Source: Armatimonadota bacterium (lineage in GTDB: Bacteria > Armatimonadota > Fimbriimonadia > Fimbriimonadales > Fimbriimonadaceae). Taken from it: DNA of 64,000 nt. Of this stretch, positions 1 through 64,000 are shown in pieces (the stretch's first letter is position 1; every line of letters begins with the position of its first letter). The DNA lies in assembly GCA_029781035.1 (NCBI GenBank), contig JAKOXK010000095.1, positions 1-64,000 on the forward strand, given 5' to 3'. The notes beneath the pieces are model-generated. The model did not search any database. It was not told the DNA's origin and saw only the letters and a program-made list of their open reading frames with translations. The translations under genes and the position numbers were made by a program.

Positions 1-910
1 TGTGCTGGAAGCCCCGGATCTTGAAGGCGCCCGCGTTGACGAGCTTGGCCTTGACGTCCAGCTCGACGGCGGTCGGGCTCGGCTTCGTGGTCGTGTAGGT
101 CTGGGTCATCCGGACGATCGGCGAGGTCTGGCTCGGGACGATGAACTTGCACACCGTCAGGGCGTTGCCGTCGTCGGCAGCCAGGCTCGACAGGTCGCCG
201 CTGGAGACCTTGCCCAGGTTGATGGTGTTGCCGTTCGGGGCCAAGGTCTCGGTCGTCGAGCCCTCTGTGGCGTCAAACACGATACTTGGGCCGGGATAGG
301 TCGTATGAGAGAACCCTGCGAACGTCGCTGCGACAGTGTCAGGACCGTTGACTGAGTCCGTGGTGACTATGAGCCGAACCGTTCCATGGCTATTGAGGGC
401 GTTGACCAGGTAGTTCTTCGCGTCGGCGCTCAACACTATTGGGTACGTGTCGATCTGTCCCGTCGCCGTGTTGCCCGTCGTGGTGAACTGCCCGGACCCA
501 AGGTAGATCAAGGGGAGTTGTGAACCGACCCCCTCGGGCGTCACGTTCGCCTGCCAAACGAAGGGGGACGTACCCGGGTCAATGGAGTTCGTCGTGTCTG
601 TCGTGAGCCAAAAGTTGAGCACTCCGGGCATCGTGAAGGCAGCGTCGGCCTCAGTGAGAACGACCTGAAAGTTAGAGACGTCCGCGACCGTGAACCCAAC
701 ACCGAAGTCGTCTGCATTGAAGTCAGCCGCTCCCCAACTCGCAAAGGAGCCGTTGGCCGGGCCCTCCATGTTGAAAAACGCCTTTCCGTTCGTCCCACTT
801 CTAGGCCCAGCCGCCTGAATAGTGGCATTGTTGAAGGCCTCTGCCGAGTAGCTGGCCAGGGCAGCGGTGGAAAGGATCGCCAATCCAGTCAAGAATAGAA
901 GTCGTCTCAT
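1..910 (-). CDS. Secreted beta-rich protein with shared C-terminal module, 3' end beyond the left edge
   Basis: An uninterrupted frame runs from ATG at 910 to the edge (303 codons, no stop). It starts with a clear signal peptide (MRRLLFLTGLAILSTAALAS), so the product is exported. The middle is rich in Thr, Asn, Gly and Phe and looks like a beta-sandwich; I do not recognise the family. From about position 223 to the edge it carries the start of a module also found at the C-termini of the kelch protein at 36642 and both subtilases at 60654 and 62555 (G-K-V-S-S-G then LTVCKFIVPSQTSPI). Strong coding signal; function unknown. Confidence 0.75.
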   Translation of the reverse strand, partial: MRRLLFLTGLAILSTAALASYSAEAFNNATIQAAGPRSGTNGKAFFNMEGPANGSFASWGAADFNADDFGVGFTVADVSNFQVVLTEADAAFTMPGVLNFWLTTDTTNSIDPGTSPFVWQANVTPEGVGSQLPLIYLGSGQFTTTGNTATGQIDTYPIVLSADAKNYLVNALNSHGTVRLIVTTDSVNGPDTVAATFAGFSHTTYPGPSIVFDATEGSTTETLAPNGNTINLGKVSSGDLSSLAADDGNALTVCKFIVPSQTSPIVRMTQTYTTTKPSPTAVELDVKAKLVNAGAFKIRGFQH

Positions 911-1037
911 GCGATTCACCGGGGGCGTCGCAGCCCCTACGACAGTCTTGACTTCGCTGGTTAATCCCCTGTCATGGGAGAGTTAAGGTTCGATTCAGGC
1001 CCTGATCACGCCGACAGGAAACACGCGCGCCACCCCT

Positions 1038-3437
1038 CTAAAACCGGAAGAAGGCTCCAGCGCTGACTCGCCGTCCCGTTTGGAACCGTGTGCCGCTAAA
1101 GGCAGACTGGAAGTTGATGACCTCACGGGAGTCGAACACGTTGGAGACGTCGAAGTTGAGCCCTCCGTGTCCGTTGAACAACTTTGGGCCCGTGCTGAAG
1201 TGAACATCGACTTGCGTGCGAGGCATCCGCGCCTCACTCGGTGGCACAACGCTACTTGCCAGACCGCTCCCGTGTTCACCTGTGAGAGCGAGAGTCGCAC
1301 CACTCTTGAAGGTATATGCGACTCCGATTCCAATCGTCTGGCGTTGGTCGTGGTCGTTGTAGTCGTCCACAGGCTCGCCTGTACTGTCGACCCCGTTTGG
1401 CTTGGCCGCGCTGAGTGTGTAGTTGAAGTAGGCGTCCCAGCCATGGAGGCCGGCCACTTCGTACGAGAACTCAAGTCCGTGAACGCCCCCCCGCTCTAAA
1501 TTGACACCGCTGTACAGTCCGAGTTCGCTGCCAGGAATGAGCAGTCCCACGTCGATCTGGTTTTGAATGTCCTTCATGTAATAGGCGAGTTTCACGGATT
1601 GATGCGTGTCGAGTTGTTGCTCAAAACTGACGTCGTACTGCCTGACGATCGGCGGTTCGAGGGGCTGCCCCACGATGGCTCCTTGGGCAAGCGGAGGCGT
1701 GTTGAAGAGCTTGTCGTACGAAGCCCTGAGGACGGTGCGCGGGCCGACCGCCCAACTCAGATTGACCCTCGGGCTCAGCTCAAACGTGTCGACGGTCGGC
1801 TGACCGAGGTTCTGGCTCTGGCTGTACCAGTCCCCGCGCAGTCCATAGTTGAGCGTCAGCCTCTTGCTGAGACGCCACGTGTCCTGGAGGAACGCCGCCG
1901 CATAGTAACCGTTTCGGTCGACGGTGAGCGTCGGAGTCGGTCCGGTTGCCTGATAGACCTGGTTTCCGTTGATGTCGATGGCGCCCGTGGGATGTCCCGG
2001 CGGCGCCAAGTCCGGGGCAGTGGCGGCCAGTGCATCGAGCGCGAGTTGACTCGCAGGGATGAGTTGGTATGACTCGTGCCCGGATTGACCGTCCACAAGA
2101 AAGCCGGTCTTGAGACTGTGCTGGCCGGTCCGCAGCGACACGTCACCGTTCAGTTGAACGTGGTGGACGTTACGGTATGCCGTTGGGTTGAACTCGATGC
2201 TGTTGTCTATTGGCAGGTCGAGGACGTTGACGGCAGGGTTGTTGTTCGTGAGGTCTTGTCCCGAATGTAGGAAAACAAGACCGAAGTTGGAGAATGACGA
2301 TTCACCCAACTGCCGCCTCCAGGTCAGAGTGGCGAACTCGTTCGTTTCGCGCTGGTTAATGTCCATTCCTGCGTCCTGCTGTGACTTTAGAACGATCGTC
2401 CCCGAGCCCAAGTCACCGTTCGCGTCTGGCCTCGTTCCGTCGGCGTTCCTCGCTCCAAGGAATCCAAACCCCTCGCCAGCCTCGGCGAAGCTGCTGGGAA
2501 GTCCTGTCCGGTTGCCGATCTGCATCCGGTTTGGGTCAGTGCTGACAGTCAAGGTGAGCCAATCCCTCGAACTTGGCTGGAAGGCCAGCTTCGCGAAGGC
2601 GTTCCTGTCCTCACCCGCGTTGTGGGCGTCCTGGTGGTCTGGCTGCTGGGCGTCAGTCGCCAGACCAGTCCTGTCGCCAGCTAGATGAAGTGTGTACCCG
2701 CCTCTGCCACCGATCGGACCCGTCGCCGTCAAGTCTCCGCTCATGGTGTCGTATGACCCGCCGCTGAACGCCAACTCAGAGCTTGGTCGCTTTGCCCGGG
2801 GCAGAGTCTTGATGTCGAGGACGGCAGCGGTCTGTCCACCAAACTCTGGGGCGAACCCGCCGAGCAAGACGTCGACCGACTGAACGGTGGAAGGTACGAC
2901 GATGGCGCCTTCCCGGCCGCTGAGCGTATCCGGGAGCGGGACGCCGTCCACCACGTACGAGATTTCGGTGTGCTCCCCACGCACGTGTTGCTGACCGCCG
3001 GAGTCCTCGGCAGCGCCAGCCGTAGTCCGGACGACGTTCTTCACGTCGCCCGATGATCCTCCAAACTTGTTCAGTTCAGTCTGTGTCCGGGTCGTGCCGT
3101 TCGACGCGTCGGACTGTGGTCTGCGCAGTCGGGAGGCCGTCACGGTGATGTAGGCGTCGCCGATCGGTTGCTTTTCCTGCAAGGTCTGGCTCTGTCCCAG
3201 GGAAACGACCAAGCTAGATGAACCGGAATGTCCGATGGAAAGGTCTTTGAGGTCCACGGAGGTTCCAGCCAGGACAGTGATCCTTCGACCCGAGCCAAAC
3301 TGCGAAATGGTAACGACGGCGTCGGGAACGAGACTGCCGGTCATAGGATCATTTACGAAGATCCTCGTGCCCGCGGCGAATGCTGAGCTTCCTCCGAGAC
3401 ACAATGTCATGAATGCAAGCCTGAGGGTCTTTGCCAT
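1038..3437 (-). CDS. TonB-dependent outer-membrane receptor
   Basis: 799 residues, the usual size for the family. It has a signal peptide (MAKTLRLAFMTLCLGGSSAFA), a short carboxypeptidase-regulatory-like N-terminal segment, then a plug domain at about residues 95-220 (ITVTASRLRRP, VRGEHTEISYVVDGVPLPD) and a long beta-barrel that ends in phenylalanine (AGAFFRF), as expected for BAM-inserted barrels. It would import an unidentified ligand across the outer membrane using energy from TonB. Its ATG overlaps the tonB stop by one base and it is the last gene of an exbB-exbD-tonB operon, so the energy complex is probably dedicated to it. The ligand cannot be read from sequence; proximity to heme genes is suggestive only. 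Confidence 0.9.
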   Translation of the reverse strand: MAKTLRLAFMTLCLGGSSAFAAGTRIFVNDPMTGSLVPDAVVTISQFGSGRRITVLAGTSVDLKDLSIGHSGSSSLVVSLGQSQTLQEKQPIGDAYITVTASRLRRPQSDASNGTTRTQTELNKFGGSSGDVKNVVRTTAGAAEDSGGQQHVRGEHTEISYVVDGVPLPDTLSGREGAIVVPSTVQSVDVLLGGFAPEFGGQTAAVLDIKTLPRAKRPSSELAFSGGSYDTMSGDLTATGPIGGRGGYTLHLAGDRTGLATDAQQPDHQDAHNAGEDRNAFAKLAFQPSSRDWLTLTVSTDPNRMQIGNRTGLPSSFAEAGEGFGFLGARNADGTRPDANGDLGSGTIVLKSQQDAGMDINQRETNEFATLTWRRQLGESSFSNFGLVFLHSGQDLTNNNPAVNVLDLPIDNSIEFNPTAYRNVHHVQLNGDVSLRTGQHSLKTGFLVDGQSGHESYQLIPASQLALDALAATAPDLAPPGHPTGAIDINGNQVYQATGPTPTLTVDRNGYYAAAFLQDTWRLSKRLTLNYGLRGDWYSQSQNLGQPTVDTFELSPRVNLSWAVGPRTVLRASYDKLFNTPPLAQGAIVGQPLEPPIVRQYDVSFEQQLDTHQSVKLAYYMKDIQNQIDVGLLIPGSELGLYSGVNLERGGVHGLEFSYEVAGLHGWDAYFNYTLSAAKPNGVDSTGEPVDDYNDHDQRQTIGIGVAYTFKSGATLALTGEHGSGLASSVVPPSEARMPRTQVDVHFSTGPKLFNGHGGLNFDVSNVFDSREVINFQSAFSGTRFQTGRRVSAGAFFRF

Positions 3438-4237
3438 CAGTCCACCTTGAACCTCATGTGAATCCGCATCTGGCTCGAGATGGGCGATGAGTCACGAGTC
3501 GCAGGGCTGAACATCCACTTTTTCGCTGCTTCGATCGCCAGACCATCGAGCTCAGACACTCCGCTTGACTCCAGAACTTGGGCCGCAGTCACGCGTCCTT
3601 GTTCGTTGACGTCGACAAGGACAATGGTCGTCTTGTCGAGGGGCTCATCACGCAAGTCGTCTGGTATCTCCGGCTGAGGCTGGACTAGTGGGCGGGCGAC
3701 TGCCACGACGGGTACGTGGGGAGGGACGACGGGAGTTTCGACAGGCTTCTCGACGGGTCGCTTCTCGACCCCCGTTGGAGGCACGGAATCGTGTGATGGG
3801 CCTGGATCGCTGGGGGACTTTGAAGGCTTCGAAGGGTTGTCCGACTTCGTCCCCGATAGTTGATTGTCGGGTTGTACGGTCGGAACCACGCCTGCTTTTC
3901 CTGCACCGTTCGGGTCGACGGCTGGCGACGAGTCCGCTTCACTACTCTGGGGGGCCTTGCTTGCGATGACCTTTGGTTGACTGAGGTTGCTCTTGGCACT
4001 GCGCGCAACATGGTCGTTGGCTTTCTTGGCGTTGACCTGCTTCTTCTCAGGCGCTTTCGCGATCTCCTTTGCCTTTTCGGCGGGTGGGGGCACCACAACG
4101 GTCGCAGTGACGAACTGGCGACGTACTTTCTCAAAGACGCCGAGCCTGGCCAAGATCGGAAGCGCCAGAACGTGGGCCCCGACCGAGACCACGAGGATCC
4201 TCGTGAGCAACTTGTTGCCCCTTCTTCTCCTGCTCAT
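3437..4237 (-). CDS. tonB: TonB energy-transducing protein
   Basis: 266 residues. A basic N-terminus and one membrane segment (about residues 10-32, ILVVSVGAHVLALPILARLG) are followed by a long Lys/Pro/Ser-rich periplasmic linker. The C-terminal TonB/TolA-type domain lies at about 175-266 (DKTTIVLVDVNEQGRVTAAQVLESSG, then GLAIEAAKKWMFSPA). It links proton flow through ExbB-ExbD to the outer-membrane receptor. It overlaps exbD by 4 bp and the receptor gene by 1 bp, indicating translational coupling. Confidence 0.88.
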   Translation of the reverse strand: MSRRRRGNKLLTRILVVSVGAHVLALPILARLGVFEKVRRQFVTATVVVPPPAEKAKEIAKAPEKKQVNAKKANDHVARSAKSNLSQPKVIASKAPQSSEADSSPAVDPNGAGKAGVVPTVQPDNQLSGTKSDNPSKPSKSPSDPGPSHDSVPPTGVEKRPVEKPVETPVVPPHVPVVAVARPLVQPQPEIPDDLRDEPLDKTTIVLVDVNEQGRVTAAQVLESSGVSELDGLAIEAAKKWMFSPATRDSSPISSQMRIHMRFKVD

Positions 4238-4656
4238 GTCTTCTCCGTGGCGAAAGTGAAGCGGACGATCCCGGCCTTTCCTGCCTCTCCGATCACCCCG
4301 ACGACAAGTCCATAGCTAGCCGACTGGTCCGCGTTAACGATGACGAGGTTGTCCGACGTGACGTGGAGTGCCGTGAGCCCCGCTGCCAACTTGTCCAGCG
4401 TCGTCGGTGCCGTGTTCAAGTAGATCTTCCCTTGGGCCGTGATCGTGACGGTGACGTTCTGCGAAGAGTGCTGCGTCGATTTGTCCGCCTTAGGTAGGTT
4501 GACGGGGAGTCCGCTTTGCACCACCATCGCCAGTGAAGCCACCATGAAGAAGAACAGGAGGAACATCATCACGTCGATCATGGGTATCACGATGATCTCG
4601 GGCTCGTCGACGTGCCGCCGGCCCATTATCCGGACTCGTTTTTTCATGGCCGACAT
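4234..4656 (-). CDS. exbD: ExbD/TolR-family proton-channel subunit
   Basis: 140 residues with one N-terminal membrane helix (about 20-43) containing the conserved aspartate of the family (IPMIDVMMFLLFFF). The periplasmic domain follows (VTVTITAQGKIYLNTAPTTLDKL). It forms the proton-conducting complex with ExbB that powers TonB. ATG at 4656 and an in-frame ATG at 4647 are both possible starts. It lies 3 bp after exbB and overlaps tonB by 4 bp. Confidence 0.9.
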   Translation of the reverse strand: MSAMKKRVRIMGRRHVDEPEIIVIPMIDVMMFLLFFFMVASLAMVVQSGLPVNLPKADKSTQHSSQNVTVTITAQGKIYLNTAPTTLDKLAAGLTALHVTSDNLVIVNADQSASYGLVVGVIGEAGKAGIVRFTFATEKT

Positions 4657-4659
4657 GGG

Positions 4660-5274
4660 TCAACTCACGCGACCGGTCAGCAGATTGACCAGCTCGGCTC
4701 CATAGAACTCGATGTCCTCAACGATCTTCTTGGACTGATTGGCAAAGTAGTTGTAGAAGACGAAACCGATGACAGCCAAGCTGATCCCGGTGGCTGTGGA
4801 GATAAGAGCCTCTGAGATACCGCCCAGGATCTGAGACGGATTGCTGAGGCCCGTCTGCGAAGCGGCCCTGAAGGAGGTGATCATGCCTGCGATCGTGCCC
4901 AACAACCCGAGAAGGGGCGAGATGTTGATGATCGTCTTGATGACCGGCAGGTTGGCGTCGAGGCTGGGGAGTTCGTTTGATGCTTCCTGTTCGATCGCCA
5001 TCTCGATGGCGTCTGCGGTCCGGTTCGCGTTCTTGAGACCGCGAGCCAAGACTCGGCCGAGAGACCCCCCTTCACTTTCACAGTGAGAGATCGCTTGTTC
5101 GACCTCTCCCGGCAAGTGTAGTTTGACGGCCTCGAGAATGCCTTCACCGTCTCGCGCCAGCTTGCGAAAGGTCACGATCCTCTCGATGATCAACGCGATG
5201 AGGAGGATTGAGCAGGCGACGAGTGGGTACATCATCACGCCTCCTCCTTGCAGGAAATGGACTAGGTTCTCCAT
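4660..5274 (-). CDS. exbB: ExbB/TolQ/MotA-family proton-channel subunit
   Basis: 204 residues with three predicted membrane helices (about 13-32, 115-135 and 150-172). It has the typical MotA/TolQ/ExbB core: ISPLLGLLGTIAGMITSFRA followed by GGISEALISTATGISLAVI. It is the scaffold of the inner-membrane motor that drives TonB. First gene of a four-gene minus-strand operon; no good Shine-Dalgarno is seen before ATG 5274. Confidence 0.92.
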   Translation of the reverse strand: MENLVHFLQGGGVMMYPLVACSILLIALIIERIVTFRKLARDGEGILEAVKLHLPGEVEQAISHCESEGGSLGRVLARGLKNANRTADAIEMAIEQEASNELPSLDANLPVIKTIINISPLLGLLGTIAGMITSFRAASQTGLSNPSQILGGISEALISTATGISLAVIGFVFYNYFANQSKKIVEDIEFYGAELVNLLTGRVS

Positions 5275-5494
5275 GACAATCGCCAGACAATTGCAATAAG
5301 ATACCGTGCCCTAGTATAGATATGCAACCTCTTCGGGCGCGATGCCCTCGATTCCTGCAGACGACGCGGTCGCGCCCGTCACATCGGCTGGCCGGAATGC
5401 CGTTTCCACGATGCAACCGGTAGGACCTGTGCCCGAGTGTTTTGGGCCTAGATCCCGCCCCAGGCGGTCTTCGATAGGTTCAAATCATTAGGAA

Positions 5495-5522
5495 TTGGCA
5501 ATAAGAAACCCAAAAGTACTTT
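5495..5522 (+). promoter_or_regulatory. Candidate sigma70-type promoter of the heme operon
   Basis: TTGGCA (5495-5500) and TACTTT (5517-5522) with a 16-bp spacer, inside an AT-rich patch about 55 bp upstream of hemA. The match is moderate and based on sequence alone. Confidence 0.4.
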
Positions 5523-5540
5523 TTGTGAGGCTCGTCATAG

Positions 5541-5555
5541 GGGTCCTCTGGACCC
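5541..5555 (+). promoter_or_regulatory. Inverted repeat just upstream of hemA
   Basis: GGGTCC-TCT-GGACCC is a perfect 6-bp inverted repeat with a 3-nt loop, 20 bases before the GTG of hemA and downstream of the candidate promoter. It could be an operator or a leader hairpin. No Shine-Dalgarno separates it from the start codon. Confidence 0.35.
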
Positions 5556-5574
5556 GCTAGTAGACTCCCGGACA

Positions 5575-6900
5575 GTGAGCACGACTACGGAAGCCTGTCC
5601 CCACGCGGCCCACATGTCGGTCGCGAAGTGTCCGAGCGTGATCGGACACGCGTTGTCGGGTTCGATGCAGTCGATCCGAGTGATCGGAGTGTCGTTTCGG
5701 ACGGCTGAGTTGGGCGACCGGGAAAAACTGGCCAAAGCGCTCCGCGAGGTCGCCTCAAGGACGATCCACGCGGTGACCGACGATACGGAGATCGCCTTCC
5801 TGGTGACCTGTAACCGGATTGAAGCGTACGGACTGGCGAACGAACCCCGTGACGCGTTCACGCAAGCAGCCCGACTGGCGGGCATTGGTGACCGGGTCGG
5901 GACACTCTGCTATTCTTTTGCCGGCGACGAGGCCGTCAGGCACCTGTTCCGCATGGTCTGCGGCTTGGATTCAGCCGTATTGGGTGAGAACGAGATCGTG
6001 TCCCAGGTCAAAGATGCTTGGGAAGCTGGCTCGGAGCAAGGCAACATCGGTCCCGTGCTCCGTACGCTCTTGGACCGGGCCCTGATCGCGAACAAGTCCG
6101 TACGTCGGCATACGAAGATCGGCCAAGGGAAGACCTCTGTCGCCTCGGTCGGGATCTCAGCGGCCGTTTCGCAGTGTGGAGGGATCAAAGGGCGCCACGT
6201 GGCCATCGTCGGTGCTGGCCAGATGGCCGAGCTCTGCCTCAAGTACGTTTCGGGCCTGCAAGCATCCCAGGTTACGATTCTGAACCGGAGCATGGACAGG
6301 GCAACCCGGATCGCAAAGGCGTTTGAAGCCGAGGCCCGACCGCTCGACGCTCTCGCCGAGACTCTGGCCGAAACCGACCTGGCGATATTTGCCGTGACTT
6401 CGCCGAACTTCCTAGTCAATAAGGACACTTTGCCGACAGACGGTCGTCTGCGCACGTTGTTGGATCTCAGTCTGCCCCGCGTGGTGGATCCTGCGGTGAG
6501 CGAGAGCGAAGGCGTCATTCTCCTCGACCTGGAGAGTATCAAGAGTGCCTGTGAGGAGAACTCCGAACACCGGTCTTATGCGGCGATGCAGGCTGAGGCC
6601 ATCGTCGAGGAGCAAGTTGCCGAGACAATTGCCTACTTCCAGGCAAGGCACTCCAACGACACGATCGCCGAGCTGATGCACAGGGCCGAAGAGATACGTC
6701 AGTTCAGCCTGACCAAGGCCACTCACAAGCTGGCAAGTCTCAATGAGACTGAGCGACAAGCCGTTGAGGAGTTGACCCGCCGCATCGTGCTCGGACTTTT
6801 GGAAGGTCCCATCGCCGATCTGAGGGCTTCAGGCGGATGCCACCTAAAGCGTCAGGTCGTCAAGCGCATCTTCGGACTCATCGAGGACAAAGCCTCATGA
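5575..6900 (+). CDS. hemA: Glutamyl-tRNA reductase
   Basis: 441 residues from GTG 5575. It reduces glutamyl-tRNA to glutamate-1-semialdehyde with NADPH, the first step of C5 tetrapyrrole synthesis. Visible marks are the catalytic cysteine (C79 in FLVTCNRIEAYG), the GxDSAVLGENEI stretch, the Rossmann motif VAIVGAGQMAELCLKY and the C-terminal dimerisation helix. Most GluTRs would begin near the MQSIRVIGVSFRT at residue 31 (ATG 5665). The upstream 30 codons have the same high GC3 as the gene and encode two Cys-Pro motifs (C8-P, and K-C19-P), so I keep the longer start with caution. No start candidate has a good Shine-Dalgarno. The last 4 bp overlap hemC. Confidence 0.93.
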   Translation: MSTTTEACPHAAHMSVAKCPSVIGHALSGSMQSIRVIGVSFRTAELGDREKLAKALREVASRTIHAVTDDTEIAFLVTCNRIEAYGLANEPRDAFTQAARLAGIGDRVGTLCYSFAGDEAVRHLFRMVCGLDSAVLGENEIVSQVKDAWEAGSEQGNIGPVLRTLLDRALIANKSVRRHTKIGQGKTSVASVGISAAVSQCGGIKGRHVAIVGAGQMAELCLKYVSGLQASQVTILNRSMDRATRIAKAFEAEARPLDALAETLAETDLAIFAVTSPNFLVNKDTLPTDGRLRTLLDLSLPRVVDPAVSESEGVILLDLESIKSACEENSEHRSYAAMQAEAIVEEQVAETIAYFQARHSNDTIAELMHRAEEIRQFSLTKATHKLASLNETERQAVEELTRRIVLGLLEGPIADLRASGGCHLKRQVVKRIFGLIEDKAS

Positions 6901-7796
6901 GGCTGCGGCTCGGGACTCGCGGCAGCAAGCTGGCGATGGTCCAAGCCGAATCCGTCCAAAGCTCGTTGGCCCAAGCAGGCTGGGACGTCGAGGTGTGCAA
7001 GGTCACAACGAGCGGAGACCGCGGAGAACGGGATCGTCTTGGCGCCTTTGTCCATGAGATCCAAAGGGCGTTGCTTGACAATGAAGTCGACCTCGCCCTT
7101 CACTGCCTCAAGGACGTACCGACAACCTCTGTCGCCGGACTTCGACTCATGGCCCACATGACTCGCGACGACTCTCGGGACACGGTGATCCTGCGCGAAG
7201 GGACGCTCATGGGCCTGCCCAGCGGATCCGTTGTGGGGACGGGAAGCCTTCGACGGACGTCCCAGTTGCGAGCGATGCGCTCAGACCTTTTGTACAAGCC
7301 GCTTGTCGGCAACGTCGACACACGCCTCCGCAAGTTGCGGGAAGGGGAGTACGACGCTATCCTGTTGGCGGTCGCTGGGCTCGACCGGCTTGGTATCGAC
7401 AGCGAGAACTTGGGCATGGTCGTCGAGCCCTTGGACGTCGAGCGGTTCGTCCCTGCGGCAGGGCAAGGCGTCCTGGTTCTCGAGGGTCGGATCGGTGACG
7501 ATCGGGCGGCTCAAGCTGCAGCGTTCCTTCACGACCCGCGTTCGGAAGCCGAATCGACCTCTGAGCGGTCGTTTCTCGCCCAGTTTGGGAGCGGTTGTTC
7601 GCTTCCTGTCGCAGCGCACGCTCGACTCATGGGTGAAGCGGTCACCTTGCACGGGCGAGTCGTCTCGATGGATGGTTCCCTGACGCTGGACTCGCACAAA
7701 ACTGGTCGAGAACCCTTGGATCTGGGCCAGAGGATGGCTGAGGAACTGATCGCCAAGGGCGCTCTGGATCTCTTGCCGGAGGAGGCGAGGGCTTGA
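6897..7796 (+). CDS. hemC: Porphobilinogen deaminase (hydroxymethylbilane synthase)
   Basis: 299 residues starting at the ATG inside the hemA stop (ATGA overlap). It joins four porphobilinogen units into hydroxymethylbilane. It shows the family start LRLGTRGSKLAMVQAE, the catalytic aspartate region (HCLKDVPT, D73), the Arg-rich substrate site (GTGSLRRTSQL) and the dipyrromethane-anchoring cysteine C234 in FGSGCSLPVAAHA. Full normal length. An upstream in-frame ATG at 6837 lies inside hemA and is rejected because homologues begin at MRLRLGTRGSK. Confidence 0.96.
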   Translation: MRLRLGTRGSKLAMVQAESVQSSLAQAGWDVEVCKVTTSGDRGERDRLGAFVHEIQRALLDNEVDLALHCLKDVPTTSVAGLRLMAHMTRDDSRDTVILREGTLMGLPSGSVVGTGSLRRTSQLRAMRSDLLYKPLVGNVDTRLRKLREGEYDAILLAVAGLDRLGIDSENLGMVVEPLDVERFVPAAGQGVLVLEGRIGDDRAAQAAAFLHDPRSEAESTSERSFLAQFGSGCSLPVAAHARLMGEAVTLHGRVVSMDGSLTLDSHKTGREPLDLGQRMAEELIAKGALDLLPEEARA

Positions 7797-8563
7797 GACC
7801 ATTGGAAGGGCTCAGGGTTCTCGTGACTCGGCCGGCCGATCAAGCCGGCCCCTTTGTCGCGGAACTCGAGGAGCTTGGAGCGGTCCCCATCCTGTTGCCG
7901 GTGATCGAGATCGCGCCACCTGACGACAGGGCGCCGCTCCGAGACGCTGTTTCCCGGTTGGAGGAGTTCGACTGGGTGGTCCTGACGAGCGTGAACGGCG
8001 TCAAGGCTGTGCTAGATGCGATGGAGGAGACAGGCACACCGGTCTCAACGCTGTCGGCCAGGCGGATTGCCGTCATTGGCCCGGCGACGGCCAATCGTCT
8101 GGAAGAGCTGGTCAGGAAGCCTGACGTGGTTCCCAAGGAATATGTGGCCGAAGCCATTCTGGATTCCTTGCCGCCTGTCTCTGGGCTTCGTTTCCTGCTT
8201 CCGAGAGCGGATTTGGCGAGACCAGAGCTTGCCGAAATGCTGACGGCGGCCGGCGCCCTGGTGACCAGTGTGGTCGCCTATCAGATCGTCAAGCCCGCTC
8301 CTTCACTTCCGGTGGAAACGCCACCTCCGGACGTGATCACTTTGACGAGCGGGTCGGCCGCCGTGAACACGATATCGACCCTCCAGGCGCAAGGCCGAGA
8401 GGATTGGCTGCACCGGGCCACGCTGGCTTGCATCGGGCCTGTCACCGAACGAGCCCTGAATTCCGCCGGCTTTCGAGCGGATGTAGTGGCCGAGGAGTAC
8501 ACGGCTCCCGGGCTGATTCGTGCCCTGGTTCAACACGAGGAGAAAAGACGTGCCAGAGTTTGA
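7793..8563 (+). CDS. hemD: Uroporphyrinogen-III synthase
   Basis: 256 residues from a TTG start that overlaps the hemC stop (TTGA). The start is chosen for the strong GGAGG about 10 bases upstream. It cyclises hydroxymethylbilane with inversion of ring D. The family is weakly conserved, but RVLVTRPADQAGPFVAELEELGA, the DWVVLTSVNGV segment and the C-terminal IGPVTERALNSAGF are typical of the two-domain fold. Part of the coupled heme operon. Confidence 0.9.
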   Translation: MRPLEGLRVLVTRPADQAGPFVAELEELGAVPILLPVIEIAPPDDRAPLRDAVSRLEEFDWVVLTSVNGVKAVLDAMEETGTPVSTLSARRIAVIGPATANRLEELVRKPDVVPKEYVAEAILDSLPPVSGLRFLLPRADLARPELAEMLTAAGALVTSVVAYQIVKPAPSLPVETPPPDVITLTSGSAAVNTISTLQAQGREDWLHRATLACIGPVTERALNSAGFRADVVAEEYTAPGLIRALVQHEEKRRARV

Positions 8564-9524
8564 GCGTTTGAGGCGGCTGCGAGGAAACAAGTCTCTTCGA
8601 GACCTCTTTGCCGAGACGGTGCTGATGCCTCGGCACTTTGTCTATCCTGTCTTTGTCAAGGACGGCCTTTCCAAGCCCGAGCCGATCAGCGCCATGCCAG
8701 GGCAGCATCGGTACAGTCCGGACATGATGCCGGAGCTTGCCGGAGAAGTTGCCGGCCACGGGGTTGGTGCGGTCCTTCTGTTCGGCCTGCCAGACAAGAA
8801 GTCTCCTGGGGCCGAGTCCTGCTACGATCCAGATGGCGTCGTGCAGAGGTCGATCCGGTTGATCAAGGAGAGTGTTCCGGAAGTTTTGGTGATGACGGAC
8901 GTCTGTGTCTGTGCGTACACCGACCACGGTCACTGCGGTCTTCTGGCAGGCACTCGGGTGGACAACGACACCACGCTCGAAGTGCTGGCGGAAATGGCGG
9001 TCAGTCATGCGCAAGCAGGGGCCGATGTCGTGGCTCCATCGAGCATGATGGACGGCCAAGTCGCCGCCCTTCGCGAGGCCCTCGACGCGAACAATCTGTC
9101 TGAAGTGCCTGTGATGGGTTATTCGGCAAAGTTCGCTTCGGCGTACTACGGTCCCTTCCGGGAGGCTGCCGACTCCGCGCCTTCGTTCGGAGACCGAGCC
9201 AGTTACCAGCACGATGCCCGTAACGCTCGCCACTCAGAACGGGAGATCCTGAGCGATGATGCGGAAGGGGCGGACATCCTGATGGTCAAGCCTGGTTTGG
9301 CTTATCTTGATGTGCTTTGTCGCGCGAGACAACTGACCCGGAAGCCCTTGGCGGTCTATAACGTGAGTGGGGAGTACAGTATGCTGAAAGCCGCTTCTCA
9401 GGCCGGGCTCCTGGACGAACGAAAGGTCATCCTTGAGACCCTGACCGCCTTTCGACGGGCGGGAGCCGACCTGATCATCACGTATCACGCACTTGAGGCT
9501 TCCGCATGGCTGACCAGCAACTAA
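8550..9524 (+). CDS. hemB: Delta-aminolevulinic acid dehydratase (porphobilinogen synthase)
   Basis: 324 residues. GTG 8550 is preferred to the upstream in-frame GTG at 8520 because GAGGAG lies 8 bases before it and homologues begin near this point; it overlaps hemD by 14 bp. It condenses two 5-aminolevulinate molecules to porphobilinogen. Zinc-site cysteines are seen (TDVCVCAYTDHGHCG, C119/C121/C129), so this is a zinc-type enzyme, with Schiff-base lysines in MGYSAKFASAYYGPFR and DILMVKPGLAYLD. Confidence 0.95.
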   Translation: MPEFERLRRLRGNKSLRDLFAETVLMPRHFVYPVFVKDGLSKPEPISAMPGQHRYSPDMMPELAGEVAGHGVGAVLLFGLPDKKSPGAESCYDPDGVVQRSIRLIKESVPEVLVMTDVCVCAYTDHGHCGLLAGTRVDNDTTLEVLAEMAVSHAQAGADVVAPSSMMDGQVAALREALDANNLSEVPVMGYSAKFASAYYGPFREAADSAPSFGDRASYQHDARNARHSEREILSDDAEGADILMVKPGLAYLDVLCRARQLTRKPLAVYNVSGEYSMLKAASQAGLLDERKVILETLTAFRRAGADLIITYHALEASAWLTSN

Positions 9525-10177
9525 ACCTGTACACCGCTTTCAGTTACACCCGCGAGTACTTCCAACTTGAGGCTGGCGGCCAAGAGGGGTTTCGAAGAGA
9601 GTTTGTCGACGCCCTGCAAAAACTTGCCACCGCTACCCATTTCTACACGGTGTTCCCGACGCGACATGAGTTCGACGTCGTCGTCTGGTCAGCTTTCGAG
9701 GCACCGGAAACAGCGCAGCCGGGTGACTTCTTCGTCCGCTATCACGAGTCGCTAGAGCCGCTCCGGAAGTGCGTCGAACCGAAAACGGTTCTCTGGGGAT
9801 TCACACGTCCTTCGATGTACGCGAGGGGCAAGAGCGAGCAGGACATCGATCCATTTGACGGAGAACGGAGCCCTTATTTAGTCATCTATCCGTTCAGTAA
9901 GACCGCGAGCTGGTACATGAAGTCGATGGACGCTCGCCAGGGCATGATGAATGAGCATATCAAGCTCGGCAAGCAGTACCCAGCGATCAAGCAGCTCTTG
10001 CTGTACACGTTCGGTTTGCAGGATCAAGAGTTTGTGGTCAGTTACGAGACCGACGATCTGGTCCTTTTCAGCAAACTCGTCCAGGAGCTCCGCTCGACGG
10101 AGGCGCGCGTCTACACATCACTAGACACACCCATCATCACGGGGATCTACCGTCGGCCCGAGGAGTTTGTCGACTGA
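9506..10177 (+). CDS. hemQ: HemQ-type coproheme decarboxylase (chlorite dismutase-like)
   Basis: 223 residues, chlorite-dismutase fold. In the coproporphyrin-dependent pathway HemQ converts coproheme to heme b using peroxide. Family segments are YLVIYPFSKTASWYMKSM, MMNEHIKLGKQYPAIKQLL (with the expected heme-ligand histidine) and the C-terminal TPIITGIYRRPEEF. The canonical distal arginine of true chlorite dismutases is not evident, and the location inside the heme operon argues for HemQ. It overlaps hemB by 19 bp and shares one base with hemL. Confidence 0.9.
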   Translation: MADQQLNLYTAFSYTREYFQLEAGGQEGFRREFVDALQKLATATHFYTVFPTRHEFDVVVWSAFEAPETAQPGDFFVRYHESLEPLRKCVEPKTVLWGFTRPSMYARGKSEQDIDPFDGERSPYLVIYPFSKTASWYMKSMDARQGMMNEHIKLGKQYPAIKQLLLYTFGLQDQEFVVSYETDDLVLFSKLVQELRSTEARVYTSLDTPIITGIYRRPEEFVD

Positions 10178-11466
10178 TGACGAAGTCGTTGACCCGATCG
10201 ACCGAGATCTACGACCAGGCCTGCCGCTTGATGCCTGGCGGGGTCAACAGCCCCGTGCGCGCGTTTCGTTCCGTTGGTGGCAGCCCTCTCTACTTTGAGC
10301 GAGCCAAAGGCAGCCTGATTTGGGACGTCGACGGCAACGAGTACATCGACTATGTCGCGTCCTGGGGAGCGATCATCTTGGGTCATGCTGACCAAAAGGT
10401 GAACGAAGCGATCCAAAGCGCAGCGTCAAGGGGAACCTCGTTTGGGGCACCCCATGCTGGAGAAGTCCGGCTTGCCGAGGAAGTCCTTGCGCGGGTTCCT
10501 GGACTGGAGAAGGTGAGGTTCGTCAACTCTGGCACCGAGGCAACCATGGCGGCGATGCGACTGGCACGGGCTGCGACCGGTCGGAACAAGATCGTCAAAT
10601 TCGCCGGGAACTACCACGGAGCTGTAGACAGCTTACTGGCCAAGGCGGGCTCGGGTGTGGCGACGTTTGGCTTGCCTGACAGTGCAGGCGTGCCCGCAGA
10701 GGCGACCGCTGACACACTCATTGCCCGCTACAACGACCTTGAGTCTGTCCGAGCGCTCCTCGAGGCGAACAAGGAACTTGTTGCTGCGGTCTTCGTGGAA
10801 CCGGTGGCCGGAAACATGGGTTGCATCCCGCCCGCGCCTGGTTTTCTGGACGGTCTTAGACGCCTTTGTGACACGACGGGAGTCCTGCTCGTCGTCGACG
10901 AGGTGATGACCGGGTTCCGAGTGTGTCGGGGTGGCGCTATCGAACGGTTCAGCGTCAGGCCAGACCTCGTGTGCATGGGGAAGGTCATTGGTGGTGGGCT
11001 ACCCGTCGGAGCCTATGGGGGCCGGGCAGACTTGATGGACCTCGTCGCACCGGTCGGACCTGTCTACCAGGCGGGAACCTTGAGCGGAAACCCCCTGGCC
11101 ATGGCCGCGGGCTGCGCCGCACTCCAGCAATTGACGAGCGACTCATACGAGCGGCTCGAGGCGTCTGCCAGTCGGTTGCACACGGGGCTTGAGGAGGCTT
11201 GTCGGATGACGGGCACCGCCGCTTCCGTGCAGAGGGTCGGTTCTATGTTGAGCGTCTACTTCACTGACCATAAGGTCGAAAACTTCGACAACGCCCAGAA
11301 CACGGACAAGGAGCTTTTTGGCAGACTGTTCCATGGTCTTCTCAAGCGTGGTGTCTACCTGCCTCCGAGCGCGCTTGAGGCTTGGTTCTTAACGTTGTCT
11401 CACCATAAGGTCGAAATCGACCGTACGGTGGAGGCGTTTGCCGACGCCTTGAAGGAGGCCCAGTGA
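10177..11466 (+). CDS. hemL: Glutamate-1-semialdehyde 2,1-aminomutase
   Basis: 429 residues, class-III PLP aminotransferase fold. It isomerises glutamate-1-semialdehyde, the product of HemA, to 5-aminolevulinate. Marks: MPGGVNSPVRAFRSVGG at the N-terminus, NSGTEATMAAMRLARAATGR, the VVDEVMTGFRV segment with the PLP-binding aspartate, and the Schiff-base lysine in MGKVIGGGLPVGAYGG. The start overlaps the hemQ stop (TGATG). Confidence 0.96.
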   Translation: MTKSLTRSTEIYDQACRLMPGGVNSPVRAFRSVGGSPLYFERAKGSLIWDVDGNEYIDYVASWGAIILGHADQKVNEAIQSAASRGTSFGAPHAGEVRLAEEVLARVPGLEKVRFVNSGTEATMAAMRLARAATGRNKIVKFAGNYHGAVDSLLAKAGSGVATFGLPDSAGVPAEATADTLIARYNDLESVRALLEANKELVAAVFVEPVAGNMGCIPPAPGFLDGLRRLCDTTGVLLVVDEVMTGFRVCRGGAIERFSVRPDLVCMGKVIGGGLPVGAYGGRADLMDLVAPVGPVYQAGTLSGNPLAMAAGCAALQQLTSDSYERLEASASRLHTGLEEACRMTGTAASVQRVGSMLSVYFTDHKVENFDNAQNTDKELFGRLFHGLLKRGVYLPPSALEAWFLTLSHHKVEIDRTVEAFADALKEAQ

Positions 11467-12491
11467 GGGGAGGTCTGTTCCTGCGGGCGTGTCGGGGCGA
11501 GAAGACCGAGCGGCCGCCAGTTTGGTTGATGCGGCAGGCGGGGCGCTACTTGCCGGAGTATCGCGAGCTGCGCAAGGGCCGCACGATGCTCGAGACTTTG
11601 AGCGATCCCGAGACTGCGGCCGAGGTGACGATTCAGCCGGTCAGGCGATTCGGATTTGACGCCGGGATCCTCTTCAGCGACTTGACCGTGATGTTCACAC
11701 CGATGGGGGCACCCTTCGACATCAAGGAAGGCGCCGGCCCCGTCCTGGATCACCCTGTCCGGACTCAGAGCGACATCGACCGACTCCGGCTGATCGAGCC
11801 AGAAGAGGACTTGGCGTACACGTTCGAGACGATACAGATCCTCCAGCGGTCGCTGAGCGTCCCTCTCATCGGCTTCACTGGGGCCCCTTTCACCTTGGCC
11901 TGCTATCTCGTGGAGGGCCGAGGGAGCAAGGACTTCAAGACAGTCCGCGCGATGATGCACGCTGATCCCCGCTCTTGGCACCGGCTGATGGAGCTCTTGA
12001 GCGAGAACGTCCTTCGCTATCTGACGTCGCAGATCAAGGCCGGCGCGAGCGCCGTACAACTGTTCGACTCATGGGTCGGAGTCTTGAGCGAGACGACCTA
12101 TCGCGAGTTGCTGCTGCCTCACATGCGCCACATCTTCGCCGGGCTCGAGGGGCTCGGTGCCCCCGTGATCCACTTTGGAACCGGGACACCCCACCTCCTC
12201 GGCGCGATGGCAGACGCAGGTGGAGACGTCATTGGTGTCGATTGGCGGATCACCCTTACGGAAGCGGCGGAGAAGATCGGGAGGCGAGTGCCTCTTCAGG
12301 GCAACTTGGATCCGACCGTGCTTTTAGGCCCGCCTGACAAGGTCCGTGCCGAAGTGTCGCGAATTGTCAACGAGGGCCGCAATCTGTCAGGGCACATCTT
12401 CAACCTAGGTCACGGGATCTACCCAGAGACTCCGATCGAGAACGTGGAAGCACTGGTCGAGACCATTCAGGGCGCGACGCTCACAGTCTGA
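11463..12491 (+). CDS. hemE: Uroporphyrinogen decarboxylase
   Basis: 342 residues from GTG 11463, overlapping the hemL stop by 4 bp. It removes four acetate carboxyls to give coproporphyrinogen III. Both family signatures are present: PVWLMRQAGRYLPEYRELR near the N-terminus and IGFTGAPFTLACYLVEG in the middle. The C-terminal FNLGHGIYPETPIENV is also typical. It is the last gene of the first heme block and ends 2 bp from the convergent radical SAM gene. Confidence 0.96.
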   Translation: MRGGLFLRACRGEKTERPPVWLMRQAGRYLPEYRELRKGRTMLETLSDPETAAEVTIQPVRRFGFDAGILFSDLTVMFTPMGAPFDIKEGAGPVLDHPVRTQSDIDRLRLIEPEEDLAYTFETIQILQRSLSVPLIGFTGAPFTLACYLVEGRGSKDFKTVRAMMHADPRSWHRLMELLSENVLRYLTSQIKAGASAVQLFDSWVGVLSETTYRELLLPHMRHIFAGLEGLGAPVIHFGTGTPHLLGAMADAGGDVIGVDWRITLTEAAEKIGRRVPLQGNLDPTVLLGPPDKVRAEVSRIVNEGRNLSGHIFNLGHGIYPETPIENVEALVETIQGATLTV

Positions 12492-12493
12492 CC

Positions 12494-13576
12494 TCAGGCG
12501 ATGGCTACGGCCGCCGGCTGGTAGGTGCAGATCGGATCGCTTCCCGCTGGGTCACTTGTGTGTGCGAACGCCCGCGCCCGCGATCCGCCACAAATCTTCT
12601 TGTACTCGCACTCGCCACACTTGCCGGCAAAGTTGTCGACGTCGCGTACGATGCGGAATACCTCTGAGTCGCGGTAGATCGAAGCCAAGCTCTGCTCCCT
12701 GACGTTGCCGCCGATCAGCGGCAGGAACCCAGAAGGGAAGACTTCGCCGACATGAGAGACGAACACGATGCCGTTGCCGTCCCGAACGCCGTGCGCACGG
12801 TGCACCGAAGTCCGCCGCATCTCCTCGGGCGTCATCCCCTCGGCGAGCATTCTCTCTCGAGCGACGCGTCGGAAAGACGGGGCCTCGGTCGTTTTGATCG
12901 CAAACGGCGCCTCAGTGGAAAGATCGTAGGCCCAGTGCATCATCTTCTCGGCCTCTTCTGGATCGAGTTCGTTGAGTTCCTTGCCTCGACCGACGGAGAT
13001 CAAGAAGAACAGGCTCCACCGCATCACGGGGAACCCCTTCAGGAGTTCGAAGACGGCGGGGAGGTCGTCGGCAGTTTCTTGTGCTACCAATGTATTGACC
13101 TGGAGAGGAAGTTCGACCTCGCCCGCCCATCTCGCCGCTTCGATCGTCCGGTCAAAGGTACCGGGGACCTGGCGGATATTGTCGTGCCGCGCTGGATTGG
13201 AGCCATCGAGGCTGAGGCCAATGCTGTCCACACCCATGAACTTGAGATGGGCAAGGCGCTCTTTGGTCAGCCTGTCGGTCGCGGCGGGTGTCACCGACAC
13301 TTTGATGCCCAACGAAACAGCATAAGTGATCACTTCGTTGAGGTCGGGACGCTGAAGAGGGTCGCCTCCGGTCACTACGACGTGCGGATACGGTTCGCCA
13401 AACGAAGCGACGTCCTCCATGAGGCGTCGGGCAGCAAACGTATTGAGCTCGCGAGGATCGGCAATCGGCATCGCCGAAGCGCGGCAATGCCTACAGGCAA
13501 GCGCACACGCCCTGGTCGACTCCCAGTAGACCAGCATGGGGCGTTCGGCAAAATCGATCTTGTTCGGGCGTTCCAT
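12494..13576 (-). CDS. Radical SAM/SPASM protein inserted in the heme cluster
   Basis: 360 residues from ATG 13576 (MERPNKIDFAERPML); a longer frame to 13645 adds a non-conserved leader. It has the radical SAM CxxxCxxC motif (CALACRHC), a GGDPLQRPD stretch and a C-terminal SPASM-like cysteine cluster (CGECEYKKICGG, then C near the end) for an auxiliary FeS cluster. The FVSHVGEVFPSGFLPLIGGNVR segment resembles the family related to AhbD/NirJ heme enzymes and the BA_1875 group (TIGR04053 as I recall it). It is the only minus-strand gene within the heme cluster. Substrate unknown; alternatives are a heme-related enzyme or a peptide maturase. Confidence 0.8.
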   Translation of the reverse strand: MERPNKIDFAERPMLVYWESTRACALACRHCRASAMPIADPRELNTFAARRLMEDVASFGEPYPHVVVTGGDPLQRPDLNEVITYAVSLGIKVSVTPAATDRLTKERLAHLKFMGVDSIGLSLDGSNPARHDNIRQVPGTFDRTIEAARWAGEVELPLQVNTLVAQETADDLPAVFELLKGFPVMRWSLFFLISVGRGKELNELDPEEAEKMMHWAYDLSTEAPFAIKTTEAPSFRRVARERMLAEGMTPEEMRRTSVHRAHGVRDGNGIVFVSHVGEVFPSGFLPLIGGNVREQSLASIYRDSEVFRIVRDVDNFAGKCGECEYKKICGGSRARAFAHTSDPAGSDPICTYQPAAVAIA

Positions 13577-13692
13577 GAGTGACGCCTTGAGGTTAGATCT
13601 GGACAGAACTGTCAGGGTATGACGCCGGTCATGGACCCTGGGCATTGCCCGCCGAATATCAGGGGCCGACGGGTACGTTCTTATGACGGATC

Positions 13693-15054
13693 ATGTCGAA
13701 AATCGTGATTATTGGTGGCGGCATCGCGGGCCTGAGCGCTGCGTATGACCTCCACCGGGACGGGCGTCACGATGTCGTCCTCCTGGAAGCCAGTTCTCGG
13801 TTGGGGGGAAAAATCGGCACGGTCCATGAATCTGGGTATCTGATTGAGCAAGGGCCGGACTCGGTGTTCACCACGAAACCCTGGGCGACGGAGCTCATGA
13901 CCGAGATCGGCCTCGAATCGGAGTTTGTCGAGCCCATCGGTGGTGGCTTCTCGATGTACGTCGGCGGCAAACTTCACCCGGTTCCCCGTGCTCTGGCCAG
14001 CTTGATGCCCAGCGCGTCCACCGCGCTCGAGAAGGTCGGGTTCTGGAGTGCGGCCGTCCGCGACCGGATCCTCTCCGAGAAGCAAGTTGCCAAGGGTGAC
14101 GGGGGCGACGAGTCCGTGGCGTCGTTCTTTCGACGCCGCTTTGGGAAAAGGTTTTCGAGCACCCTCGCCGAACCGCTTTTGGCAGGCATCCATGCCGGAG
14201 ACCCCCACAAGCTCTCGATGAAAGCCCTGTATCCGATGTACCTTGGTCTGGAACAGAAGCACGGCAGCCTCACCGCAGATCGACCGGTACCTCCGCCCTC
14301 CGGTGCCAAGAAGCCCGCGACCTTCATGACGCTGGAACGGGGCATGGCGTCGTTTGTGGACAAGCTCGTGAAGTCGGCTCAGGGAGTCGTTATCCGGACT
14401 CAAGCTCCGGTCGCTGCGATCCTGGGGCGTAATAGCCACTTGGAGGTCAGCCTGGTCAGCGGTGACACTGTCGAGGCGGACCACGTGATTGTCGCAGCTC
14501 CCGCAAAAGTGGCCAGCCATTTACTTAAGGGGATTGCTCCGGCGACCGAAGCACCTCTGGACTCCATCCGATTCGCATCGACAGCCGTCGCGACCCTGTC
14601 CTTCAGGCGATCGGGATTCAAGCGCTCATTCGAAGACAACGGATTTTTGATCCCGTTCGAAGAAGCCAAGGACGTCACCGGCGTGACCCTGAGTTCCAAC
14701 AAGTGGCCTGGCCGGGCAGCGGACGATGTGTTGTTGCTGCGCGCCTTTATGGGAAACGACGGAGGGCTCGACATCGATCCTTTCAGCGATCAGGAGCTTC
14801 TGGCACGTGCCGTTCAGTCGGTCGCCGAGATCATGGGCCCCAGCGATGGCCCCATCTTCACCCGACTGGACCGCTGGACGAAGGCCATGCCCCAGTACGA
14901 AGTCGGCCATCTGGACAAGATCGAAGAGATTGAGGCCGCCATCGCGGGCCTTCCGGTCCACTTGACCGGTTCGTCCTATCGGGGCAGCGGTATACCGGAC
15001 TGTGTCCGCCAGGGCCGCGAGGCCGCACGTGCGGTCTTGGAGCAGTTGGCATGA
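13693..15054 (+). CDS. hemY: Coproporphyrinogen/protoporphyrinogen oxidase, FAD-dependent
   Basis: 453 residues. The N-terminal FAD-binding motif (IVIIGGGIAGLSAAYDL, then LLEASSRLGGKIGT) and the GYLIEQGPDSV segment are typical of HemY. With hemQ present and no hemN or hemF in the cluster, the likely role is oxidation of coproporphyrinogen III to coproporphyrin III (CgoX) rather than of protoporphyrinogen; that is an inference from pathway context. It overlaps hemH by 4 bp (ATGA). Its 116-bp divergent upstream region is shared with the radical SAM gene. Confidence 0.92.
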   Translation: MSKIVIIGGGIAGLSAAYDLHRDGRHDVVLLEASSRLGGKIGTVHESGYLIEQGPDSVFTTKPWATELMTEIGLESEFVEPIGGGFSMYVGGKLHPVPRALASLMPSASTALEKVGFWSAAVRDRILSEKQVAKGDGGDESVASFFRRRFGKRFSSTLAEPLLAGIHAGDPHKLSMKALYPMYLGLEQKHGSLTADRPVPPPSGAKKPATFMTLERGMASFVDKLVKSAQGVVIRTQAPVAAILGRNSHLEVSLVSGDTVEADHVIVAAPAKVASHLLKGIAPATEAPLDSIRFASTAVATLSFRRSGFKRSFEDNGFLIPFEEAKDVTGVTLSSNKWPGRAADDVLLLRAFMGNDGGLDIDPFSDQELLARAVQSVAEIMGPSDGPIFTRLDRWTKAMPQYEVGHLDKIEEIEAAIAGLPVHLTGSSYRGSGIPDCVRQGREAARAVLEQLA

Positions 15055-15962
15055 GCAAAAAGCGCGGCCTCCTTGTGATGCACTATGGGACACCGGCGAC
15101 GCTGGACGACGTTCTGCCGTACTACACCCACATCCGGCGAGGGCGTCCGCCCGAACCGGCTCAGTTGAATGACCTTGTGGAGCGTTACAAGTCCATCGGC
15201 GGCCCTTCACCTCTCGCCCACATCAGTGAACGGCAGGCAGAGCTTGTCCTTTCTGGAGTAAGAGAAGAGGGCATCGAGGCCAATCTCTATGTGGGCGCAA
15301 AGCACACCCATCCGTTCGTCGGCGAAGTTGTCGAGCGCATGGCGGCAGACGGCATCGAGGAAGCGGTAGGGGTGGTTCTGGCTCCTCATTTTTCGACCTA
15401 CAGCGTCGCCTCCTATGAGCACTACGCCTTCGAGGCGAGAGACAAGACCGCTCCTGCGATGAAACTGAACTGTGTCCAACGCTGGGGGACGCTTCCTGAA
15501 CTCGTCGCAGGGCTGTCGGAGCGAGTCCAGCACCAGTTGGCCGGCTGGACTCCTGACGAGACGCTGGTTGTCTTTTCGGCACACAGCCTTCCTCAGCGGA
15601 TTGTTGCGGACGGCGACCCGTACCAGGACGAGCTTCTGGAGACCAGCCAACTCGTGGCCGATCGTCTGCAACTTCCGAATTGGACCTTCGCTTTTCAGAG
15701 TGCGAGCACGACGGGCGAACCGTGGCTAGGACCGGACATCCTCGATGTTCTCGCGGACAAGGCTGGCAAGGGATTCAGGAATGTGGTGTCCTGTACGGTC
15801 GGATTTGTCAGCGATCACCTCGAGGTTCTCTATGACCTCGGGATCGAGGCCCGGGACAAGTGCGCCGAACTTGGCCTCAACTTCCGGCGCGCAGAGACAA
15901 TCGGTGAGGATCCCAAGGTCATGGGCGCCTTGGGCCGACTCGCCGCAGGGCTCTTTGCCTGA
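15051..15962 (+). CDS. hemH: Ferrochelatase (probable coproporphyrin ferrochelatase)
   Basis: 303 residues. It inserts ferrous iron into the porphyrin; in this gene set the substrate is probably coproporphyrin III (CpfC role). Seen: LLVMHYGTPATLDDVLPYY at the N-terminus, YKSIGGPSPLAHI, the catalytic histidine in VVFSAHSLPQRIV, the conserved glutamate in TTGEPWLGPD, and CTVGFVSDHLEVLYDLG. The length matches the short ferrochelatases without an FeS extension. Coupled to hemY by ATGA. Confidence 0.95.
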   Translation: MSKKRGLLVMHYGTPATLDDVLPYYTHIRRGRPPEPAQLNDLVERYKSIGGPSPLAHISERQAELVLSGVREEGIEANLYVGAKHTHPFVGEVVERMAADGIEEAVGVVLAPHFSTYSVASYEHYAFEARDKTAPAMKLNCVQRWGTLPELVAGLSERVQHQLAGWTPDETLVVFSAHSLPQRIVADGDPYQDELLETSQLVADRLQLPNWTFAFQSASTTGEPWLGPDILDVLADKAGKGFRNVVSCTVGFVSDHLEVLYDLGIEARDKCAELGLNFRRAETIGEDPKVMGALGRLAAGLFA

Positions 15963-15971
15963 CTTCCGAGC

Positions 15972-17345
15972 CTACTGGACCTTGTACTTGGCGATACTGT
16001 CGTCGTTCCGCGTCTTTTCCGCGGCCGCTTCACAACGGTCGCAGAACTGCTCGGGAGTCAGTTCCTTGTTCAACAGTGAGGTCATCGCTCCCTCAATGTC
16101 TTTTTGCATCGCCTTGTACCACTGTCGGTACTGAACGGCCCACACGGTTTTTGCGCTCTTGACCACTTCCGCCGGAGCGACAAGCGTCTCAGGGAGCTTG
16201 GCCTGGTCGGACCCGACGATCGACATCAGGGTGCCCTTTTCCTCGACGAACTGCTTAGCCTTGTCCAAGGAAGTCATGTACTTGTAGAATCCAATGGCGG
16301 CATTGGGGTTCTTGGCTTTTGTCGGCACCATCCAGGGTTCGATGCCGATGAGGGCGGCGGTTGGGTCTCCCTTCCCGCCGGTGACCACAGGGCAGTTGAA
16401 GAACCGGACTGTCACTCCCGCGGGCATGACGTTCTTCATTTCGCTCTCAAGCCAAGAGCCACAAGGGATCATGGCGGCCTTGCCGTTCAAGAACTGGGTC
16501 TGCGATTCCGTGTGACTCATGCCGACGCTTCCGTCGAGGAAGTCGCCTTTGTCACGAAGCTCGGCGATCATTGTGGCGGCTTGAAGCATTGCCGGAGACT
16601 TCCATGCCCCGGGCTCAAGGTTTTGGGCAGCCTTCACGGCATCGAGGCCGCCTATCGAGCAGGCCCATGGCAGCAACATGCCTTCGATCATGTAGTAGGG
16701 GTACTGACCCTGGAACGTGAGTGGGGCTATGCCCGCCGCCTTGATCTTGTCGCAAAGTGTCAGGAGTTCGTCGTAGGACTTGGGGGGCGTCCAGCCATGC
16801 TTGGCAAAGACTGCGGGATCGTACCACCATCCGTAGACCATCACGTAAAGCGGCAGCATATAAGTCTTGCCGTCTTTCTGGCACAGTTTGAGCACGTTGG
16901 GGTCGAAGGTGCTCCGCCAGGTGCCGCGTTTGTCGAAAGACGGGCTGTCGAGTGCCTGGTCGAGCGCCATGAGCTGGCCATCCTGTACGAGGCCCCACTG
17001 GTCCATGTCCCAGCCGGGGAACATGATGTCGGGCGTGTCGCCGCTCACCATCCTGGGTCGAAGCTTCTCCCAAACATGAGGATCGCCCTCCACCGTCGCC
17101 TGGAGCCCTGGGTTCTTGGCCGCGAACTCCTTTGCAGCCTGTTCGTAGAAATCGGTGCCATAACCGCCTTTGAACGCTACGATCTCAAGCTTGCCCGTGA
17201 TCTTTCCTTCGCCTGTGGGTGCCTCCATGGCGGCCGCTTCGGATTTGCCCGGCCCAGACCCAGCCGCAGGCGTGCCCCCCCCTGACCCACATCCAGTGGC
17301 TAGGATCAGCGTCAAGGAGGCGATCAAAGAGGTTTTCACGTTCAT
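15972..17345 (-). CDS. Sugar ABC transporter substrate-binding lipoprotein
   Basis: 457 residues from ATG 17345, chosen because the signal peptide and lipobox follow directly (MNVKTSLIASLTLILATGC, lipid-modified C19); longer frames upstream lack a signal. The mature part is a family-1 extracellular solute-binding protein (FKGGYGTDFYEQAAKEFAAK, GDTPDIMFPGWDMDQW, FLNGKAAMIPCGSWLESEM). It would bind an oligosaccharide outside the inner membrane. No permease or ATPase is adjacent; MalF/MalG-type permeases without a binding protein lie at 38722-40424. It is divergent from an oxidoreductase gene. Confidence 0.9.
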   Translation of the reverse strand: MNVKTSLIASLTLILATGCGSGGGTPAAGSGPGKSEAAAMEAPTGEGKITGKLEIVAFKGGYGTDFYEQAAKEFAAKNPGLQATVEGDPHVWEKLRPRMVSGDTPDIMFPGWDMDQWGLVQDGQLMALDQALDSPSFDKRGTWRSTFDPNVLKLCQKDGKTYMLPLYVMVYGWWYDPAVFAKHGWTPPKSYDELLTLCDKIKAAGIAPLTFQGQYPYYMIEGMLLPWACSIGGLDAVKAAQNLEPGAWKSPAMLQAATMIAELRDKGDFLDGSVGMSHTESQTQFLNGKAAMIPCGSWLESEMKNVMPAGVTVRFFNCPVVTGGKGDPTAALIGIEPWMVPTKAKNPNAAIGFYKYMTSLDKAKQFVEEKGTLMSIVGSDQAKLPETLVAPAEVVKSAKTVWAVQYRQWYKAMQKDIEGAMTSLLNKELTPEQFCDRCEAAAEKTRNDDSIAKYKVQ

Positions 17346-17408
17346 GGCTTTGGTGAAGACCATACCCCGTGACCAAGGCCCAAGCGGTGGATGCGTCAAG
17401 ATAGGGAC

Positions 17409-18386
17409 ATGCTGAAAGTGGGGTTGATCGGATGTGGTTTCATGGGGCGCATGCACGCCAACGTCTATTCGGCGTTGGAAGGAGCAACCCTCGTCGCGGC
17501 TTGCGACAAGGACCCTGGACGGCTGACTCAGTACGCGGCAGAGTTCGGATGCACCCCATTCGGCGACTTCGACCAAATGGTTGCATCAGGCGTCGATGTC
17601 GTCGACGTTTGCCTACCCACTTTTCTGCACAAGGAGTACACCGTTCGATCGGCACAGGCGGGGAAACATGTTTTCTGTGAGAAGCCCATGGCCCTCAATC
17701 TGGATGACGCGGACGCCATGATCGACGCCTGTACAGAGGCTGGTGTCCGTCTGATGATCGGACACTGCATCCGGTTCTGGCCCGAATATGCCCTGCTCAA
17801 GCAGATCAGGGACGACGGTAAGTACGGTCGCTTGCTCTCTGTCAACCTCACTCGCTACGGCGAGTTTCCCACGTGGTCGAGCGACAACTGGCTCGCCGAC
17901 GAATCAAAGGCAGGTGGTGGTGTCCTCGACATGCATATCCACGACACGGACTACATTCACTACCTGTGTGGCCAGCCAAACCATATGGTGAGTGTGGGGA
18001 CTGTGGATCAGACAGGCCCAGCTCATGCATTCACCACGATGGTCTTCAATGGGACGGTGGCCCACCTCGAGGGCGGCTGGAACCTACCCAGCCGGACTCC
18101 CTTCCGAATGGCGTTCCGTGCGATCTTTGAAGGTGGGGCGGCGATCATGGACGGCGGACCGCTCGCCTTGTACGAGAATGGTAAGGATCCGATTGTCCCC
18201 GAGTTCCCGAAGATGAAGGCTGCTGGCGGCGGCAACATTAGCGATCTCGGTGGTTACTACCATGAACTCAAGTACTTTGTGGAGCGCTTGGCTTCAGGTC
18301 TGCCCTTCGAGACCGTGACACCGCAGACATCCCGCCAGTCGCTGGCGACCACCCTCCAAGAGATCCGGATGATCAAGGGATCTTGA
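17409..18386 (+). CDS. Gfo/Idh/MocA-family oxidoreductase (first of four)
   Basis: 325 residues from ATG 17409 (MLKVGLIGCGFMGRMHANVY). The N-terminal NAD(P)-binding Rossmann fold contains GCGFMG and the family motif EKPMALN (in VFCEKPMALNLDDAD); the C-terminal substrate domain has GGGVLDMHIHDTDYIHYL with the expected catalytic histidine/aspartate region. It probably oxidises or reduces a sugar or cyclitol. It is divergent from the sugar-binding lipoprotein, which suggests joint use of a carbohydrate. Confidence 0.9.
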   Translation: MLKVGLIGCGFMGRMHANVYSALEGATLVAACDKDPGRLTQYAAEFGCTPFGDFDQMVASGVDVVDVCLPTFLHKEYTVRSAQAGKHVFCEKPMALNLDDADAMIDACTEAGVRLMIGHCIRFWPEYALLKQIRDDGKYGRLLSVNLTRYGEFPTWSSDNWLADESKAGGGVLDMHIHDTDYIHYLCGQPNHMVSVGTVDQTGPAHAFTTMVFNGTVAHLEGGWNLPSRTPFRMAFRAIFEGGAAIMDGGPLALYENGKDPIVPEFPKMKAAGGGNISDLGGYYHELKYFVERLASGLPFETVTPQTSRQSLATTLQEIRMIKGS

Positions 18387-18388
18387 GC

Positions 18389-19240
18389 TCAGCGGTTCGC
18401 CGGTCGGAGCCAGCCGTTCTCACCGAGCCACCGCTTCATCTCACCGATCCAAGGTAGGAGGTTGTCGGAGGCGGGATCGCCGCCCAGACCGAGTCCATGA
18501 CTCCCATGCGGATACACGTGAAGCTCGACCGGCACCTTGGCTGCGACCAAGGCGTCGGCGAACAGTGTTGAGTTCTGAGCCGGCACGACCGCGTCGTCAG
18601 CGGTCGTCCAGATGAAACAAGGCGGCGTTTCCGCAGTCACGTGCTTTTGATTGGAGAGCTCATCGATGAGAGCCTGAGACGGGTTCTTGCCCAGGAGGTT
18701 TTCCCGACTCCCAGCATGTGTCCACTGACCCATGTCGATGACGGGATAACAGAGGACGCCAAAGTCGGGCCTTGAGCTTTCCCGTTCGATTGGATCCTTG
18801 GCTGTCGGGTTTCCAGCGTGGAAGTGGATCAGTAGCGTCGAGGCGAGGTGGCCCCCTGCGGACGAGCCCATGACGCCGACCTTGTGAGTGTCGAGTTTCC
18901 ACTCGCTGGCGAGAGTGCGCATCAACCTCAGGGCACGCTCGGCGTCTTCGATCATGCACGGATGTCGGTAGCCGTGTGAACCAAGTCGGTATTTGAGGAC
19001 CCCCGCTGTGATGCCAAGTCGATTCAAGTAGAGGGCATATCCACTGCCCTCGTGGTCGGCAAGTCCTCCGTAGCCTCCGCCTGGGCACACAACGATCGCG
19101 GTGCCACACGGCGAGTCTGCTTTGTACAAGGTGAGGGTGGGGACATCGTCGTCCCCTGTGCCCAGAGCGCCCGGTGCGCCGCCTGTCCACAGTCGGAAGA
19201 CGGTTGGGCCAAGGGCTGCCGCGGCAATAAGACTGAGCAT
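18389..19240 (-). CDS. Secreted alpha/beta-hydrolase esterase
   Basis: 283 residues with an N-terminal signal-like stretch (MLSLIAAAALG). The carboxylesterase oxyanion region AIVVCPGGGYGGLADHEG, nucleophile GSSAGGHLAS, acid TADDAVVPAQN and histidine YPHGSHGLGLG are all present. These are typical of acetyl-xylan/carbohydrate esterase-like enzymes of the BD-FAE type. Convergent with the oxidoreductase, with 2 bp between them. Confidence 0.86.
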   Translation of the reverse strand: MLSLIAAAALGPTVFRLWTGGAPGALGTGDDDVPTLTLYKADSPCGTAIVVCPGGGYGGLADHEGSGYALYLNRLGITAGVLKYRLGSHGYRHPCMIEDAERALRLMRTLASEWKLDTHKVGVMGSSAGGHLASTLLIHFHAGNPTAKDPIERESSRPDFGVLCYPVIDMGQWTHAGSRENLLGKNPSQALIDELSNQKHVTAETPPCFIWTTADDAVVPAQNSTLFADALVAAKVPVELHVYPHGSHGLGLGGDPASDNLLPWIGEMKRWLGENGWLRPANR

Positions 19241-19455
19241 GGCTCATGTTGACACGGAAGGCGGACGGTTGGCTCAAGCGAGGGGATTGGGAGACCTCCC
19301 AACAGGCCTGGGACTATGTCCTAGGGCCACGAATCCAAGCACAATCTAAGTGAACTCTCATGAAGTGAAGGCACCGGATCGGTGGTCTGACAAACACGAG
19401 TCCGTAGGAAATCGAGAGCCTGTCCGGAGCCTTAGGTGGCAACGGACGTGTAGCC

Positions 19456-21666
19456 ATGGGTAGTCAGTTCTCAAGGCGTCAATTCCTGAAGGTCGCGGGC
19501 ATCGGTACCGCAGGAACACTGGCCGCTGGGAGCGGCGTTCTGGCGTTGAGGAGCAGGTTCCTCTCAAGCGACATTGTCGCATCTGCCACATCGAGCTCGG
19601 TTGTACCGACGTTTTGCGAAATGTGCTTCTGGAAGTGTGGCGCTGTCGCCCACGTCAAGGACGGAGAGGTCTGGAAGCTTGTCGGCAATCCTCGCGACCC
19701 GCTCTGTAATGGGAGGCTCTGTTCACGTGGCACAGCAGGCATCGATTCGCTCTACGACCCCGACCGGTTGGCACGCCCGCTTCTTCGAGTCAAAGACAGG
19801 GGACAAGACGCTTGGGAAGCGGTCACTTGGACCGTGGCCCTGGACCACATAGCCGAAAAGCTCCAGTCCGTTAAGAAGGAGTACGGCCCAGAGGCGCTCG
19901 CTCTGTTCGACCATGGGTGTGGCAGTTCGTTCTGGAGCAATCTGGTCAATGCCTTTGGCTCACCAAACATCGGCCAACCCTCCTTTGCCCAGTGTCGCGG
20001 CCCCCGTGACGTCGGTTTTGAGCTGACATATGGTGAAGGGGTCGGCTCTCCTGAGCGGTACGACGTCGCCAATGCACAGATGTTGGTTCTGATCGGATCT
20101 CACCTCGGCGAGAACATGCACAACACACAGGTGCAGGAGTTTGCCGACGCTGTGGGGCAGGGCGCGCACATCGTCGTCGTCGATCCGCGCTTCTCAGTGG
20201 CCGCTAGCAAAGCACGGCACTGGCTGCCGATCAAGCCAGGAACGGACTTGGCTCTGCTTCTAGCGTGGATCCATGTCTTGATCGAAGAGGGGCTCTACGA
20301 CCGGGAATACGTCGAACGTTATGCGACGGGACTGCGTGAACTTCGAGAAGAAGTCCAGTCGTACACACCGGAGTGGGCGTACCCGCAGACCGGCATAGAG
20401 CCAGAGCTCATCCGGATGGTTGCACGTGAAATGGGCCAGCACAAGCCGGCAACGCTGGTCTACCCTGGGCGACACACGACCTGGTACGGGGACGACACCC
20501 AGCGAAGTCGAGCGATCGCCATTCTCGGAGCCTTGCTCGGGAGCTGGGGTCGCAAGGGCGGGTTCTACATCCCGACAAAAGCCAAAGTCGGGAAGTACCC
20601 TGTTCCGCCCTATCCCGTCTCGACCAAGGGCTCCGCCGACGGCGGCGGGTCGAAGTATCCCTTCGCCAGCGAGGGCATCGCGAACGGCTTGCGCGACGCG
20701 ACTTTGACAGGATCTCCGTATCCGATCAAGGCCTGGATAGTCTATGGGACGAACCTGATCCAGTCGCTTCCAAACCCCAAAGAGACGATCGAAGCGATTC
20801 AGAAGCTCGACCTGTTGGTCACTGTGGACACGATGCCAGCTGAGATCACTGGCTGGGCAGACGTTGTCCTACCTGAGTGTACTTACCTAGAAAGGTACGA
20901 CGAACTCCAGGCGCCCCCGTTCCGAACCCCCCTCGTTTCGCTACGTCAACCAGTTGTCGACCCGATGTACGACTCCAAGCCGGGCTGGTGGATGGCACGA
21001 GAGATTGGGATACGCCTGGGATTGCAGGCCTACTTCAAGTGGGAGACGATCGAAGAGTATCTCGACGTGCGCTTGAGAGCTGCCGGTACATCACTGGACG
21101 AACTCAAGAAGGTGGGCACGGTCACGATGGCCCAGGGGCCGCTGTATTTCCAAGAAGGACAAGCTGTTCAGTTTGCGACCGAGTCTGGCAAGATCGAGCT
21201 CTATTCACAAACTCTGAAGAAAGCCGGGTTTGATCCTGTGCCGAAGTTCACTCCGCCAGATCCAGGGCCTCCTGGATACTTTCGACTCCTCTATGGTCGG
21301 TCGCCCGTCCACACCTTTGGTCGGACGACGAACAACAAGCGTCTCTCAGAGCTCCAGCCTGAAAACGAAGTTTGGATCAACGCGGACGCTGCCCACGACC
21401 TTGGCGTGAAAGACGGCGAATACGTTGTTCTCGTGAACCAAGACCTGGTGCGCAGCAATCCGATCAAAGCGAAGGTCACCCAGCGCATCCGACCGGAGTG
21501 CGTTTACATGGTCCACGGATTTGGACACACGAGCCAACGGCTTCGACAGACCGTCGGCAAGGGGGCCGACGATACGGCACTGATCACCCGCTACAAAGTA
21601 GACCCGCTCATGGGAGGGACCGCCATGCGTGGCAACTTCGTTCGGATCGAGAGGCAGGAGGGCTGA
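19456..21666 (+). CDS. Molybdopterin oxidoreductase, catalytic subunit (PsrA/PhsA-like)
   Basis: 736 residues. A twin-arginine signal (SRRQFLKVAG) is followed by one 4Fe-4S site (C54, C57, C61 and C89, in CEMCFWKCG and RLCSRG). The molybdo-bis-PGD domains follow, and C180 in QPSFAQCRGPRD is the likely Mo ligand. It is closest by motif to the polysulfide/thiosulfate/tetrathionate reductase group of the DMSO-reductase family. It is periplasmic by its Tat signal and followed by the electron-transfer and membrane subunits. Substrate is not provable from sequence; the sulfur-type genes downstream favour an inorganic sulfur compound, with arsenate or selenate as alternatives. Confidence 0.88.
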   Translation: MGSQFSRRQFLKVAGIGTAGTLAAGSGVLALRSRFLSSDIVASATSSSVVPTFCEMCFWKCGAVAHVKDGEVWKLVGNPRDPLCNGRLCSRGTAGIDSLYDPDRLARPLLRVKDRGQDAWEAVTWTVALDHIAEKLQSVKKEYGPEALALFDHGCGSSFWSNLVNAFGSPNIGQPSFAQCRGPRDVGFELTYGEGVGSPERYDVANAQMLVLIGSHLGENMHNTQVQEFADAVGQGAHIVVVDPRFSVAASKARHWLPIKPGTDLALLLAWIHVLIEEGLYDREYVERYATGLRELREEVQSYTPEWAYPQTGIEPELIRMVAREMGQHKPATLVYPGRHTTWYGDDTQRSRAIAILGALLGSWGRKGGFYIPTKAKVGKYPVPPYPVSTKGSADGGGSKYPFASEGIANGLRDATLTGSPYPIKAWIVYGTNLIQSLPNPKETIEAIQKLDLLVTVDTMPAEITGWADVVLPECTYLERYDELQAPPFRTPLVSLRQPVVDPMYDSKPGWWMAREIGIRLGLQAYFKWETIEEYLDVRLRAAGTSLDELKKVGTVTMAQGPLYFQEGQAVQFATESGKIELYSQTLKKAGFDPVPKFTPPDPGPPGYFRLLYGRSPVHTFGRTTNNKRLSELQPENEVWINADAAHDLGVKDGEYVVLVNQDLVRSNPIKAKVTQRIRPECVYMVHGFGHTSQRLRQTVGKGADDTALITRYKVDPLMGGTAMRGNFVRIERQEG

Positions 21667-22203
21667 ATGAGATATGCCATGGTGATCGACACGCGCAAGT
21701 GCGTCGGATGCATGGACTGCGTTTTGGCATGCAAGTCAGAGAACCATGTTCCCGACGGCTATTGCCGCGATTGGATCGTGACAGAGACGACTGGCAAGTT
21801 CCCTGACCTGAGGCTAGAGATCCGCTCCGAGCGATGCAACCATTGCGACAGGCCGCCTTGTGCGCTCAACTGCCCCACAGGCGCCATCCACATCGATTTT
21901 GGAGGCATCGTCTTAGTGAACAACGATAAGTGCACGGGCTGCAAGAACTGCATGGTGGCCTGCCCATATGGAGTCGGCTTCATCAACCCGAAGACGAACT
22001 GCTCAGACAAGTGTACGTTCTGTGCTCACCGGGTCAAAGAGGGGCAAATGCCAGCCTGCGTTTCAGTTTGCCCAACCCAATGTATGACGTTTGGTGACAA
22101 GGACGACCCAAACAGCGACGTGAGCCGCTTGTTGCGAGAAAGGAAGTGGAAAGTCCTTAAGCCGGAAGCCGGCACCAATCCCAACGTTTATTACCTCATC
22201 TAG
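21667..22203 (+). CDS. Four-cluster 4Fe-4S ferredoxin subunit (PsrB/NrfC-like)
   Basis: 178 residues directly after the catalytic gene. Sixteen cysteines form four cubane sites: CVGCMDCVLAC, CNHCDRPPCALNC, CTGCKNCMVAC and CSDKCTFC with CVSVC. It passes electrons between the NrfD-type membrane subunit and the molybdenum subunit. There is no signal peptide, so it is probably exported with the Tat-carrying partner, as in related complexes. Confidence 0.93.
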   Translation: MRYAMVIDTRKCVGCMDCVLACKSENHVPDGYCRDWIVTETTGKFPDLRLEIRSERCNHCDRPPCALNCPTGAIHIDFGGIVLVNNDKCTGCKNCMVACPYGVGFINPKTNCSDKCTFCAHRVKEGQMPACVSVCPTQCMTFGDKDDPNSDVSRLLRERKWKVLKPEAGTNPNVYYLI

Positions 22204-22212
22204 GTCGTCGCA

Positions 22213-23136
22213 ATGGAAATCACGAGCACGAAGCACAACCCAATGGTCAGCCCCCACCTTGACGTGTGGGGGTGGGACGTGGCTCTCTATCTCTTCTTCA
22301 GCGGACTGGCCGCCGGGGTCTTGATCATTGCCGCTATCCAGTATCTCTATTATGGTGAGCGGAAAATGTCTCCAATGGCGCGATATGCGGTCATCGCGGC
22401 CTCTATCATAGTTCCTTTGGCGATGCTGGGCCTGCTCCACGACTTGGCCAACAAAGCGAACATCCTCGCCTTTTACGAGTATTGGAACTTCACCTCAACG
22501 ATGGCAGTGGGTGCGAGGGCCCTCTTGATCATCCCACCCGTAGGTCTGCTCTTTGGTTTGACCTTGATCAATGAGGGTCTGAGCGAACGCTGGGGCAGAC
22601 TGAAGGTGCTCGGATCATGGCTGAAAAAGTACGAGCCCATTTTGGCAAGGTTGACCCTCGTCTGTGGACTCTTTCTCGGCACTTATACGGGAATCCTACT
22701 CAGCGCCAACTTCGGTCGACCTCTTTGGAACACGGCACTGCTTCCGGTTCTCTTTTTAGTGTCCGGTCTGTCGACGGGAGCCGCCGCCATGACGCTGCTC
22801 TCGAAAGACGAAGCCGAGCGGACTCTGTTGACCAAACTCGATATCAATTTGATCGTAGCGGAGATGGGACTCCTGTTCCTGATGCTGCTGAGCTTCGCTT
22901 TGACAACACGGGCCCAACATGATGCATTGTCTCTCTTCCTTGGCGGTGGATTCACTGCTTCTTTCTGGGTCTTCATCGTTGGAGCGGGACTGGTCGCTCC
23001 GTTGTTCCTGGAGCAACTCCAGATCAGGGGAAAAGTCATGGAGACAGTCGTTCCTTCGATCATGGTCTTGATAGGCGGCCTGGCTCTCCGGGTAATCATT
23101 GTCATGGCGGGCCAAGCAAGTATGATTCCTAATTAG
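22213..23136 (+). CDS. NrfD/PsrC-family membrane subunit
   Basis: 307 residues of strongly hydrophobic sequence with about eight membrane helices, beginning near WGWDVALYLFFSGLAAGVLIIAA, which is typical of NrfD/PsrC quinone-interacting subunits. It would exchange electrons with the quinone pool. It lies 9 bp after the ferredoxin gene and completes a three-subunit respiratory complex. Confidence 0.9.
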   Translation: MEITSTKHNPMVSPHLDVWGWDVALYLFFSGLAAGVLIIAAIQYLYYGERKMSPMARYAVIAASIIVPLAMLGLLHDLANKANILAFYEYWNFTSTMAVGARALLIIPPVGLLFGLTLINEGLSERWGRLKVLGSWLKKYEPILARLTLVCGLFLGTYTGILLSANFGRPLWNTALLPVLFLVSGLSTGAAAMTLLSKDEAERTLLTKLDINLIVAEMGLLFLMLLSFALTTRAQHDALSLFLGGGFTASFWVFIVGAGLVAPLFLEQLQIRGKVMETVVPSIMVLIGGLALRVIIVMAGQASMIPN

Positions 23137-23149
23137 TCGGAGCTTATGC

Positions 23150-23713
23150 ATGAGCATTTCACTAACACACAAGGAGGTAGCGGAAAGAGCAAGGGATGAA
23201 ACCTCTACGCCCAGACCCTACTGGAACCCATACGTCGCTGGGATCGGTCTGGGCCTGACCCTGGTCCTGACCTATTACCTCATGGGCGAGGGACTGGGAG
23301 CCAGCGGTGCCTTTACCCGGTTCGTCGCCGCTGCCGAGCAAACGGTCGCTCCTCGATACGTGGCCAAAGATCCGTACTGGTCGGGCTACCTGAGCGGCGA
23401 GCCCGTCCTGAAGGCGTGGCTGGTTTTTGAAGTCCTAGGCGCGCTCGTCGGAGGTGTCATTGCCGCGCTTACGGCAGGACGCTTCAAAGTCATGTCAGAG
23501 CACGGAACTAAGGTCAGCGCCAGACAGCGGGCCGTACTCGCCTTCGCAGGTGGACTGCTTGTCGGAGTGGCCACTCGATTCGCGAGAGGCTGTACAAGCG
23601 GTCAAGCTCTGACCGGGGGATCCGTTCTCGCCGTCGGGAGTTGGGCCTTTATGTTCGCAGTGTTTGCTGGTGGATACGCAGCCGCGTGGTTCGTCCGGAG
23701 GCAATGGCAATGA
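23150..23713 (+). CDS. YeeE/YedE-family transport protein, first half-size copy
   Basis: 187 residues with about five membrane helices after a 20-residue polar N-terminus. It carries the family cysteine motif FARGCTSGQALTGGSVLAVGSW (C148). YeeE/YedE proteins include the thiosulfate importer TsuA, where conserved cysteines contact substrate; here each gene encodes about half of that size. The stop overlaps the next YeeE gene (ATGA), so the two probably act as a pair. Confidence 0.87.
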   Translation: MSISLTHKEVAERARDETSTPRPYWNPYVAGIGLGLTLVLTYYLMGEGLGASGAFTRFVAAAEQTVAPRYVAKDPYWSGYLSGEPVLKAWLVFEVLGALVGGVIAALTAGRFKVMSEHGTKVSARQRAVLAFAGGLLVGVATRFARGCTSGQALTGGSVLAVGSWAFMFAVFAGGYAAAWFVRRQWQ

Positions 23714-24330
23714 ACGGCCCGATTTCTGTCAACGGTGGTTTCAACCAAGAAGTTGGTTTCGTTGTTGCGTTCATCGTCGGTGGGTTGTTCGGGTTCTTTC
23801 TCGAACGGGCCGGGTTTGGCAGCGCCAAGAAACTGACCGCTGTCTTTTATGGCAAAGACATGGCCGTACTCAAGGTCATGTTCACAGCGATCGTCGTCGC
23901 GATGATCGGTCTCCAGTACCTGGGTGTGTTTGGACGACTTGACATGTCGCTTCTCACCATTCCACCGACCTTCCTCGGTCCACAGATTGTAGGCGGACTC
24001 TTGTTCGGAGTCGGGTTTGTGATGGGTGGCTACTGCCCGGGAACGGCGGTGGTCGCGGCTGGTTCGGGGCGAAAGGACGCCCTCTGGTTCATTGGAGGCG
24101 TTTTGGCCGGAATCGCACTCTGGGTTGTCGGCTATCCGTCCTACGCAGGGTTTTACAAGTCCGGAAGCATGGGCGAGCTCACCATCCCCGAGTGGCTGGG
24201 AAAGTCCCCCGGAGTTGTGGCTTTCTTCGTGATTTTGATGGCACTCGGCGCGTTCTGGGTAGCGACGAAAGTCGAGCAGAAGTTTGGCTCCAATGATGAA
24301 GGTTCGATCGAATCGAAAGGTTCTCTATGA
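23710..24330 (+). CDS. YeeE/YedE-family transport protein, second half-size copy
   Basis: 206 residues from ATG 23710; GGAGG at 23697-23701 has correct spacing for it. ATG 23704 is too close to that site, and the earlier in-frame ATG 23641 lies in the preceding gene. It is a multi-pass membrane protein with FLERAGFGSAKKLTAVFYG and the cysteine motif FVMGGYCPGTAVVAAGSG (C109). With the preceding gene it would form a complete sulfur-compound transporter. It overlaps the rhodanese gene by 4 bp. Confidence 0.87.
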   Translation: MNGPISVNGGFNQEVGFVVAFIVGGLFGFFLERAGFGSAKKLTAVFYGKDMAVLKVMFTAIVVAMIGLQYLGVFGRLDMSLLTIPPTFLGPQIVGGLLFGVGFVMGGYCPGTAVVAAGSGRKDALWFIGGVLAGIALWVVGYPSYAGFYKSGSMGELTIPEWLGKSPGVVAFFVILMALGAFWVATKVEQKFGSNDEGSIESKGSL

Positions 24331-24995
24331 AGCAGTTCACAATTCAAAAGGCAGGAGTCGCCCTCGCCTTGCTCCTCGGTGTTGGTCTTCTGATCGCCAA
24401 GGGCTCGTCCTTGGCCGCCACTCCTCTTGCGAACGGGCCAGCGGTGCTCAAGACGATCCAGCTCAAGCAGGACCACGTGGAACCGTTAGACCTCGCCAAG
24501 TCGATCATTGAGGGCAAGAAGGACTCGGTACTGGTCGATATTCGGCAACCGTGGGAGTTCGATGACTATCACATACCAGGCGCCATCAACGTTCCGATCG
24601 ACCAGCTTCTTGGTGACAGAGGGAGAGCGTCACTGCCGAAAGACAAGCCCATCGTTCTCTACTCGGGCGGAGGTGCACATGCAGCCCAGGCTTGGGTCGT
24701 GTTACTCGAAGAGGGATATGACGTCAAGACTTTGCTGGATGGCTTGCAGGGATGGTGGCGAGATGTGATGACACCAACCTCTCTCAAGATCACGGATGAG
24801 GCGAAAGACGAGCAAGAGTACAAGGCGATGAAATCCGTCCGCAAGTACTTCCAAGGAGGCAGCGCGCCGTCTGGCAAGCCCGTCGTCCCGGAGACTTCGG
24901 CGCCGACCCCAAATGAACCTGGCCCATCATCGCCGGCTGTTCCATCCGAGCCATCGAAGCCTGCCCCTGGAAAGGCCAAAGGTGGCGGCTGCTAA
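24327..24995 (+). CDS. Exported rhodanese-like protein, active-site Ser and C-terminal Cys
   Basis: 222 residues. An N-terminal signal peptide or anchor (about 9-31) precedes a single rhodanese domain (about 49-145: LVDIRQPWEFDDYHIPGAINVP, LYSGGGAHAAQAW). The usual active-site cysteine is serine here (S113). A Pro/Ser/Ala-rich flexible tail (about 176-218) ends in Gly-Gly-Gly-Cys, and C222 is the only cysteine in the whole protein. It is the last gene of the coupled sulfur-type operon. I infer a sulfur-carrier or surface-linked role on the outer side of the membrane; a classical sulfurtransferase reaction at the normal site is unlikely. Confidence 0.85.
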   Translation: MKQFTIQKAGVALALLLGVGLLIAKGSSLAATPLANGPAVLKTIQLKQDHVEPLDLAKSIIEGKKDSVLVDIRQPWEFDDYHIPGAINVPIDQLLGDRGRASLPKDKPIVLYSGGGAHAAQAWVVLLEEGYDVKTLLDGLQGWWRDVMTPTSLKITDEAKDEQEYKAMKSVRKYFQGGSAPSGKPVVPETSAPTPNEPGPSSPAVPSEPSKPAPGKAKGGGC

Positions 24996-25020
24996 CCCAG
25001 AGACTCTCGTGCAAAAGGAA

Positions 25021-25046
25021 CGGGGCCGTCCGAATGGACGGCCCCG
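25021..25046. terminator. Strong bidirectional hairpin terminator
   Basis: A perfect 11-bp GC-rich stem (CGGGGCCGTCC) with the 4-nt loop GAAT, between the convergent rhodanese and FadL-like genes. It has no clear U-tract on either side. Confidence 0.75.
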
Positions 25047-25062
25047 ACCTGTGCGGATCAGG

Positions 25063-26319
25063 TCAGAATCGCCAGCCGTATCCTATCTCGAGCTCAAACT
25101 GCTTCATTCGCAGTGTGATCGTTTGATTGGGATCCAGCGGGTTCGGCCCAGTCACGGACTTCTCTGGGCTGTAGGTGATAGCCGCGCTCCACTCACCTCC
25201 ATGTCGATCCTGTTTTGTCAAGCCTGCCGTAAAGTGCCACTCCTGGACTCCCGGGGCGAGGATGTTGAACAGCACCTCAGACGATTGGATTGGCTGCTTT
25301 CCATAGGCAACACCGACCCGGTACTGGGTGCCCTCGCTCGGCTCCCACTGGTACCCAATCTTGGTGACAGTCATGTCGTTCCAGCCAAAACCGGGTCCGT
25401 CCGGCTCCCCCAACCCGTTGCCTATGTTCGAGAACGGGTTGCCAACTGACGGAACGTCGCTGTAGCGGATCGTTTTGACGTCTATCGCCAAGGTGGACTT
25501 TTCGCTTGCCTTGTAAGCGATGCCGACCCCGTAGTTTTCTGGAATATCGAAGTTTCCGTGATCCGCAAAGAGGCCACTGTACTTCTGGAAGTGGGTCATC
25601 TGGATCTTTGGTTGATAGGTCAGACCAACGGATAATCGCTCGTTGATCTTGCTCGTCATCCCAAGGCGGACTCCCCATCCCGTGCTCGTGTCAGTCCCGT
25701 TGTTACTGAGGGTCTGTGAGGACGGGTTGAACGGCTGAAGACCAGAAGCAGAAAACCTTTGGAAGGCATAGATCAACGATCCTCCGAGCGCGGTGGACTT
25801 GTCGATCTTCTTGCTGTAGGTCCCAGCGAGGAATATCTGCTCTAGATTGACTCCAGCTCCTCCTCCGCCGAACGTGCCAAAGCCCATGTTGGCCGAGTCC
25901 GGCCAAGTTGTGTTCATGCCGCCATTGCCGAACACGGTCAAGCCGAGCACAGTACCGTCCGAAAGTGGCCAAATGGCCCCGAGGCTCGGGATCAGGAAGT
26001 TCTCGAGCCGTGACTTGACCGGTCCCGGCACGAACCCACCCGGCCCGGAGGGCGCTCCCTCCGCGTCATAGTAACGGATCGGGTTGAAGAGTTCTACACT
26101 CAAGTCATAGCGCTTGGACAGAAACGCAAGCCCTGCCGGATTGTGCGCTGCAGCCAGCGAGTCTTGGGGAAACGCGATGGCCGCGCCCGCCATGCCCTTG
26201 GCTTTGACCCCCCATCCCCCTGAGAAATAACCATCGGTGCCCGCATGGGCCGATGTTGTTGCCGCCGAGGCTAAGGCCATCCATGCCATCGTCCTCAGCG
26301 TGGTGTTGAATCGTTGCAT
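25063..26319 (-). CDS. OmpP1/FadL/TodX-family outer-membrane transporter
   Basis: 418 residues with a signal peptide (MAWMALASAATTSAHA region). The FadL N-terminal signature is present (YFSGGWGVKAKGMAGAAIAF, then AAHNPAGLAFL), followed by a beta-barrel ending in Phe (YGWRF). Family members import hydrophobic molecules across the outer membrane. It is convergent with the sulfur-type operon; a link to uptake of elemental sulfur or other hydrophobic substrate is conceivable but unsupported. Confidence 0.9.
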   Translation of the reverse strand: MQRFNTTLRTMAWMALASAATTSAHAGTDGYFSGGWGVKAKGMAGAAIAFPQDSLAAAHNPAGLAFLSKRYDLSVELFNPIRYYDAEGAPSGPGGFVPGPVKSRLENFLIPSLGAIWPLSDGTVLGLTVFGNGGMNTTWPDSANMGFGTFGGGGAGVNLEQIFLAGTYSKKIDKSTALGGSLIYAFQRFSASGLQPFNPSSQTLSNNGTDTSTGWGVRLGMTSKINERLSVGLTYQPKIQMTHFQKYSGLFADHGNFDIPENYGVGIAYKASEKSTLAIDVKTIRYSDVPSVGNPFSNIGNGLGEPDGPGFGWNDMTVTKIGYQWEPSEGTQYRVGVAYGKQPIQSSEVLFNILAPGVQEWHFTAGLTKQDRHGGEWSAAITYSPEKSVTGPNPLDPNQTITLRMKQFELEIGYGWRF

Positions 26320-26406
26320 TGTGAGCTCACTCGGAGTGACCCACGTGGGTGGTTGTCTGACCCATCAGTGGGCCTCCATAACCAAAGAGTAGCAATTTCT
26401 AAATAT

Positions 26407-26435
26407 CGATTATTCACGACTAGGTCTAATGTCAA
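26407..26435 (-). promoter_or_regulatory. Candidate sigma70-type promoter of the FadL-like gene
   Basis: On the minus strand TTGACA (26435-26430) and TAATCG (26412-26407) are separated by 17 bp, inside an AT-rich patch and about 90 bp upstream of the ATG at 26319. The -35 is perfect and the -10 moderate. Confidence 0.45.
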
Positions 26436-26540
26436 AACCTGGTGCGTGTTTCAATAGAAATCAACAACTAGGCTACTATACCTTCTGGAATCCACGTCAA
26501 TGTCGAGGGATAGTACCTTGACGCAAAAGTCGTCGTTTTC

Positions 26541-27080
26541 TCACGCTTTGCACGCATTGGCCAGATTTTGTACTGTGTTCCAATTTCTGGCAGTTCCTGA
26601 GCATCCTAGCACTGACTCAACCAGCCGCAATGTAAGCTTTGAAGTGCCGATTCCGTCAGGATAGACGATATAAGCGTGCTTTCCCAGTACGGTGACCTGC
26701 TCCATCCGGTTAGGAGCACTCGCAAGAGAACTTGCAGCGGTCGCATCAGGTGCCGACTGAAGGAAAACAACGACCAAGTGGCTGGGATCCAATTCGGCTT
26801 CCCTTGCGTAGGGGTTTTCCAGGACGACTTGATCCATCTCGGCAGATGTCCGGATGATGAAGTCCGTCCTCAACCCGAGTCGGCTGAAAGTGCGCTCGGC
26901 CAACTCCTCTTCGAGCCTCTCGCAGTCTTGGCCGCTGACATCAAAGACGAGATTCCCGCTGTGTAGGACGGAAACCACGCGTACAAACCCGCATTCTTCG
27001 AGCAGCCGCCTTAGGTCGGCCATTGACGCTCGACCGTGCCCACCCACGTTGACCGCTCTGAGCAGGGCGACCGTCCGCAT
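26541..27080 (-). CDS. DUF1697 family protein
   Basis: 179 residues, the normal length. The N-terminal VALLRAVNVGGHGRASMADLR and SVLHSGNLVFDV are hallmark DUF1697 sequences, and the C-terminal RNWNTVQNLANACK is also typical (usually R-N-W-N-T). Cytosolic, function unknown. Monocistronic, with about 79 bp to the upstream oxidoreductase gene on the same strand. Confidence 0.9.
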   Translation of the reverse strand: MRTVALLRAVNVGGHGRASMADLRRLLEECGFVRVVSVLHSGNLVFDVSGQDCERLEEELAERTFSRLGLRTDFIIRTSAEMDQVVLENPYAREAELDPSHLVVVFLQSAPDATAASSLASAPNRMEQVTVLGKHAYIVYPDGIGTSKLTLRLVESVLGCSGTARNWNTVQNLANACKA

Positions 27081-27159
27081 TCGTTGATCTTATCTTCAAT
27101 GCGTCGGCAGGCGCTGGAGGATGATCGTACGTGCACCGCATCGTACATTCGTAGCAGGC

Positions 27160-28182
27160 CTACGGCGCGCCGGTCAGGCCACAACTCCGGCGAAGACGGT
27201 CGAGGCAGCGCATATTGGCTAGCGTCTCATCGATCGGCATGTAGGGACACTCCCCCTGATCCAGGAAATCGGAGACCGCGTCAGCTTCGTGCGCGTAGAG
27301 CCAGTGGCCGTCGAACCCGAGTCGGTACACCTCGGGACGGGACCGCAGACTCACGCCCCGTTTCGAAGTCTCGTCGCCATTCGACCCCTGGGCATAGCGG
27401 GTGACTGTCATCACGCTGTCCGGACCCGACTTCCAGGGGTCTTGCACATGAATCCAGCCTTTGTCTCCGTAAACCATGGCATCGTTCCGCATGGGCAGAT
27501 GGACTCCACTGGCGATGCTAGCCACTGCGCCACTGGGGAAGTGCAGGCACCCAGCACCGTAGGCGTCGTAACCCAGAGTCAAGTCCGCCGCAAACTCGGC
27601 GCGGTCCGGCTCTTCGCCTGTGACGAGCAGCGCGAACGAAGAGCAATATGTACCGACGTCGAGCAGGCCGCCGCCCCCGAGGTTCGGGTCTGTACGAAAG
27701 TTGCGCCAATGGGGGCTTGAGCCAAAGCTGAACGTCGCAGACACCGCCCGTACCCGACCGATCGTGCCGGCATGGATCAGGTCCATCAGCTTTCGAGTCT
27801 GAGGCGAGCATCGGTACATGAAGGCCTCCATGAAGAAGACCCCAGACTTGCGAACCTCGGAGATGGCCTCTTCGGCTTCCGCGGCATGGATCGTGAACGG
27901 CTTTTCGCAGAGAACGGCTTTTCCTGCGCGAGCTGCCTCGATCGTCCACTTGGCGTGGAGGTGGTGCGGAGTCGCGATATAGATCGCTTGGACCGAAGGA
28001 TCGTGCAAGACCTCTTCGTAGGTGCCATAGCCGACGCCTCCCCATTGTTCGGCAAACGCGCGGGCCCGTTCAAGGTCTCGTGCACCGACGGCAACCAATC
28101 GTCCCGTCCGCGAGGCTTTGAGCCCGGCAGCGAACGATTGAGCGATGTTCCCGGCCGTCAGGATGCCCCAGTTGAGTGGCAT
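27160..28182 (-). CDS. Gfo/Idh/MocA-family oxidoreductase (second of four)
   Basis: 340 residues. N-terminal Rossmann fold (LNWGILTAGNIAQSFAAGL), the nucleotide/catalytic motif CEKPFTIHAAEAEEA and a C-terminal substrate domain with GGGGLLDVGTYCSSFAL. It resembles the trans-1,2-dihydrobenzene-1,2-diol dehydrogenase/glucose-fructose oxidoreductase branch. No transporter nearby, so the substrate is unassigned. Start ATG 28182; the downstream DUF1697 gene may be cotranscribed. Confidence 0.9.
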   Translation of the reverse strand: MPLNWGILTAGNIAQSFAAGLKASRTGRLVAVGARDLERARAFAEQWGGVGYGTYEEVLHDPSVQAIYIATPHHLHAKWTIEAARAGKAVLCEKPFTIHAAEAEEAISEVRKSGVFFMEAFMYRCSPQTRKLMDLIHAGTIGRVRAVSATFSFGSSPHWRNFRTDPNLGGGGLLDVGTYCSSFALLVTGEEPDRAEFAADLTLGYDAYGAGCLHFPSGAVASIASGVHLPMRNDAMVYGDKGWIHVQDPWKSGPDSVMTVTRYAQGSNGDETSKRGVSLRSRPEVYRLGFDGHWLYAHEADAVSDFLDQGECPYMPIDETLANMRCLDRLRRSCGLTGAP

Positions 28183-28291
28183 GCCATGGGTTTACCTGAC
28201 TCAGGCTCGGCTCCATTCGGCTCAGGTTCCCCAGGTCTGGTCAATAGCCAAAAGGGGACTCTCTTGTCCTGATCTGGGAGCATAATGGGCA

Positions 28292-29083
28292 ATGACATAC
28301 CTTGCGCCCCTTTTGGCTTTGTGCTTGGCCAGTCCGACTCAAGATTGGGCGAAGAGTCGGCTGGAAGCTTCTCCGCGGCACCAAGAGTGGGTAGAGGTCA
28401 AGAACGGGATACGACCAGTCAAGTGCTTTGTCGTCTATCCGGAGAAGAAAGGCAAGGCGACCGTCGTCGTCATGATCCATGAGATCTTCGGATTGTCTGA
28501 CTGGGCCATGTCCATGGCAGACGAACTCGCCGAGGCGGGTTGCATTGCGGTGGCGCCAGACCTTCTTAGCGGCATGGGCCCTGGCGGGGGCCGGTCGACA
28601 TCGTTTCCTGACCAGCAGGCAGCCGTCGAAGCCGTTAGCGGACTACCGCCCGACCAAGTGACCGGAGACCTCAATGCGGCTTGCGACTACGCCAAGACCA
28701 TTCCCAGCGGCAACGGCAAGATCGTCGTCGCGGGGTTCTGTTGGGGTGGCGGCCAGAGCTTCCGCTTTGCCACAAACCGCTCAGACCTCTCAGCTGCGTT
28801 CGTCTTCTACGGCCCTGGGCCGACTGACAAGGATGCAGTGGATCGAATCAAGTGCCCTGTCTACGGGTTCTATGGTGGAAACGACAGCCGCGTTACATCG
28901 ACTTCCGAGTCGACTGCCAAGTTGATGAAGGCCGAAAAGAAGAAGTACGAGCCGGTTGTCTACACAGGTGCGGGCCACGGTTTCATGCGGAGTGGTGAAC
29001 AGCCTGATGCACTTCCCGACAACAAGAAGGGCCGTTCGGAAGCCTGGAAGCGCTGGATGACGATCCTCAGCAAGATCAAGTAG
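28292..29083 (+). CDS. Dienelactone hydrolase family protein, exported
   Basis: 263 residues with a short signal peptide (MTYLAPLLALCLASPTQD). Alpha/beta-hydrolase with the dienelactone hydrolase marks: glutamate in VVMIHEIFGLSDW, cysteine nucleophile in VVAGFCWGGGQS, aspartate in YGGNDSRVT and histidine in TGAGHGFMRSG. The exported location argues for a general esterase rather than aromatic-degradation lactonase. Confidence 0.87.
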   Translation: MTYLAPLLALCLASPTQDWAKSRLEASPRHQEWVEVKNGIRPVKCFVVYPEKKGKATVVVMIHEIFGLSDWAMSMADELAEAGCIAVAPDLLSGMGPGGGRSTSFPDQQAAVEAVSGLPPDQVTGDLNAACDYAKTIPSGNGKIVVAGFCWGGGQSFRFATNRSDLSAAFVFYGPGPTDKDAVDRIKCPVYGFYGGNDSRVTSTSESTAKLMKAEKKKYEPVVYTGAGHGFMRSGEQPDALPDNKKGRSEAWKRWMTILSKIK

Positions 29084-29116
29084 GCCGCTGCTCTTTCGCC
29101 TATGCTCAATTCCCAT

Positions 29117-30310
29117 TCAGTTACGTTCAGTGACGAACGGATCGGAGAACCGAGGGTCTGTGAGGAATTTCGGGTCCGTGAGCGTATTCAAGAAGGCGAC
29201 TAAGGCTTCCTTCTGCTCCTGTGTCAAGTTGAGTCGCCGGACTTGACCCGTGACAGGATCGCGGAGCATTGGATCGAGCGAGGGATTATCGCAAACGCCG
29301 TGATCGTAGAAGTTCACCACATCCATCAACGTGGCGAATCGGCCGTCGTGCATGTAAGGCCCGCGAACTGCGACGTTGCGCAGCGAAGGAGTCTTGAACT
29401 TGCCGCCGTTCAGGGTGAGCTCGTCGAGCCCATTGTTGCGGCGCTCGTTCCCGATCTGGGCGAAAGTTGTGTGACACCGGCCGCACCCGACAGAAATCCG
29501 CGTGTATCCGGGGACGTTTGTGAAGAGCCGGAGCCCCATGAACTCCTGGGTACTGAGCGTCTTCTCAAAGTGCGCGGATCCTGAGGAGTCAAGGCATGAG
29601 TCGAACTTGGAGGTGAGGCTCACCAGAGCCCTCACGAACTGCGAGAGCGCTCTTGAGATCCTGTCTGCGGACACCTCCGGCGTACCGAACGCCGCTTTGA
29701 AGAGGGGTGGATAGAAACTCGTTCGTGACAACCGGTCGACAAGTTCGGGCAGGGTCATGTCCATCTCAGTCGGATCCTGTAGAGGCTCTAGGGTCTGCTG
29801 CTCCAACGACCGCGCTCTCTCGTCCCAGAAGAAGCGACCATCGCCATAGTAGCGAGCGTCAGTGAGGCCCATGGCGTGACGACGGGTCGGATCCCCGTAA
29901 AGACCCGAACTGAAACGCTTCGTGTCGGAGAATCCGTGGGATTGCTGGTGGCAAGATCCGCACGACACTGCTCCGTTTCGGCTGAGTCTCCGGTCATAAA
30001 AGAGCACACGGCCCAGCGTAGCCCCAGCGTCTGTGATGGGATTGTCAGAAGGCGTGTTGTCGGCTCGGGCTGGGCTGTTGGGAACGGTCACGTTTTGGAT
30101 CCACTGCGGAAAACTCTGTTCGGCGTCCGCATAGTGAAACAGAGGGCTGGGAAGATGCGGTTCTCCTTGGAAGGCGTCTTGTGAGCGCAACACAAGGAAC
30201 GGCCATGGAACCATGGCCAAGCACGGGATCAGAAGCCGACGTGTCAAGGCGCTCACTCTGACGAGATTATAGGTGCCGAGGAGCCGGAACGAGAAAACAA
30301 CCGCATTCAC
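29117..30310 (-). CDS. Di-heme cytochrome c peroxidase/MauG-family protein
   Basis: 397 residues with an N-terminal signal/anchor. Two covalent heme c sites are visible (CGSCHQQSHGFSD and CGRCHTTFAQIGN), as in bacterial cytochrome c peroxidases and MauG. Other family marks are RHAMGLTDARYYGDGRFFWD, KTPSLRNVAVRGPYMHDGR and the C-terminal EALVAFLNTLTD. Periplasmic. It could detoxify peroxide or modify a protein partner. It follows a small membrane protein gene by 24 bp. Confidence 0.9.
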   Translation of the reverse strand: MNAVVFSFRLLGTYNLVRVSALTRRLLIPCLAMVPWPFLVLRSQDAFQGEPHLPSPLFHYADAEQSFPQWIQNVTVPNSPARADNTPSDNPITDAGATLGRVLFYDRRLSRNGAVSCGSCHQQSHGFSDTKRFSSGLYGDPTRRHAMGLTDARYYGDGRFFWDERARSLEQQTLEPLQDPTEMDMTLPELVDRLSRTSFYPPLFKAAFGTPEVSADRISRALSQFVRALVSLTSKFDSCLDSSGSAHFEKTLSTQEFMGLRLFTNVPGYTRISVGCGRCHTTFAQIGNERRNNGLDELTLNGGKFKTPSLRNVAVRGPYMHDGRFATLMDVVNFYDHGVCDNPSLDPMLRDPVTGQVRRLNLTQEQKEALVAFLNTLTDPKFLTDPRFSDPFVTERN

Positions 30311-30334
30311 CCTGTTGCCGTCGACTGCATGTGA

Positions 30335-30841
30335 CTAGTCCCAGGAGTTCCCGACGGCGCGCCGAACGAACAGGGGCAACCAGTCAGGAACGATTGTCTC
30401 GATCGTGATCCAACCTGAATCCGGCTCGATGTCGATGTCGTCAGTGTGCCGGCCAATCGTTCGTCCAGCCGTGATCTTGACGAACGCAAAGTCGTCTGAC
30501 TCGCGCTTGCCCCGTAGAAAACCAACCGAACCGTCGGCATAGTCGGTCCGTCGAAACCCGAGTGCCTTGAGCTCGGTGTCCGCTTCAGACACCACACCCG
30601 ATGGATTGGCTTGAAAGGTGAACACGAACTCGACCGGTCCTCCCATGTCAGGATCGCAGCGCAACAATGGGTCTCGACCATGCAGAAACCGGTAACCCGG
30701 GGCAGCCGGAGTCTGGTGGAGCAGGACGATGGACGTGAACACGAGGGCTAGCGCTACAGCCATCGCGACGACGAACCTGTTCGACCGACCGGATCCGTTT
30801 CGCACGAAGGAGTATGGACTCAGATTTCGAGCAAGGCACAT
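30335..30841 (-). CDS. Hypothetical protein with one N-terminal membrane segment
   Basis: 168 residues from ATG 30841, chosen for the AGGCGGG just before it; a GTG at 30871 would add ten residues and an internal ATG lies at 30763. One helix (VAMAVALALVFTSIVLL) is followed by a soluble domain of about 110 residues with no recognised family. It is in line with the MauG-like gene and probably cotranscribed with it. It runs head-to-head with the esterase starting at 30873. Confidence 0.6.
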   Translation of the reverse strand: MCLARNLSPYSFVRNGSGRSNRFVVAMAVALALVFTSIVLLHQTPAAPGYRFLHGRDPLLRCDPDMGGPVEFVFTFQANPSGVVSEADTELKALGFRRTDYADGSVGFLRGKRESDDFAFVKITAGRTIGRHTDDIDIEPDSGWITIETIVPDWLPLFVRRAVGNSWD

Positions 30842-30872
30842 TGGCCCGCCTGGACCGAGTAGCCTTGCCACG

Positions 30873-31592
30873 ATGAAGAGCCTTCACGTGTTCGCAGCGG
30901 CGATGATCGCTTGCGTCGCCCTCGGCCAGAAACCGGGAGAGCAGGTCGGCTCGACACTTGACACTAAGTACACCATGGCCGTCCATCTGCAGTATCTGAC
31001 CTATCTCCCCCTAGACTACGATAAGGATCCGGCTGAAAAGTGGCCGCTCGTACTGTTCTTGCACGGGGCTGGCGAGTGTGGCACCGACCTTGATAAGGTC
31101 AAAGTCCACGGTCCACCCAAGCTCATCGCTCAAGGTAAGCAGTTTCCATTCATCGTGGTCTCTCCCCAATGTCCGTCAACCAAGGACTGGTGGTCCGTGG
31201 ATCCTTTGGTGGCGCTCCTCGACGAAGTGGAAAAAACCTATCGTGTCGACCTCGACCGTGTCTATCTGACCGGACTTAGCATGGGAGGATATGGGACGTG
31301 GTCCTTGGCGTGCGCCCATCCAGAGCGCTTCGCGGCGATCGCACCCATATGCGGAGGGGGCCTTCCTCGACTGGCTCCCAACTTGAAGGGTCTTGGCATC
31401 TGGGTCTTCCACGGTGCCCAAGATCCCACCGTCAACCTCAGCGAGTCTCAGGAAATGGTCGATGCCCTCAATGCCGCCGGTATCGAAGTGCGATTCACTG
31501 TCTATCCCAATGCAGGACACGATAGTTGGACCGAAACCTACGATAACCCAGAGCTTTATAAGTGGCTCCTCTCTCACAAGCGGGCAAGTTAG
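30873..31592 (+). CDS. Secreted esterase/peptidase-like alpha/beta-hydrolase
   Basis: 239 residues from ATG 30873, where the signal peptide begins (MKSLHVFAAAMIACVALGQ); longer frames upstream overlap the divergent gene. The catalytic triad is readable: serine in TGLSMGGYGTWS, aspartate in HGAQDPTVN and histidine in NAGHDSWTETY, with the oxyanion segment LFLHGAGECG. It is close to the predicted-peptidase/feruloyl-esterase-like group (COG4099 type). It acts outside the cytoplasm. Confidence 0.87.
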   Translation: MKSLHVFAAAMIACVALGQKPGEQVGSTLDTKYTMAVHLQYLTYLPLDYDKDPAEKWPLVLFLHGAGECGTDLDKVKVHGPPKLIAQGKQFPFIVVSPQCPSTKDWWSVDPLVALLDEVEKTYRVDLDRVYLTGLSMGGYGTWSLACAHPERFAAIAPICGGGLPRLAPNLKGLGIWVFHGAQDPTVNLSESQEMVDALNAAGIEVRFTVYPNAGHDSWTETYDNPELYKWLLSHKRAS

Positions 31593-31689
31593 CTCGGCAC
31601 CAGCACGTTACAGTAAGGTTTTCTGGGCACTGGCCGTTGGTATCAAAGGAGCCGCCGGTCTGCAATGCTCGGCGGTAAGGAAAAGACCA

Positions 31690-32100
31690 ATGTACCGAAC
31701 ACTCACCGCTGGGCTTTGCGTTTTTGCTTTGATTGGCGCCACTTTGGCTCCGGCAACGGCTCACGCCGACCGCCGCAACGACTCGCATCGGAGATCTCGT
31801 TCCGGAACTCAGTGGAACGAGATAGCGATCGGTTCGGCCGTCCTGGGAGCTGTCGGAGTCGTGACCCACAACAAGGACTTGGCAGTCCTCGGCGTTGCCG
31901 GCGCCCTCTACTCAGCCTATCGAAGCGAAAACGACCATGGCCGCAAGTGGCGCGGCCAAGACTGTGACCTTGATCGATTCCCAAACGGGACATTCAGACG
32001 AGAGAGCGACTGGAGGCGGGACCGTAATGGGCGTGACCGGTTCCGCGGGCCCGATCGTGACCAGAGGGATGGATCTCGGGAGACCGGACGCTGGCGCTGA
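31690..32100 (+). CDS. Small secreted protein with glycine-zipper-like segment and basic tail
   Basis: 136 residues from ATG 31690, preceded by AAGGAAAAG. A clear signal peptide (ALIGATLAPATAHA) is followed by a small hydrophobic Gly/Ala/Val segment (IAIGSAVLGAVGVVTHNKDLAVLGVAGALY) and a C-terminal tail of about 50 residues dominated by Arg, Asp and Gly. Family not recognised. The composition suggests a cell-envelope or nucleic-acid/polyanion-contacting protein, which is only a guess. A strong hairpin follows. Confidence 0.7.
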   Translation: MYRTLTAGLCVFALIGATLAPATAHADRRNDSHRRSRSGTQWNEIAIGSAVLGAVGVVTHNKDLAVLGVAGALYSAYRSENDHGRKWRGQDCDLDRFPNGTFRRESDWRRDRNGRDRFRGPDRDQRDGSRETGRWR

Positions 32101-32119
32101 CGGCGACGCAGAATTACGA

Positions 32120-32152
32120 GGCGAGCGTGCCTCGAACAAAGGCACGCTCGCC
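32120..32152. terminator. Hairpin terminator between convergent genes
   Basis: A perfect 13-bp stem (GGCGAGCGTGCCT at 32120-32132 with its complement at 32140-32152) and a 7-nt loop, between the small secreted protein and the convergent PEP-CTERM gene. Confidence 0.78.
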
Positions 32153-32172
32153 GGATCTGGACGGGAGAGTTG

Positions 32173-32799
32173 TCAGGCCTTTTTGGCGCGACGGCGAAGG
32201 ACAGCCACCAGTCCGAGGCCCATGGTTACCATGGTGATCGGCTCAGGAACCGGATTGAACGTCAAGTTGTCCATGCCGACCCAGTCACCAAAGTCGCCGA
32301 TCGTCATGACGACTTCAGTAGCGTTGCCGAGTCCACTCAAGGACAGCAGGGACACGTTCTGCGACGTAGCCGTCGTCGAACCGATGAGGTTTCCACCCGC
32401 ATCGAACGCGTAAAGGCCGGTCGAGGTCGTGTCGTAGATACCACCGGCGTAGCAGCTGATGCTGTCAATGGCGCTCGAGAAAACCATGGTGAACAGGGGG
32501 TCGCCGTCTTCACCAAGCCATCCACCGAACGAGTGCAACAGGTTGCCGGACATCGGCGAACCCGTGCCACCGCCAATGTCGGTCGCTGTGATCGTCATGT
32601 CAGTGTTTGTGGCGAATCCGAAACCATAGTTGTCCGGAACGCTGTGGCCGTTTCCGCCTGACAAGAAGGTCACGCCATAACCAGCGTACTGATTGGAAAG
32701 GGTGTCTCCCTCATTGACCAAGCCCTCGTCAAAGTTGATGTACGTAGCGAACGATGACGCCGTCAGGGCACCAAACGCGATCAAAAGTAGTTTCTTCAC
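32173..32799 (-). CDS. PEP-CTERM sorted extracellular protein
   Basis: 208 residues from GTG 32799, preferred over an upstream ATG at 32841 because GGAGGAA sits 5 bases before it and the signal peptide (KKLLLIAFGALTASSFA) then starts directly. The body is Gly/Thr/Ser-rich and beta-like. The C-terminus is a textbook PEP-CTERM signal: V-P-E-P, a hydrophobic helix and an RRR tail (PVPEPITMVTMGLGLVAVL then RRRAKKA). Such proteins are processed by an exosortase, usually for surface or matrix placement. No exosortase gene is in the window. Confidence 0.9.
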   Translation of the reverse strand: MKKLLLIAFGALTASSFATYINFDEGLVNEGDTLSNQYAGYGVTFLSGGNGHSVPDNYGFGFATNTDMTITATDIGGGTGSPMSGNLLHSFGGWLGEDGDPLFTMVFSSAIDSISCYAGGIYDTTSTGLYAFDAGGNLIGSTTATSQNVSLLSLSGLGNATEVVMTIGDFGDWVGMDNLTFNPVPEPITMVTMGLGLVAVLRRRAKKA

Positions 32800-33236
32800 A
32801 GTTTCCTCCAATAACTCCGCAGAAATGGCCGTAACCGGCACACCGCATAGAGGATGTTATGCTACCGCATATAAGCGACTTATTGACAAAAAACTGTCAT
32901 ATTTACCTGCAACACATCCGAATTCATTTTGATTTGCCTGAACTCCGAAGTTCATCAGTCGCATTGTGGCTACGGGAGACATCTCTTGTGGCTCTCATAG
33001 GGCAACCGAGTATCAGTCGATTTCAGAGTTGTTGCCACTTCCTCTCTAAGCCAAGCACCCAGTGTCTGTCAACGCTCATGCTCTACTTGAGTGCGTGCTG
33101 CCCCTCGGGTGGGGCCCCGGCCCAAGCTGCTCGAGTCCGACTCGCTCAGACATAGAAGACATCAAGAGGAGCTCCAAATCCAGACCGAGACCGGCCGTCC
33201 GTCGAGGTCACTGACCGGCACAAGGCGAGCCCGTGT
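32800..33236. other. Intergenic region upstream of the PEP-CTERM gene
   Basis: About 440 bp with no convincing gene. The first 130 bp are AT-rich and should hold the promoter of the PEP-CTERM gene. They include the inverted repeat TGACA-N6-TGTCA at 32884-32899, a possible operator. The rest lacks recognisable features. Confidence 0.5.
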
Positions 33237-34361
33237 TCAAGCGTGAAGACTGCGCTTGATCTCGGCTTGAACCACGTCGTCGCACGCGATCTTGGCGTCT
33301 TTGCTGCCAGCGTTCGTCATGACCACGACGGCGAAGTTCTTGGCTGGAGCGAGCCAAACGAGCGACGTGAACATCGTGTTCGAACCTCCGTGATTGTAGG
33401 CCGTACCGCCTGCCCATTCGCGGACAACAGGGATCCATCCAAAGCCATAAGACTGGTGGAATGGGTCGGAATGCAGATGGTTCATGGATTGCGCCGAAAG
33501 GAGGATAGCCTTTCCACGTGCCCCTTTCAAATGAAACAGCGCATACCTGGCGAAGTCCTCGATCGTGCAATGCACAGTGGCTGCCGGGCCGATCGCGGCT
33601 GGGTTGTCGTCACCTGGGCCAGGATGAACGGGGACGTATCCGTTCTTTGACGGTAGGTGTCCCCAAGGTTCTGGTTGGCCGATCGCTTTGGCCGGGGCGC
33701 CAAAGCCAGCGCTTCGCATCTGTAGTGGCTTGAACAACCGGTTCGTAATGAGGTCTTCCCAGGGCACTCCCGCCCTGCGCTCGAGCATGGCGCCAGCGAC
33801 CGCATACCCCAAGTTTGAGTAGAGGTATCGAAACCGTGGCTTGTACAAAGGATGCTTTGTCAGGGCCCATTCGACAACGGCCCTGCGCTGTTTGGCACCG
33901 GGATCGTCGGAGTGTTGGAATCGATCCGCCATCGACGACGGTATGTTTGCGGTCAGACCTGAACGGTGGCACAGGAGCTCGTCAAGGGTCACGGACCGAA
34001 GTTCAGGCGAGATCGACACGTCGGTGAATACATCCGAAAGTGTCGTGTCCCAACGGATCAAGCCGTCTTCGACCAACATCGCAGCGAGAGTGGCTGTCAT
34101 CGATTTTGTGCAGGATCCAAGGTGAAAGAGATCCTCCAAACCGCACGGTTCCTGCCCACCGAACTGGCGCACGCCAACTACGGCTTTGTCTGCGATGCGC
34201 CCGTCCACGATCAGGGCCGCTGCTAGGGCGGGCAACTTGTGCCGCTTTTCAATGGCAGCGAGGTCCGATCTCAGAGCGTCATTCATCATTTGACCGGCAA
34301 ACATGGCTACAGCAGCAATGGTCGCCATCATGAGGAGACTGTACCGGTAGCGCCCAGCCAT
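33237..34361 (-). CDS. Serine hydrolase of the beta-lactamase/D-Ala-D-Ala peptidase superfamily
   Basis: 374 residues from ATG 34361, which has GGGGTG just before it. Signal peptide, then a class-C-like domain with the SxxK motif (LGSCTKSMTATLA), the YxN motif (YLYSNLGYAVAGAML) and the HxG motif (AYNHGGSNTMF). Such proteins act as esterases, peptidases or beta-lactamases in the periplasm; sequence does not distinguish them. Only 18 bp separate its start from the divergent alpha-galactosidase-like gene. Confidence 0.88.
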   Translation of the reverse strand: MAGRYRYSLLMMATIAAVAMFAGQMMNDALRSDLAAIEKRHKLPALAAALIVDGRIADKAVVGVRQFGGQEPCGLEDLFHLGSCTKSMTATLAAMLVEDGLIRWDTTLSDVFTDVSISPELRSVTLDELLCHRSGLTANIPSSMADRFQHSDDPGAKQRRAVVEWALTKHPLYKPRFRYLYSNLGYAVAGAMLERRAGVPWEDLITNRLFKPLQMRSAGFGAPAKAIGQPEPWGHLPSKNGYVPVHPGPGDDNPAAIGPAATVHCTIEDFARYALFHLKGARGKAILLSAQSMNHLHSDPFHQSYGFGWIPVVREWAGGTAYNHGGSNTMFTSLVWLAPAKNFAVVVMTNAGSKDAKIACDDVVQAEIKRSLHA

Positions 34362-34379
34362 AATCACCCCGGTGCTGGA

Positions 34380-36560
34380 ATGGATTTGCTTGGAACGGCG
34401 GTGCTCATGGTTTTGGGTGGCTTGATCGCGCACGTGCCGGTCACAGCCAAGGCAGACGGTAAGGGCGACTGGTTGCTGACGCGGTCGGCTTGGCCCGCCA
34501 AGGTCACGACCGGAGCCGATGGGACGACCCTCGTGCTTTCTAACGGGCTGGCTGAACGCCGTTTCACGGTCGGGGATGGTGCGGCCACAACAAGCCTTCG
34601 GGAGATACAGACCGGTGAAGAGTTCGTCCGCGCGGTTGAACCAGAGGCCACGTTCGATTTGGACGGCAAGTCGGTCACCGTCGGGGGAATGCAGGGTCAA
34701 CAGGATCGGGCATTCCTAAACGAAGCGCAACTGAAACAGATGTCTCCGATTGTCGGGGACTTTCGCTACAAGTCGTACCGGATCGAGAAGACGGTGGCAC
34801 GGTTTGGCTGGACACGTATGGCGTCACGGTTCTTCGGAAAACGGAGCAAGCCTTCCTTCGACTGGCAGCCAAAGGGTGTCCGACTCGTCCTCGAATTCAC
34901 TAGTTCGAACGACCAGTCCGGTCTTATGGCCGAGGTGGCCTACGAGCTGTACGACGACATGCCCGTCTTCTCAAAGCAGGTGACGCTCAGGAACCAAAGC
35001 CAAAAGTCGGTCAGGATTGACGGCTTTCAAGCTGAACGGCTGGCGATTGTCGAGCCCGAATCGAGCGTCGACCTTGAAGACCAGTGGCAACCAGTGAACA
35101 TGACCGTGTTGACCGACTATACGTTCGCAGGCCAGGATTCTCGGCCGGGGTTCAAAGCAATCCACTGGGAGACCGACTCCGCGTACACGACTCAAGTCAA
35201 CTACGAACTCAAAACCCCATGCTTGCTGAGCGTTCGGTGTCCTGTCGGGCCCGGAGTTGATCTCGCACCAGGTCAGTCGTTCTCGACGTTCCATGTTTTC
35301 GAACTGCTGCACGATTCGACAGATCGCGAGAGAAAGGACCTCCAGATCCGCAAGCTTTACCGCGCCCTGGCACCTTGGTGCCAGGAGAACCCGATCATGC
35401 TCCACCTGACCTCCAGTGACCCCAGCGTGGTGAAGACTGCGATCGATCAAGCCTCTGAATGCGGGTTTGAGATGATCGTGATTTCGTTCTGGTCAGGACT
35501 GGACATGGAGGACGTAAGCGAAGGAAACCTGACGAAGTGGAGGGGCTTGGTCGACTACGCTCATTCGAAAGGGCTTCTTCTGGGCGGATACAGCCTCTTG
35601 GCCAGCCGAAGCATCAGCGCCGCCAACGATGTCATCGACCCCAAGACCAACAAGCCCGGTGGTGCAGTCTTCGGTTCCTCACCCTGCCTCGGTTCCCAGT
35701 GGGGACGAGACTACTTCGCCCATATCAAGAAGTTCATTGAGGCGACCGGCTTTGACCTTCTTGAGCACGACGGTAGCTATCCCGGAGACGTGTGCGCCAG
35801 CACAAGTCACCCTGGTCACAAGGGTCTGGAAGACTCTCAATGGACGCAGTTCCAGACGATCAGCGATTTCTACCACTGGTGCCGCCAGCAAGGCGTTTTC
35901 CTGAACGTGCCGGACAATTACTTCCTCCAGGGTTCCAACAAGACGGGCATGGGCTACAGGGAAACAAACTGGTCGTTGCCCCGGGCGCTTCAGCACATTC
36001 ATGCACGCCAAAACCTCTATGACGGAACCTGGCTCAAGCCTCCCACGATGGGGTGGATGATGGTGCCTCTCGTCGAATACCAAGGCGGGGGGCCGGCGGC
36101 GACCATCGAGCCCCTCCATGAACATCTGTCCGACTACGAAATGCACCTTGCAAACAACTTCGGATATGGGGCTCAAGCCTGCTATCGCGGACCCAGGATA
36201 TACGACACGCCTGAAGTCCGGACTGCCGTTCAGAAGTGGGTGGCCTGGTTCAAGGAGCATCGAGAGGTCCTCGAGTCGGACGTCATTCACTTGCGACGGG
36301 CGGACGGCCGAGCGCCCGATGCCATTCTGCACGCCAATCCATTTGGGAGGGAGAAGGGAATGCTGGTCATCTGGAACCCGGCCGACCATGACGTTCAAGA
36401 CGAAATGACAGTACCGCTCTACTACACGGGGCTGACGAAAGGGGCAACCGTTGTCGGTTGGGACGGCACCATCGAGAAGACGACGCTTGCCAGAGACTAC
36501 AGCGCGTCTATCCGCACGAAGGTACCAGCCCATGGAATGGCTTGGTACGTGATACGTTAG
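34380..36560 (+). CDS. Secreted alpha-galactosidase-like glycoside hydrolase
   Basis: 726 residues from ATG 34380, where a signal peptide begins (LLGTAVLMVLGGLIAHVPVTAKA). An N-terminal beta-sandwich domain precedes a TIM-barrel region with WSGLDMEDVS, GFDLLEHDGSYPGD (probable catalytic acid region) and MVPLVEYQGGG, then a C-terminal beta domain. Overall architecture resembles clan GH-D enzymes (GH36/GH27 relatives), but the exact family is uncertain. It probably acts on alpha-galactosides outside the cytoplasm. Confidence 0.75.
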   Translation: MDLLGTAVLMVLGGLIAHVPVTAKADGKGDWLLTRSAWPAKVTTGADGTTLVLSNGLAERRFTVGDGAATTSLREIQTGEEFVRAVEPEATFDLDGKSVTVGGMQGQQDRAFLNEAQLKQMSPIVGDFRYKSYRIEKTVARFGWTRMASRFFGKRSKPSFDWQPKGVRLVLEFTSSNDQSGLMAEVAYELYDDMPVFSKQVTLRNQSQKSVRIDGFQAERLAIVEPESSVDLEDQWQPVNMTVLTDYTFAGQDSRPGFKAIHWETDSAYTTQVNYELKTPCLLSVRCPVGPGVDLAPGQSFSTFHVFELLHDSTDRERKDLQIRKLYRALAPWCQENPIMLHLTSSDPSVVKTAIDQASECGFEMIVISFWSGLDMEDVSEGNLTKWRGLVDYAHSKGLLLGGYSLLASRSISAANDVIDPKTNKPGGAVFGSSPCLGSQWGRDYFAHIKKFIEATGFDLLEHDGSYPGDVCASTSHPGHKGLEDSQWTQFQTISDFYHWCRQQGVFLNVPDNYFLQGSNKTGMGYRETNWSLPRALQHIHARQNLYDGTWLKPPTMGWMMVPLVEYQGGGPAATIEPLHEHLSDYEMHLANNFGYGAQACYRGPRIYDTPEVRTAVQKWVAWFKEHREVLESDVIHLRRADGRAPDAILHANPFGREKGMLVIWNPADHDVQDEMTVPLYYTGLTKGATVVGWDGTIEKTTLARDYSASIRTKVPAHGMAWYVIR

Positions 36561-36592
36561 GAGCGAGCCAGCCAAAAGGAACTTAAGACAAA

Positions 36593-36622
36593 GCCGGGCA
36601 CTGGAGTAGTCCAGTGCCCGGC
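36593..36622. terminator. Long hairpin terminator between convergent genes
   Basis: A perfect 13-bp stem (GCCGGGCACTGGA at 36593-36605, complement at 36610-36622) with the 4-nt loop GTAG, between the glycoside hydrolase and the convergent kelch gene. Confidence 0.8.
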
Positions 36623-36641
36623 GACTTTCAGCGGCGAACGA

Positions 36642-38543
36642 TCAGTTGGCCAGGAAAGCGACCCGGTCGAACCGAGCCTGGTAAATGGACACCGTGACGG
36701 GTCCAGTCTGGTAGTAGTTGACTTTGCACGTGACGTTGCCAGAGCCGTCGATGAACCTGGACACGTTGCCCGTCGCCGAAGCTATGGTGACCGAGTCCGA
36801 TGTTGTCGCGGCCCGGGTGTCGATCGCTTCGTACTGGTTCGTATTGAAGTTGTAGAGTTCGATCGTCCTGGCGAGGCCGACGGTGTTGACGCCGTCTTCC
36901 AACGAGACCGCAAGTCCGTTCGAGTTCGGGGCAGAGGTCTGGCCCGTGAACGTGACCTGGATCGGGGGAGTCTGAGAGTTCGGAACAATGAACTTCTTGA
37001 CGACCAAGTAGGTGTCGTCGCTTGTTTGAGCGTTGGAGATGCCGCCCGAGACGAGTTGGCCCAGAATGATCTGGTAGCTCGCCACCCGCCAAGGGTTCAT
37101 GATCGAAACATTGACCGGATCCGACGCGATGCCATTGGCGACGACCTGCATGTGATAGTTGGCGGCAGGAGCCGTCATGTCGACAGACGCCGTCACAGTC
37201 TGATTGCCGGTCTGGATTTGACGGGTGCTCGGGTGATGTGTCCGCTGGTAGGTGACCGTTCCCGAGTTCGCGTCGGTGAGGCGTGTCAGCGGGTAGTTGC
37301 TGGCCGGGTCGTACTCGTCGCCATAGTTCGCGCCGTTCGAAACGCCGCAGAACTGTGTTCCACCGATGATGCTCGTCGTGCCCTTCTCGACGATCGCAGG
37401 AGACGACGTGATGGTCGGCTTCCAAGCGGGGTTCGGTGACCCGCCGTTCGAGTAGATGTACGCGCTGGTGGAGCCATTGGTCCACAGGGCTTCTCCGGAA
37501 GGCAGGATCTGGAGCCGTCCGAAGTACGGCGCCTTCGAGTTGCTCGGAGCGTCCGCGATGCGGTTGAGGTTGGTACCGTCGAACTCGAAGAAGTAGGTGG
37601 GTGGTTCGAAGGAACCGCCACCTGCCGTGACCGGACCCAGGCACAAGAGAACGTTTCCGTTCGGCATCAGACACGCCGGAGCGTCCTCCGCACCGATCGT
37701 CCTACCGCCGATCGTCGGTGGGGTCGGGCCGACCGTCCACGTGCCCGTCTGGTTCAGGACGGACGGATACTGGTACAGGGCCGTATGGGGCGTCGCTCCG
37801 ATCGCAAACATGCGGCCGTCCGGCATCACGATTCCAGGTCCCGTCTCGAGCGAGTTGGGAAGCACCAAGTCGACTGGCGTGTTGCCGCAACTGATCCACT
37901 GGTTTTGGGTGGGCAGATATCGCTGGGACAAGGGGTGGCCGAAACAGTTCCAGGTTCCGATCGTGCCATCGGGAAGGAGCACCCAACTTTCTTCGTTGCT
38001 CTGGTTGCCGACCATGTTCGCACCTGGCGTGAAGCTCAAAGTGTTGGGATCGAAGAAGGCCGTCCTCTGGTCAAGGATGTTGCCAATCATGATCCGACCG
38101 TCGGCCAGCGTTGTCGAGGACGCGTCGCCAACATAGGTCCAGCCTGCTGGCGGCGTGACGTTCGACCAGGTGTTGGCGTTCGGGTCGTAGAGTTCGCACT
38201 TGGTGGTCTCTTGGCCCCCTGTGCTGTATTCGCCTCCAGCGATCAAGATCTTGCCGTCGGCTGTGACGCCCGTCCCGAAGTAAAGGTGCGTCCACACCGA
38301 ACTGGCGACCTTGGTCCAAGTGCCGTTCAGGTAACTGCCGGTCGTGTCGGGAGTGAGCGTGTACCAGGCGGTCGTGCCGAGTCCACTCGAATCGGCCTGG
38401 TTGCAAAGGATTCGGCCGTCCTGCAGAACCATGTAGGCGTACATGTTCACGGGCGGTTGGTGGTTGAGCGCGGTCCATCCAGCGTTCGCTGCCGGGGCAA
38501 GACACGTCGCAAGAGCGAGAAATGCAAGGTAACGGGTTCTCAT
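36642..38543 (-). CDS. Secreted kelch-repeat protein (galactose-oxidase-like fold) with shared C-terminal module
   Basis: 633 residues from ATG 38543, preceded by AAAGGAC and followed by a signal peptide (MRTRYLAFLALATCLAPAANA). Kelch beta-propeller repeats (for example DGKILIAGGEYSTGG, DGRMFAIGATPHTALYQYP) fill about 20-390. An immunoglobulin-like E-set domain follows (NYPLTRLTDANSGTVTYQRTHH), as in galactose-oxidase-like proteins. The last 145 residues (36642-37079) are a module shared with the left-edge protein and the two subtilases. The Tyr-His copper-ligand pair of galactose oxidase is not evident, so oxidase activity is doubtful. Confidence 0.82.
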   Translation of the reverse strand: MRTRYLAFLALATCLAPAANAGWTALNHQPPVNMYAYMVLQDGRILCNQADSSGLGTTAWYTLTPDTTGSYLNGTWTKVASSVWTHLYFGTGVTADGKILIAGGEYSTGGQETTKCELYDPNANTWSNVTPPAGWTYVGDASSTTLADGRIMIGNILDQRTAFFDPNTLSFTPGANMVGNQSNEESWVLLPDGTIGTWNCFGHPLSQRYLPTQNQWISCGNTPVDLVLPNSLETGPGIVMPDGRMFAIGATPHTALYQYPSVLNQTGTWTVGPTPPTIGGRTIGAEDAPACLMPNGNVLLCLGPVTAGGGSFEPPTYFFEFDGTNLNRIADAPSNSKAPYFGRLQILPSGEALWTNGSTSAYIYSNGGSPNPAWKPTITSSPAIVEKGTTSIIGGTQFCGVSNGANYGDEYDPASNYPLTRLTDANSGTVTYQRTHHPSTRQIQTGNQTVTASVDMTAPAANYHMQVVANGIASDPVNVSIMNPWRVASYQIILGQLVSGGISNAQTSDDTYLVVKKFIVPNSQTPPIQVTFTGQTSAPNSNGLAVSLEDGVNTVGLARTIELYNFNTNQYEAIDTRAATTSDSVTIASATGNVSRFIDGSGNVTCKVNYYQTGPVTVSIYQARFDRVAFLAN

Positions 38544-38721
38544 GGGTTTGTCCTTTCCATCAAGTGCTGAGATCCAGACCTCCGATTCTGGCCGGAGGCA
38601 CGCTTGACGTTTCCTAGGATAGGTTAAAAATACGTACGAATACCTGGTTAGATTTCTCTTATGTTCTGACGGCCCGATCTCTGACCACGACTCCCCAATC
38701 CGGCCATAATCAACCGAACTG

Positions 38722-39603
38722 ATGGACCGTCGCGGGCGTACGGCCTTTATCGTCAGCTTCCTCGCTCCAGCCACCTTGATCTACGGCTGGTTCGTCGTCT
38801 GGCCGTTCTTGCAGGCTGTTCAGTTCTCAACATACCGGTGGCGGGGTCTGTCGATGAACCGGCAGTTTACAGGAGCCGAGAACTTCAAGCGACTCTTTGG
38901 GGACCAGGTGTTCTGGCAGTCCGTTGGACACAACCTCTGGTTGCTTTTGGTCTGTGGTGTCGTCACGGTGGCCCTCTCGGTGGGACTCGCCCACGCGCTC
39001 AAAGGAGGAGGACTGGCGGGCCGCACCCTCCGTGCGGTCTATCTCTTTCCCCAAGTGATCTCGCTCGTGGCCGTCGCTGTGCTCTGGCAGTTCATCTTCA
39101 ATCCCCAAGGTCTGCTCAATGGCGGACTCAGATTGATCGGGGTGACGAAGCCCCCGACCTGGCTCGGAGACCCGAAGCTGGCGCTGGGAGCCGTCGGTGC
39201 CGCGTTTGTTTGGTACGTCTTGGGGTTCTACGTGATGCTTTTTGCCGCGGGACTCCAATCGATCCCTGAAGACGTGTTTGAAGCAGCTGAATTGGACGGC
39301 TCGAAGGGGATGCACCGTTTCACTCGGTTGACGTGGCCCCTCTTGTGGTCGGTGAAAAGGGTCGCAGTCGTCTACCTTGTGGTCAACGTTATGAACGTGT
39401 TCGCCCTCGTGTTCCTGATGACCCGAGGCGGCCCCGATCGCAAGAGCGAGGTGATGTTGACCTACCTGTACGAACAGGCGTTCACCGACTCACAGTTCGG
39501 CTACGCGACTGCATTGGCCGTGGGCAATTTCGTGGTCATCATGGCCTTGTCGCTGCTCATCCTCTTTATCTTTAGGAGAGACCCTACGACGAGGAAAGCA
39601 TGA
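38722..39603 (+). CDS. Sugar ABC transporter permease, MalF/UgpA type
   Basis: 293 residues with six predicted membrane helices, starting FIVSFLAPATLIYGWFVVWPFLQ. The cytoplasmic EAA loop (EAAELDGSKGMHRFTRLTWPLL) contacts the ATPase. Coupled by ATGA to the second permease. No binding protein or ATPase is adjacent; the lipoprotein at 15972 is a candidate partner, and the ATPase is probably a shared MsmX-type protein elsewhere. Confidence 0.92.
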   Translation: MDRRGRTAFIVSFLAPATLIYGWFVVWPFLQAVQFSTYRWRGLSMNRQFTGAENFKRLFGDQVFWQSVGHNLWLLLVCGVVTVALSVGLAHALKGGGLAGRTLRAVYLFPQVISLVAVAVLWQFIFNPQGLLNGGLRLIGVTKPPTWLGDPKLALGAVGAAFVWYVLGFYVMLFAAGLQSIPEDVFEAAELDGSKGMHRFTRLTWPLLWSVKRVAVVYLVVNVMNVFALVFLMTRGGPDRKSEVMLTYLYEQAFTDSQFGYATALAVGNFVVIMALSLLILFIFRRDPTTRKA

Positions 39604-40424
39604 GAAAGCTCATCGTAACCGTCGTCCTGGTGATCTTCATCCTGGTTGTTCTGCTTCCCCTTCTCTGGGTCGTCTGGTCTTCCCTCAAGCCGGGCGATCG
39701 GATCCTGGGCGCCCCGTGGCAGCTTCCCGCCATGAACGACTTGCGGTGGAGCAACTATGGGAAGGCTTGGACTGAGGCCGGCATCGGCCAGTCGTTCTGG
39801 AACAGTGTGGTCGTCACCGCGGCCAGCCTCGTCATCCTCTTGCCGATCAGCGCGATGGCCGCCTATGTTCTCGCCAAATACCCGTTTCGCGGCTCCAAGC
39901 TCCTCCAAACCGTCTTCATGGGGCAGATGATGTTCCCGGTCTTCCTCGTCATCGTGCCGCTCTTCTTTCTCTTGAAAGACCTGCGCCTCTTGGACTCGTT
40001 GCCAGGACTGGTCTCAGTCTACGTCGCCTACTCTCTCTCTTTCACGATCTTCGTCCTCGGCGGCTTCTTCCAGGCTTTACCGAACGAACTCATGGAGGCA
40101 GCGATGATCGACGGATGCTCTCACTCGAAGACGTTTTGGCGGGTCATGCTGCCTTTGGCCCGACCCGGACTGGTCGTAGTCGGCATCTTTGTAGGAATCG
40201 GGCTCTGGAACGAGTACTCGCTGGCACTGGTCCTCAACAACTCGCCTCAGAACAAGACTCTGCCTCTGGGAATCCCCAATCTGACCATGACCCAGCAGTA
40301 TCAAAGCGACTGGGGTGCCCTCTTCGCGGGTCTGGTCATCGTCATGGCGCCGGTGCTGCTCGTTTACTGGTTCTTTCGCGATAGGATCCACGAGGCGATG
40401 CTCGCCGGCGCGATCAAGGGATGA
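39600..40424 (+). CDS. Sugar ABC transporter permease, MalG/UgpE type
   Basis: 274 residues with six membrane helices and the EAA loop (MEAAMIDGCSHSKTFWRVMLPLARPG). Second inner-membrane subunit of the carbohydrate importer, overlapping the first by 4 bp. Downstream genes encode a small membrane protein, a sugar isomerase and an oxidoreductase that may process the imported sugar. Confidence 0.92.
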   Translation: MRKLIVTVVLVIFILVVLLPLLWVVWSSLKPGDRILGAPWQLPAMNDLRWSNYGKAWTEAGIGQSFWNSVVVTAASLVILLPISAMAAYVLAKYPFRGSKLLQTVFMGQMMFPVFLVIVPLFFLLKDLRLLDSLPGLVSVYVAYSLSFTIFVLGGFFQALPNELMEAAMIDGCSHSKTFWRVMLPLARPGLVVVGIFVGIGLWNEYSLALVLNNSPQNKTLPLGIPNLTMTQQYQSDWGALFAGLVIVMAPVLLVYWFFRDRIHEAMLAGAIKG

Positions 40425-40460
40425 CGCAACCCGAGCTTCGGCATCATCGTCAACATATGT

Positions 40461-40721
40461 ATGAATCTCATTGGCTATCTGATCGTCGGAGCGATCGCCG
40501 GTGCCCTGGCGAAAGCCCTCATGCCCGGCGACAAGTACGAGCCCAAAGGCTGCCTGATGACGACCCTGCTTGGATGCGCAGGCGCCTCGCTCGTCGGCTT
40601 CCTGATGCATGCCATCTTGCACGAGCCGCGCGGGAATTTCGTCGGCTCGATCATCGGGGCGACCATTGGCGCCTGCATCATCCTCTGGGCTTACGCGAAG
40701 TTGGTCGGCTCCAAGTCCTGA
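40461..40721 (+). CDS. GlsB/YeaQ/YmgE-family small membrane protein
   Basis: 86 residues with three hydrophobic segments and the family's glycine-rich pattern (LIVGAIAGALAKALMPG, LLGCAGASLVGFL, GSIIGATIGACIILWAY). Often called stress-response or transglycosylase-associated proteins; the molecular role is not established. It starts 36 bp after the permease gene. Confidence 0.85.
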   Translation: MNLIGYLIVGAIAGALAKALMPGDKYEPKGCLMTTLLGCAGASLVGFLMHAILHEPRGNFVGSIIGATIGACIILWAYAKLVGSKS

Positions 40722-40769
40722 AGCCCGTCTCTCCCTGGGTGGAGCCTCAGGTAACGTGAAGCCATTCAT

Positions 40770-41624
40770 ATGCTTCTGAAGTCCCTCAATTACTGGTCGG
40801 CGCCGGGTGGCCTGGAGGGGACCCTCGACGTCGTCGAATTCATGAAACTCGCCAAGGAGTGCGGTTTCCCCGCCGTCGAGCTGGCGGTCGGCAACCCCGG
40901 CTCCGCACTCGGCACCGACGCCACCGAAGCCCGTTGCCAGGAGATCCTGGCCGAAGCCGCGCGGATCGGCGTGAAGGTCGCGAGCGTCGCGAGCGGGCTC
41001 TACTGGGGCCGCAACCTCGCCGATGCCGACCCCGACTCCCGTAAGAGAGCGCTCGACGATCTCCAGAAAATGCTGCAGATCAGCTCCTGGCTCGGCGTCA
41101 AGACGTTGCTCACCATCCCCGGCGCTGTCGATGTGTTCTTCCTGCCCGACCGCCCCGCTCTCGCCACAGCCCACGTTTGGAAGTACGCGACCGAGGGCAT
41201 CCGGGCCGCCCTGCCGACGGCCGAGCGCTGCCAGGTTCGTATGGGCATTGAGAACGTCTGGAACAAGTTCCTCATGTCGCCCCAAGAGATGGCCGCGTTC
41301 ATCGACCAGTTCGATTCGCCGTGGGTCGGGGCATACGTCGATGTCGCCAACCTCATCCCGTTCGGCTTCGCCGAGGACTGGATCCGGCACCTGGGCAAGC
41401 GCGTGGTCGGCGTGCACTTCAAGGACTTCCGCCGCGCGGTCGGCACGATCGACGGCTTCGTGGACCTGCTCGAGGGCGACGTCAACTGGCCCGAGGTCGT
41501 GACGGCGCTCCACGAGGTCGGCTACGACGGCCCCTGCCCGGCCGAAATGATCCCAGGCTACAAGTTCCATCCCGTCGTACGGCTCAAGAACACCTCAAAC
41601 GCGATGGACGCGATCCTGAGGTAG
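40770..41624 (+). CDS. Sugar phosphate isomerase/epimerase, TIM-barrel
   Basis: 284 residues, xylose-isomerase-like (AP endonuclease family 2) barrel. Probable metal ligands: Glu in MGIENVWNKF, Asp in GAYVDVANLI, His in VVGVHFKDFR and Glu in CPAEMIPGY. Such enzymes act on keto-sugars, inosose or related compounds, often with a Gfo/Idh oxidoreductase such as the one that follows. GC3 here is clearly higher than in flanking genes. Confidence 0.88.
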   Translation: MLLKSLNYWSAPGGLEGTLDVVEFMKLAKECGFPAVELAVGNPGSALGTDATEARCQEILAEAARIGVKVASVASGLYWGRNLADADPDSRKRALDDLQKMLQISSWLGVKTLLTIPGAVDVFFLPDRPALATAHVWKYATEGIRAALPTAERCQVRMGIENVWNKFLMSPQEMAAFIDQFDSPWVGAYVDVANLIPFGFAEDWIRHLGKRVVGVHFKDFRRAVGTIDGFVDLLEGDVNWPEVVTALHEVGYDGPCPAEMIPGYKFHPVVRLKNTSNAMDAILR

Positions 41625-41729
41625 TCGACAATCCGTCCTCGATGTTCGGTCCACGGGGTGTCGCCTGGACACAGGGAAGGACAACGCCCCAAGCCCCGGC
41701 AGTGCCAGGCGTAAGAATCAGGGTCGGCC

Positions 41730-42872
41730 ATGTTCAAGATCGGAGTGATTGGTTGGGGGTTGCGGTCGCCACTGGCAAAAATGGCGCACCGGCCTGAAGA
41801 GGGGGTAGAGCTTGTCGCGGCGGTCGACACACGCGCCGAAGCCCGCGAAGCCTTCCTGGACGAGTACCCCGGCGCCACGGCCTACTCAGACCTGTCCGAA
41901 CTCGCAGACCCGATCGATGCAGCGATCGTCATGTCCCCCGACTGGCTTCACGAGGATCACGCCGTCGCGCTGCTCAAAAAGGGTGTCGCGGTCTATCTGG
42001 AAAAGCCGATGGCGATCACGATCGAGAGCTGCGACCGCATCCTCGCCGCTGCCCAGCAAACGGGCACCAAGCTCTACATTGGCCACAACCTTCGACACTA
42101 CGGCTTTGTGACCGCCATGAAGGAGTGGATCGACTCGGGCAAGATCGGGAACGTGAAGACGGCCTGGTGCCGGCACTTCGTCAGCTATGGCGGCGAGGCC
42201 TACTATCGCGACTGGCACGCCGACCGTCGCCTCTCCGCCGGCCTGCTCCTGCAGAAAGGCTCCCACGACATCGACGTCTTGCACTACCTCTGCGGCGGGT
42301 TCTCCGAGCGCGTGACGGCGATGGGCTCACTGATGGTCTATGGCGACCTCACCGACAAGCACGCCGAGGGCGAGCACGTCAAGGTCGAGTTCACCAACAC
42401 CTGGCCGCCGCGCTCGCTCACCAAGGTCCACCCGGTCGTGGACGTCGAGGACGTCAGCATGATGCTCATGGAGCTCGACAACGGCGTTCTGGCGAGCTAC
42501 CAGCAGTGCATGTTTGCACCAGACGGTTGGCGCAACTACACGGTCATCGGCGATGAGGGCCGGATCGAGAACTTCAACGACCGTCCCGGCGAGGCGGTGA
42601 TCAAGGTCTGGAACAAGAGCCGGTACGGGTTCAGCTATGAGGCGGACGAGGAACGGGTCGTGCCGGCGGTGGAAGGTTGGCACGGCGGCAGCGACGACGC
42701 GATCATCAGCGAGTTCCTGGCCTATGTCCGCGACGGGGTAGAGCCGATCAACCAGCCCATCGCGGCCCGAATGGCGGTGGCGGCGGGGGTCTGCGCGACA
42801 GAGTCACTGCGATCGGGCAGTGTGCCGGTCGATGTGCCGCCAGTGCGATGGATTCCTCAGGCCGCAGACTGA
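41730..42872 (+). CDS. Gfo/Idh/MocA-family oxidoreductase (third of four)
   Basis: 380 residues. N-terminal nucleotide-binding fold starts FKIGVIGWGLRSPLAKMA; the family motif is VYLEKPMAITIESCD, then GHNLRHYGFV. The C-terminal domain has SAGLLLQKGSHDIDVLHYL. It lies 105 bp after a sugar isomerase and downstream of sugar permeases, consistent with a carbohydrate utilisation unit. Confidence 0.9.
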   Translation: MFKIGVIGWGLRSPLAKMAHRPEEGVELVAAVDTRAEAREAFLDEYPGATAYSDLSELADPIDAAIVMSPDWLHEDHAVALLKKGVAVYLEKPMAITIESCDRILAAAQQTGTKLYIGHNLRHYGFVTAMKEWIDSGKIGNVKTAWCRHFVSYGGEAYYRDWHADRRLSAGLLLQKGSHDIDVLHYLCGGFSERVTAMGSLMVYGDLTDKHAEGEHVKVEFTNTWPPRSLTKVHPVVDVEDVSMMLMELDNGVLASYQQCMFAPDGWRNYTVIGDEGRIENFNDRPGEAVIKVWNKSRYGFSYEADEERVVPAVEGWHGGSDDAIISEFLAYVRDGVEPINQPIAARMAVAAGVCATESLRSGSVPVDVPPVRWIPQAAD

Positions 42873-42984
42873 GTCCGCAACAACGGAGCGCGAGGCTCGG
42901 TTGGAGCCGCGTCCTGACGATCCAGATGGCCGAAAGAAGCTCTGGTCGCTGTCATGTTGCCCACGACTCATTCACAATCCCATC

Positions 42985-43665
42985 ATGTGCGCGCGGTATG
43001 TGTTCTTCAGCGGCAGGAGCTTCGGCGACGAGTTCGGCGTCGTCGCGGTGCCAGACCTACAACCGCGCTACAACATCGCGCCGACTCAGATCGTCCCCGC
43101 TGTCATTCAAACGGAAAAGAGCCGGGAGGTCATGCTCTTCCAGTGGGGCCTCGTGCCGAGTTGGGCGAAGGATCCGACGATCGGTAGCCGGCTCATCAAC
43201 GCCAAGGCGGAGACGCTTGCCGAGAAACCGGCTTTTCGGACCGCTTTCAAGCGACGCCGTTGCCTGATTCCCGCCGACGGCTTCTACGAGTGGAAGGGTG
43301 AAAAGGGTGCCAAGCAGCCGTTTTTCATATCCTGTAAGCACCATCCGTTTGCGTTCGCCGGTCTCTGGGAGTACTGGGAAGGCGTCGAGGGTGTCCTGCA
43401 GACCTGCACGATCATCACCACCAACGCAAACGGCCTGGTGCAGGAAGTCCATGACAGGATGCCCGTGATCCTCGCTCCAGACGAGTACGACATCTGGATG
43501 GACCACGCGATCGCGCCAGCCCGACTTGAGCCTTTGCTCGATCCCTTTCCTGAAAAGGAAATGACAATGCATCCAGTGGGCAAGATGGTGGGAAACCCAC
43601 GCGTCGATGATCCGTCCCTCATCGAAGCCGTGGCGACCGGAGGCCTTTTTGGAGAGGCACCGTAG
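42985..43665 (+). CDS. SRAP-family protein (YedK/HMCES, abasic-site DNA-protein crosslinker)
   Basis: 226 residues from ATG 42985, chosen because the catalytic cysteine must be residue 2 after Met removal (MCARYVFF). Further marks are PRYNIAPTQIVPAV, FQWGLVPSWAKDP, INAKAETLAEKPAF, CLIPADGFYEW and the histidine in VHDRMPVIL. SRAP proteins form a thiazolidine crosslink with abasic sites in single-stranded DNA and protect them. Full normal length. Confidence 0.93.
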   Translation: MCARYVFFSGRSFGDEFGVVAVPDLQPRYNIAPTQIVPAVIQTEKSREVMLFQWGLVPSWAKDPTIGSRLINAKAETLAEKPAFRTAFKRRRCLIPADGFYEWKGEKGAKQPFFISCKHHPFAFAGLWEYWEGVEGVLQTCTIITTNANGLVQEVHDRMPVILAPDEYDIWMDHAIAPARLEPLLDPFPEKEMTMHPVGKMVGNPRVDDPSLIEAVATGGLFGEAP

Positions 43666-43805
43666 CCGCGGTCGATACTTCCGAACATCATCAGCCTACG
43701 AGCACTAAGTCGAAAGAGGCCGTCGTGTATCGCCCAGTTCTGTGCGGCACTGCCGACTGTCGGCCTGCCGCAATGCCGTTCGCTTACTGAATTGCTCGGC
43801 GGCAA

Positions 43806-44837
43806 CTACATCCCAAACCGGTGCAGGGCACTCAGGCTTTCGCCCAGGATCATGCGCTTGCACGCCTCACCCAACAACGGCGCGATCGGGATCACTGTCA
43901 TTTTGCCCTTCGCCATCGAGGCCTTGTTTCCGAGCGGGATCGAATCTGTCGTCACGAACTCGTCCACCTCGGAGGCAGCGAGCTTAGCCATCAGTTCTTC
44001 GTCTGTAAGGCGTTTGTCCGCGAGCACTCCGTGCACCACCAGAACCCGGACCGACTTGGCGCCTTCCGATTTCAGGATCTCGGCGTCGCGCAGGACGGTG
44101 TTGCCGGTCAGGATCTCGTCATCCACCAAGATGCAGTGTCGGTCGCGCACCTTTCCACTGACTGCCTTGATCACCGGCGACTCAGTGTCGTCGAGGCGAG
44201 TCTTGTACATGTAAGCCGGCTCCAGCCCGAGCGCGGCTGGCACCATCTCAAACCGCTTCGCAGCGCTCGAGTCGGCAAAGACAACGACACACCCTTCGGG
44301 CCCGAACTTGTCGAGATAGTTGGCTTTGATGTGGTCCACCAACAACGGGACACCCGGCACCTCGTCCGCAGTCGGCACAAAGTACTGCTTGATGTGAGGG
44401 TCGTGGGGCTCGAGCAACATCACGCGCTGCACGCGGAGCACTTTGTTCAGGATCTCGGGCAGCCGCTGCCCCATGACCGATATGCGCGGCCGGTTCTTCC
44501 GGTCGGACCGGCAATAGGGCATGTAAGGAAACACGACAAAGGTCTGTCGCGGATGGGCGTTGTTGATCGCGTCGATCAAGGCCAGAAGCTGGATGACGCC
44601 GTCGCTCACGGGTGGAGTCTGCGTGTGCAAGACCAAGGCGATGCGGTCTCGAACGTTGCTGATCTGCACTTCGATGTTCTCATTCGAGAACGAGCTGATG
44701 TTGGCCTGGCCACGGGCGACCTGGATGTGCGGATCCGACTCAGCCATGCGTTCGCGCAACTCGCACTCTATCGCGTCGGCCAGTACTTTCGTGCCCGTTG
44801 TCGAGAAGACCTCGACCGCCGTGTGACCGTTTGCCAT
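43806..44837 (-). CDS. prs: Ribose-phosphate pyrophosphokinase
   Basis: 343 residues. It makes PRPP from ribose-5-phosphate and ATP for nucleotide, His and Trp synthesis. Seen: VFPYMPYCRSDRKNRP in the position of the usual YARQDRK motif, the catalytic loop region FADSSAAKRFE and the PRPP-binding motif CILVDDEILTGNT. The motifs deviate somewhat from housekeeping Prs proteins (no classical KRR/H-N-V pattern), so it may be a divergent paralogue. Divergent from the S37 peptidase across 184 bp. Confidence 0.88.
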   Translation of the reverse strand: MANGHTAVEVFSTTGTKVLADAIECELRERMAESDPHIQVARGQANISSFSNENIEVQISNVRDRIALVLHTQTPPVSDGVIQLLALIDAINNAHPRQTFVVFPYMPYCRSDRKNRPRISVMGQRLPEILNKVLRVQRVMLLEPHDPHIKQYFVPTADEVPGVPLLVDHIKANYLDKFGPEGCVVVFADSSAAKRFEMVPAALGLEPAYMYKTRLDDTESPVIKAVSGKVRDRHCILVDDEILTGNTVLRDAEILKSEGAKSVRVLVVHGVLADKRLTDEELMAKLAASEVDEFVTTDSIPLGNKASMAKGKMTVIPIAPLLGEACKRMILGESLSALHRFGM

Positions 44838-45021
44838 GTTAACCGGGGATCATGTTACTCGGATCAGTGGCTGGCAGACTTGCCTGAACGGTCGAAGGCC
44901 GGACACTTCCCCGAGGAACTTCTCCCCACCTTCTCCAGCGTCCTCGATTCCAGCCGATCGATTGCGAAAGAGTTCGACGCGGCTCCTGGACTCTCGCTCC
45001 TGACAGTAGACTCGCACCGTT

Positions 45022-46320
45022 ATGGGGTGGTCTCTTGGCGTTCGCCGTTCAGCCGGTCTCGTCGCTGCGGTCATGGCCTCGGTTGTGCTGGCGCACGCGC
45101 AGGCCTCGGACGAAATTCTGGCAAAGCTGAAGTCTCTGCCGGGCGTGGTCGACGTCGCCACCGAGGGGCGGAACAATGTCACCTACTACGACCTAAGCTT
45201 CAAGCAGCCAGTCGACCATAGGCGACCGACCGGAGCGACGTTCGTGCAGCACGTCTTCCTACGAAACACGGGGTTTGACCAACCGGTACTGCTCGGCACA
45301 GAAGGCTACGCCGCGCGAGGGCCAGAGGGCGGCGAATTGGTCCGCATGCTGGGCACGCCAAACTTGGTCACGGTCGAGCACCGCTACTTTGGACGCTCCA
45401 TTCCTGACCCCGTCGACTGGAGTCAGCTCACGATCAAGAACGCTGCCGACGACATGCACGCCATCGTCACTGCCCTTAAGACGCTCTACAAGGGCAAGTG
45501 GGTCGCCACCGGCGCCAGCAAGGGTGGCCAGACCGCGCTCTACTACAAGTGCTACTACCCCCGCGACGTGGACGCGACCGTCGCTTATGTCGCGCCAGTC
45601 AACATTGGCCAGGAGGATCCCCGCATCAACGAGTTCATGGCCCACGTGGGCGACGAGGCGACCCGTGCCAAGATCAAGGCGTACCAGATCGCGCTGTTGA
45701 AGCGCGAGGATGAAGTGCTGCCTTTGCTCAAAGTCAAGGACGCCGACTATTCGATGGGAGTAGCCAAGGCTTATGAGTACGGTGTCCTGGAGTTTCCCTA
45801 CGCGTTCTGGCAGTACGGCTCCCAGCCCAGCGGCCTGCCAGCCCCCGACGCCCCTGCCCAAGACCTGGCCGACGAGTATAAGAAGGTGAACTCGATGTTC
45901 TACTATTCCGACGCGGGGATCAAGACGTTCGAGGCCTTCTACTACCAAGCTTTCACCGAGATCGGCTATTACAACTACGACATCACCGACTTCAAGCCAT
46001 ATCTGAAGCACAACCCCAACCCGACCAACACCGACCTCTGCCCAGCGGCGACCCGAGGCCATATCGTCTACAACCCTGCCACCCTGGCGTTCGTCTTCCA
46101 CTATCTACAGTACGAAGCGCAGAACGTGGCCTTCGTTTACGGGGAGACCGACGCGTGGTCTTCGACCCAAATGGAGCTCTTGGGGCGCACCAACGCGGTG
46201 AAGATGGTGGTCAAGGGCGCCTGGCACAACGCGAGCGTACGCGCCGCGTCGGACGAGCAAAAGAAGCAGTTCTTCGATGCGATGGACGCGTGGCTAGAGA
46301 TGAAGCTGCGGCGGGATTAG
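45022..46320 (+). CDS. Secreted peptidase of family S37 (PS-10)
   Basis: 432 residues with a signal peptide (AGLVAAVMASVVLAHA). The family N-terminal pattern FKQPVDHRRPTGATFVQHVFL is followed by LGTEGYAARGPEGGELVRML, VEHRYFGRSIPDP and the serine nucleophile in ATGASKGGQTALYY. A late Asp (YGETDAWSS) and His (KGAWHNASVRAA) complete the alpha/beta-hydrolase triad. S37 enzymes are tripeptidyl aminopeptidases; exported here. Confidence 0.88.
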   Translation: MGWSLGVRRSAGLVAAVMASVVLAHAQASDEILAKLKSLPGVVDVATEGRNNVTYYDLSFKQPVDHRRPTGATFVQHVFLRNTGFDQPVLLGTEGYAARGPEGGELVRMLGTPNLVTVEHRYFGRSIPDPVDWSQLTIKNAADDMHAIVTALKTLYKGKWVATGASKGGQTALYYKCYYPRDVDATVAYVAPVNIGQEDPRINEFMAHVGDEATRAKIKAYQIALLKREDEVLPLLKVKDADYSMGVAKAYEYGVLEFPYAFWQYGSQPSGLPAPDAPAQDLADEYKKVNSMFYYSDAGIKTFEAFYYQAFTEIGYYNYDITDFKPYLKHNPNPTNTDLCPAATRGHIVYNPATLAFVFHYLQYEAQNVAFVYGETDAWSSTQMELLGRTNAVKMVVKGAWHNASVRAASDEQKKQFFDAMDAWLEMKLRRD

Positions 46321-46403
46321 CGCAGTGCTTCGCTCATCGCTTGATCTTGTCGAACAGTGACGGCGAGTGATCGGAGGAAGGCGCGAGACTCCTTGGCGTT
46401 CAT

Positions 46404-46544
46404 CTACTTGTCCCAAACAGAAAACGTCTGTTGGTCAGACTTGGTCACTTCGACAATGTCGACATCGCCACCCAGACGAAGAACCGGCACTGAGATCGGC
46501 CCATCGTGAGTCCACGATTCATCGCGAGGATAGTTGTCGTCCAT
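46404..46544 (-). CDS. Possible small protein or gene fragment (46 aa)
   Basis: A minus-strand frame from ATG 46544 to TAG 46404 reads as protein-like (MDDNYPRDESWTHDGP, then ISVPVLRLGGDVDIVEV and VWDK at the end). Upstream in-frame sequence (IQYCGQPVL) is also protein-like but ends at a stop codon. It could be the remnant 3' end of a lost gene or a small ORF. No family recognised. It lies in the 308-bp gap between the S37 and DinB genes, which is otherwise empty. Confidence 0.3.
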   Translation of the reverse strand: MDDNYPRDESWTHDGPISVPVLRLGGDVDIVEVTKSDQQTFSVWDK

Positions 46545-46628
46545 TAAGACGGGCTGGCCGCAGTACTGGATGGACTAGTCCATTCTCCAGTGAAGCTGGC
46601 GCCTGGTCACAGCGCAAGCCAGGCCGCC

Positions 46629-47111
46629 TTACCGGATCGTGTGCCAACGCTGGTCGATCCCCGCCTCTAAGAGGCGGTCGCGCAACTGTCCGGCGTGCTC
46701 CTGCAAGTGCCGGAGGTTCAGCAGGACGTGGTCTAGCTTTGGGATCTTGTACCAAGGGATGCCGCAGTCCTTCGCGGACAGGTCGATCTTGTCGATCAGA
46801 GGGTCGATCCTGTCGTCCACCCGCTGCCAAAACTCCACCAACTGCTCCTTGGTGTAGGGCTCCGGCTCCAGGATCTCCGTGTGCTCGTCGCCCTCGACTT
46901 CGTCGCGGTGGTGCTCCCATCTGACAAAGTCGTCGACGTGCACCTGAAGGTAGAGCTCGGTGTAGAAGAGCGCATGGTAGGCCAGTCGGTAGAACTGCCT
47001 CGGCGGCTTGCCGGCTGCCCACATCTCCGGCGGGCAGGCGTCGATCGCGCCCTTCATCATGTCCATCCCGGCGTGGTACTGGCCCTTTAGGGCCCCCTTC
47101 AAGGCGTCCAT
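46629..47111 (-). CDS. DinB-family four-helix metal-binding protein
   Basis: 160 residues from ATG 47111; a longer frame to 47369 adds a low-complexity leader that overlaps the next gene. The DinB/YfiT-like pattern shows a first histidine in LAYHALFYTELYL and a C-terminal HxxxH-type pair in NLRHLQEHAGQLRDRL. Family members bind divalent metal and include bacillithiol- or mycothiol-dependent transferases; the exact role is unknown. Confidence 0.82.
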   Translation of the reverse strand: MDALKGALKGQYHAGMDMMKGAIDACPPEMWAAGKPPRQFYRLAYHALFYTELYLQVHVDDFVRWEHHRDEVEGDEHTEILEPEPYTKEQLVEFWQRVDDRIDPLIDKIDLSAKDCGIPWYKIPKLDHVLLNLRHLQEHAGQLRDRLLEAGIDQRWHTIR

Positions 47112-47271
47112 GCCAACGAGTATTGCACCTGCGTTTCTCGCACCCTCGGCTTTCAGGGGAGAGGGTCGGCGAGGCGAGCTTGGCGAGGGAGCCAATACGC
47201 CGCCCACAAGTGAAGGCGAAGGTGTCTTGGGCCCGTCAAAACCGAGAAGCCCCGCGCAGTACACTGGTCCC

Positions 47272-47523
47272 GTGACGGAACAGGACAAGCTCAGGCGAGT
47301 AAGGTTCCGGTGGTGGGGCGCTGCATGCGGCGTCGGTGCTCTCGCAGTGGAAGTGGCCCGCGAGGCCACCCTGCCTCCGCCACAGGGAATCGACCTGACG
47401 CAGGGCTACCAAAGCATTGGCGTCGTCCAGTCCCTACTCTGGTTCTCGGTTCCGGCCGGGCTTGTCGGAGCACTCATTGGAGAGTTCGTTTGGGCCCTGT
47501 GGTCAGGTCGCAGTGGCCGATAG
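47272..47523 (+). CDS. Small hypothetical membrane protein
   Basis: 83 residues from GTG 47272 (VTEQDKLRRVRFRWWG). Two hydrophobic segments are seen (WWGAACGVGALAVEVA and SLLWFSVPAGLVGALIGEFVWALW). It is divergent from the DinB gene. No family recognised. Start uncertain; the frame is open further upstream but that part is low-complexity. Confidence 0.5.
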   Translation: MTEQDKLRRVRFRWWGAACGVGALAVEVAREATLPPPQGIDLTQGYQSIGVVQSLLWFSVPAGLVGALIGEFVWALWSGRSGR

Positions 47524-47839
47524 GGGCCGGTTTCTCCTAGCCAGTGCGAGAGCGAACGGCGGTGCCTGTCCTCCCTCGAGGAGCCGTGGCAAAGACAAAT
47601 CCGCTCGATGGTAATCAGAGCACGCCATGCGCAAGCTCCAGCGATCGTTTCCGGCGCCATCACCGCATGGCATTGCGGGTATCCGTGTAGGCCCAAGGGA
47701 TCCACAGCAATCCTGACTCCCGGCTTGCAGCAGGCCTCAACGAAACTGGCCACCGGGCGCCACTCTCACTGCCAAGCCCTGCTACGGATCCTGTCGTCTT
47801 CATGCCATACGGCAGAGTTCCGTCCCCGTTTCCTCGCAC
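47524..47839. other. Intergenic stretch without a clear gene
   Basis: 316 bp. Open frames exist on both strands (for example a minus-strand frame ending at 47406), but they lack codon bias, ribosome sites or recognisable motifs. I see no hairpin or repeat worth naming. Confidence 0.45.
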
Positions 47840-48286
47840 TCAATTGAGAGAATCGCCCTGTGCCGGAACCCTTCTGCGCAAAAGGAAGTAGTCTTCTTCC
47901 CGTCCCGATCCCACCACTCGGCAGTAGACCGCTGGCACGACGTTCCACTCACCCTGCGTGAACTCCCTCGACGAGGTACCACCCGCGAGCCAAGAGAGTT
48001 TCAAGTCCGGTTCCAGTGTTGCTGAACAGGTGTCCGGCGGAAAAACATAGACCTGTCGCTCTTGAAGCGATAAGTTCACGAAGTGGAGCACGATCGTGGG
48101 GCCCCTGCTGTTGAGTGCTGCGCTTTTGCTTGTCTCGCACCAGACGATCACACCATTCGTCGAGCGGATGACGGCCAAACTCCATGCAGACCATACACCA
48201 GAGAGGATGAACAAACACCCGAACAGCGCAGCTCTCCGCGGAAACTTGACGAACGAAATGCCAAGTGCTTTCCTATGGACTCCCAA
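47840..48286 (-). CDS. Hypothetical protein with N-terminal membrane segment
   Basis: 148 residues from TTG 48286, which has GGAG about 8 bases upstream and overlaps the stop of the preceding gene by 14 bp; an ATG at 48331 would lengthen it by 15 residues. A basic start, one membrane helix (AALFGCLFILSGVWSAWSLAV) and a soluble domain of about 100 residues with three cysteines. No family recognised. Probably cotranscribed with the gene at 48273; GC is lower than the window average. Confidence 0.5.
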   Translation of the reverse strand: MGVHRKALGISFVKFPRRAALFGCLFILSGVWSAWSLAVIRSTNGVIVWCETSKSAALNSRGPTIVLHFVNLSLQERQVYVFPPDTCSATLEPDLKLSWLAGGTSSREFTQGEWNVVPAVYCRVVGSGREEDYFLLRRRVPAQGDSLN

Positions 48287-49328
48287 CGTTTCTCCGATTC
48301 CTAAGAACGATCCATCCAGCAATACCGCCAAATCCCATGGTTAGTCCAAGCGGCAGCCATGGAAACCGTTTGTCTTTGTATACCGGAATGTTCACAGGCG
48401 GCGGTACGGTGCCGGATACATGGGCCTTTCCAGCCTGCACCTCCGATATCACAGACAACTGCCTCCCCAACTGATCCTCAAATGAGCCATTTGAGGCGTG
48501 GTACAACACTGTCGCTTGGCCCTGGTCACCATCATAGGTTACAGTCATCCCGTCCTTCACCACCGTGGACACAGTGGGAACCTCGGAAGCGGGAACACCC
48601 AGTTTTGCACTAGTTAGTTTCAACTCGAAGTCGGCGTCGACCTTTGGAACGAGCGTCCCGTTCACTGGCACCATTCGAAACGAAGAAAGCAAGATCTCGC
48701 CAGGCACCTGTCTGTCGCCAAGCGTTCGAAAACCACTGTAGCGCGACTTCCCAGCAAGCGGAAGACCGAGCCGCAGCTCGACGAACCTCCCCGAACTGTC
48801 ATCTCTCTGGATCAACTCACCTGCGGCAAAGGCTCTCTCGCCCTTTAACTGGCTGATCAGCAGACCGACGTTCCAGTGGCCCCCTTCTCGCTCAAGGGAG
48901 CGTTTCCTGTCGACCGTATTCAGCTCTGGAACTTGCTCGAGTACGGTGAAAGGGCTCGCAGCCGGAAAGTTGTACGGAAGGAGCAAAACGAGAGGCATCG
49001 CATCAAGACAAAAACCGTCACGGCAGTTAGCCCGGCTGTTGCCTTGAGACACATAGATCCTACCCTTTGTGCTCACCATTGAGAAGCCGTCTTGGCCACC
49101 AAGATTGAGGCGGTAGTAAAGAGCCTTCTGCGTGTTGATCAAGATGAAGTCGCCGTGCTTCACTACTCCCGACTGTGATCGAAGGCGGGCAGTCACTGCA
49201 TACTGTAAAACACAGCTTTCCCGAAACTCGGGAATCTTCGTAGACGAGACTTGTGCCTCACCAAGACATGAGAAAGCAAACAGCAAGAATGGGAGATCGA
49301 AATGTCGGATAGATTTGCTGAAGACCAT
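48273..49328 (-). CDS. Exported hypothetical protein with C-terminal membrane anchor
   Basis: 351 residues. Signal peptide (LPFLLFAFSCLGEAQ), a beta-rich ectodomain of about 290 residues with a cysteine pair (ANCRDGFCLDAMP), and a C-terminal helix followed by a basic tail (WLPLGLTMGFGGIAGWIVL then RNRRN). The topology implies a periplasmic domain anchored at the C-terminus. Not a PEP-CTERM protein: no V-P-E-P motif. Family unknown. Base composition is lower in GC than neighbouring genes. Confidence 0.65.
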   Translation of the reverse strand: MVFSKSIRHFDLPFLLFAFSCLGEAQVSSTKIPEFRESCVLQYAVTARLRSQSGVVKHGDFILINTQKALYYRLNLGGQDGFSMVSTKGRIYVSQGNSRANCRDGFCLDAMPLVLLLPYNFPAASPFTVLEQVPELNTVDRKRSLEREGGHWNVGLLISQLKGERAFAAGELIQRDDSSGRFVELRLGLPLAGKSRYSGFRTLGDRQVPGEILLSSFRMVPVNGTLVPKVDADFELKLTSAKLGVPASEVPTVSTVVKDGMTVTYDGDQGQATVLYHASNGSFEDQLGRQLSVISEVQAGKAHVSGTVPPPVNIPVYKDKRFPWLPLGLTMGFGGIAGWIVLRNRRNVGSP

Positions 49329-49342
49329 CAGTCATTCTCCGG

Positions 49343-49596
49343 TTATCCACCCGTCGACTGTCCGGAGCCATTGCAGGCGTAGTGATCGAACCAGCAGTCA
49401 TGGCCCTGATACTGATAGGTGCCTTGCTGCGAGCAGACCCCATTGTGGGGGTCGGGATCATACTCATATTATATCGATGTTCTTGGCACGGACGTGCATT
49501 GCTGCAAATACCTTTCTTGGAATCGCACGAATAATGTAAAGTATCATAATGGATGCTGCGGCGGGGGGGGGGCTTTTGGCCTACCGAGTTGTTCAT
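49343..49596 (-). pseudogene. Disrupted small cysteine-rich ORF
   Basis: Two overlapping minus-strand frames look like one protein broken by a frameshift. The first begins at ATG 49596 (MNNSVGQKPPPRRSIHYD, then CDSKKGICSNARPCQEHRYN). The second continues as EYDPDPHNGVCSQQGTYQYQ and GHDCWFDHYACNGSG to a TAA at 49343. Together they hold several cysteines and many Tyr/Gln/His. A run of ten identical bases lies in the first part. There is no good ribosome site. It may be a decayed gene, a phase-variable gene or a sequencing indel. Confidence 0.35.
49563..49572. repeat. Homopolymer run of ten G (ten C on the minus strand)
   Basis: Ten consecutive G on the plus strand. It falls inside the small disrupted cysteine-rich frame, where it encodes Pro-Pro-Pro plus part of the next codon. 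Confidence 0.9.
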
Positions 49597-50156
49597 GGAT
49601 GGAGGAATTGTAGTCCTCTGAGCGTTGGTGAGCCTAGAATGAGCTCGTTGGCGAATACTCGCGAGAGGGCAAAGTGCGGCAGGTAATACAAATCTCCCAG
49701 GCCATTGATGACCGACGTTTGTACACGCATTGGTTGTGGGTGTCTGCCGCGTTAAAAGGAGTTAGCCCGGTTCGCCTGACCGGACAGTTGCCTTGCTTGT
49801 CAAAGTTGAGTGTTGTCGGTCTTGGAGCGCCGTGGATCGAGGAACTCTACTCGATGGTTGTTTGAGCGCGCCATGCGCATGCGCGAGGCGGGTTTCACAG
49901 TCCTCTTTGCATGACGATTGCCCCGGGGTGACACGCGGGATGCGCACCCTTTGCCAGACGTCACTTTGCTCGCGCCGAACACACTTCACCGACCTACTTC
50001 CACATGGGCGATGGTGTTTTTGGGTGCCCCTTCCTCTGGAAACTGATTACGCGACACGAGGAGCTGGCAGAGGAGTGAATTCCGGATTATGGCTTTCTAG
50101 ACCCCTGTTTGCCCTCCGCGTCTGCAAGGTTCCCGCAAACGAATGGGTTGGCGGAA
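49597..50156. other. Gene-poor low-GC stretch
   Basis: 560 bp with no frame that I can support. Composition is mixed and lower in GC than the genes that follow. No terminal repeats, tRNA or transposase remnant was recognised. Confidence 0.5.
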
Positions 50157-51032
50157 TCACTCCGCGATCGGCTTCGCACCGAGCTTGCGCAGAGCCTCGG
50201 CCGCTTCGGCCCACTCGGCCACCCGCACGGGCCGGCCCGCACGAAGGGCAGACTTAGCCAGCGCTTCCATGTTCCCACCGGGGCGCACTTCCACCAGATC
50301 CATCGACGACGAGAGCGAGGCCACGAGCCGGTCGCGCGTTTTGTTCGAGTTCGGATGGTAGTCCTTGTCCGGATTGAGGCAGGAGACAGCCAGGTCGGTC
50401 TTCGGGTCGAACTGGTACCGCCAAAGGCGGGCCGCGGCGAACGGCTCGTCTTTCAGCTCCTCGCCGAGCGCCCGGAACAGGCCACGGTCCAGGACCAGCA
50501 GGCGAGGGGCACCCCAGCGCAACGGCACTACCGCCGACCGCTGGTACTCGGGCGTGTCGTGCCCGCACACGAGCGTCTTGCCGGCCAGCACCGCCTCCTC
50601 GGCGAGCTTCTCAACCGCCTCTAGACCGCGCCGCGAGGTGCCCCGAGAGCTGAGCACGCAACACGTTTCGGCCTCGAGCAACCGCGCGTTTCCATAGAGG
50701 AAGAGCACGCCGGGCGGGTCGGGATCCATCAGTTCGATGCGCCGAGGGTAGTGGGCGTCCGCCGCCGTGACCAGAGACACGCCGAGCGGCACAAGCCTGT
50801 CCTCGACCTCCTTCGCTTGCTTCACCCGCTCTTTGCGCGTGGCCGACCAAGCTTCTGCCGCCCTCGCAGGCAGGCGGTACTCCTCCCTGAGCGCCTCTGG
50901 CCCCAGCCGCAGGAACTCCTCGACACTGCGGCCGAGCAGGTCGTTCCGGGTGAGCACGCGCGTGATGGACTTGCCGCCGACGCCGGGGCTGAGCGCCAGG
51001 GCAAGGGTGAGGGTGCGGCGAGACGTGGCCAT
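50157..51032 (-). CDS. Divergent DprA/Smf-like protein
   Basis: 291 residues. The order of elements resembles DprA: an N-terminal helical part (LALALSPGVGGKSITRVL), then DAHYPRRIELMDPDPPGVLFLYGNARLL and a Rossmann-like stretch (CCVLSSRGTSRRGLEAVEKLAEEA). The canonical DprA GSRxxSxYG and SGxAxGID motifs are degenerate, so DNA or RecA loading cannot be assumed. It lies 3 bp after the MTA-phosphorylase-like gene and is probably cotranscribed with it. GC-rich. Confidence 0.65.
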   Translation of the reverse strand: MATSRRTLTLALALSPGVGGKSITRVLTRNDLLGRSVEEFLRLGPEALREEYRLPARAAEAWSATRKERVKQAKEVEDRLVPLGVSLVTAADAHYPRRIELMDPDPPGVLFLYGNARLLEAETCCVLSSRGTSRRGLEAVEKLAEEAVLAGKTLVCGHDTPEYQRSAVVPLRWGAPRLLVLDRGLFRALGEELKDEPFAAARLWRYQFDPKTDLAVSCLNPDKDYHPNSNKTRDRLVASLSSSMDLVEVRPGGNMEALAKSALRAGRPVRVAEWAEAAEALRKLGAKPIAE

Positions 51033-51035
51033 GTG

Positions 51036-51758
51036 TCAGCGGGCGAGCAGCGTGGCTGCCCGCAGCAGCGCGTCGAGGACCTCGGCGCCCTTGGCGCGCA
51101 TGACGTCGGTGACTTCGCCGTGGTGGAGCTCGGACTTCGTCAACCCGGCGGCGAGGTTGGTGACGACGGCGAGGCAGCCGTACGGAACCCCGGCCTCGCG
51201 CATGACGATGGCTTCGCTACTGGCCGTCATGCCGACGACGTCCGCCCCGAGCCGCTGCATCATGCGGATCTCGGCCGGCGTCTCGTAGCGCGGGCCATCG
51301 CCGCCCAGATAGACCGCCTCGGGTTGAAACTCCATGCCGGTTAAAGCTTCGCGCAAAGCGGGGGCGGCAGGGAAGGGGACGGAGAAGTCTGTGTGCACTA
51401 CCGTGTCGTCAAAAAGCGTGACACGACGAAATGTAAGGTCGATGAAATCGGTGCAGACGGCGAAGGTTCCTGGTTCCCACTCAGGATGGAGCGATCCCAC
51501 GGCAGCGCTGGCGAGGCAGGCCTTGACCCCAAGCTCTTTGAGCCCAGAGCCAAGGGCACGGTAGTTGACCTTGTGGGGTGGGGTCTTGTGCCCGGCCGAG
51601 TGGCGTTGGACGGCGGCGACGCGCACGCCCTCGTGCAGCACTACGCGCCCTTGGAGCTGCCCGAACCGGGTCTCCACTGAAAACGCCTCGCCACCCATGT
51701 GCGCGAGTCGTTCTCCGATCCCGGTTCCGCCAATAACGGCGACATCGGCCTTGTTCAC
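51036..51758 (-). CDS. Nucleoside phosphorylase, 5'-methylthioadenosine phosphorylase-like
   Basis: 240 residues from GTG 51758, with TAGGA 8 bases upstream and the family start directly after (ADVAVIGGTGIGERL); ATG 51782 is an alternative. Phosphate/purine-binding marks: VAAVQRHSAGHKTPPHKVNYRA, GGDGPRYETPAEIRMM and VVGMTASSEAIVMREAG. This pattern matches the MTAP/PNP family that cleaves methylthioadenosine or purine nucleosides. It starts 34 bp from the divergent beta-CASP gene. Confidence 0.88.
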   Translation of the reverse strand: MNKADVAVIGGTGIGERLAHMGGEAFSVETRFGQLQGRVVLHEGVRVAAVQRHSAGHKTPPHKVNYRALGSGLKELGVKACLASAAVGSLHPEWEPGTFAVCTDFIDLTFRRVTLFDDTVVHTDFSVPFPAAPALREALTGMEFQPEAVYLGGDGPRYETPAEIRMMQRLGADVVGMTASSEAIVMREAGVPYGCLAVVTNLAAGLTKSELHHGEVTDVMRAKGAEVLDALLRAATLLAR

Positions 51759-51792
51759 GGGGTTGATCCTACCCTGGGGCATACTGTGCGGC

Positions 51793-53175
51793 ATGCCACA
51801 GAGCATCCGGTTCTTGGGCGCCGCGCGGACGGTCACGGGCTCAAAACACCTCCTGCAACTGGACGGCCACAAGGTGATGGTCGATTGCGGGCTCTTCCAG
51901 GGCTCGCGGGAACTGAAGCAACGCAACTGGGCGACTTTTCCTGTGGACGTCCACGAGATCGAGGCCATCGTGCTGACCCACGCGCACATGGATCACATCG
52001 GCTACCTGCCCAAGATCATCAAGGACGGGTTCCGAGGGCCGGTCTACGCGACTCCAGCGACGATTGGGCTCTGCCGCATCTCACTGCCCGACAGCGGACG
52101 GATCCAAGAGGAAGATGCACGTTACCACTCCAAACACGGTACGTCGTGGCACCCGAGCCCCGAGCCGCTCTACACCGAGGGAGACGCGTACGAGGCCTTG
52201 AAGCTGTTGAAGCCGGTGCACTACTATCAGATGCAGGCGTTGCCGGGAGGAGCGCAGTTCCGCTATATGCCGGCCGGTCACATCTTGGGCTCGGCCTTCG
52301 CAGAGGTCTACTTTGCCAACGGTGAGCGGGTGCTCATGTCGGGCGACCTCGGTCGCAAAGACAGACCGATCATCAAGGATCCGACGCCTGTGGACTTCGC
52401 TGAGTACTTGGTGCTGGAGAGCACCTACGGCGACCGACTGCACGACACAAGTGACCCGAAGGAGAAGATCTTCGAAGTGCTGACACGGGCCGTGCAAGAG
52501 CGGTCGTGCGTGCTGGTGCCGTCCTTCGCGATTGGCCGCACCCAGGAGCTACTCTGGTACATCCGTGAGTTGGTGGACGAGAACCGCCTGCCGCATATAC
52601 CGATCTATGTGGACAGCCCGATGGCGAACGCGACGACCCTGCTCTTTACCCAGCAAGAGGAGGAATGGGACAGGGACATGAAAGTCGACTTGCGCGAGGG
52701 GCGGTCGCCATTCTCAAACGAGTTCGTCAAGCTTGTCAGAGACAGAGGGATGTCCAAGGAACTCAATCATATGTCCGGGCCGATGGTCATCATCAGCGGG
52801 AGCGGCATGATCACAGGGGGCCGCATCGTGCACCACATGATGCACCGGGTCTCCGACCCTAGCACGACGCTGCTCTTCACGGGATACCAGGCAAACGGCA
52901 CCCTGGGTCGAGAGATTGAGGACGGGGCTGAGGAGATCCGGCTGCTCGGACAAGAGATACCGTTCCGCGCCAGAGTCGAGCGCCTCGATTCGCTGTCGGC
53001 CCACGCGGACTATGGGGAGATCCTCGACTGGCTAGTGAACTTCAAGACGCCGCCAAGGCACACGTTCCTCGTTCACGGCGAACCGCCGGCGCAAGAGTCG
53101 TTACGTCAAAAGATCCGCGAGAAGTTTGGCTGGGATGTCAGCATCCCCGATCAGGGTGATACTGCGGAGTTATGA
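51793..53175 (+). CDS. Metallo-beta-lactamase/beta-CASP ribonuclease-like protein
   Basis: 460 residues from ATG 51793 (MPQSIRFLGAARTVTGSKHL). The MBL zinc motif is VLTHAHMDHIGYLPK; further ligands are in PAGHILGSAF and SGDLGRKDRP. The beta-CASP domain has VPSFAIGRTQELLWY and ISGSGMITGGRIVHHM, and the RMM-CBL end has LDSLSAHADYGEILDWL then FLVHGEPPA. These match bacterial CPSF-like RNA nucleases (YSH1 type). It overlaps the following oxidoreductase by 4 bp. Confidence 0.93.
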   Translation: MPQSIRFLGAARTVTGSKHLLQLDGHKVMVDCGLFQGSRELKQRNWATFPVDVHEIEAIVLTHAHMDHIGYLPKIIKDGFRGPVYATPATIGLCRISLPDSGRIQEEDARYHSKHGTSWHPSPEPLYTEGDAYEALKLLKPVHYYQMQALPGGAQFRYMPAGHILGSAFAEVYFANGERVLMSGDLGRKDRPIIKDPTPVDFAEYLVLESTYGDRLHDTSDPKEKIFEVLTRAVQERSCVLVPSFAIGRTQELLWYIRELVDENRLPHIPIYVDSPMANATTLLFTQQEEEWDRDMKVDLREGRSPFSNEFVKLVRDRGMSKELNHMSGPMVIISGSGMITGGRIVHHMMHRVSDPSTTLLFTGYQANGTLGREIEDGAEEIRLLGQEIPFRARVERLDSLSAHADYGEILDWLVNFKTPPRHTFLVHGEPPAQESLRQKIREKFGWDVSIPDQGDTAEL

Positions 53176-54308
53176 GTGTGAGGCATCCTGACTATTTGCC
53201 CACAGGCAAGCCCACGGTGGGCGCATCAAGGAAGTGGGGCAGTGTTCCCGAGGACCAGCGGCTCGGAGTTGGTGTCGTGGGCCTCCACGAAGGGCACACG
53301 ATGCTCGTGGCTCTTCGCTCGAGTGGGCTGTGCCGCGCAGTGGCGGGTTGCGACCTCAGTGAGGAGAAAAGGGCTGACGCTGCAGCGTCGGCACCCGGAC
53401 TGTGGGTGACCGACGATTTCGACGAATTGCTGACCAGGCCCGATGTCGCCATCGTTGCGATCTACACCCCGGACAAACTCCATGCCGGGCAGATCGAAAG
53501 CGCGTTCCGGGCCGGCAAGCACGTGATCTGCACCAAGCCGCTCGTCAACGACGCCTCGGTGGCCGAACGTCTCATCGAGGTCGGACGTGAGACGGGCAAG
53601 CGCCTTCAGGTCGGGCAGTCCACCCGGTTCTACGAACCGTTCCTGCAACAGCGCGAGATGTATGCGAGAGGTGTGTTCGGAAAGGTCGAGTGTTACGACG
53701 CGCACTATCACCACCGAATGGACTGGTACTACGAGAAGAGCCCGTGGACGGTGACGGACACACACTGGGCGTACTTGGGCCTCAGCCACCCGGTCGACCT
53801 GGTGCGATGGTACTTGGGCGAGATCGCCCATGTGCAGGCGATGGGAACGACGACTGCGCTGGGCGAAAAGTACGGCATGACCCGACCTGATGCCATCGCG
53901 GTCAACTTGATGTCGCACGACGGCAAGCTCGGACGGGCGTTTGGCAACTACGGGTTGTCCGAGCTCCCTCAGGGAAGGGCGCTTATCGAAGGCCTATTGA
54001 TGGGTGAATGTGGCACGTCGCTGGCCCGTTATCCTGAGTTGCGCCACACCTGGGTCGGGCCAGACGGGGTTGAGCACGATGACGACTATGACCACACGCT
54101 TGCCGGCTACCACTACCGCCATGAACTCAAAGGCATGCACTATGGCGAGTTCTGCAACATTGCCGACTCGTTCGCCTCGGCGATCCTGAACAAGACAGAC
54201 AATTCGCCAGACTTGGCCGAAGGACTTCAGACCGTCCTGGTCATGGACGCCATCGTCCGATCGCTGGAGTCAGGACAGACAGTCACGGTGCCGCGCCTTC
54301 GTCGGTGA
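53172..54308 (+). CDS. Gfo/Idh/MocA-family oxidoreductase (fourth of four)
   Basis: 378 residues; an N-terminal extension of about 30 residues precedes the nucleotide-binding fold (LGVGVVGLHEGHTMLVAL). The family motif is varied here: CTKPLVNDASVAERLI, with Thr-Lys-Pro instead of Glu-Lys-Pro. Then GQSTRFYEPFLQQ and the WAYLGLSHPVDLVRWYLG region. Coupled to the beta-CASP nuclease gene by ATGA, an odd partner. Substrate unknown. Confidence 0.87.
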   Translation: MSVRHPDYLPTGKPTVGASRKWGSVPEDQRLGVGVVGLHEGHTMLVALRSSGLCRAVAGCDLSEEKRADAAASAPGLWVTDDFDELLTRPDVAIVAIYTPDKLHAGQIESAFRAGKHVICTKPLVNDASVAERLIEVGRETGKRLQVGQSTRFYEPFLQQREMYARGVFGKVECYDAHYHHRMDWYYEKSPWTVTDTHWAYLGLSHPVDLVRWYLGEIAHVQAMGTTTALGEKYGMTRPDAIAVNLMSHDGKLGRAFGNYGLSELPQGRALIEGLLMGECGTSLARYPELRHTWVGPDGVEHDDDYDHTLAGYHYRHELKGMHYGEFCNIADSFASAILNKTDNSPDLAEGLQTVLVMDAIVRSLESGQTVTVPRLRR

Positions 54309-54314
54309 GCGAAG

Positions 54315-55367
54315 TCACATCAAAGCAGATTGGCCTGACTCCAACTCCAAGAGCCGCTGCTTGCGCCACAGCCCCCCACCGTAGCCGTGAAGTGTGCCAT
54401 CGGCCGCCAATACTCGGTGACAAGGGACGATGATGGCGATCCTGTTGTCGCCATTGGCTTTGCCGACCGCCCGCGTCGCGTTGGGACTCGCGAGCGCGCG
54501 AGCCACTTGTTGGTACGATCGGGTCTGACCATACGGTATCCGAAGCAATTCGCGCCATACGGATTCCTGGAACGGTGTCCCTCTCAGGGCTAGCGGGATG
54601 CTGAACACCTTCCTGTTTCCTGCGAAATACTCCTCCAGCTCGTCGTGCGTCTGCCTCAACACACCGTTGTCGCCAGGAACGAGCCGAGCGTCGAATCGTC
54701 GCTGCACCGTCTGGATCTGCGTCGGCAACATGCGCCTGTCGACAAACTCAAGTAAGCACAGCCCGTGCTCGTCCGTCGCTGCCAGCATCGGGCCGACTGG
54801 GGTCTCCAACCAGCGGCACGTGAGGACGTTAAGTGTCTCACTCTTCGAGGGTGGCGCGCCGAGCACGGCGGCAAAGGCATCGCGAAAGCCGCTGTCTGAA
54901 TCGTATCCGTGCTCCAGTCCGGTGGTGAAAACGTCTTGTCCTTCGCGCACTTGTTTCAAGGCCAACCCCAGTCTTCGGGCCCGGCAATAAGCCTGAAAGG
55001 TCATTCCGTACCGGGTCAGAAAGTACCTCCTGGCTCGGTCGGGCGCAATGCCCTGGAGACGGAGATCGTCGTTGGTGATGCGGGCGCGGGGGTCAGCATC
55101 GATCCTCCTAAGCAGCCCCTCGACCCATGCGGGCGGCTGCTCCACCAAGTCGAGAGGCCGACAACGCAAGCACGGACGGTAGCCTGCGTGAAGGGCGTCG
55201 CTGGGTCGAGCAAAGAACTCCACGTTCTCAGGAAGCGGTGTCCGGGCAGGACATCCCGGCCGACAAAAGACTCCTGTCGTCCTGACCGCGACGACAAACA
55301 CACCGACAAACGACTCGTCCCGGTTCTGGACGGCCTCGTACATACTTTCGCGCGTGGGCAACGTCAT
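54315..55367 (-). CDS. ada: Ada-type bifunctional DNA methyl-transfer protein and regulator
   Basis: 350 residues from ATG 55367 (a second ATG is directly upstream at 55370). The N-terminal zinc domain has the four cysteines (GVFCRPGCPART and YRPCLRCRP) that accept methyl from phosphotriesters. An AraC-like helix-turn-helix spans about 75-165, and the C-terminal O6-alkylguanine transferase has the PCHR active site (IIVPCHRVLAADG). It repairs alkylated DNA and, once methylated, should activate its own promoter in the 143-bp gap to the divergent gene. Confidence 0.94.
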   Translation of the reverse strand: MTLPTRESMYEAVQNRDESFVGVFVVAVRTTGVFCRPGCPARTPLPENVEFFARPSDALHAGYRPCLRCRPLDLVEQPPAWVEGLLRRIDADPRARITNDDLRLQGIAPDRARRYFLTRYGMTFQAYCRARRLGLALKQVREGQDVFTTGLEHGYDSDSGFRDAFAAVLGAPPSKSETLNVLTCRWLETPVGPMLAATDEHGLCLLEFVDRRMLPTQIQTVQRRFDARLVPGDNGVLRQTHDELEEYFAGNRKVFSIPLALRGTPFQESVWRELLRIPYGQTRSYQQVARALASPNATRAVGKANGDNRIAIIVPCHRVLAADGTLHGYGGGLWRKQRLLELESGQSALM

Positions 55368-55510
55368 CATGCCACTGGTGTACCCGCCAGAGAGGCAGGC
55401 AAGGCCGCCGAAAACGCGGCACCAATGTTGACGGGAGCATGGGTCCAAGTTGGGCACTCTTGCCCAAGCAGCCCTCTCAGGTAGCCCACCAGGGCCGTCA
55501 AACTGGACTC

Positions 55511-56857
55511 ATGACCCCCACTTTGGACCGCCCCCGGCACCAGCTGCCCGGCCCGGTGTCGCAGCGGATGCTCGACGAACTGGCCAGCTATGTCGTTTCC
55601 GAGCCGTACCCCTTTGCGATCGACCTTGAGAAGTGCGAGGGGATGTGGCTCGTCACGGTCGATGGCGAGCGGTTGTTCGACTGGTGCGGCTACTTCGGCT
55701 CAAAACTCATAGGCCACAACCATCCGGGCTTGTACGAGCCCGGATACTTGGCTCGACTAAGCCGTGCTGCCAACAACAAGACAGCGAACCCAGACTTCCT
55801 GACCCAGGAGTGCCTCGACTTCTACCGGACCATTCACCGATATGCGCCCCAAGTCATGAGGAATCCGAACCTTGAGGTCTATACCGTGAATTCAGGTGCG
55901 GAGGCGGTGGAAAACATGATGAAATACATGGTCAGCCGCTTCAACACCAAGCGAACGGAGCGCGGCCTGCCCGTCGCTAACCGAAGGTTCGTCTACTTCG
56001 ACAAAGCGTTTCATGGACGGACCGTCTACGCGCTCGCCGTCACGCAGACATTGGATCCCGTTGTCACAAAGGACTTTCACGGCTTGACGAGTGGCGGCAA
56101 CATCAAACTGCCGTTCCCTTCGTATGACTCGGATCGAACTGACGCTGAAAACGAGCGTCGGACCCGGAACGTACTCGAGATGGCCGAGGCGGTCGTCAGT
56201 CAGATGAAGGACGAGATTGTCGGCATCATTGTTGAGCCAATCCAGGGAGCTGGCGGGCAGCGGGTCGCTCTACCGAGTTTCTTTCGCGGACTGAGCGAAA
56301 TCGCTCACAAGAACGACGTCTATCTAGCCTTTGACGAGGTTCAGACAGGACTGGGCGCCACGGGTCGGGTGTTCGCGATCGATCACTTCGATCTACCCCA
56401 CCCGCCCCTTGCTGTCGCTTCTGGCAAGAAGTTTGGTACGGGCGTCGTGTTCATGTACGAGCCTCTGAGCGAAGTCGGTGTCCTCGATTCGACGTGGGGC
56501 GGAACGTTGGCGGACATGGTGCGTGTCGTCAGAGAACTCGAAATCGTCGAGAGCGAAGGGCTGATACCGCGAGCCGCCGAGACGGGCGACTACCTTGCCA
56601 AAGGGCTCAAAGCACTCCAGTTGCGCCATCAAGGATTGATGTTGAACGTGCGTGGCATGGGACTGTACCAGGGATTCTCGCTCGACACGGAGCAACGGAA
56701 GAAGAGCTTGATCCGAGTCGCCCGCGAGCAAGAAGGCCTCCTTTTGCTGGGAGGTGGGGAACGCTCGATACGGCTGAGGCCTAACTTGAGTGTTACTCGG
56801 GAAGACGTCGATCAGATGCTCGAGTGCCTAGACCGATCCCTCCAGACTGTAGCCTGA
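55511..56857 (+). CDS. lat: L-lysine 6-aminotransferase-like class-III aminotransferase
   Basis: 448 residues from ATG 55511. PLP enzyme with FAIDLEKCEGMWLVTVDG, NSGAEAVENMMKYMVSR, the aspartate in YLAFDEVQTGLGATG and the Schiff-base lysine in VASGKKFGTGVVF. The N-terminal pattern (KCEGMWLVTVDGERLFDW) and insertion pattern resemble lysine epsilon-aminotransferases rather than GSA or ornithine enzymes. It would give 2-aminoadipate semialdehyde. It is close to GH15 and GH127 genes downstream with no evident pathway link. Confidence 0.85.
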   Translation: MTPTLDRPRHQLPGPVSQRMLDELASYVVSEPYPFAIDLEKCEGMWLVTVDGERLFDWCGYFGSKLIGHNHPGLYEPGYLARLSRAANNKTANPDFLTQECLDFYRTIHRYAPQVMRNPNLEVYTVNSGAEAVENMMKYMVSRFNTKRTERGLPVANRRFVYFDKAFHGRTVYALAVTQTLDPVVTKDFHGLTSGGNIKLPFPSYDSDRTDAENERRTRNVLEMAEAVVSQMKDEIVGIIVEPIQGAGGQRVALPSFFRGLSEIAHKNDVYLAFDEVQTGLGATGRVFAIDHFDLPHPPLAVASGKKFGTGVVFMYEPLSEVGVLDSTWGGTLADMVRVVRELEIVESEGLIPRAAETGDYLAKGLKALQLRHQGLMLNVRGMGLYQGFSLDTEQRKKSLIRVAREQEGLLLLGGGERSIRLRPNLSVTREDVDQMLECLDRSLQTVA

Positions 56858-56870
56858 TACACTGCAGGAC

Positions 56871-58754
56871 ATGCCACGCCCGCTGGCCTACGGCAACGGA
56901 AGACTCCTCATCGCCTTCGACCAGCGGCACCAGGGTCGTGACCTGTTCTGGCCCAACATTGGCTATCCCAATCACCTGCTTGGCCACAAGCTTCGCGTTG
57001 GTGCCTGGGTGGACGGAAGCTTGTACTGGTGCGATGGCGACGACTGGGAACACCTCATGGGTTATCGAGAGTCGTCGATGGTCGGACACTCCTTGTGGCG
57101 CTCCTGGCACGCCGGACTAGAGATTGAGGTCGAAGAGGCCCTCGATCCGGAAGACCCTGTCTTCGTGAGGTCGTTCCTCGTCCGAGACCTTCGGGGGCTC
57201 GAGCGCGACGTGGTCCTCTTCTTTACTCAACACTTCATTCTCGGGCAAAGCGATGTCGGAAACACGGCCTTCTACAATCCGTTCTGCGATGCCGTCGTCC
57301 ACTATCGGGGCCCTTATTACGCATTAGCCACAGCTCAGACGGACGCAGGCGGTATCGAGCAGTACTCGACTGGTCTCAAGGACTTCGGCGGTTTCGAGGG
57401 CACGTGGCGCGACGCAGAGGACGGACGCCTGGCCGGTAACCCGATCGCACAAGGATCAGTGGACTCGACCTTCTCTGTGACGGTCCACCACGGAGGGAAA
57501 GCGCTAAACGCGCTAGTTCTTGGAGACCGGCTCGACACCGCTCAAGACAGCCTGGAACGTGTGAAGGCGCGAGGTTGGGATTCCGTGTTCGATCGGTCGA
57601 CGAAGGAGACAAGGAACTGGCTCAACCAGACCCAGGCACCTCCCATGACCCAGCTGTCGGAGGGAGTGCAGCGCTTGTTCTGGCAAAGCCTTGTCCTGAT
57701 CCGAACGCAGATCGACCATGGAGGAGCCGTCTTGGCCGCAAACGACGCGGACATCTTGTCGACGAACCGAGCCACCTACAGCTATTGTTGGCCGAGGGAC
57801 GGAGCGCTCGTGTGCCGTCTCATGGCTCGGCTTGGACATACAGACATCGCCCGCGCATTCCTTGGCTTCTGCCGTCAGACCAAGCCACACGACCACTCCT
57901 TCTTTCTGCAAAAGTACCGGAGCGACGGCTCCCTTGGAGCGAGTTGGCATCCCTGGCTCGTCAAGGGCCGCCCCGAAGTTCCGTTTCAGCAAGACGAAAC
58001 GGCGCTGCCGCTCCTTCTCCTGGCCGAGCATGGGGATACATCGCAGTCTGATGAGTGGACCCAGTTCGGACGCTCAATCGCCGACTTCCTGATTGAACAC
58101 ACAGATGTCACGGGCCTGCCAAAACCGAGCTGGGACTTGTGGGAAGAGCGGCACGGTGTGCACTTCTTCACGGCGTGCTCGGTCGTCGCGGCTTTGTCCG
58201 CCGTCTCACGAAAGAGCGGGGTGAGCCCAGACGAACAGGACCGGTTTGAAACGGCCGCCCAGGCCATGAAGACCGCCTTGCACAAGCTATTCTGGTCGCC
58301 TAGTCTGGGACGGTACGTCCGTATGATCGGTGACGAGGGGCAGGATCCCACCCCTGACAGCGCCATCATAGGAGGCTTACTTTTGTCCCCCGACACGTGG
58401 CTGAACGGTGCGCCATCGACCGTCGAGACACTCCGACGAGAACTTGCCGTGGAAGGCGAGATCGGTGGCTTTGCGCGGTATGGCGGCGACTATTACTTCC
58501 GAAAGTCCGACTCCCTTCCCGGAAACCCATGGGTCATCTCAACCATGTGGTTCGCCCGTGCCGCGCTTAGAACCGGCGACGTCGAAGGGGCGGTCAAACT
58601 GCTCGAGTGGGTGACCGACCGAGCCGAGCCGACCGGAGTCTTGGCTGAGCAATACCATCCCGAAACGGGCGAAGCCCTGAGCGTTAGTCCGCTCACATGG
58701 TCTCATGCCGAGTTTGTCGAGACCGTCCTCGATGCTTGCTCCCAGGTAGGCTAG
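56871..58754 (+). CDS. GH15-family glycoside hydrolase (glucoamylase/trehalase-like)
   Basis: 627 residues, no signal peptide, cytoplasmic. An N-terminal beta-sandwich (about 1-260) and a catalytic (alpha/alpha)6 barrel with TYSYCWPRDGALVCRLM, the general acid in LPKPSWDLWEERHGVHFFT and the general base in TGVLAEQYHPETGEALSVSP then TWSHAEFVE. It probably splits alpha-1,4-glucan or trehalose. It starts 13 bp after the aminotransferase and ends 4 bp before the GH127 gene, so it is likely in one transcript. Confidence 0.92.
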   Translation: MPRPLAYGNGRLLIAFDQRHQGRDLFWPNIGYPNHLLGHKLRVGAWVDGSLYWCDGDDWEHLMGYRESSMVGHSLWRSWHAGLEIEVEEALDPEDPVFVRSFLVRDLRGLERDVVLFFTQHFILGQSDVGNTAFYNPFCDAVVHYRGPYYALATAQTDAGGIEQYSTGLKDFGGFEGTWRDAEDGRLAGNPIAQGSVDSTFSVTVHHGGKALNALVLGDRLDTAQDSLERVKARGWDSVFDRSTKETRNWLNQTQAPPMTQLSEGVQRLFWQSLVLIRTQIDHGGAVLAANDADILSTNRATYSYCWPRDGALVCRLMARLGHTDIARAFLGFCRQTKPHDHSFFLQKYRSDGSLGASWHPWLVKGRPEVPFQQDETALPLLLLAEHGDTSQSDEWTQFGRSIADFLIEHTDVTGLPKPSWDLWEERHGVHFFTACSVVAALSAVSRKSGVSPDEQDRFETAAQAMKTALHKLFWSPSLGRYVRMIGDEGQDPTPDSAIIGGLLLSPDTWLNGAPSTVETLRRELAVEGEIGGFARYGGDYYFRKSDSLPGNPWVISTMWFARAALRTGDVEGAVKLLEWVTDRAEPTGVLAEQYHPETGEALSVSPLTWSHAEFVETVLDACSQVG

Positions 58755-58758
58755 CTCC

Positions 58759-60609
58759 ATGAGCGGCACCGCGATTCCAATGTCACAGATTCGGCTCACG
58801 GATCCCTTTTGGCTAGATTGGCAAAAAGCTTTTCTGAACGTGGGGTTTGAGCACCAGTGGAAGCAGTGCGAAGACACCGGAAGACTTGAGAACTTTCGCA
58901 GGGCTGGCAGGGGAGAGACGACTGGGCATCAAGGCTATATCTACAACGACAGCGACGTCTACAAACTCCTGGAGGGGGCTTGTCACGCTCTCAAGGCCTA
59001 CCCTGATTGGGAGGGACGGGCCAAAGTTGACGAAGTCGTCGGCTTGATCGCTGCGGCTCAGATGGCCGACGGCTATATCGATACAGCATTCCAGTTGGGT
59101 CAGATCGAAAACCGGTACAAGGGGTTGGCGGCCAAGCACGAGCTGTACTGCATGGGGCACCTGATCGAAGCGTCTGTCGCCCACGCCGAGGCCACTGGCG
59201 GTGACGAGCTGCGGTCGGTCGCAACGAAGGTGGCCAATCATGTGGTGGAACGCTTTGGCCCTGGCAAGTCCGTCGGGTTCCCAGGCCACGAAGAGATCGA
59301 ACTAGCATTGTGCAGTCTTGCCGGTCTTGAGGGACAACCTGGGTATCGAGAACTCGCCAAATGGATGGTTGAGACACGAGGCACTCGGCCAAGTCCGTTT
59401 GAGGCGGAGTTCTCAGATCCAGTCGGGAAGGTGCTCAACCAAGGCTATGTCCCCCTGGTCTTCAAGAACGGCGCCTATGATGGAGCCTACTTCCAGGACG
59501 ACAAACCGCTCCGTGACCAGTTTGAGGCGGTCGGCCACGCGGTCCGCGCGATGTATCTCTATTGCGGAGCCGCAGACGCGTCCGAGGATCCAGCCGTGTG
59601 GAAGGCTATGTCCACCATATGGTCCAACTTGACCCGTAAGCGGATCTACGTGACGGGAGGGATAGGAAGCGCGGGCAGGAACGAGGGTTTCACGATCGAT
59701 TACGACTTGCCGAACCGAGAGGCCTATGCTGAGACCTGCGCGGCGATCGGGCTGGTCTTCTGGGCGGCGCGAATGAGCCGAGCCACCGGAGACCCAGACT
59801 TTGGCCATTGGATGGAGCGGGCTCTCTACAATGCCGTCCTGAGCGGGGTCAACTTCGACACCGATCGCTACTTCTATGTCAACCCTTTGGAGAGTCGCGG
59901 CGATCATCTGCGCGAGCCTTGGTACAGTTGTGCATGCTGCCCACCGAACATCGCCCGGCTCATCATGTCGGTTCAGAAGTATGCGGCCCATCAATCGGCT
60001 CGAGGGCTTACGATCGATCTGCCGTTCAGTGCCGACTACTCACTGTCGAGCGGGCAGACTGTTTCGGTGAAGAGTGGCTACCCGTGGAACGGCCATGTCG
60101 TGGTCACTGTCCAAGGCGGTTCTGCGTCCGTGCGCCTACGAATACCTGACTGGGCTCGAGGGACTCGCTGTATCGTGGATGGGAGGTCACAGGGCGCCCC
60201 AGAAGAAGGCTACTGTGAACTCAGGATAGAGAGGTCGGCTGAGATCGAGTTTGGCTGCCAGCCCGAGTGGCTCACTTGCGACGCGCGGGTCGCAGACAAC
60301 GTTGGCAAAGTCGCCCTACGCCGAGGTCCACTTGTCTACTGCCTCGAAGAGGTCGACCTTGGTTCGCCGGTGCACACGTTCCAGCCTGACCTAAGTTCAG
60401 CCCTTGAGACGTCTCAGTCTTCAGATGCTCGATCCCGCGAAGGGATCAACGTCTACGGCCGTCGGATTGTGTTCAACGAATCGACAAAGCTCTATGGAGG
60501 CGAAACCGCGGTGCGGCATGAGCCCGCGAGAGCCCGGTTTGTCCCCTACTTCTCTTGGGCCAACCGATCTCCGGGCTCAATGTCGGTCTGGCAGAGTCCA
60601 GTACGCTGA
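58759..60609 (+). CDS. GH127-family beta-L-arabinofuranosidase
   Basis: 616 residues, no signal peptide. The GH127 zinc-cysteine active site is complete: REAYAETCAAIGLVF (the E-T-C glutamate and cysteine) and SCACCPPNIARLIMSVQ (two cysteines, one the nucleophile). The barrel contains GHQGYIYNDSDVYKLLEG, and a C-terminal beta domain follows. It would release L-arabinofuranose from plant glycans or arabino-oligosaccharides inside the cell. Likely cotranscribed with the GH15 gene. Confidence 0.93.
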   Translation: MSGTAIPMSQIRLTDPFWLDWQKAFLNVGFEHQWKQCEDTGRLENFRRAGRGETTGHQGYIYNDSDVYKLLEGACHALKAYPDWEGRAKVDEVVGLIAAAQMADGYIDTAFQLGQIENRYKGLAAKHELYCMGHLIEASVAHAEATGGDELRSVATKVANHVVERFGPGKSVGFPGHEEIELALCSLAGLEGQPGYRELAKWMVETRGTRPSPFEAEFSDPVGKVLNQGYVPLVFKNGAYDGAYFQDDKPLRDQFEAVGHAVRAMYLYCGAADASEDPAVWKAMSTIWSNLTRKRIYVTGGIGSAGRNEGFTIDYDLPNREAYAETCAAIGLVFWAARMSRATGDPDFGHWMERALYNAVLSGVNFDTDRYFYVNPLESRGDHLREPWYSCACCPPNIARLIMSVQKYAAHQSARGLTIDLPFSADYSLSSGQTVSVKSGYPWNGHVVVTVQGGSASVRLRIPDWARGTRCIVDGRSQGAPEEGYCELRIERSAEIEFGCQPEWLTCDARVADNVGKVALRRGPLVYCLEEVDLGSPVHTFQPDLSSALETSQSSDARSREGINVYGRRIVFNESTKLYGGETAVRHEPARARFVPYFSWANRSPGSMSVWQSPVR

Positions 60610-60642
60610 GGGCGCTTCAGGTTCGGACCTTTCGCGCCCTCA
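60607..60642. terminator. Two-tier hairpin terminator between convergent genes
   Basis: An outer perfect 9-bp stem (TGAGGGCGC at 60607-60615, complement 60634-60642), a symmetric TTC/TTC internal loop, then an inner 4-bp stem (AGGT/ACCT) closed by TCGG. It begins within the GH127 stop codon and lies before the convergent subtilase. Confidence 0.7.
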
Positions 60643-60653
60643 ACGGGTCTAGG

Positions 60654-62408
60654 CTATGGGTTGGCGCGCAGAACCCGAACGTTGATCTGGTCGAACTTGG
60701 CGTTCCAAGTCGACTTGTCGATCGGGCCGGCCACATAGACTTGGGTGCGGACTTTGACCGTGCCGCCCGAGATGTAGTCGGAGTAGTTCGTGCTGTTGAC
60801 CGTTTTGACGCCCTCAAAGTACGAACCAGTGACAGGGCCAGTGGCCAGGGTCTCGAACTGCCCCGTCCTCCAGTTGTACAACTGGAGGTTTTGGCCGAAT
60901 CCACCAGGCGTGTCTGTGCTGAGCGTGGCCTCAACCGAGATCTCACCATAGTTGTTGTTGGCGTAAGCCGGAACGTTGTGGATCGTGACCAGTTGTACGG
61001 GCGGCGTCTGAGAGTTGGGAGTGATGCCCGGCTTCACCACGAGGGTGTTGCCTTCGACACGGTACAAGTCCGTGACACTGCCGCTGACCACGCTGCCGAT
61101 CGTGGCCGTGGCAGAGTTGGCCACACGGCCCATCGCGTTCCAGAGGTTGACACGCCCCCAACCGTAGTTGTTGGCGTCGTTCATCGTGATGCACGATCGG
61201 TAAAGGACGTCCTCCACCCTCTGCGCCGAGTACGTCGGATTCTGGCTTAGGATCATCGTCGCGACACCGGCTGCATAAGGAGTTGCCATGCTCGTACCGC
61301 TGTCGTACTCGTAAGTGTTCGTCAAGTTGTCGCTCGACCACCAGGTCGAGTAGATGTTGTTGCCTGGAGCAAAAACGTCCGTAAAGATTCCATAGGCCGA
61401 GAAGTACGATCGAGTGTCGTTCTGATCGATCGATCCAACGATCGTGACGTCGGGCCAGTCGTACTGGGCGCCGTAGTTGCCACCGTCGTTGCCGGCCGCA
61501 TAGCACCAGACAGCGTTGTACTGGTATTTCATCGTGGTGCCGGTCGTACCCATGATCGAGTTCTGTACGCCGGTGTAACTGGTGCTGACAACGCGGCACC
61601 CGTTCGCTGCGGCCCAGAGGGCACCGATTGAGAGAGCTGAAAGCGAAGACCCTCCGCCAGAGTTGTCCGAGACGCGCACCATGAGATGGTGCGTACCCGT
61701 GATGTTCACGCCACACACGCCCAGTCCGTTGTCGCCGGTCGCCGCTGCGATTCCTGTCGTGTGAGTCCCGTGACCGTTCAAATCCTTGACGACCGATGAT
61801 CCGTAGACATCTTCCGTCTTGACGTCATTGAGTCCCGTCGCGGTCGCTGAGTTCGCACCATGGACGCGTCCCGTGATCAAGTCTTCGTGGGCGACGTGGA
61901 CGCCCGTGTCCGTGAGCCCGACCGTGAACGCCGAGTTCCCACGGCAGATGTCCCAGGCGGCCGTGGAATTGTTATCGGTGTGGCTCCACTGGAGGCTCAA
62001 GTACGGGTCGTTGGGCACGAAGGCAGGATAGACCCTGTAGTCCGGCTCGACGTACTCGTAGAGTCCAGTCCGCATGAGCTCCCGCGACAGCGAGTTCTCG
62101 GTCATCCCGTTTGGGACGCGGATGATATAGCAGTCGATTGGCGCGATGTAACCGATTTCGAGGTCAGCGAGCTTAGCTTCAGCGTCCATCCGCCGAAAGT
62201 CGGCGGCGACGTCGTCGATCCCCATTCGTTTCCACGCCGCACGTTGCAGGGGTCGGGCGATCATTCTGCCGGTGAACTCCTCGACCCCAGGCCGCTCTGT
62301 GAAGCTCAACCGAACACGGGGCACGAAGTCCATTCGGGTCCCTTTGACACTCTGTGACCATGCGGAAACAGTAATGGCCGACAGCGCAAGAAGTGCAAGA
62401 ATCCTCAT
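60654..62408 (-). CDS. Secreted subtilisin-like serine protease (S8) with shared C-terminal module, copy 1
   Basis: 584 residues from ATG 62408, where the signal peptide begins (MRILALLALSAITVSAWSQ); the longer frame to 62546 lacks one. A propeptide-like region runs to about 135. The S8 domain has Asp in VGLTDTGVHVAHED, His in DLNGHGTHTTGIAA and Ser in DSGTSMATPYAAGVATM. The last 153 residues (60654-61115) are the module shared with three other secreted proteins here (NTLVVKPGITPNSQTPPVQ, LQLYNWRTGQFETL, KFDQINVRVLRANP). It is nearly parallel to the next gene, so a tandem duplication. Confidence 0.92.
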   Translation of the reverse strand: MRILALLALSAITVSAWSQSVKGTRMDFVPRVRLSFTERPGVEEFTGRMIARPLQRAAWKRMGIDDVAADFRRMDAEAKLADLEIGYIAPIDCYIIRVPNGMTENSLSRELMRTGLYEYVEPDYRVYPAFVPNDPYLSLQWSHTDNNSTAAWDICRGNSAFTVGLTDTGVHVAHEDLITGRVHGANSATATGLNDVKTEDVYGSSVVKDLNGHGTHTTGIAAATGDNGLGVCGVNITGTHHLMVRVSDNSGGGSSLSALSIGALWAAANGCRVVSTSYTGVQNSIMGTTGTTMKYQYNAVWCYAAGNDGGNYGAQYDWPDVTIVGSIDQNDTRSYFSAYGIFTDVFAPGNNIYSTWWSSDNLTNTYEYDSGTSMATPYAAGVATMILSQNPTYSAQRVEDVLYRSCITMNDANNYGWGRVNLWNAMGRVANSATATIGSVVSGSVTDLYRVEGNTLVVKPGITPNSQTPPVQLVTIHNVPAYANNNYGEISVEATLSTDTPGGFGQNLQLYNWRTGQFETLATGPVTGSYFEGVKTVNSTNYSDYISGGTVKVRTQVYVAGPIDKSTWNAKFDQINVRVLRANP

Positions 62409-62516
62409 CTCTTCATCTCTCAAGTACTCGCTGGCACAACTTTGCCAGCTTCTAACGATTCTATCACGAGTTCCCCCGCATCGCCGGAAAGAGACCGCTA
62501 AGCTCAAGCTTTGGAC

Positions 62517-62544
62517 GGCCCGCACCGAGTTGGCGATGCGGGCC
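62517..62544 (-). terminator. Inverted repeat downstream of the second subtilase
   Basis: GGCCCGCA at 62517-62524 pairs with TGCGGGCC at 62537-62544 around a 12-nt loop, just past the stop of the minus-strand gene at 62555. An 8-bp GC-rich stem, plausible as a terminator. Confidence 0.5.
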
Positions 62545-62554
62545 AAAGCTGTCC

Positions 62555-64000
62555 CTATTCGGTCGCCCTGAGGGCTCTTATGTTGATCTGGTCGAACGAT
62601 GCCTGCCAGTTTGAGGTCGCGACCGGACCCTGTGGGTACACGAGTGTCCGTACCCGGCAGATACCGTTGCTCATGTAGTTGGCCAAGTTCGAGGTCTGGG
62701 TCGCTTCGAAGAAGCTCGACGTCTGCCCAATCGGCCCCGACGCAACGTCGTCGTACTGGTTGGTCGAGAAGTTGTAGAGCTGTACCTTCCTGGCGAACGT
62801 TCCAGCAGTGCTGACACGGGCCTGCACCTCGACCGAGATCTCGCCAAACCCGTTATAGGTCGTTGGCAGCGCATGCTCCGTGACCACTTGGATCGGGGCC
62901 TCACCGGCGTTTGCCACAGGGCCCTTGGCCACGACGAGGTTGTTGCCTTCAGCGCGGTGCAAGTCGGTCACGCCACCGCTGACGAGTACTCCGCGGAACA
63001 CGCTCAGCGTGTCGGCTTTCCGGCCCATGGCGTTCCACAGGTTTACGCGCCCCCAACCATAGGTACCCGGTGACCCCATGCTGATACAAGACTTGTACAG
63101 GATGTCTTCGACCCTTTGCGCCGAGTAGTTTGGGTTCTCCGCAAGGATCATCGTCGCGACACCAGCCGCATACGGGGTCGCCATGCTCGTCCCGTCAAGG
63201 TAAGTGTAACTGTCCGTGATCCCGTTGTTCGTCCACCACGTCGAATTGATCCCGGCTCCAGGAGCCATGACGTCGATGAACTGACCACGGGCAGAGAAGC
63301 TGGCGATCGTGTTGTTGGCCTGGGTCGCTCCGACGATCGTGACATCGGGCCAGTCGTAAGCCGACCCATACGTTCCGCCATCGTTGCCAGCCGCATAGCA
63401 CCATACGGCGTTGTACTGCGTCTTCATCGCGGTGCCCGTTGTCGCGATCACGCTCGCCTGGACTCCGCTGAAGCTGGTGCTGACCACCCGACATCCGTTG
63501 GCAGCCGCCCACAAGGCGCCGATTGTGATCGCCGTGTAGTTCGAGGAGTAGCCATCTTCCGAGATCCTGACCATTAGGTGCCGAGTACCGTCAATGTTCA
63601 CGCCACAGATCCCCTTCCCGTTGTTGCCAATGGCGGCGGCGATTCCCGTGCAGTGGGTGCCGTGCCCGCCCGTGGGCATTACGATCGAGGTCCCGTAGAC
63701 GGCTTCTGTCCGGACGGTGTCCAGGGTCGTCGCATAGGAAGAGTTGGCCCCGCTCGCACGATTAGCTGCCAGATCCTCGTGGCTCACGTGAACGCCGGTG
63801 TCTGTAATGCCCACGATCAAGGCCGCGTTGCCCCGACAGATGTCCCAAGCGTCGGTCGCGTTGTTGTTCGTCTGGCTCCATTGAGTGCCCAGTTGGGGGT
63901 CGTTCGGGGCAAAGGCGGTAAAGACTCGATAGTCCGGCTCGACATATTCGTAAAGACCGGTCCTCATCAGTTCGCGAGACAGCGAGTTCTCGTTCATGCC
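62555..64000 (-). CDS. Secreted subtilisin-like serine protease (S8) with shared C-terminal module, copy 2 (5' end beyond the right edge)
   Basis: At least 482 codons, open to the right edge, so the signal peptide and most of the propeptide are missing; the in-frame ATG at 63997 is internal by comparison with copy 1. Triad: Asp in VGITDTGVHVSHED, His in GGHGTHCTGIAAAIG and Ser in LDGTSMATPYAAGVATM. The final 153 residues (62555-63016) are the shared module (NNLVVAKGPVANAGEAPIQV, VQLYNFSTNQYDDV, FDQINIRALRATE). Colinear with copy 1 throughout. Confidence 0.92.
   Translation of the reverse strand, partial: GMNENSLSRELMRTGLYEYVEPDYRVFTAFAPNDPQLGTQWSQTNNNATDAWDICRGNAALIVGITDTGVHVSHEDLAANRASGANSSYATTLDTVRTEAVYGTSIVMPTGGHGTHCTGIAAAIGNNGKGICGVNIDGTRHLMVRISEDGYSSNYTAITIGALWAAANGCRVVSTSFSGVQASVIATTGTAMKTQYNAVWCYAAGNDGGTYGSAYDWPDVTIVGATQANNTIASFSARGQFIDVMAPGAGINSTWWTNNGITDSYTYLDGTSMATPYAAGVATMILAENPNYSAQRVEDILYKSCISMGSPGTYGWGRVNLWNAMGRKADTLSVFRGVLVSGGVTDLHRAEGNNLVVAKGPVANAGEAPIQVVTEHALPTTYNGFGEISVEVQARVSTAGTFARKVQLYNFSTNQYDDVASGPIGQTSSFFEATQTSNLANYMSNGICRVRTLVYPQGPVATSNWQASFDQINIRALRATE

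Follow-up and report, generated by a model that had tools for sequence, protein, structure and literature searches.

What is the domain of about 150 residues that closes four secreted proteins in a 64,000-nucleotide stretch of an Armatimonadota genome (the window), and what might it do for the proteins that carry it? The sequence-only reading of the window placed this module on two subtilases, a kelch protein, and a protein at the left edge, and the translations confirm all four tails at these places, with every listed sequence motif present. The modules and the cargo parts to which they are joined are as follows:

60654..61118, minus strand: C-terminal module of subtilase 1, ~154 residues plus stop
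61119..62408, minus strand: subtilase 1 cargo, signal peptide MRILALLALSAITVSAWS plus Peptidase_S8; start codon at 62408 from sequence
62555..63016, minus strand: C-terminal module of subtilase 2
63017..64000, minus strand: subtilase 2 cargo, Peptidase_S8; signal peptide past the window end, at ~contig position 64300
36642..37082, minus strand: C-terminal module of the kelch/galactose-oxidase-like protein
37083..38543, minus strand: kelch cargo, signal peptide MRTRYLAFLALATCLAPAANA
2..238, minus strand: fourth module, first half only, Cys subtype, cut at the end of contig C92
239..919, minus strand: left-edge protein cargo, with signal peptide; no family match

Without the adjoining stop codon, the three complete modules span 60657-61118, 62558-63016, and 36645-37082, all on the minus strand. 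The left-edge module lacks its second half; contig C92 itself starts there.

The similarity between the four tails, first aligned by eye, lies well past chance, with E values from 4e-16 to 2e-61. The subtilase 1 tail, used as a query against the whole genome, gave 26 matches, including the subtilase 2 tail (E 2e-61) and the kelch tail (E 4e-16), and a profile search recovered the left-edge fragment (E 6e-26). The module is far commoner than these four copies: a profile built from the 26 matches found 49 in its own genome, a number that a wider profile equaled. Contig ends account for four of the 49, which are 3' fragments only 65-69 residues long; this leaves ~45 genes with the module, a copy number made slightly uncertain by assembly breaks at near-identical tails, which also cut several genes. 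Such breaks lie in or beside near-identical copies at the ends of contigs C92, C18, C9, C36, C90, C89, C68, and C29. Tail proteins are often adjacent in twos or threes (G000:C58:18558-22143, G000:C85:25204-27021, L099, and L103).

The window tails match no Pfam or NCBIfam model, and for them the earlier remark that no family name is known for the module holds. Elsewhere in the family this remark needs softening, since PF14741 (GH114_assoc) scores weakly and repeatedly. No other weak match is nearly as common: for 23 of 108 tails it is the Pfam model that ranks first (best E 8.4e-5), and its bit scores, seen for part of the tails, range from 14.5 to 19.6 against a Pfam gathering cut-off of 22. 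Run on the whole genome, PF14741 yields four sub-threshold matches, all inside tail copies. This domain is named for its N-terminal place beside GH114 enzymes, whereas the tail is C-terminal and borne by other cargo; GH114 was not seen among the 25 cargo families listed of 29. Among the same 108 tails, 13 weakly match the baseplate family PHROG 7378, CBM65_1 gives a single sub-threshold hit (E 0.013), no Dockerin_1 is found at E 0.1, and no named carbohydrate-binding module (CBM) family in Pfam rises above its cut-off for the tails. Searches of Pfam, NCBIfam, PDB sequences, and PHROGs thus give no confident named-domain match, and the tail probably represents a remote branch of a jelly-roll group that includes GH114_assoc and PHROG 7378.

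AlphaFold models of the kelch tail (pLDDT 95, pTM 0.89) and the subtilase 1 tail (pLDDT 87.9, pTM 0.84) are all-beta with strands at equivalent places, the two sequences being 30% identical, and both models hit identical solved structures in nearly one order. The superposition proposed for all four tails therefore stands for the two that the check reached. The top structural match is the phi812 phage baseplate protein (9eui chain D; Z 12.9 and 13.1). The carbohydrate-binding domain of a mannanase (1wky) scores Z ~11 and CBM22/CBM4 modules Z ~10, and the range over CBM4, CBM22, CBM29, and CBM32 modules is Z 9-11, with an rmsd of ~3 Å over 110-130 residues. Middling Z values are common among beta-sandwich folds, and values like those of the CBMs are also obtained for Cry toxins, MAM domains, and IFT25; the best values obtained with the predicted models nevertheless exceed the usual sandwich background and span the whole domain. 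Confident prediction therefore supports a jelly-roll of the CBM type, a sharper form of the beta-sandwich guessed in the sequence-only reading. The resemblance to jelly-roll CBMs of families 4, 22, 29, and 32 is one of fold, at only ~10% sequence identity, and a jelly-roll fold alone is no proof of glycan binding. The phi812 baseplate domain gives the best structural match and PHROG 7378 a weak sequence match, yet these are phage structural proteins; phage fibre-type proteins likewise head the matches in a viral structure library. A viral or phage origin was considered and set aside, as these matches are structural or weak and IMG/VR, phage, and plasmid records hold no evidence for one, with no match that encodes the tail.

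Where the module sits in its proteins is nearly invariant. A set of 145 distinct tails whose stop codon is present, drawn from the own genome and its relatives, shows one copy per protein without exception and the module as last domain in 142, so the expected C-terminal position on secreted proteins is borne out. The alignment stops at most nine residues from the stop codon in 141 of the 145, and L139 is also terminal, its last hairpin being merely unaligned; in the single-contig genome G013, all 23 sampled tails end 0-9 residues before the stop. The only N-terminal copy (C85:35946-36389, in L127:1885-3468) lies between a signal peptide and a PQQ-type propeller, and in two relatives (L081 and L082) a dockerin-like repeat follows the tail, which is thus not last. 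One protein of 192 residues (C58:61784-62224, L135:4456-5031) consists of a signal peptide and the module alone. By hydropathy, almost every own-genome member has a Sec-type signal peptide, which suggests that module-bearing proteins are exported.

Near-strict C-terminal placement, a single copy per protein, and ~45 diverse cargos per genome are what a recognition domain for dedicated secretion or sorting machinery would show, in the manner of type IX C-terminal domains. Such machinery would read the folded tail, take its protein through the outer membrane, and perhaps cleave or attach that protein. We consider this explanation possible but doubtful. The copy directly behind a signal peptide and ahead of a PQQ propeller speaks against it, as do the two tails followed by a dockerin-like repeat. 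Type IX C-terminal domains likewise occur as one C-terminal domain on many unrelated cargos, but they have no sequence match to the tail (the T9SS tail models TIGR04183 and TIGR04131 do not hit it), and the type A tails of type IX secretion have an Ig-like fold where the tail is a predicted jelly-roll. PF14349 (SprA) has no match in 61 genomes, although the positive control also gave no signal, and no partner gene for a sorting system was found.

The cargo is varied. The 45 scanned proteins include 6 subtilases and 2 sedolisin-type proteases, together with BNR and sortilin-like propellers; kelch, PQQ, FG-GAP, and laminin-G proteins; a cupredoxin-like protein; a HAF-repeat protein; and a choice-of-anchor B protein (TIGR04312 match, 3.8e-93). 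The earlier description of the cargo parts as unrelated fits most of them and fails for a few paralog groups, among them the window's two subtilases, which are 69% identical to each other. Peptidases and propellers are the top families among the 45, and recognizable polysaccharide-degrading enzymes form at most a small minority. That composition tells against a substrate-targeting CBM that directs enzymes to polysaccharides in the environment, for instance in plant or microbial debris, even though the predicted fold resembles CBM4/22/32. CBMs are found at either protein end and in tandem, unlike the single, C-terminal tail, and we regard such targeting as quite unlikely. With so many beta-propellers among the cargos, and with glycines and core hydrophobics among the most conserved tail positions, along with a last-strand Asp, the module could also be a passive structural cap or stabilizer for beta-rich exoproteins that binds nothing. 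We hold this to be very unlikely, as the tail occurs on subtilases and sedolisins too, once stands alone behind a signal peptide (the 192-residue protein), and on homologous cargo is replaced by dockerin-like repeats, as described below.

The tails fall into subtypes. Cysteines at positions 29 and 135 (kelch-tail numbering) are both present in 47 tails, both absent in 61, and never found singly; in the own genome, 21 of 40 aligned tails have the pair and 19 have neither. This covariation suggests a disulfide joining the third strand to the start of the last strand in about half of the copies. All 20 choice-of-anchor B tails checked lack the pair, so a single subtype can persist within a cargo family. 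There is perhaps a third subtype: in divergent tails of sedolisin, subtilase, and kelch proteins (C43:25088-25549, C43:27539-27988, C60:6491-6874, and C24:5065-5364), the last hairpin is longer.

The tail DNA itself appears to move. Five genes (C18:3810, C9:10, C36, and the left edges of C92 and C18) have tail DNA that is 92-99% identical, and their cargos do not match one another by BLASTP at E 1e-5. The block in common begins ~20-30 bases ahead of the domain (46 in one pair). Its 3' end, readable only in copies with an assembled 3' end, lies at or just past the stop codon in C18:3810, C9, and the contig-end fragments; in C92, the C18 left edge, and C36, the contig stops inside the tail, at the repeat. 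One pair also has ~50 bases of terminator in common. In G013 too, BLAST blocks of 65-82% identity on unrelated cargo begin where the module does, so the spread is not limited to the own genome. An assembly artefact is an unlikely source of the near-identical tails: in the three truncated genes, a single open frame runs through the cargo/tail junction, which is 230-370 bases in from the contig end, and the C18:3810 copy lies wholly inside a contig. The block boundaries point to recombination, by gene conversion or 3'-end capture. The module was thus rightly taken for a mobile add-on, at the protein level from its diverse, mostly unrelated cargo and at the DNA level from near-identical tails on unrelated genes.

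The module occurs in 44 of 61 genomes searched (the own genome and 60 relatives) in 1 to ~60 copies, the highest counts being lower bounds; this patchiness, from none to ~60, would also suit a sorting tag. Across the phylum it is present in 93 of 291 Armatimonadota genomes, with just 1-3 copies beyond the order. Relatives with the module include Fimbriimonadaceae, Chthonomonadaceae, and other Armatimonadota MAGs. The family is a mobile jelly-roll module that has expanded in this lineage and sits at the C-terminus of exported proteins. The own genome also holds ~30 PEP-CTERM proteins and an exosortase (C30:3584-4375), so the tail is a second C-terminal module in parallel. PEP-CTERM is similarly a C-terminal tag on many exported proteins, but it is ~25 residues long, whereas the tail is a folded 150-residue domain that has neither a PEP motif nor a membrane helix nor a basic end. 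The absence of a membrane helix and PEP-CTERM motif had been noticed from the window alone; the final jelly-roll strand closes the proteins. The exosortase was rejected as a partner of the tail, as it is found in 56 of the 61 genomes regardless of tail count.

Evidence on function comes from the choice-of-anchor B family, which takes its name from its varied C-terminal anchors. Homologs in the relatives bear the tail after the cargo, save the one of G026, a genome that has no tails, and one G017 copy, which end instead in dockerin-like repeats below the Pfam cut-off. Because these homologs end in either this tail or dockerin-like repeats, an anchor role is suggested, although the replacement of the tail by another C-terminal module on one cargo family would be equally in keeping with a sorting tag. 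At the genome level, 18 of the 61 genomes are tail-rich and 19 dockerin-rich, and none has at least 13 of both, a threshold picked after the counts were known; the exclusion has p 2.7e-4 over genomes, 0.011 by genus, and 0.26 within the window's own family. The split is partly phylogenetic and follows families to some extent. Together, the swap on choice-of-anchor B and the genome counts support, but do not prove, that tail and dockerin-like repeats fill one role. Tens of dockerin_1 hits per genome occur in G017, G026, G029, G037, and family f2. Cohesin is not found over cut-off in any of the 61 genomes, dockerin-rich ones included, so the dockerin-like tails of the relatives have no visible classical partner. 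None of the papers searched links Armatimonadota with PEP-CTERM or Fimbriimonadales with dockerin. The module tails could mark the cargo of a new Armatimonadota sorting or anchoring system that works beside PEP-CTERM/exosortase with its own receptor and is swapped elsewhere for a dockerin-type tag without detectable cohesin, an idea that we rate as unlikely.

Of the three functions first proposed for the module (surface attachment, secretion, and ligand binding), we favor attachment to the surface or matrix; sequence cannot decide among them. Our leading reading, held at somewhat less than even confidence, is that of a mobile, lectin-like C-terminal tether on exported proteins that likely binds glycan. 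A CBM-like jelly-roll, joined to the C-terminal end of many proteins that leave by the Sec route, would fold outside the cytoplasm after export, about half of the copies with a disulfide, and would tether its cargo to some component of the surface or matrix, for which a polysaccharide of the cell's own making is the likeliest candidate. Tethering of this kind would keep proteases, propeller proteins, and other exoproteins near the cell, and spread of the tail DNA within the genome by recombination would give new cargo an identical tether. Both the tethering role and the glycan ligand are inferred, and it counts against them that a plain CBM is not expected almost solely at the C-terminus.

The module is carried by roughly 1% of genes in some Armatimonadota, including most choice-of-anchor B proteins there, and its description would allow many hypothetical exoproteins to be annotated together. 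Among bacteria, it is a clear example of a C-terminal module that spreads through recombination of DNA at its own edge, and it poses a testable question: which receptor or glycan is bound by the tail, and by its dockerin-like replacements, in bacteria without cohesin.
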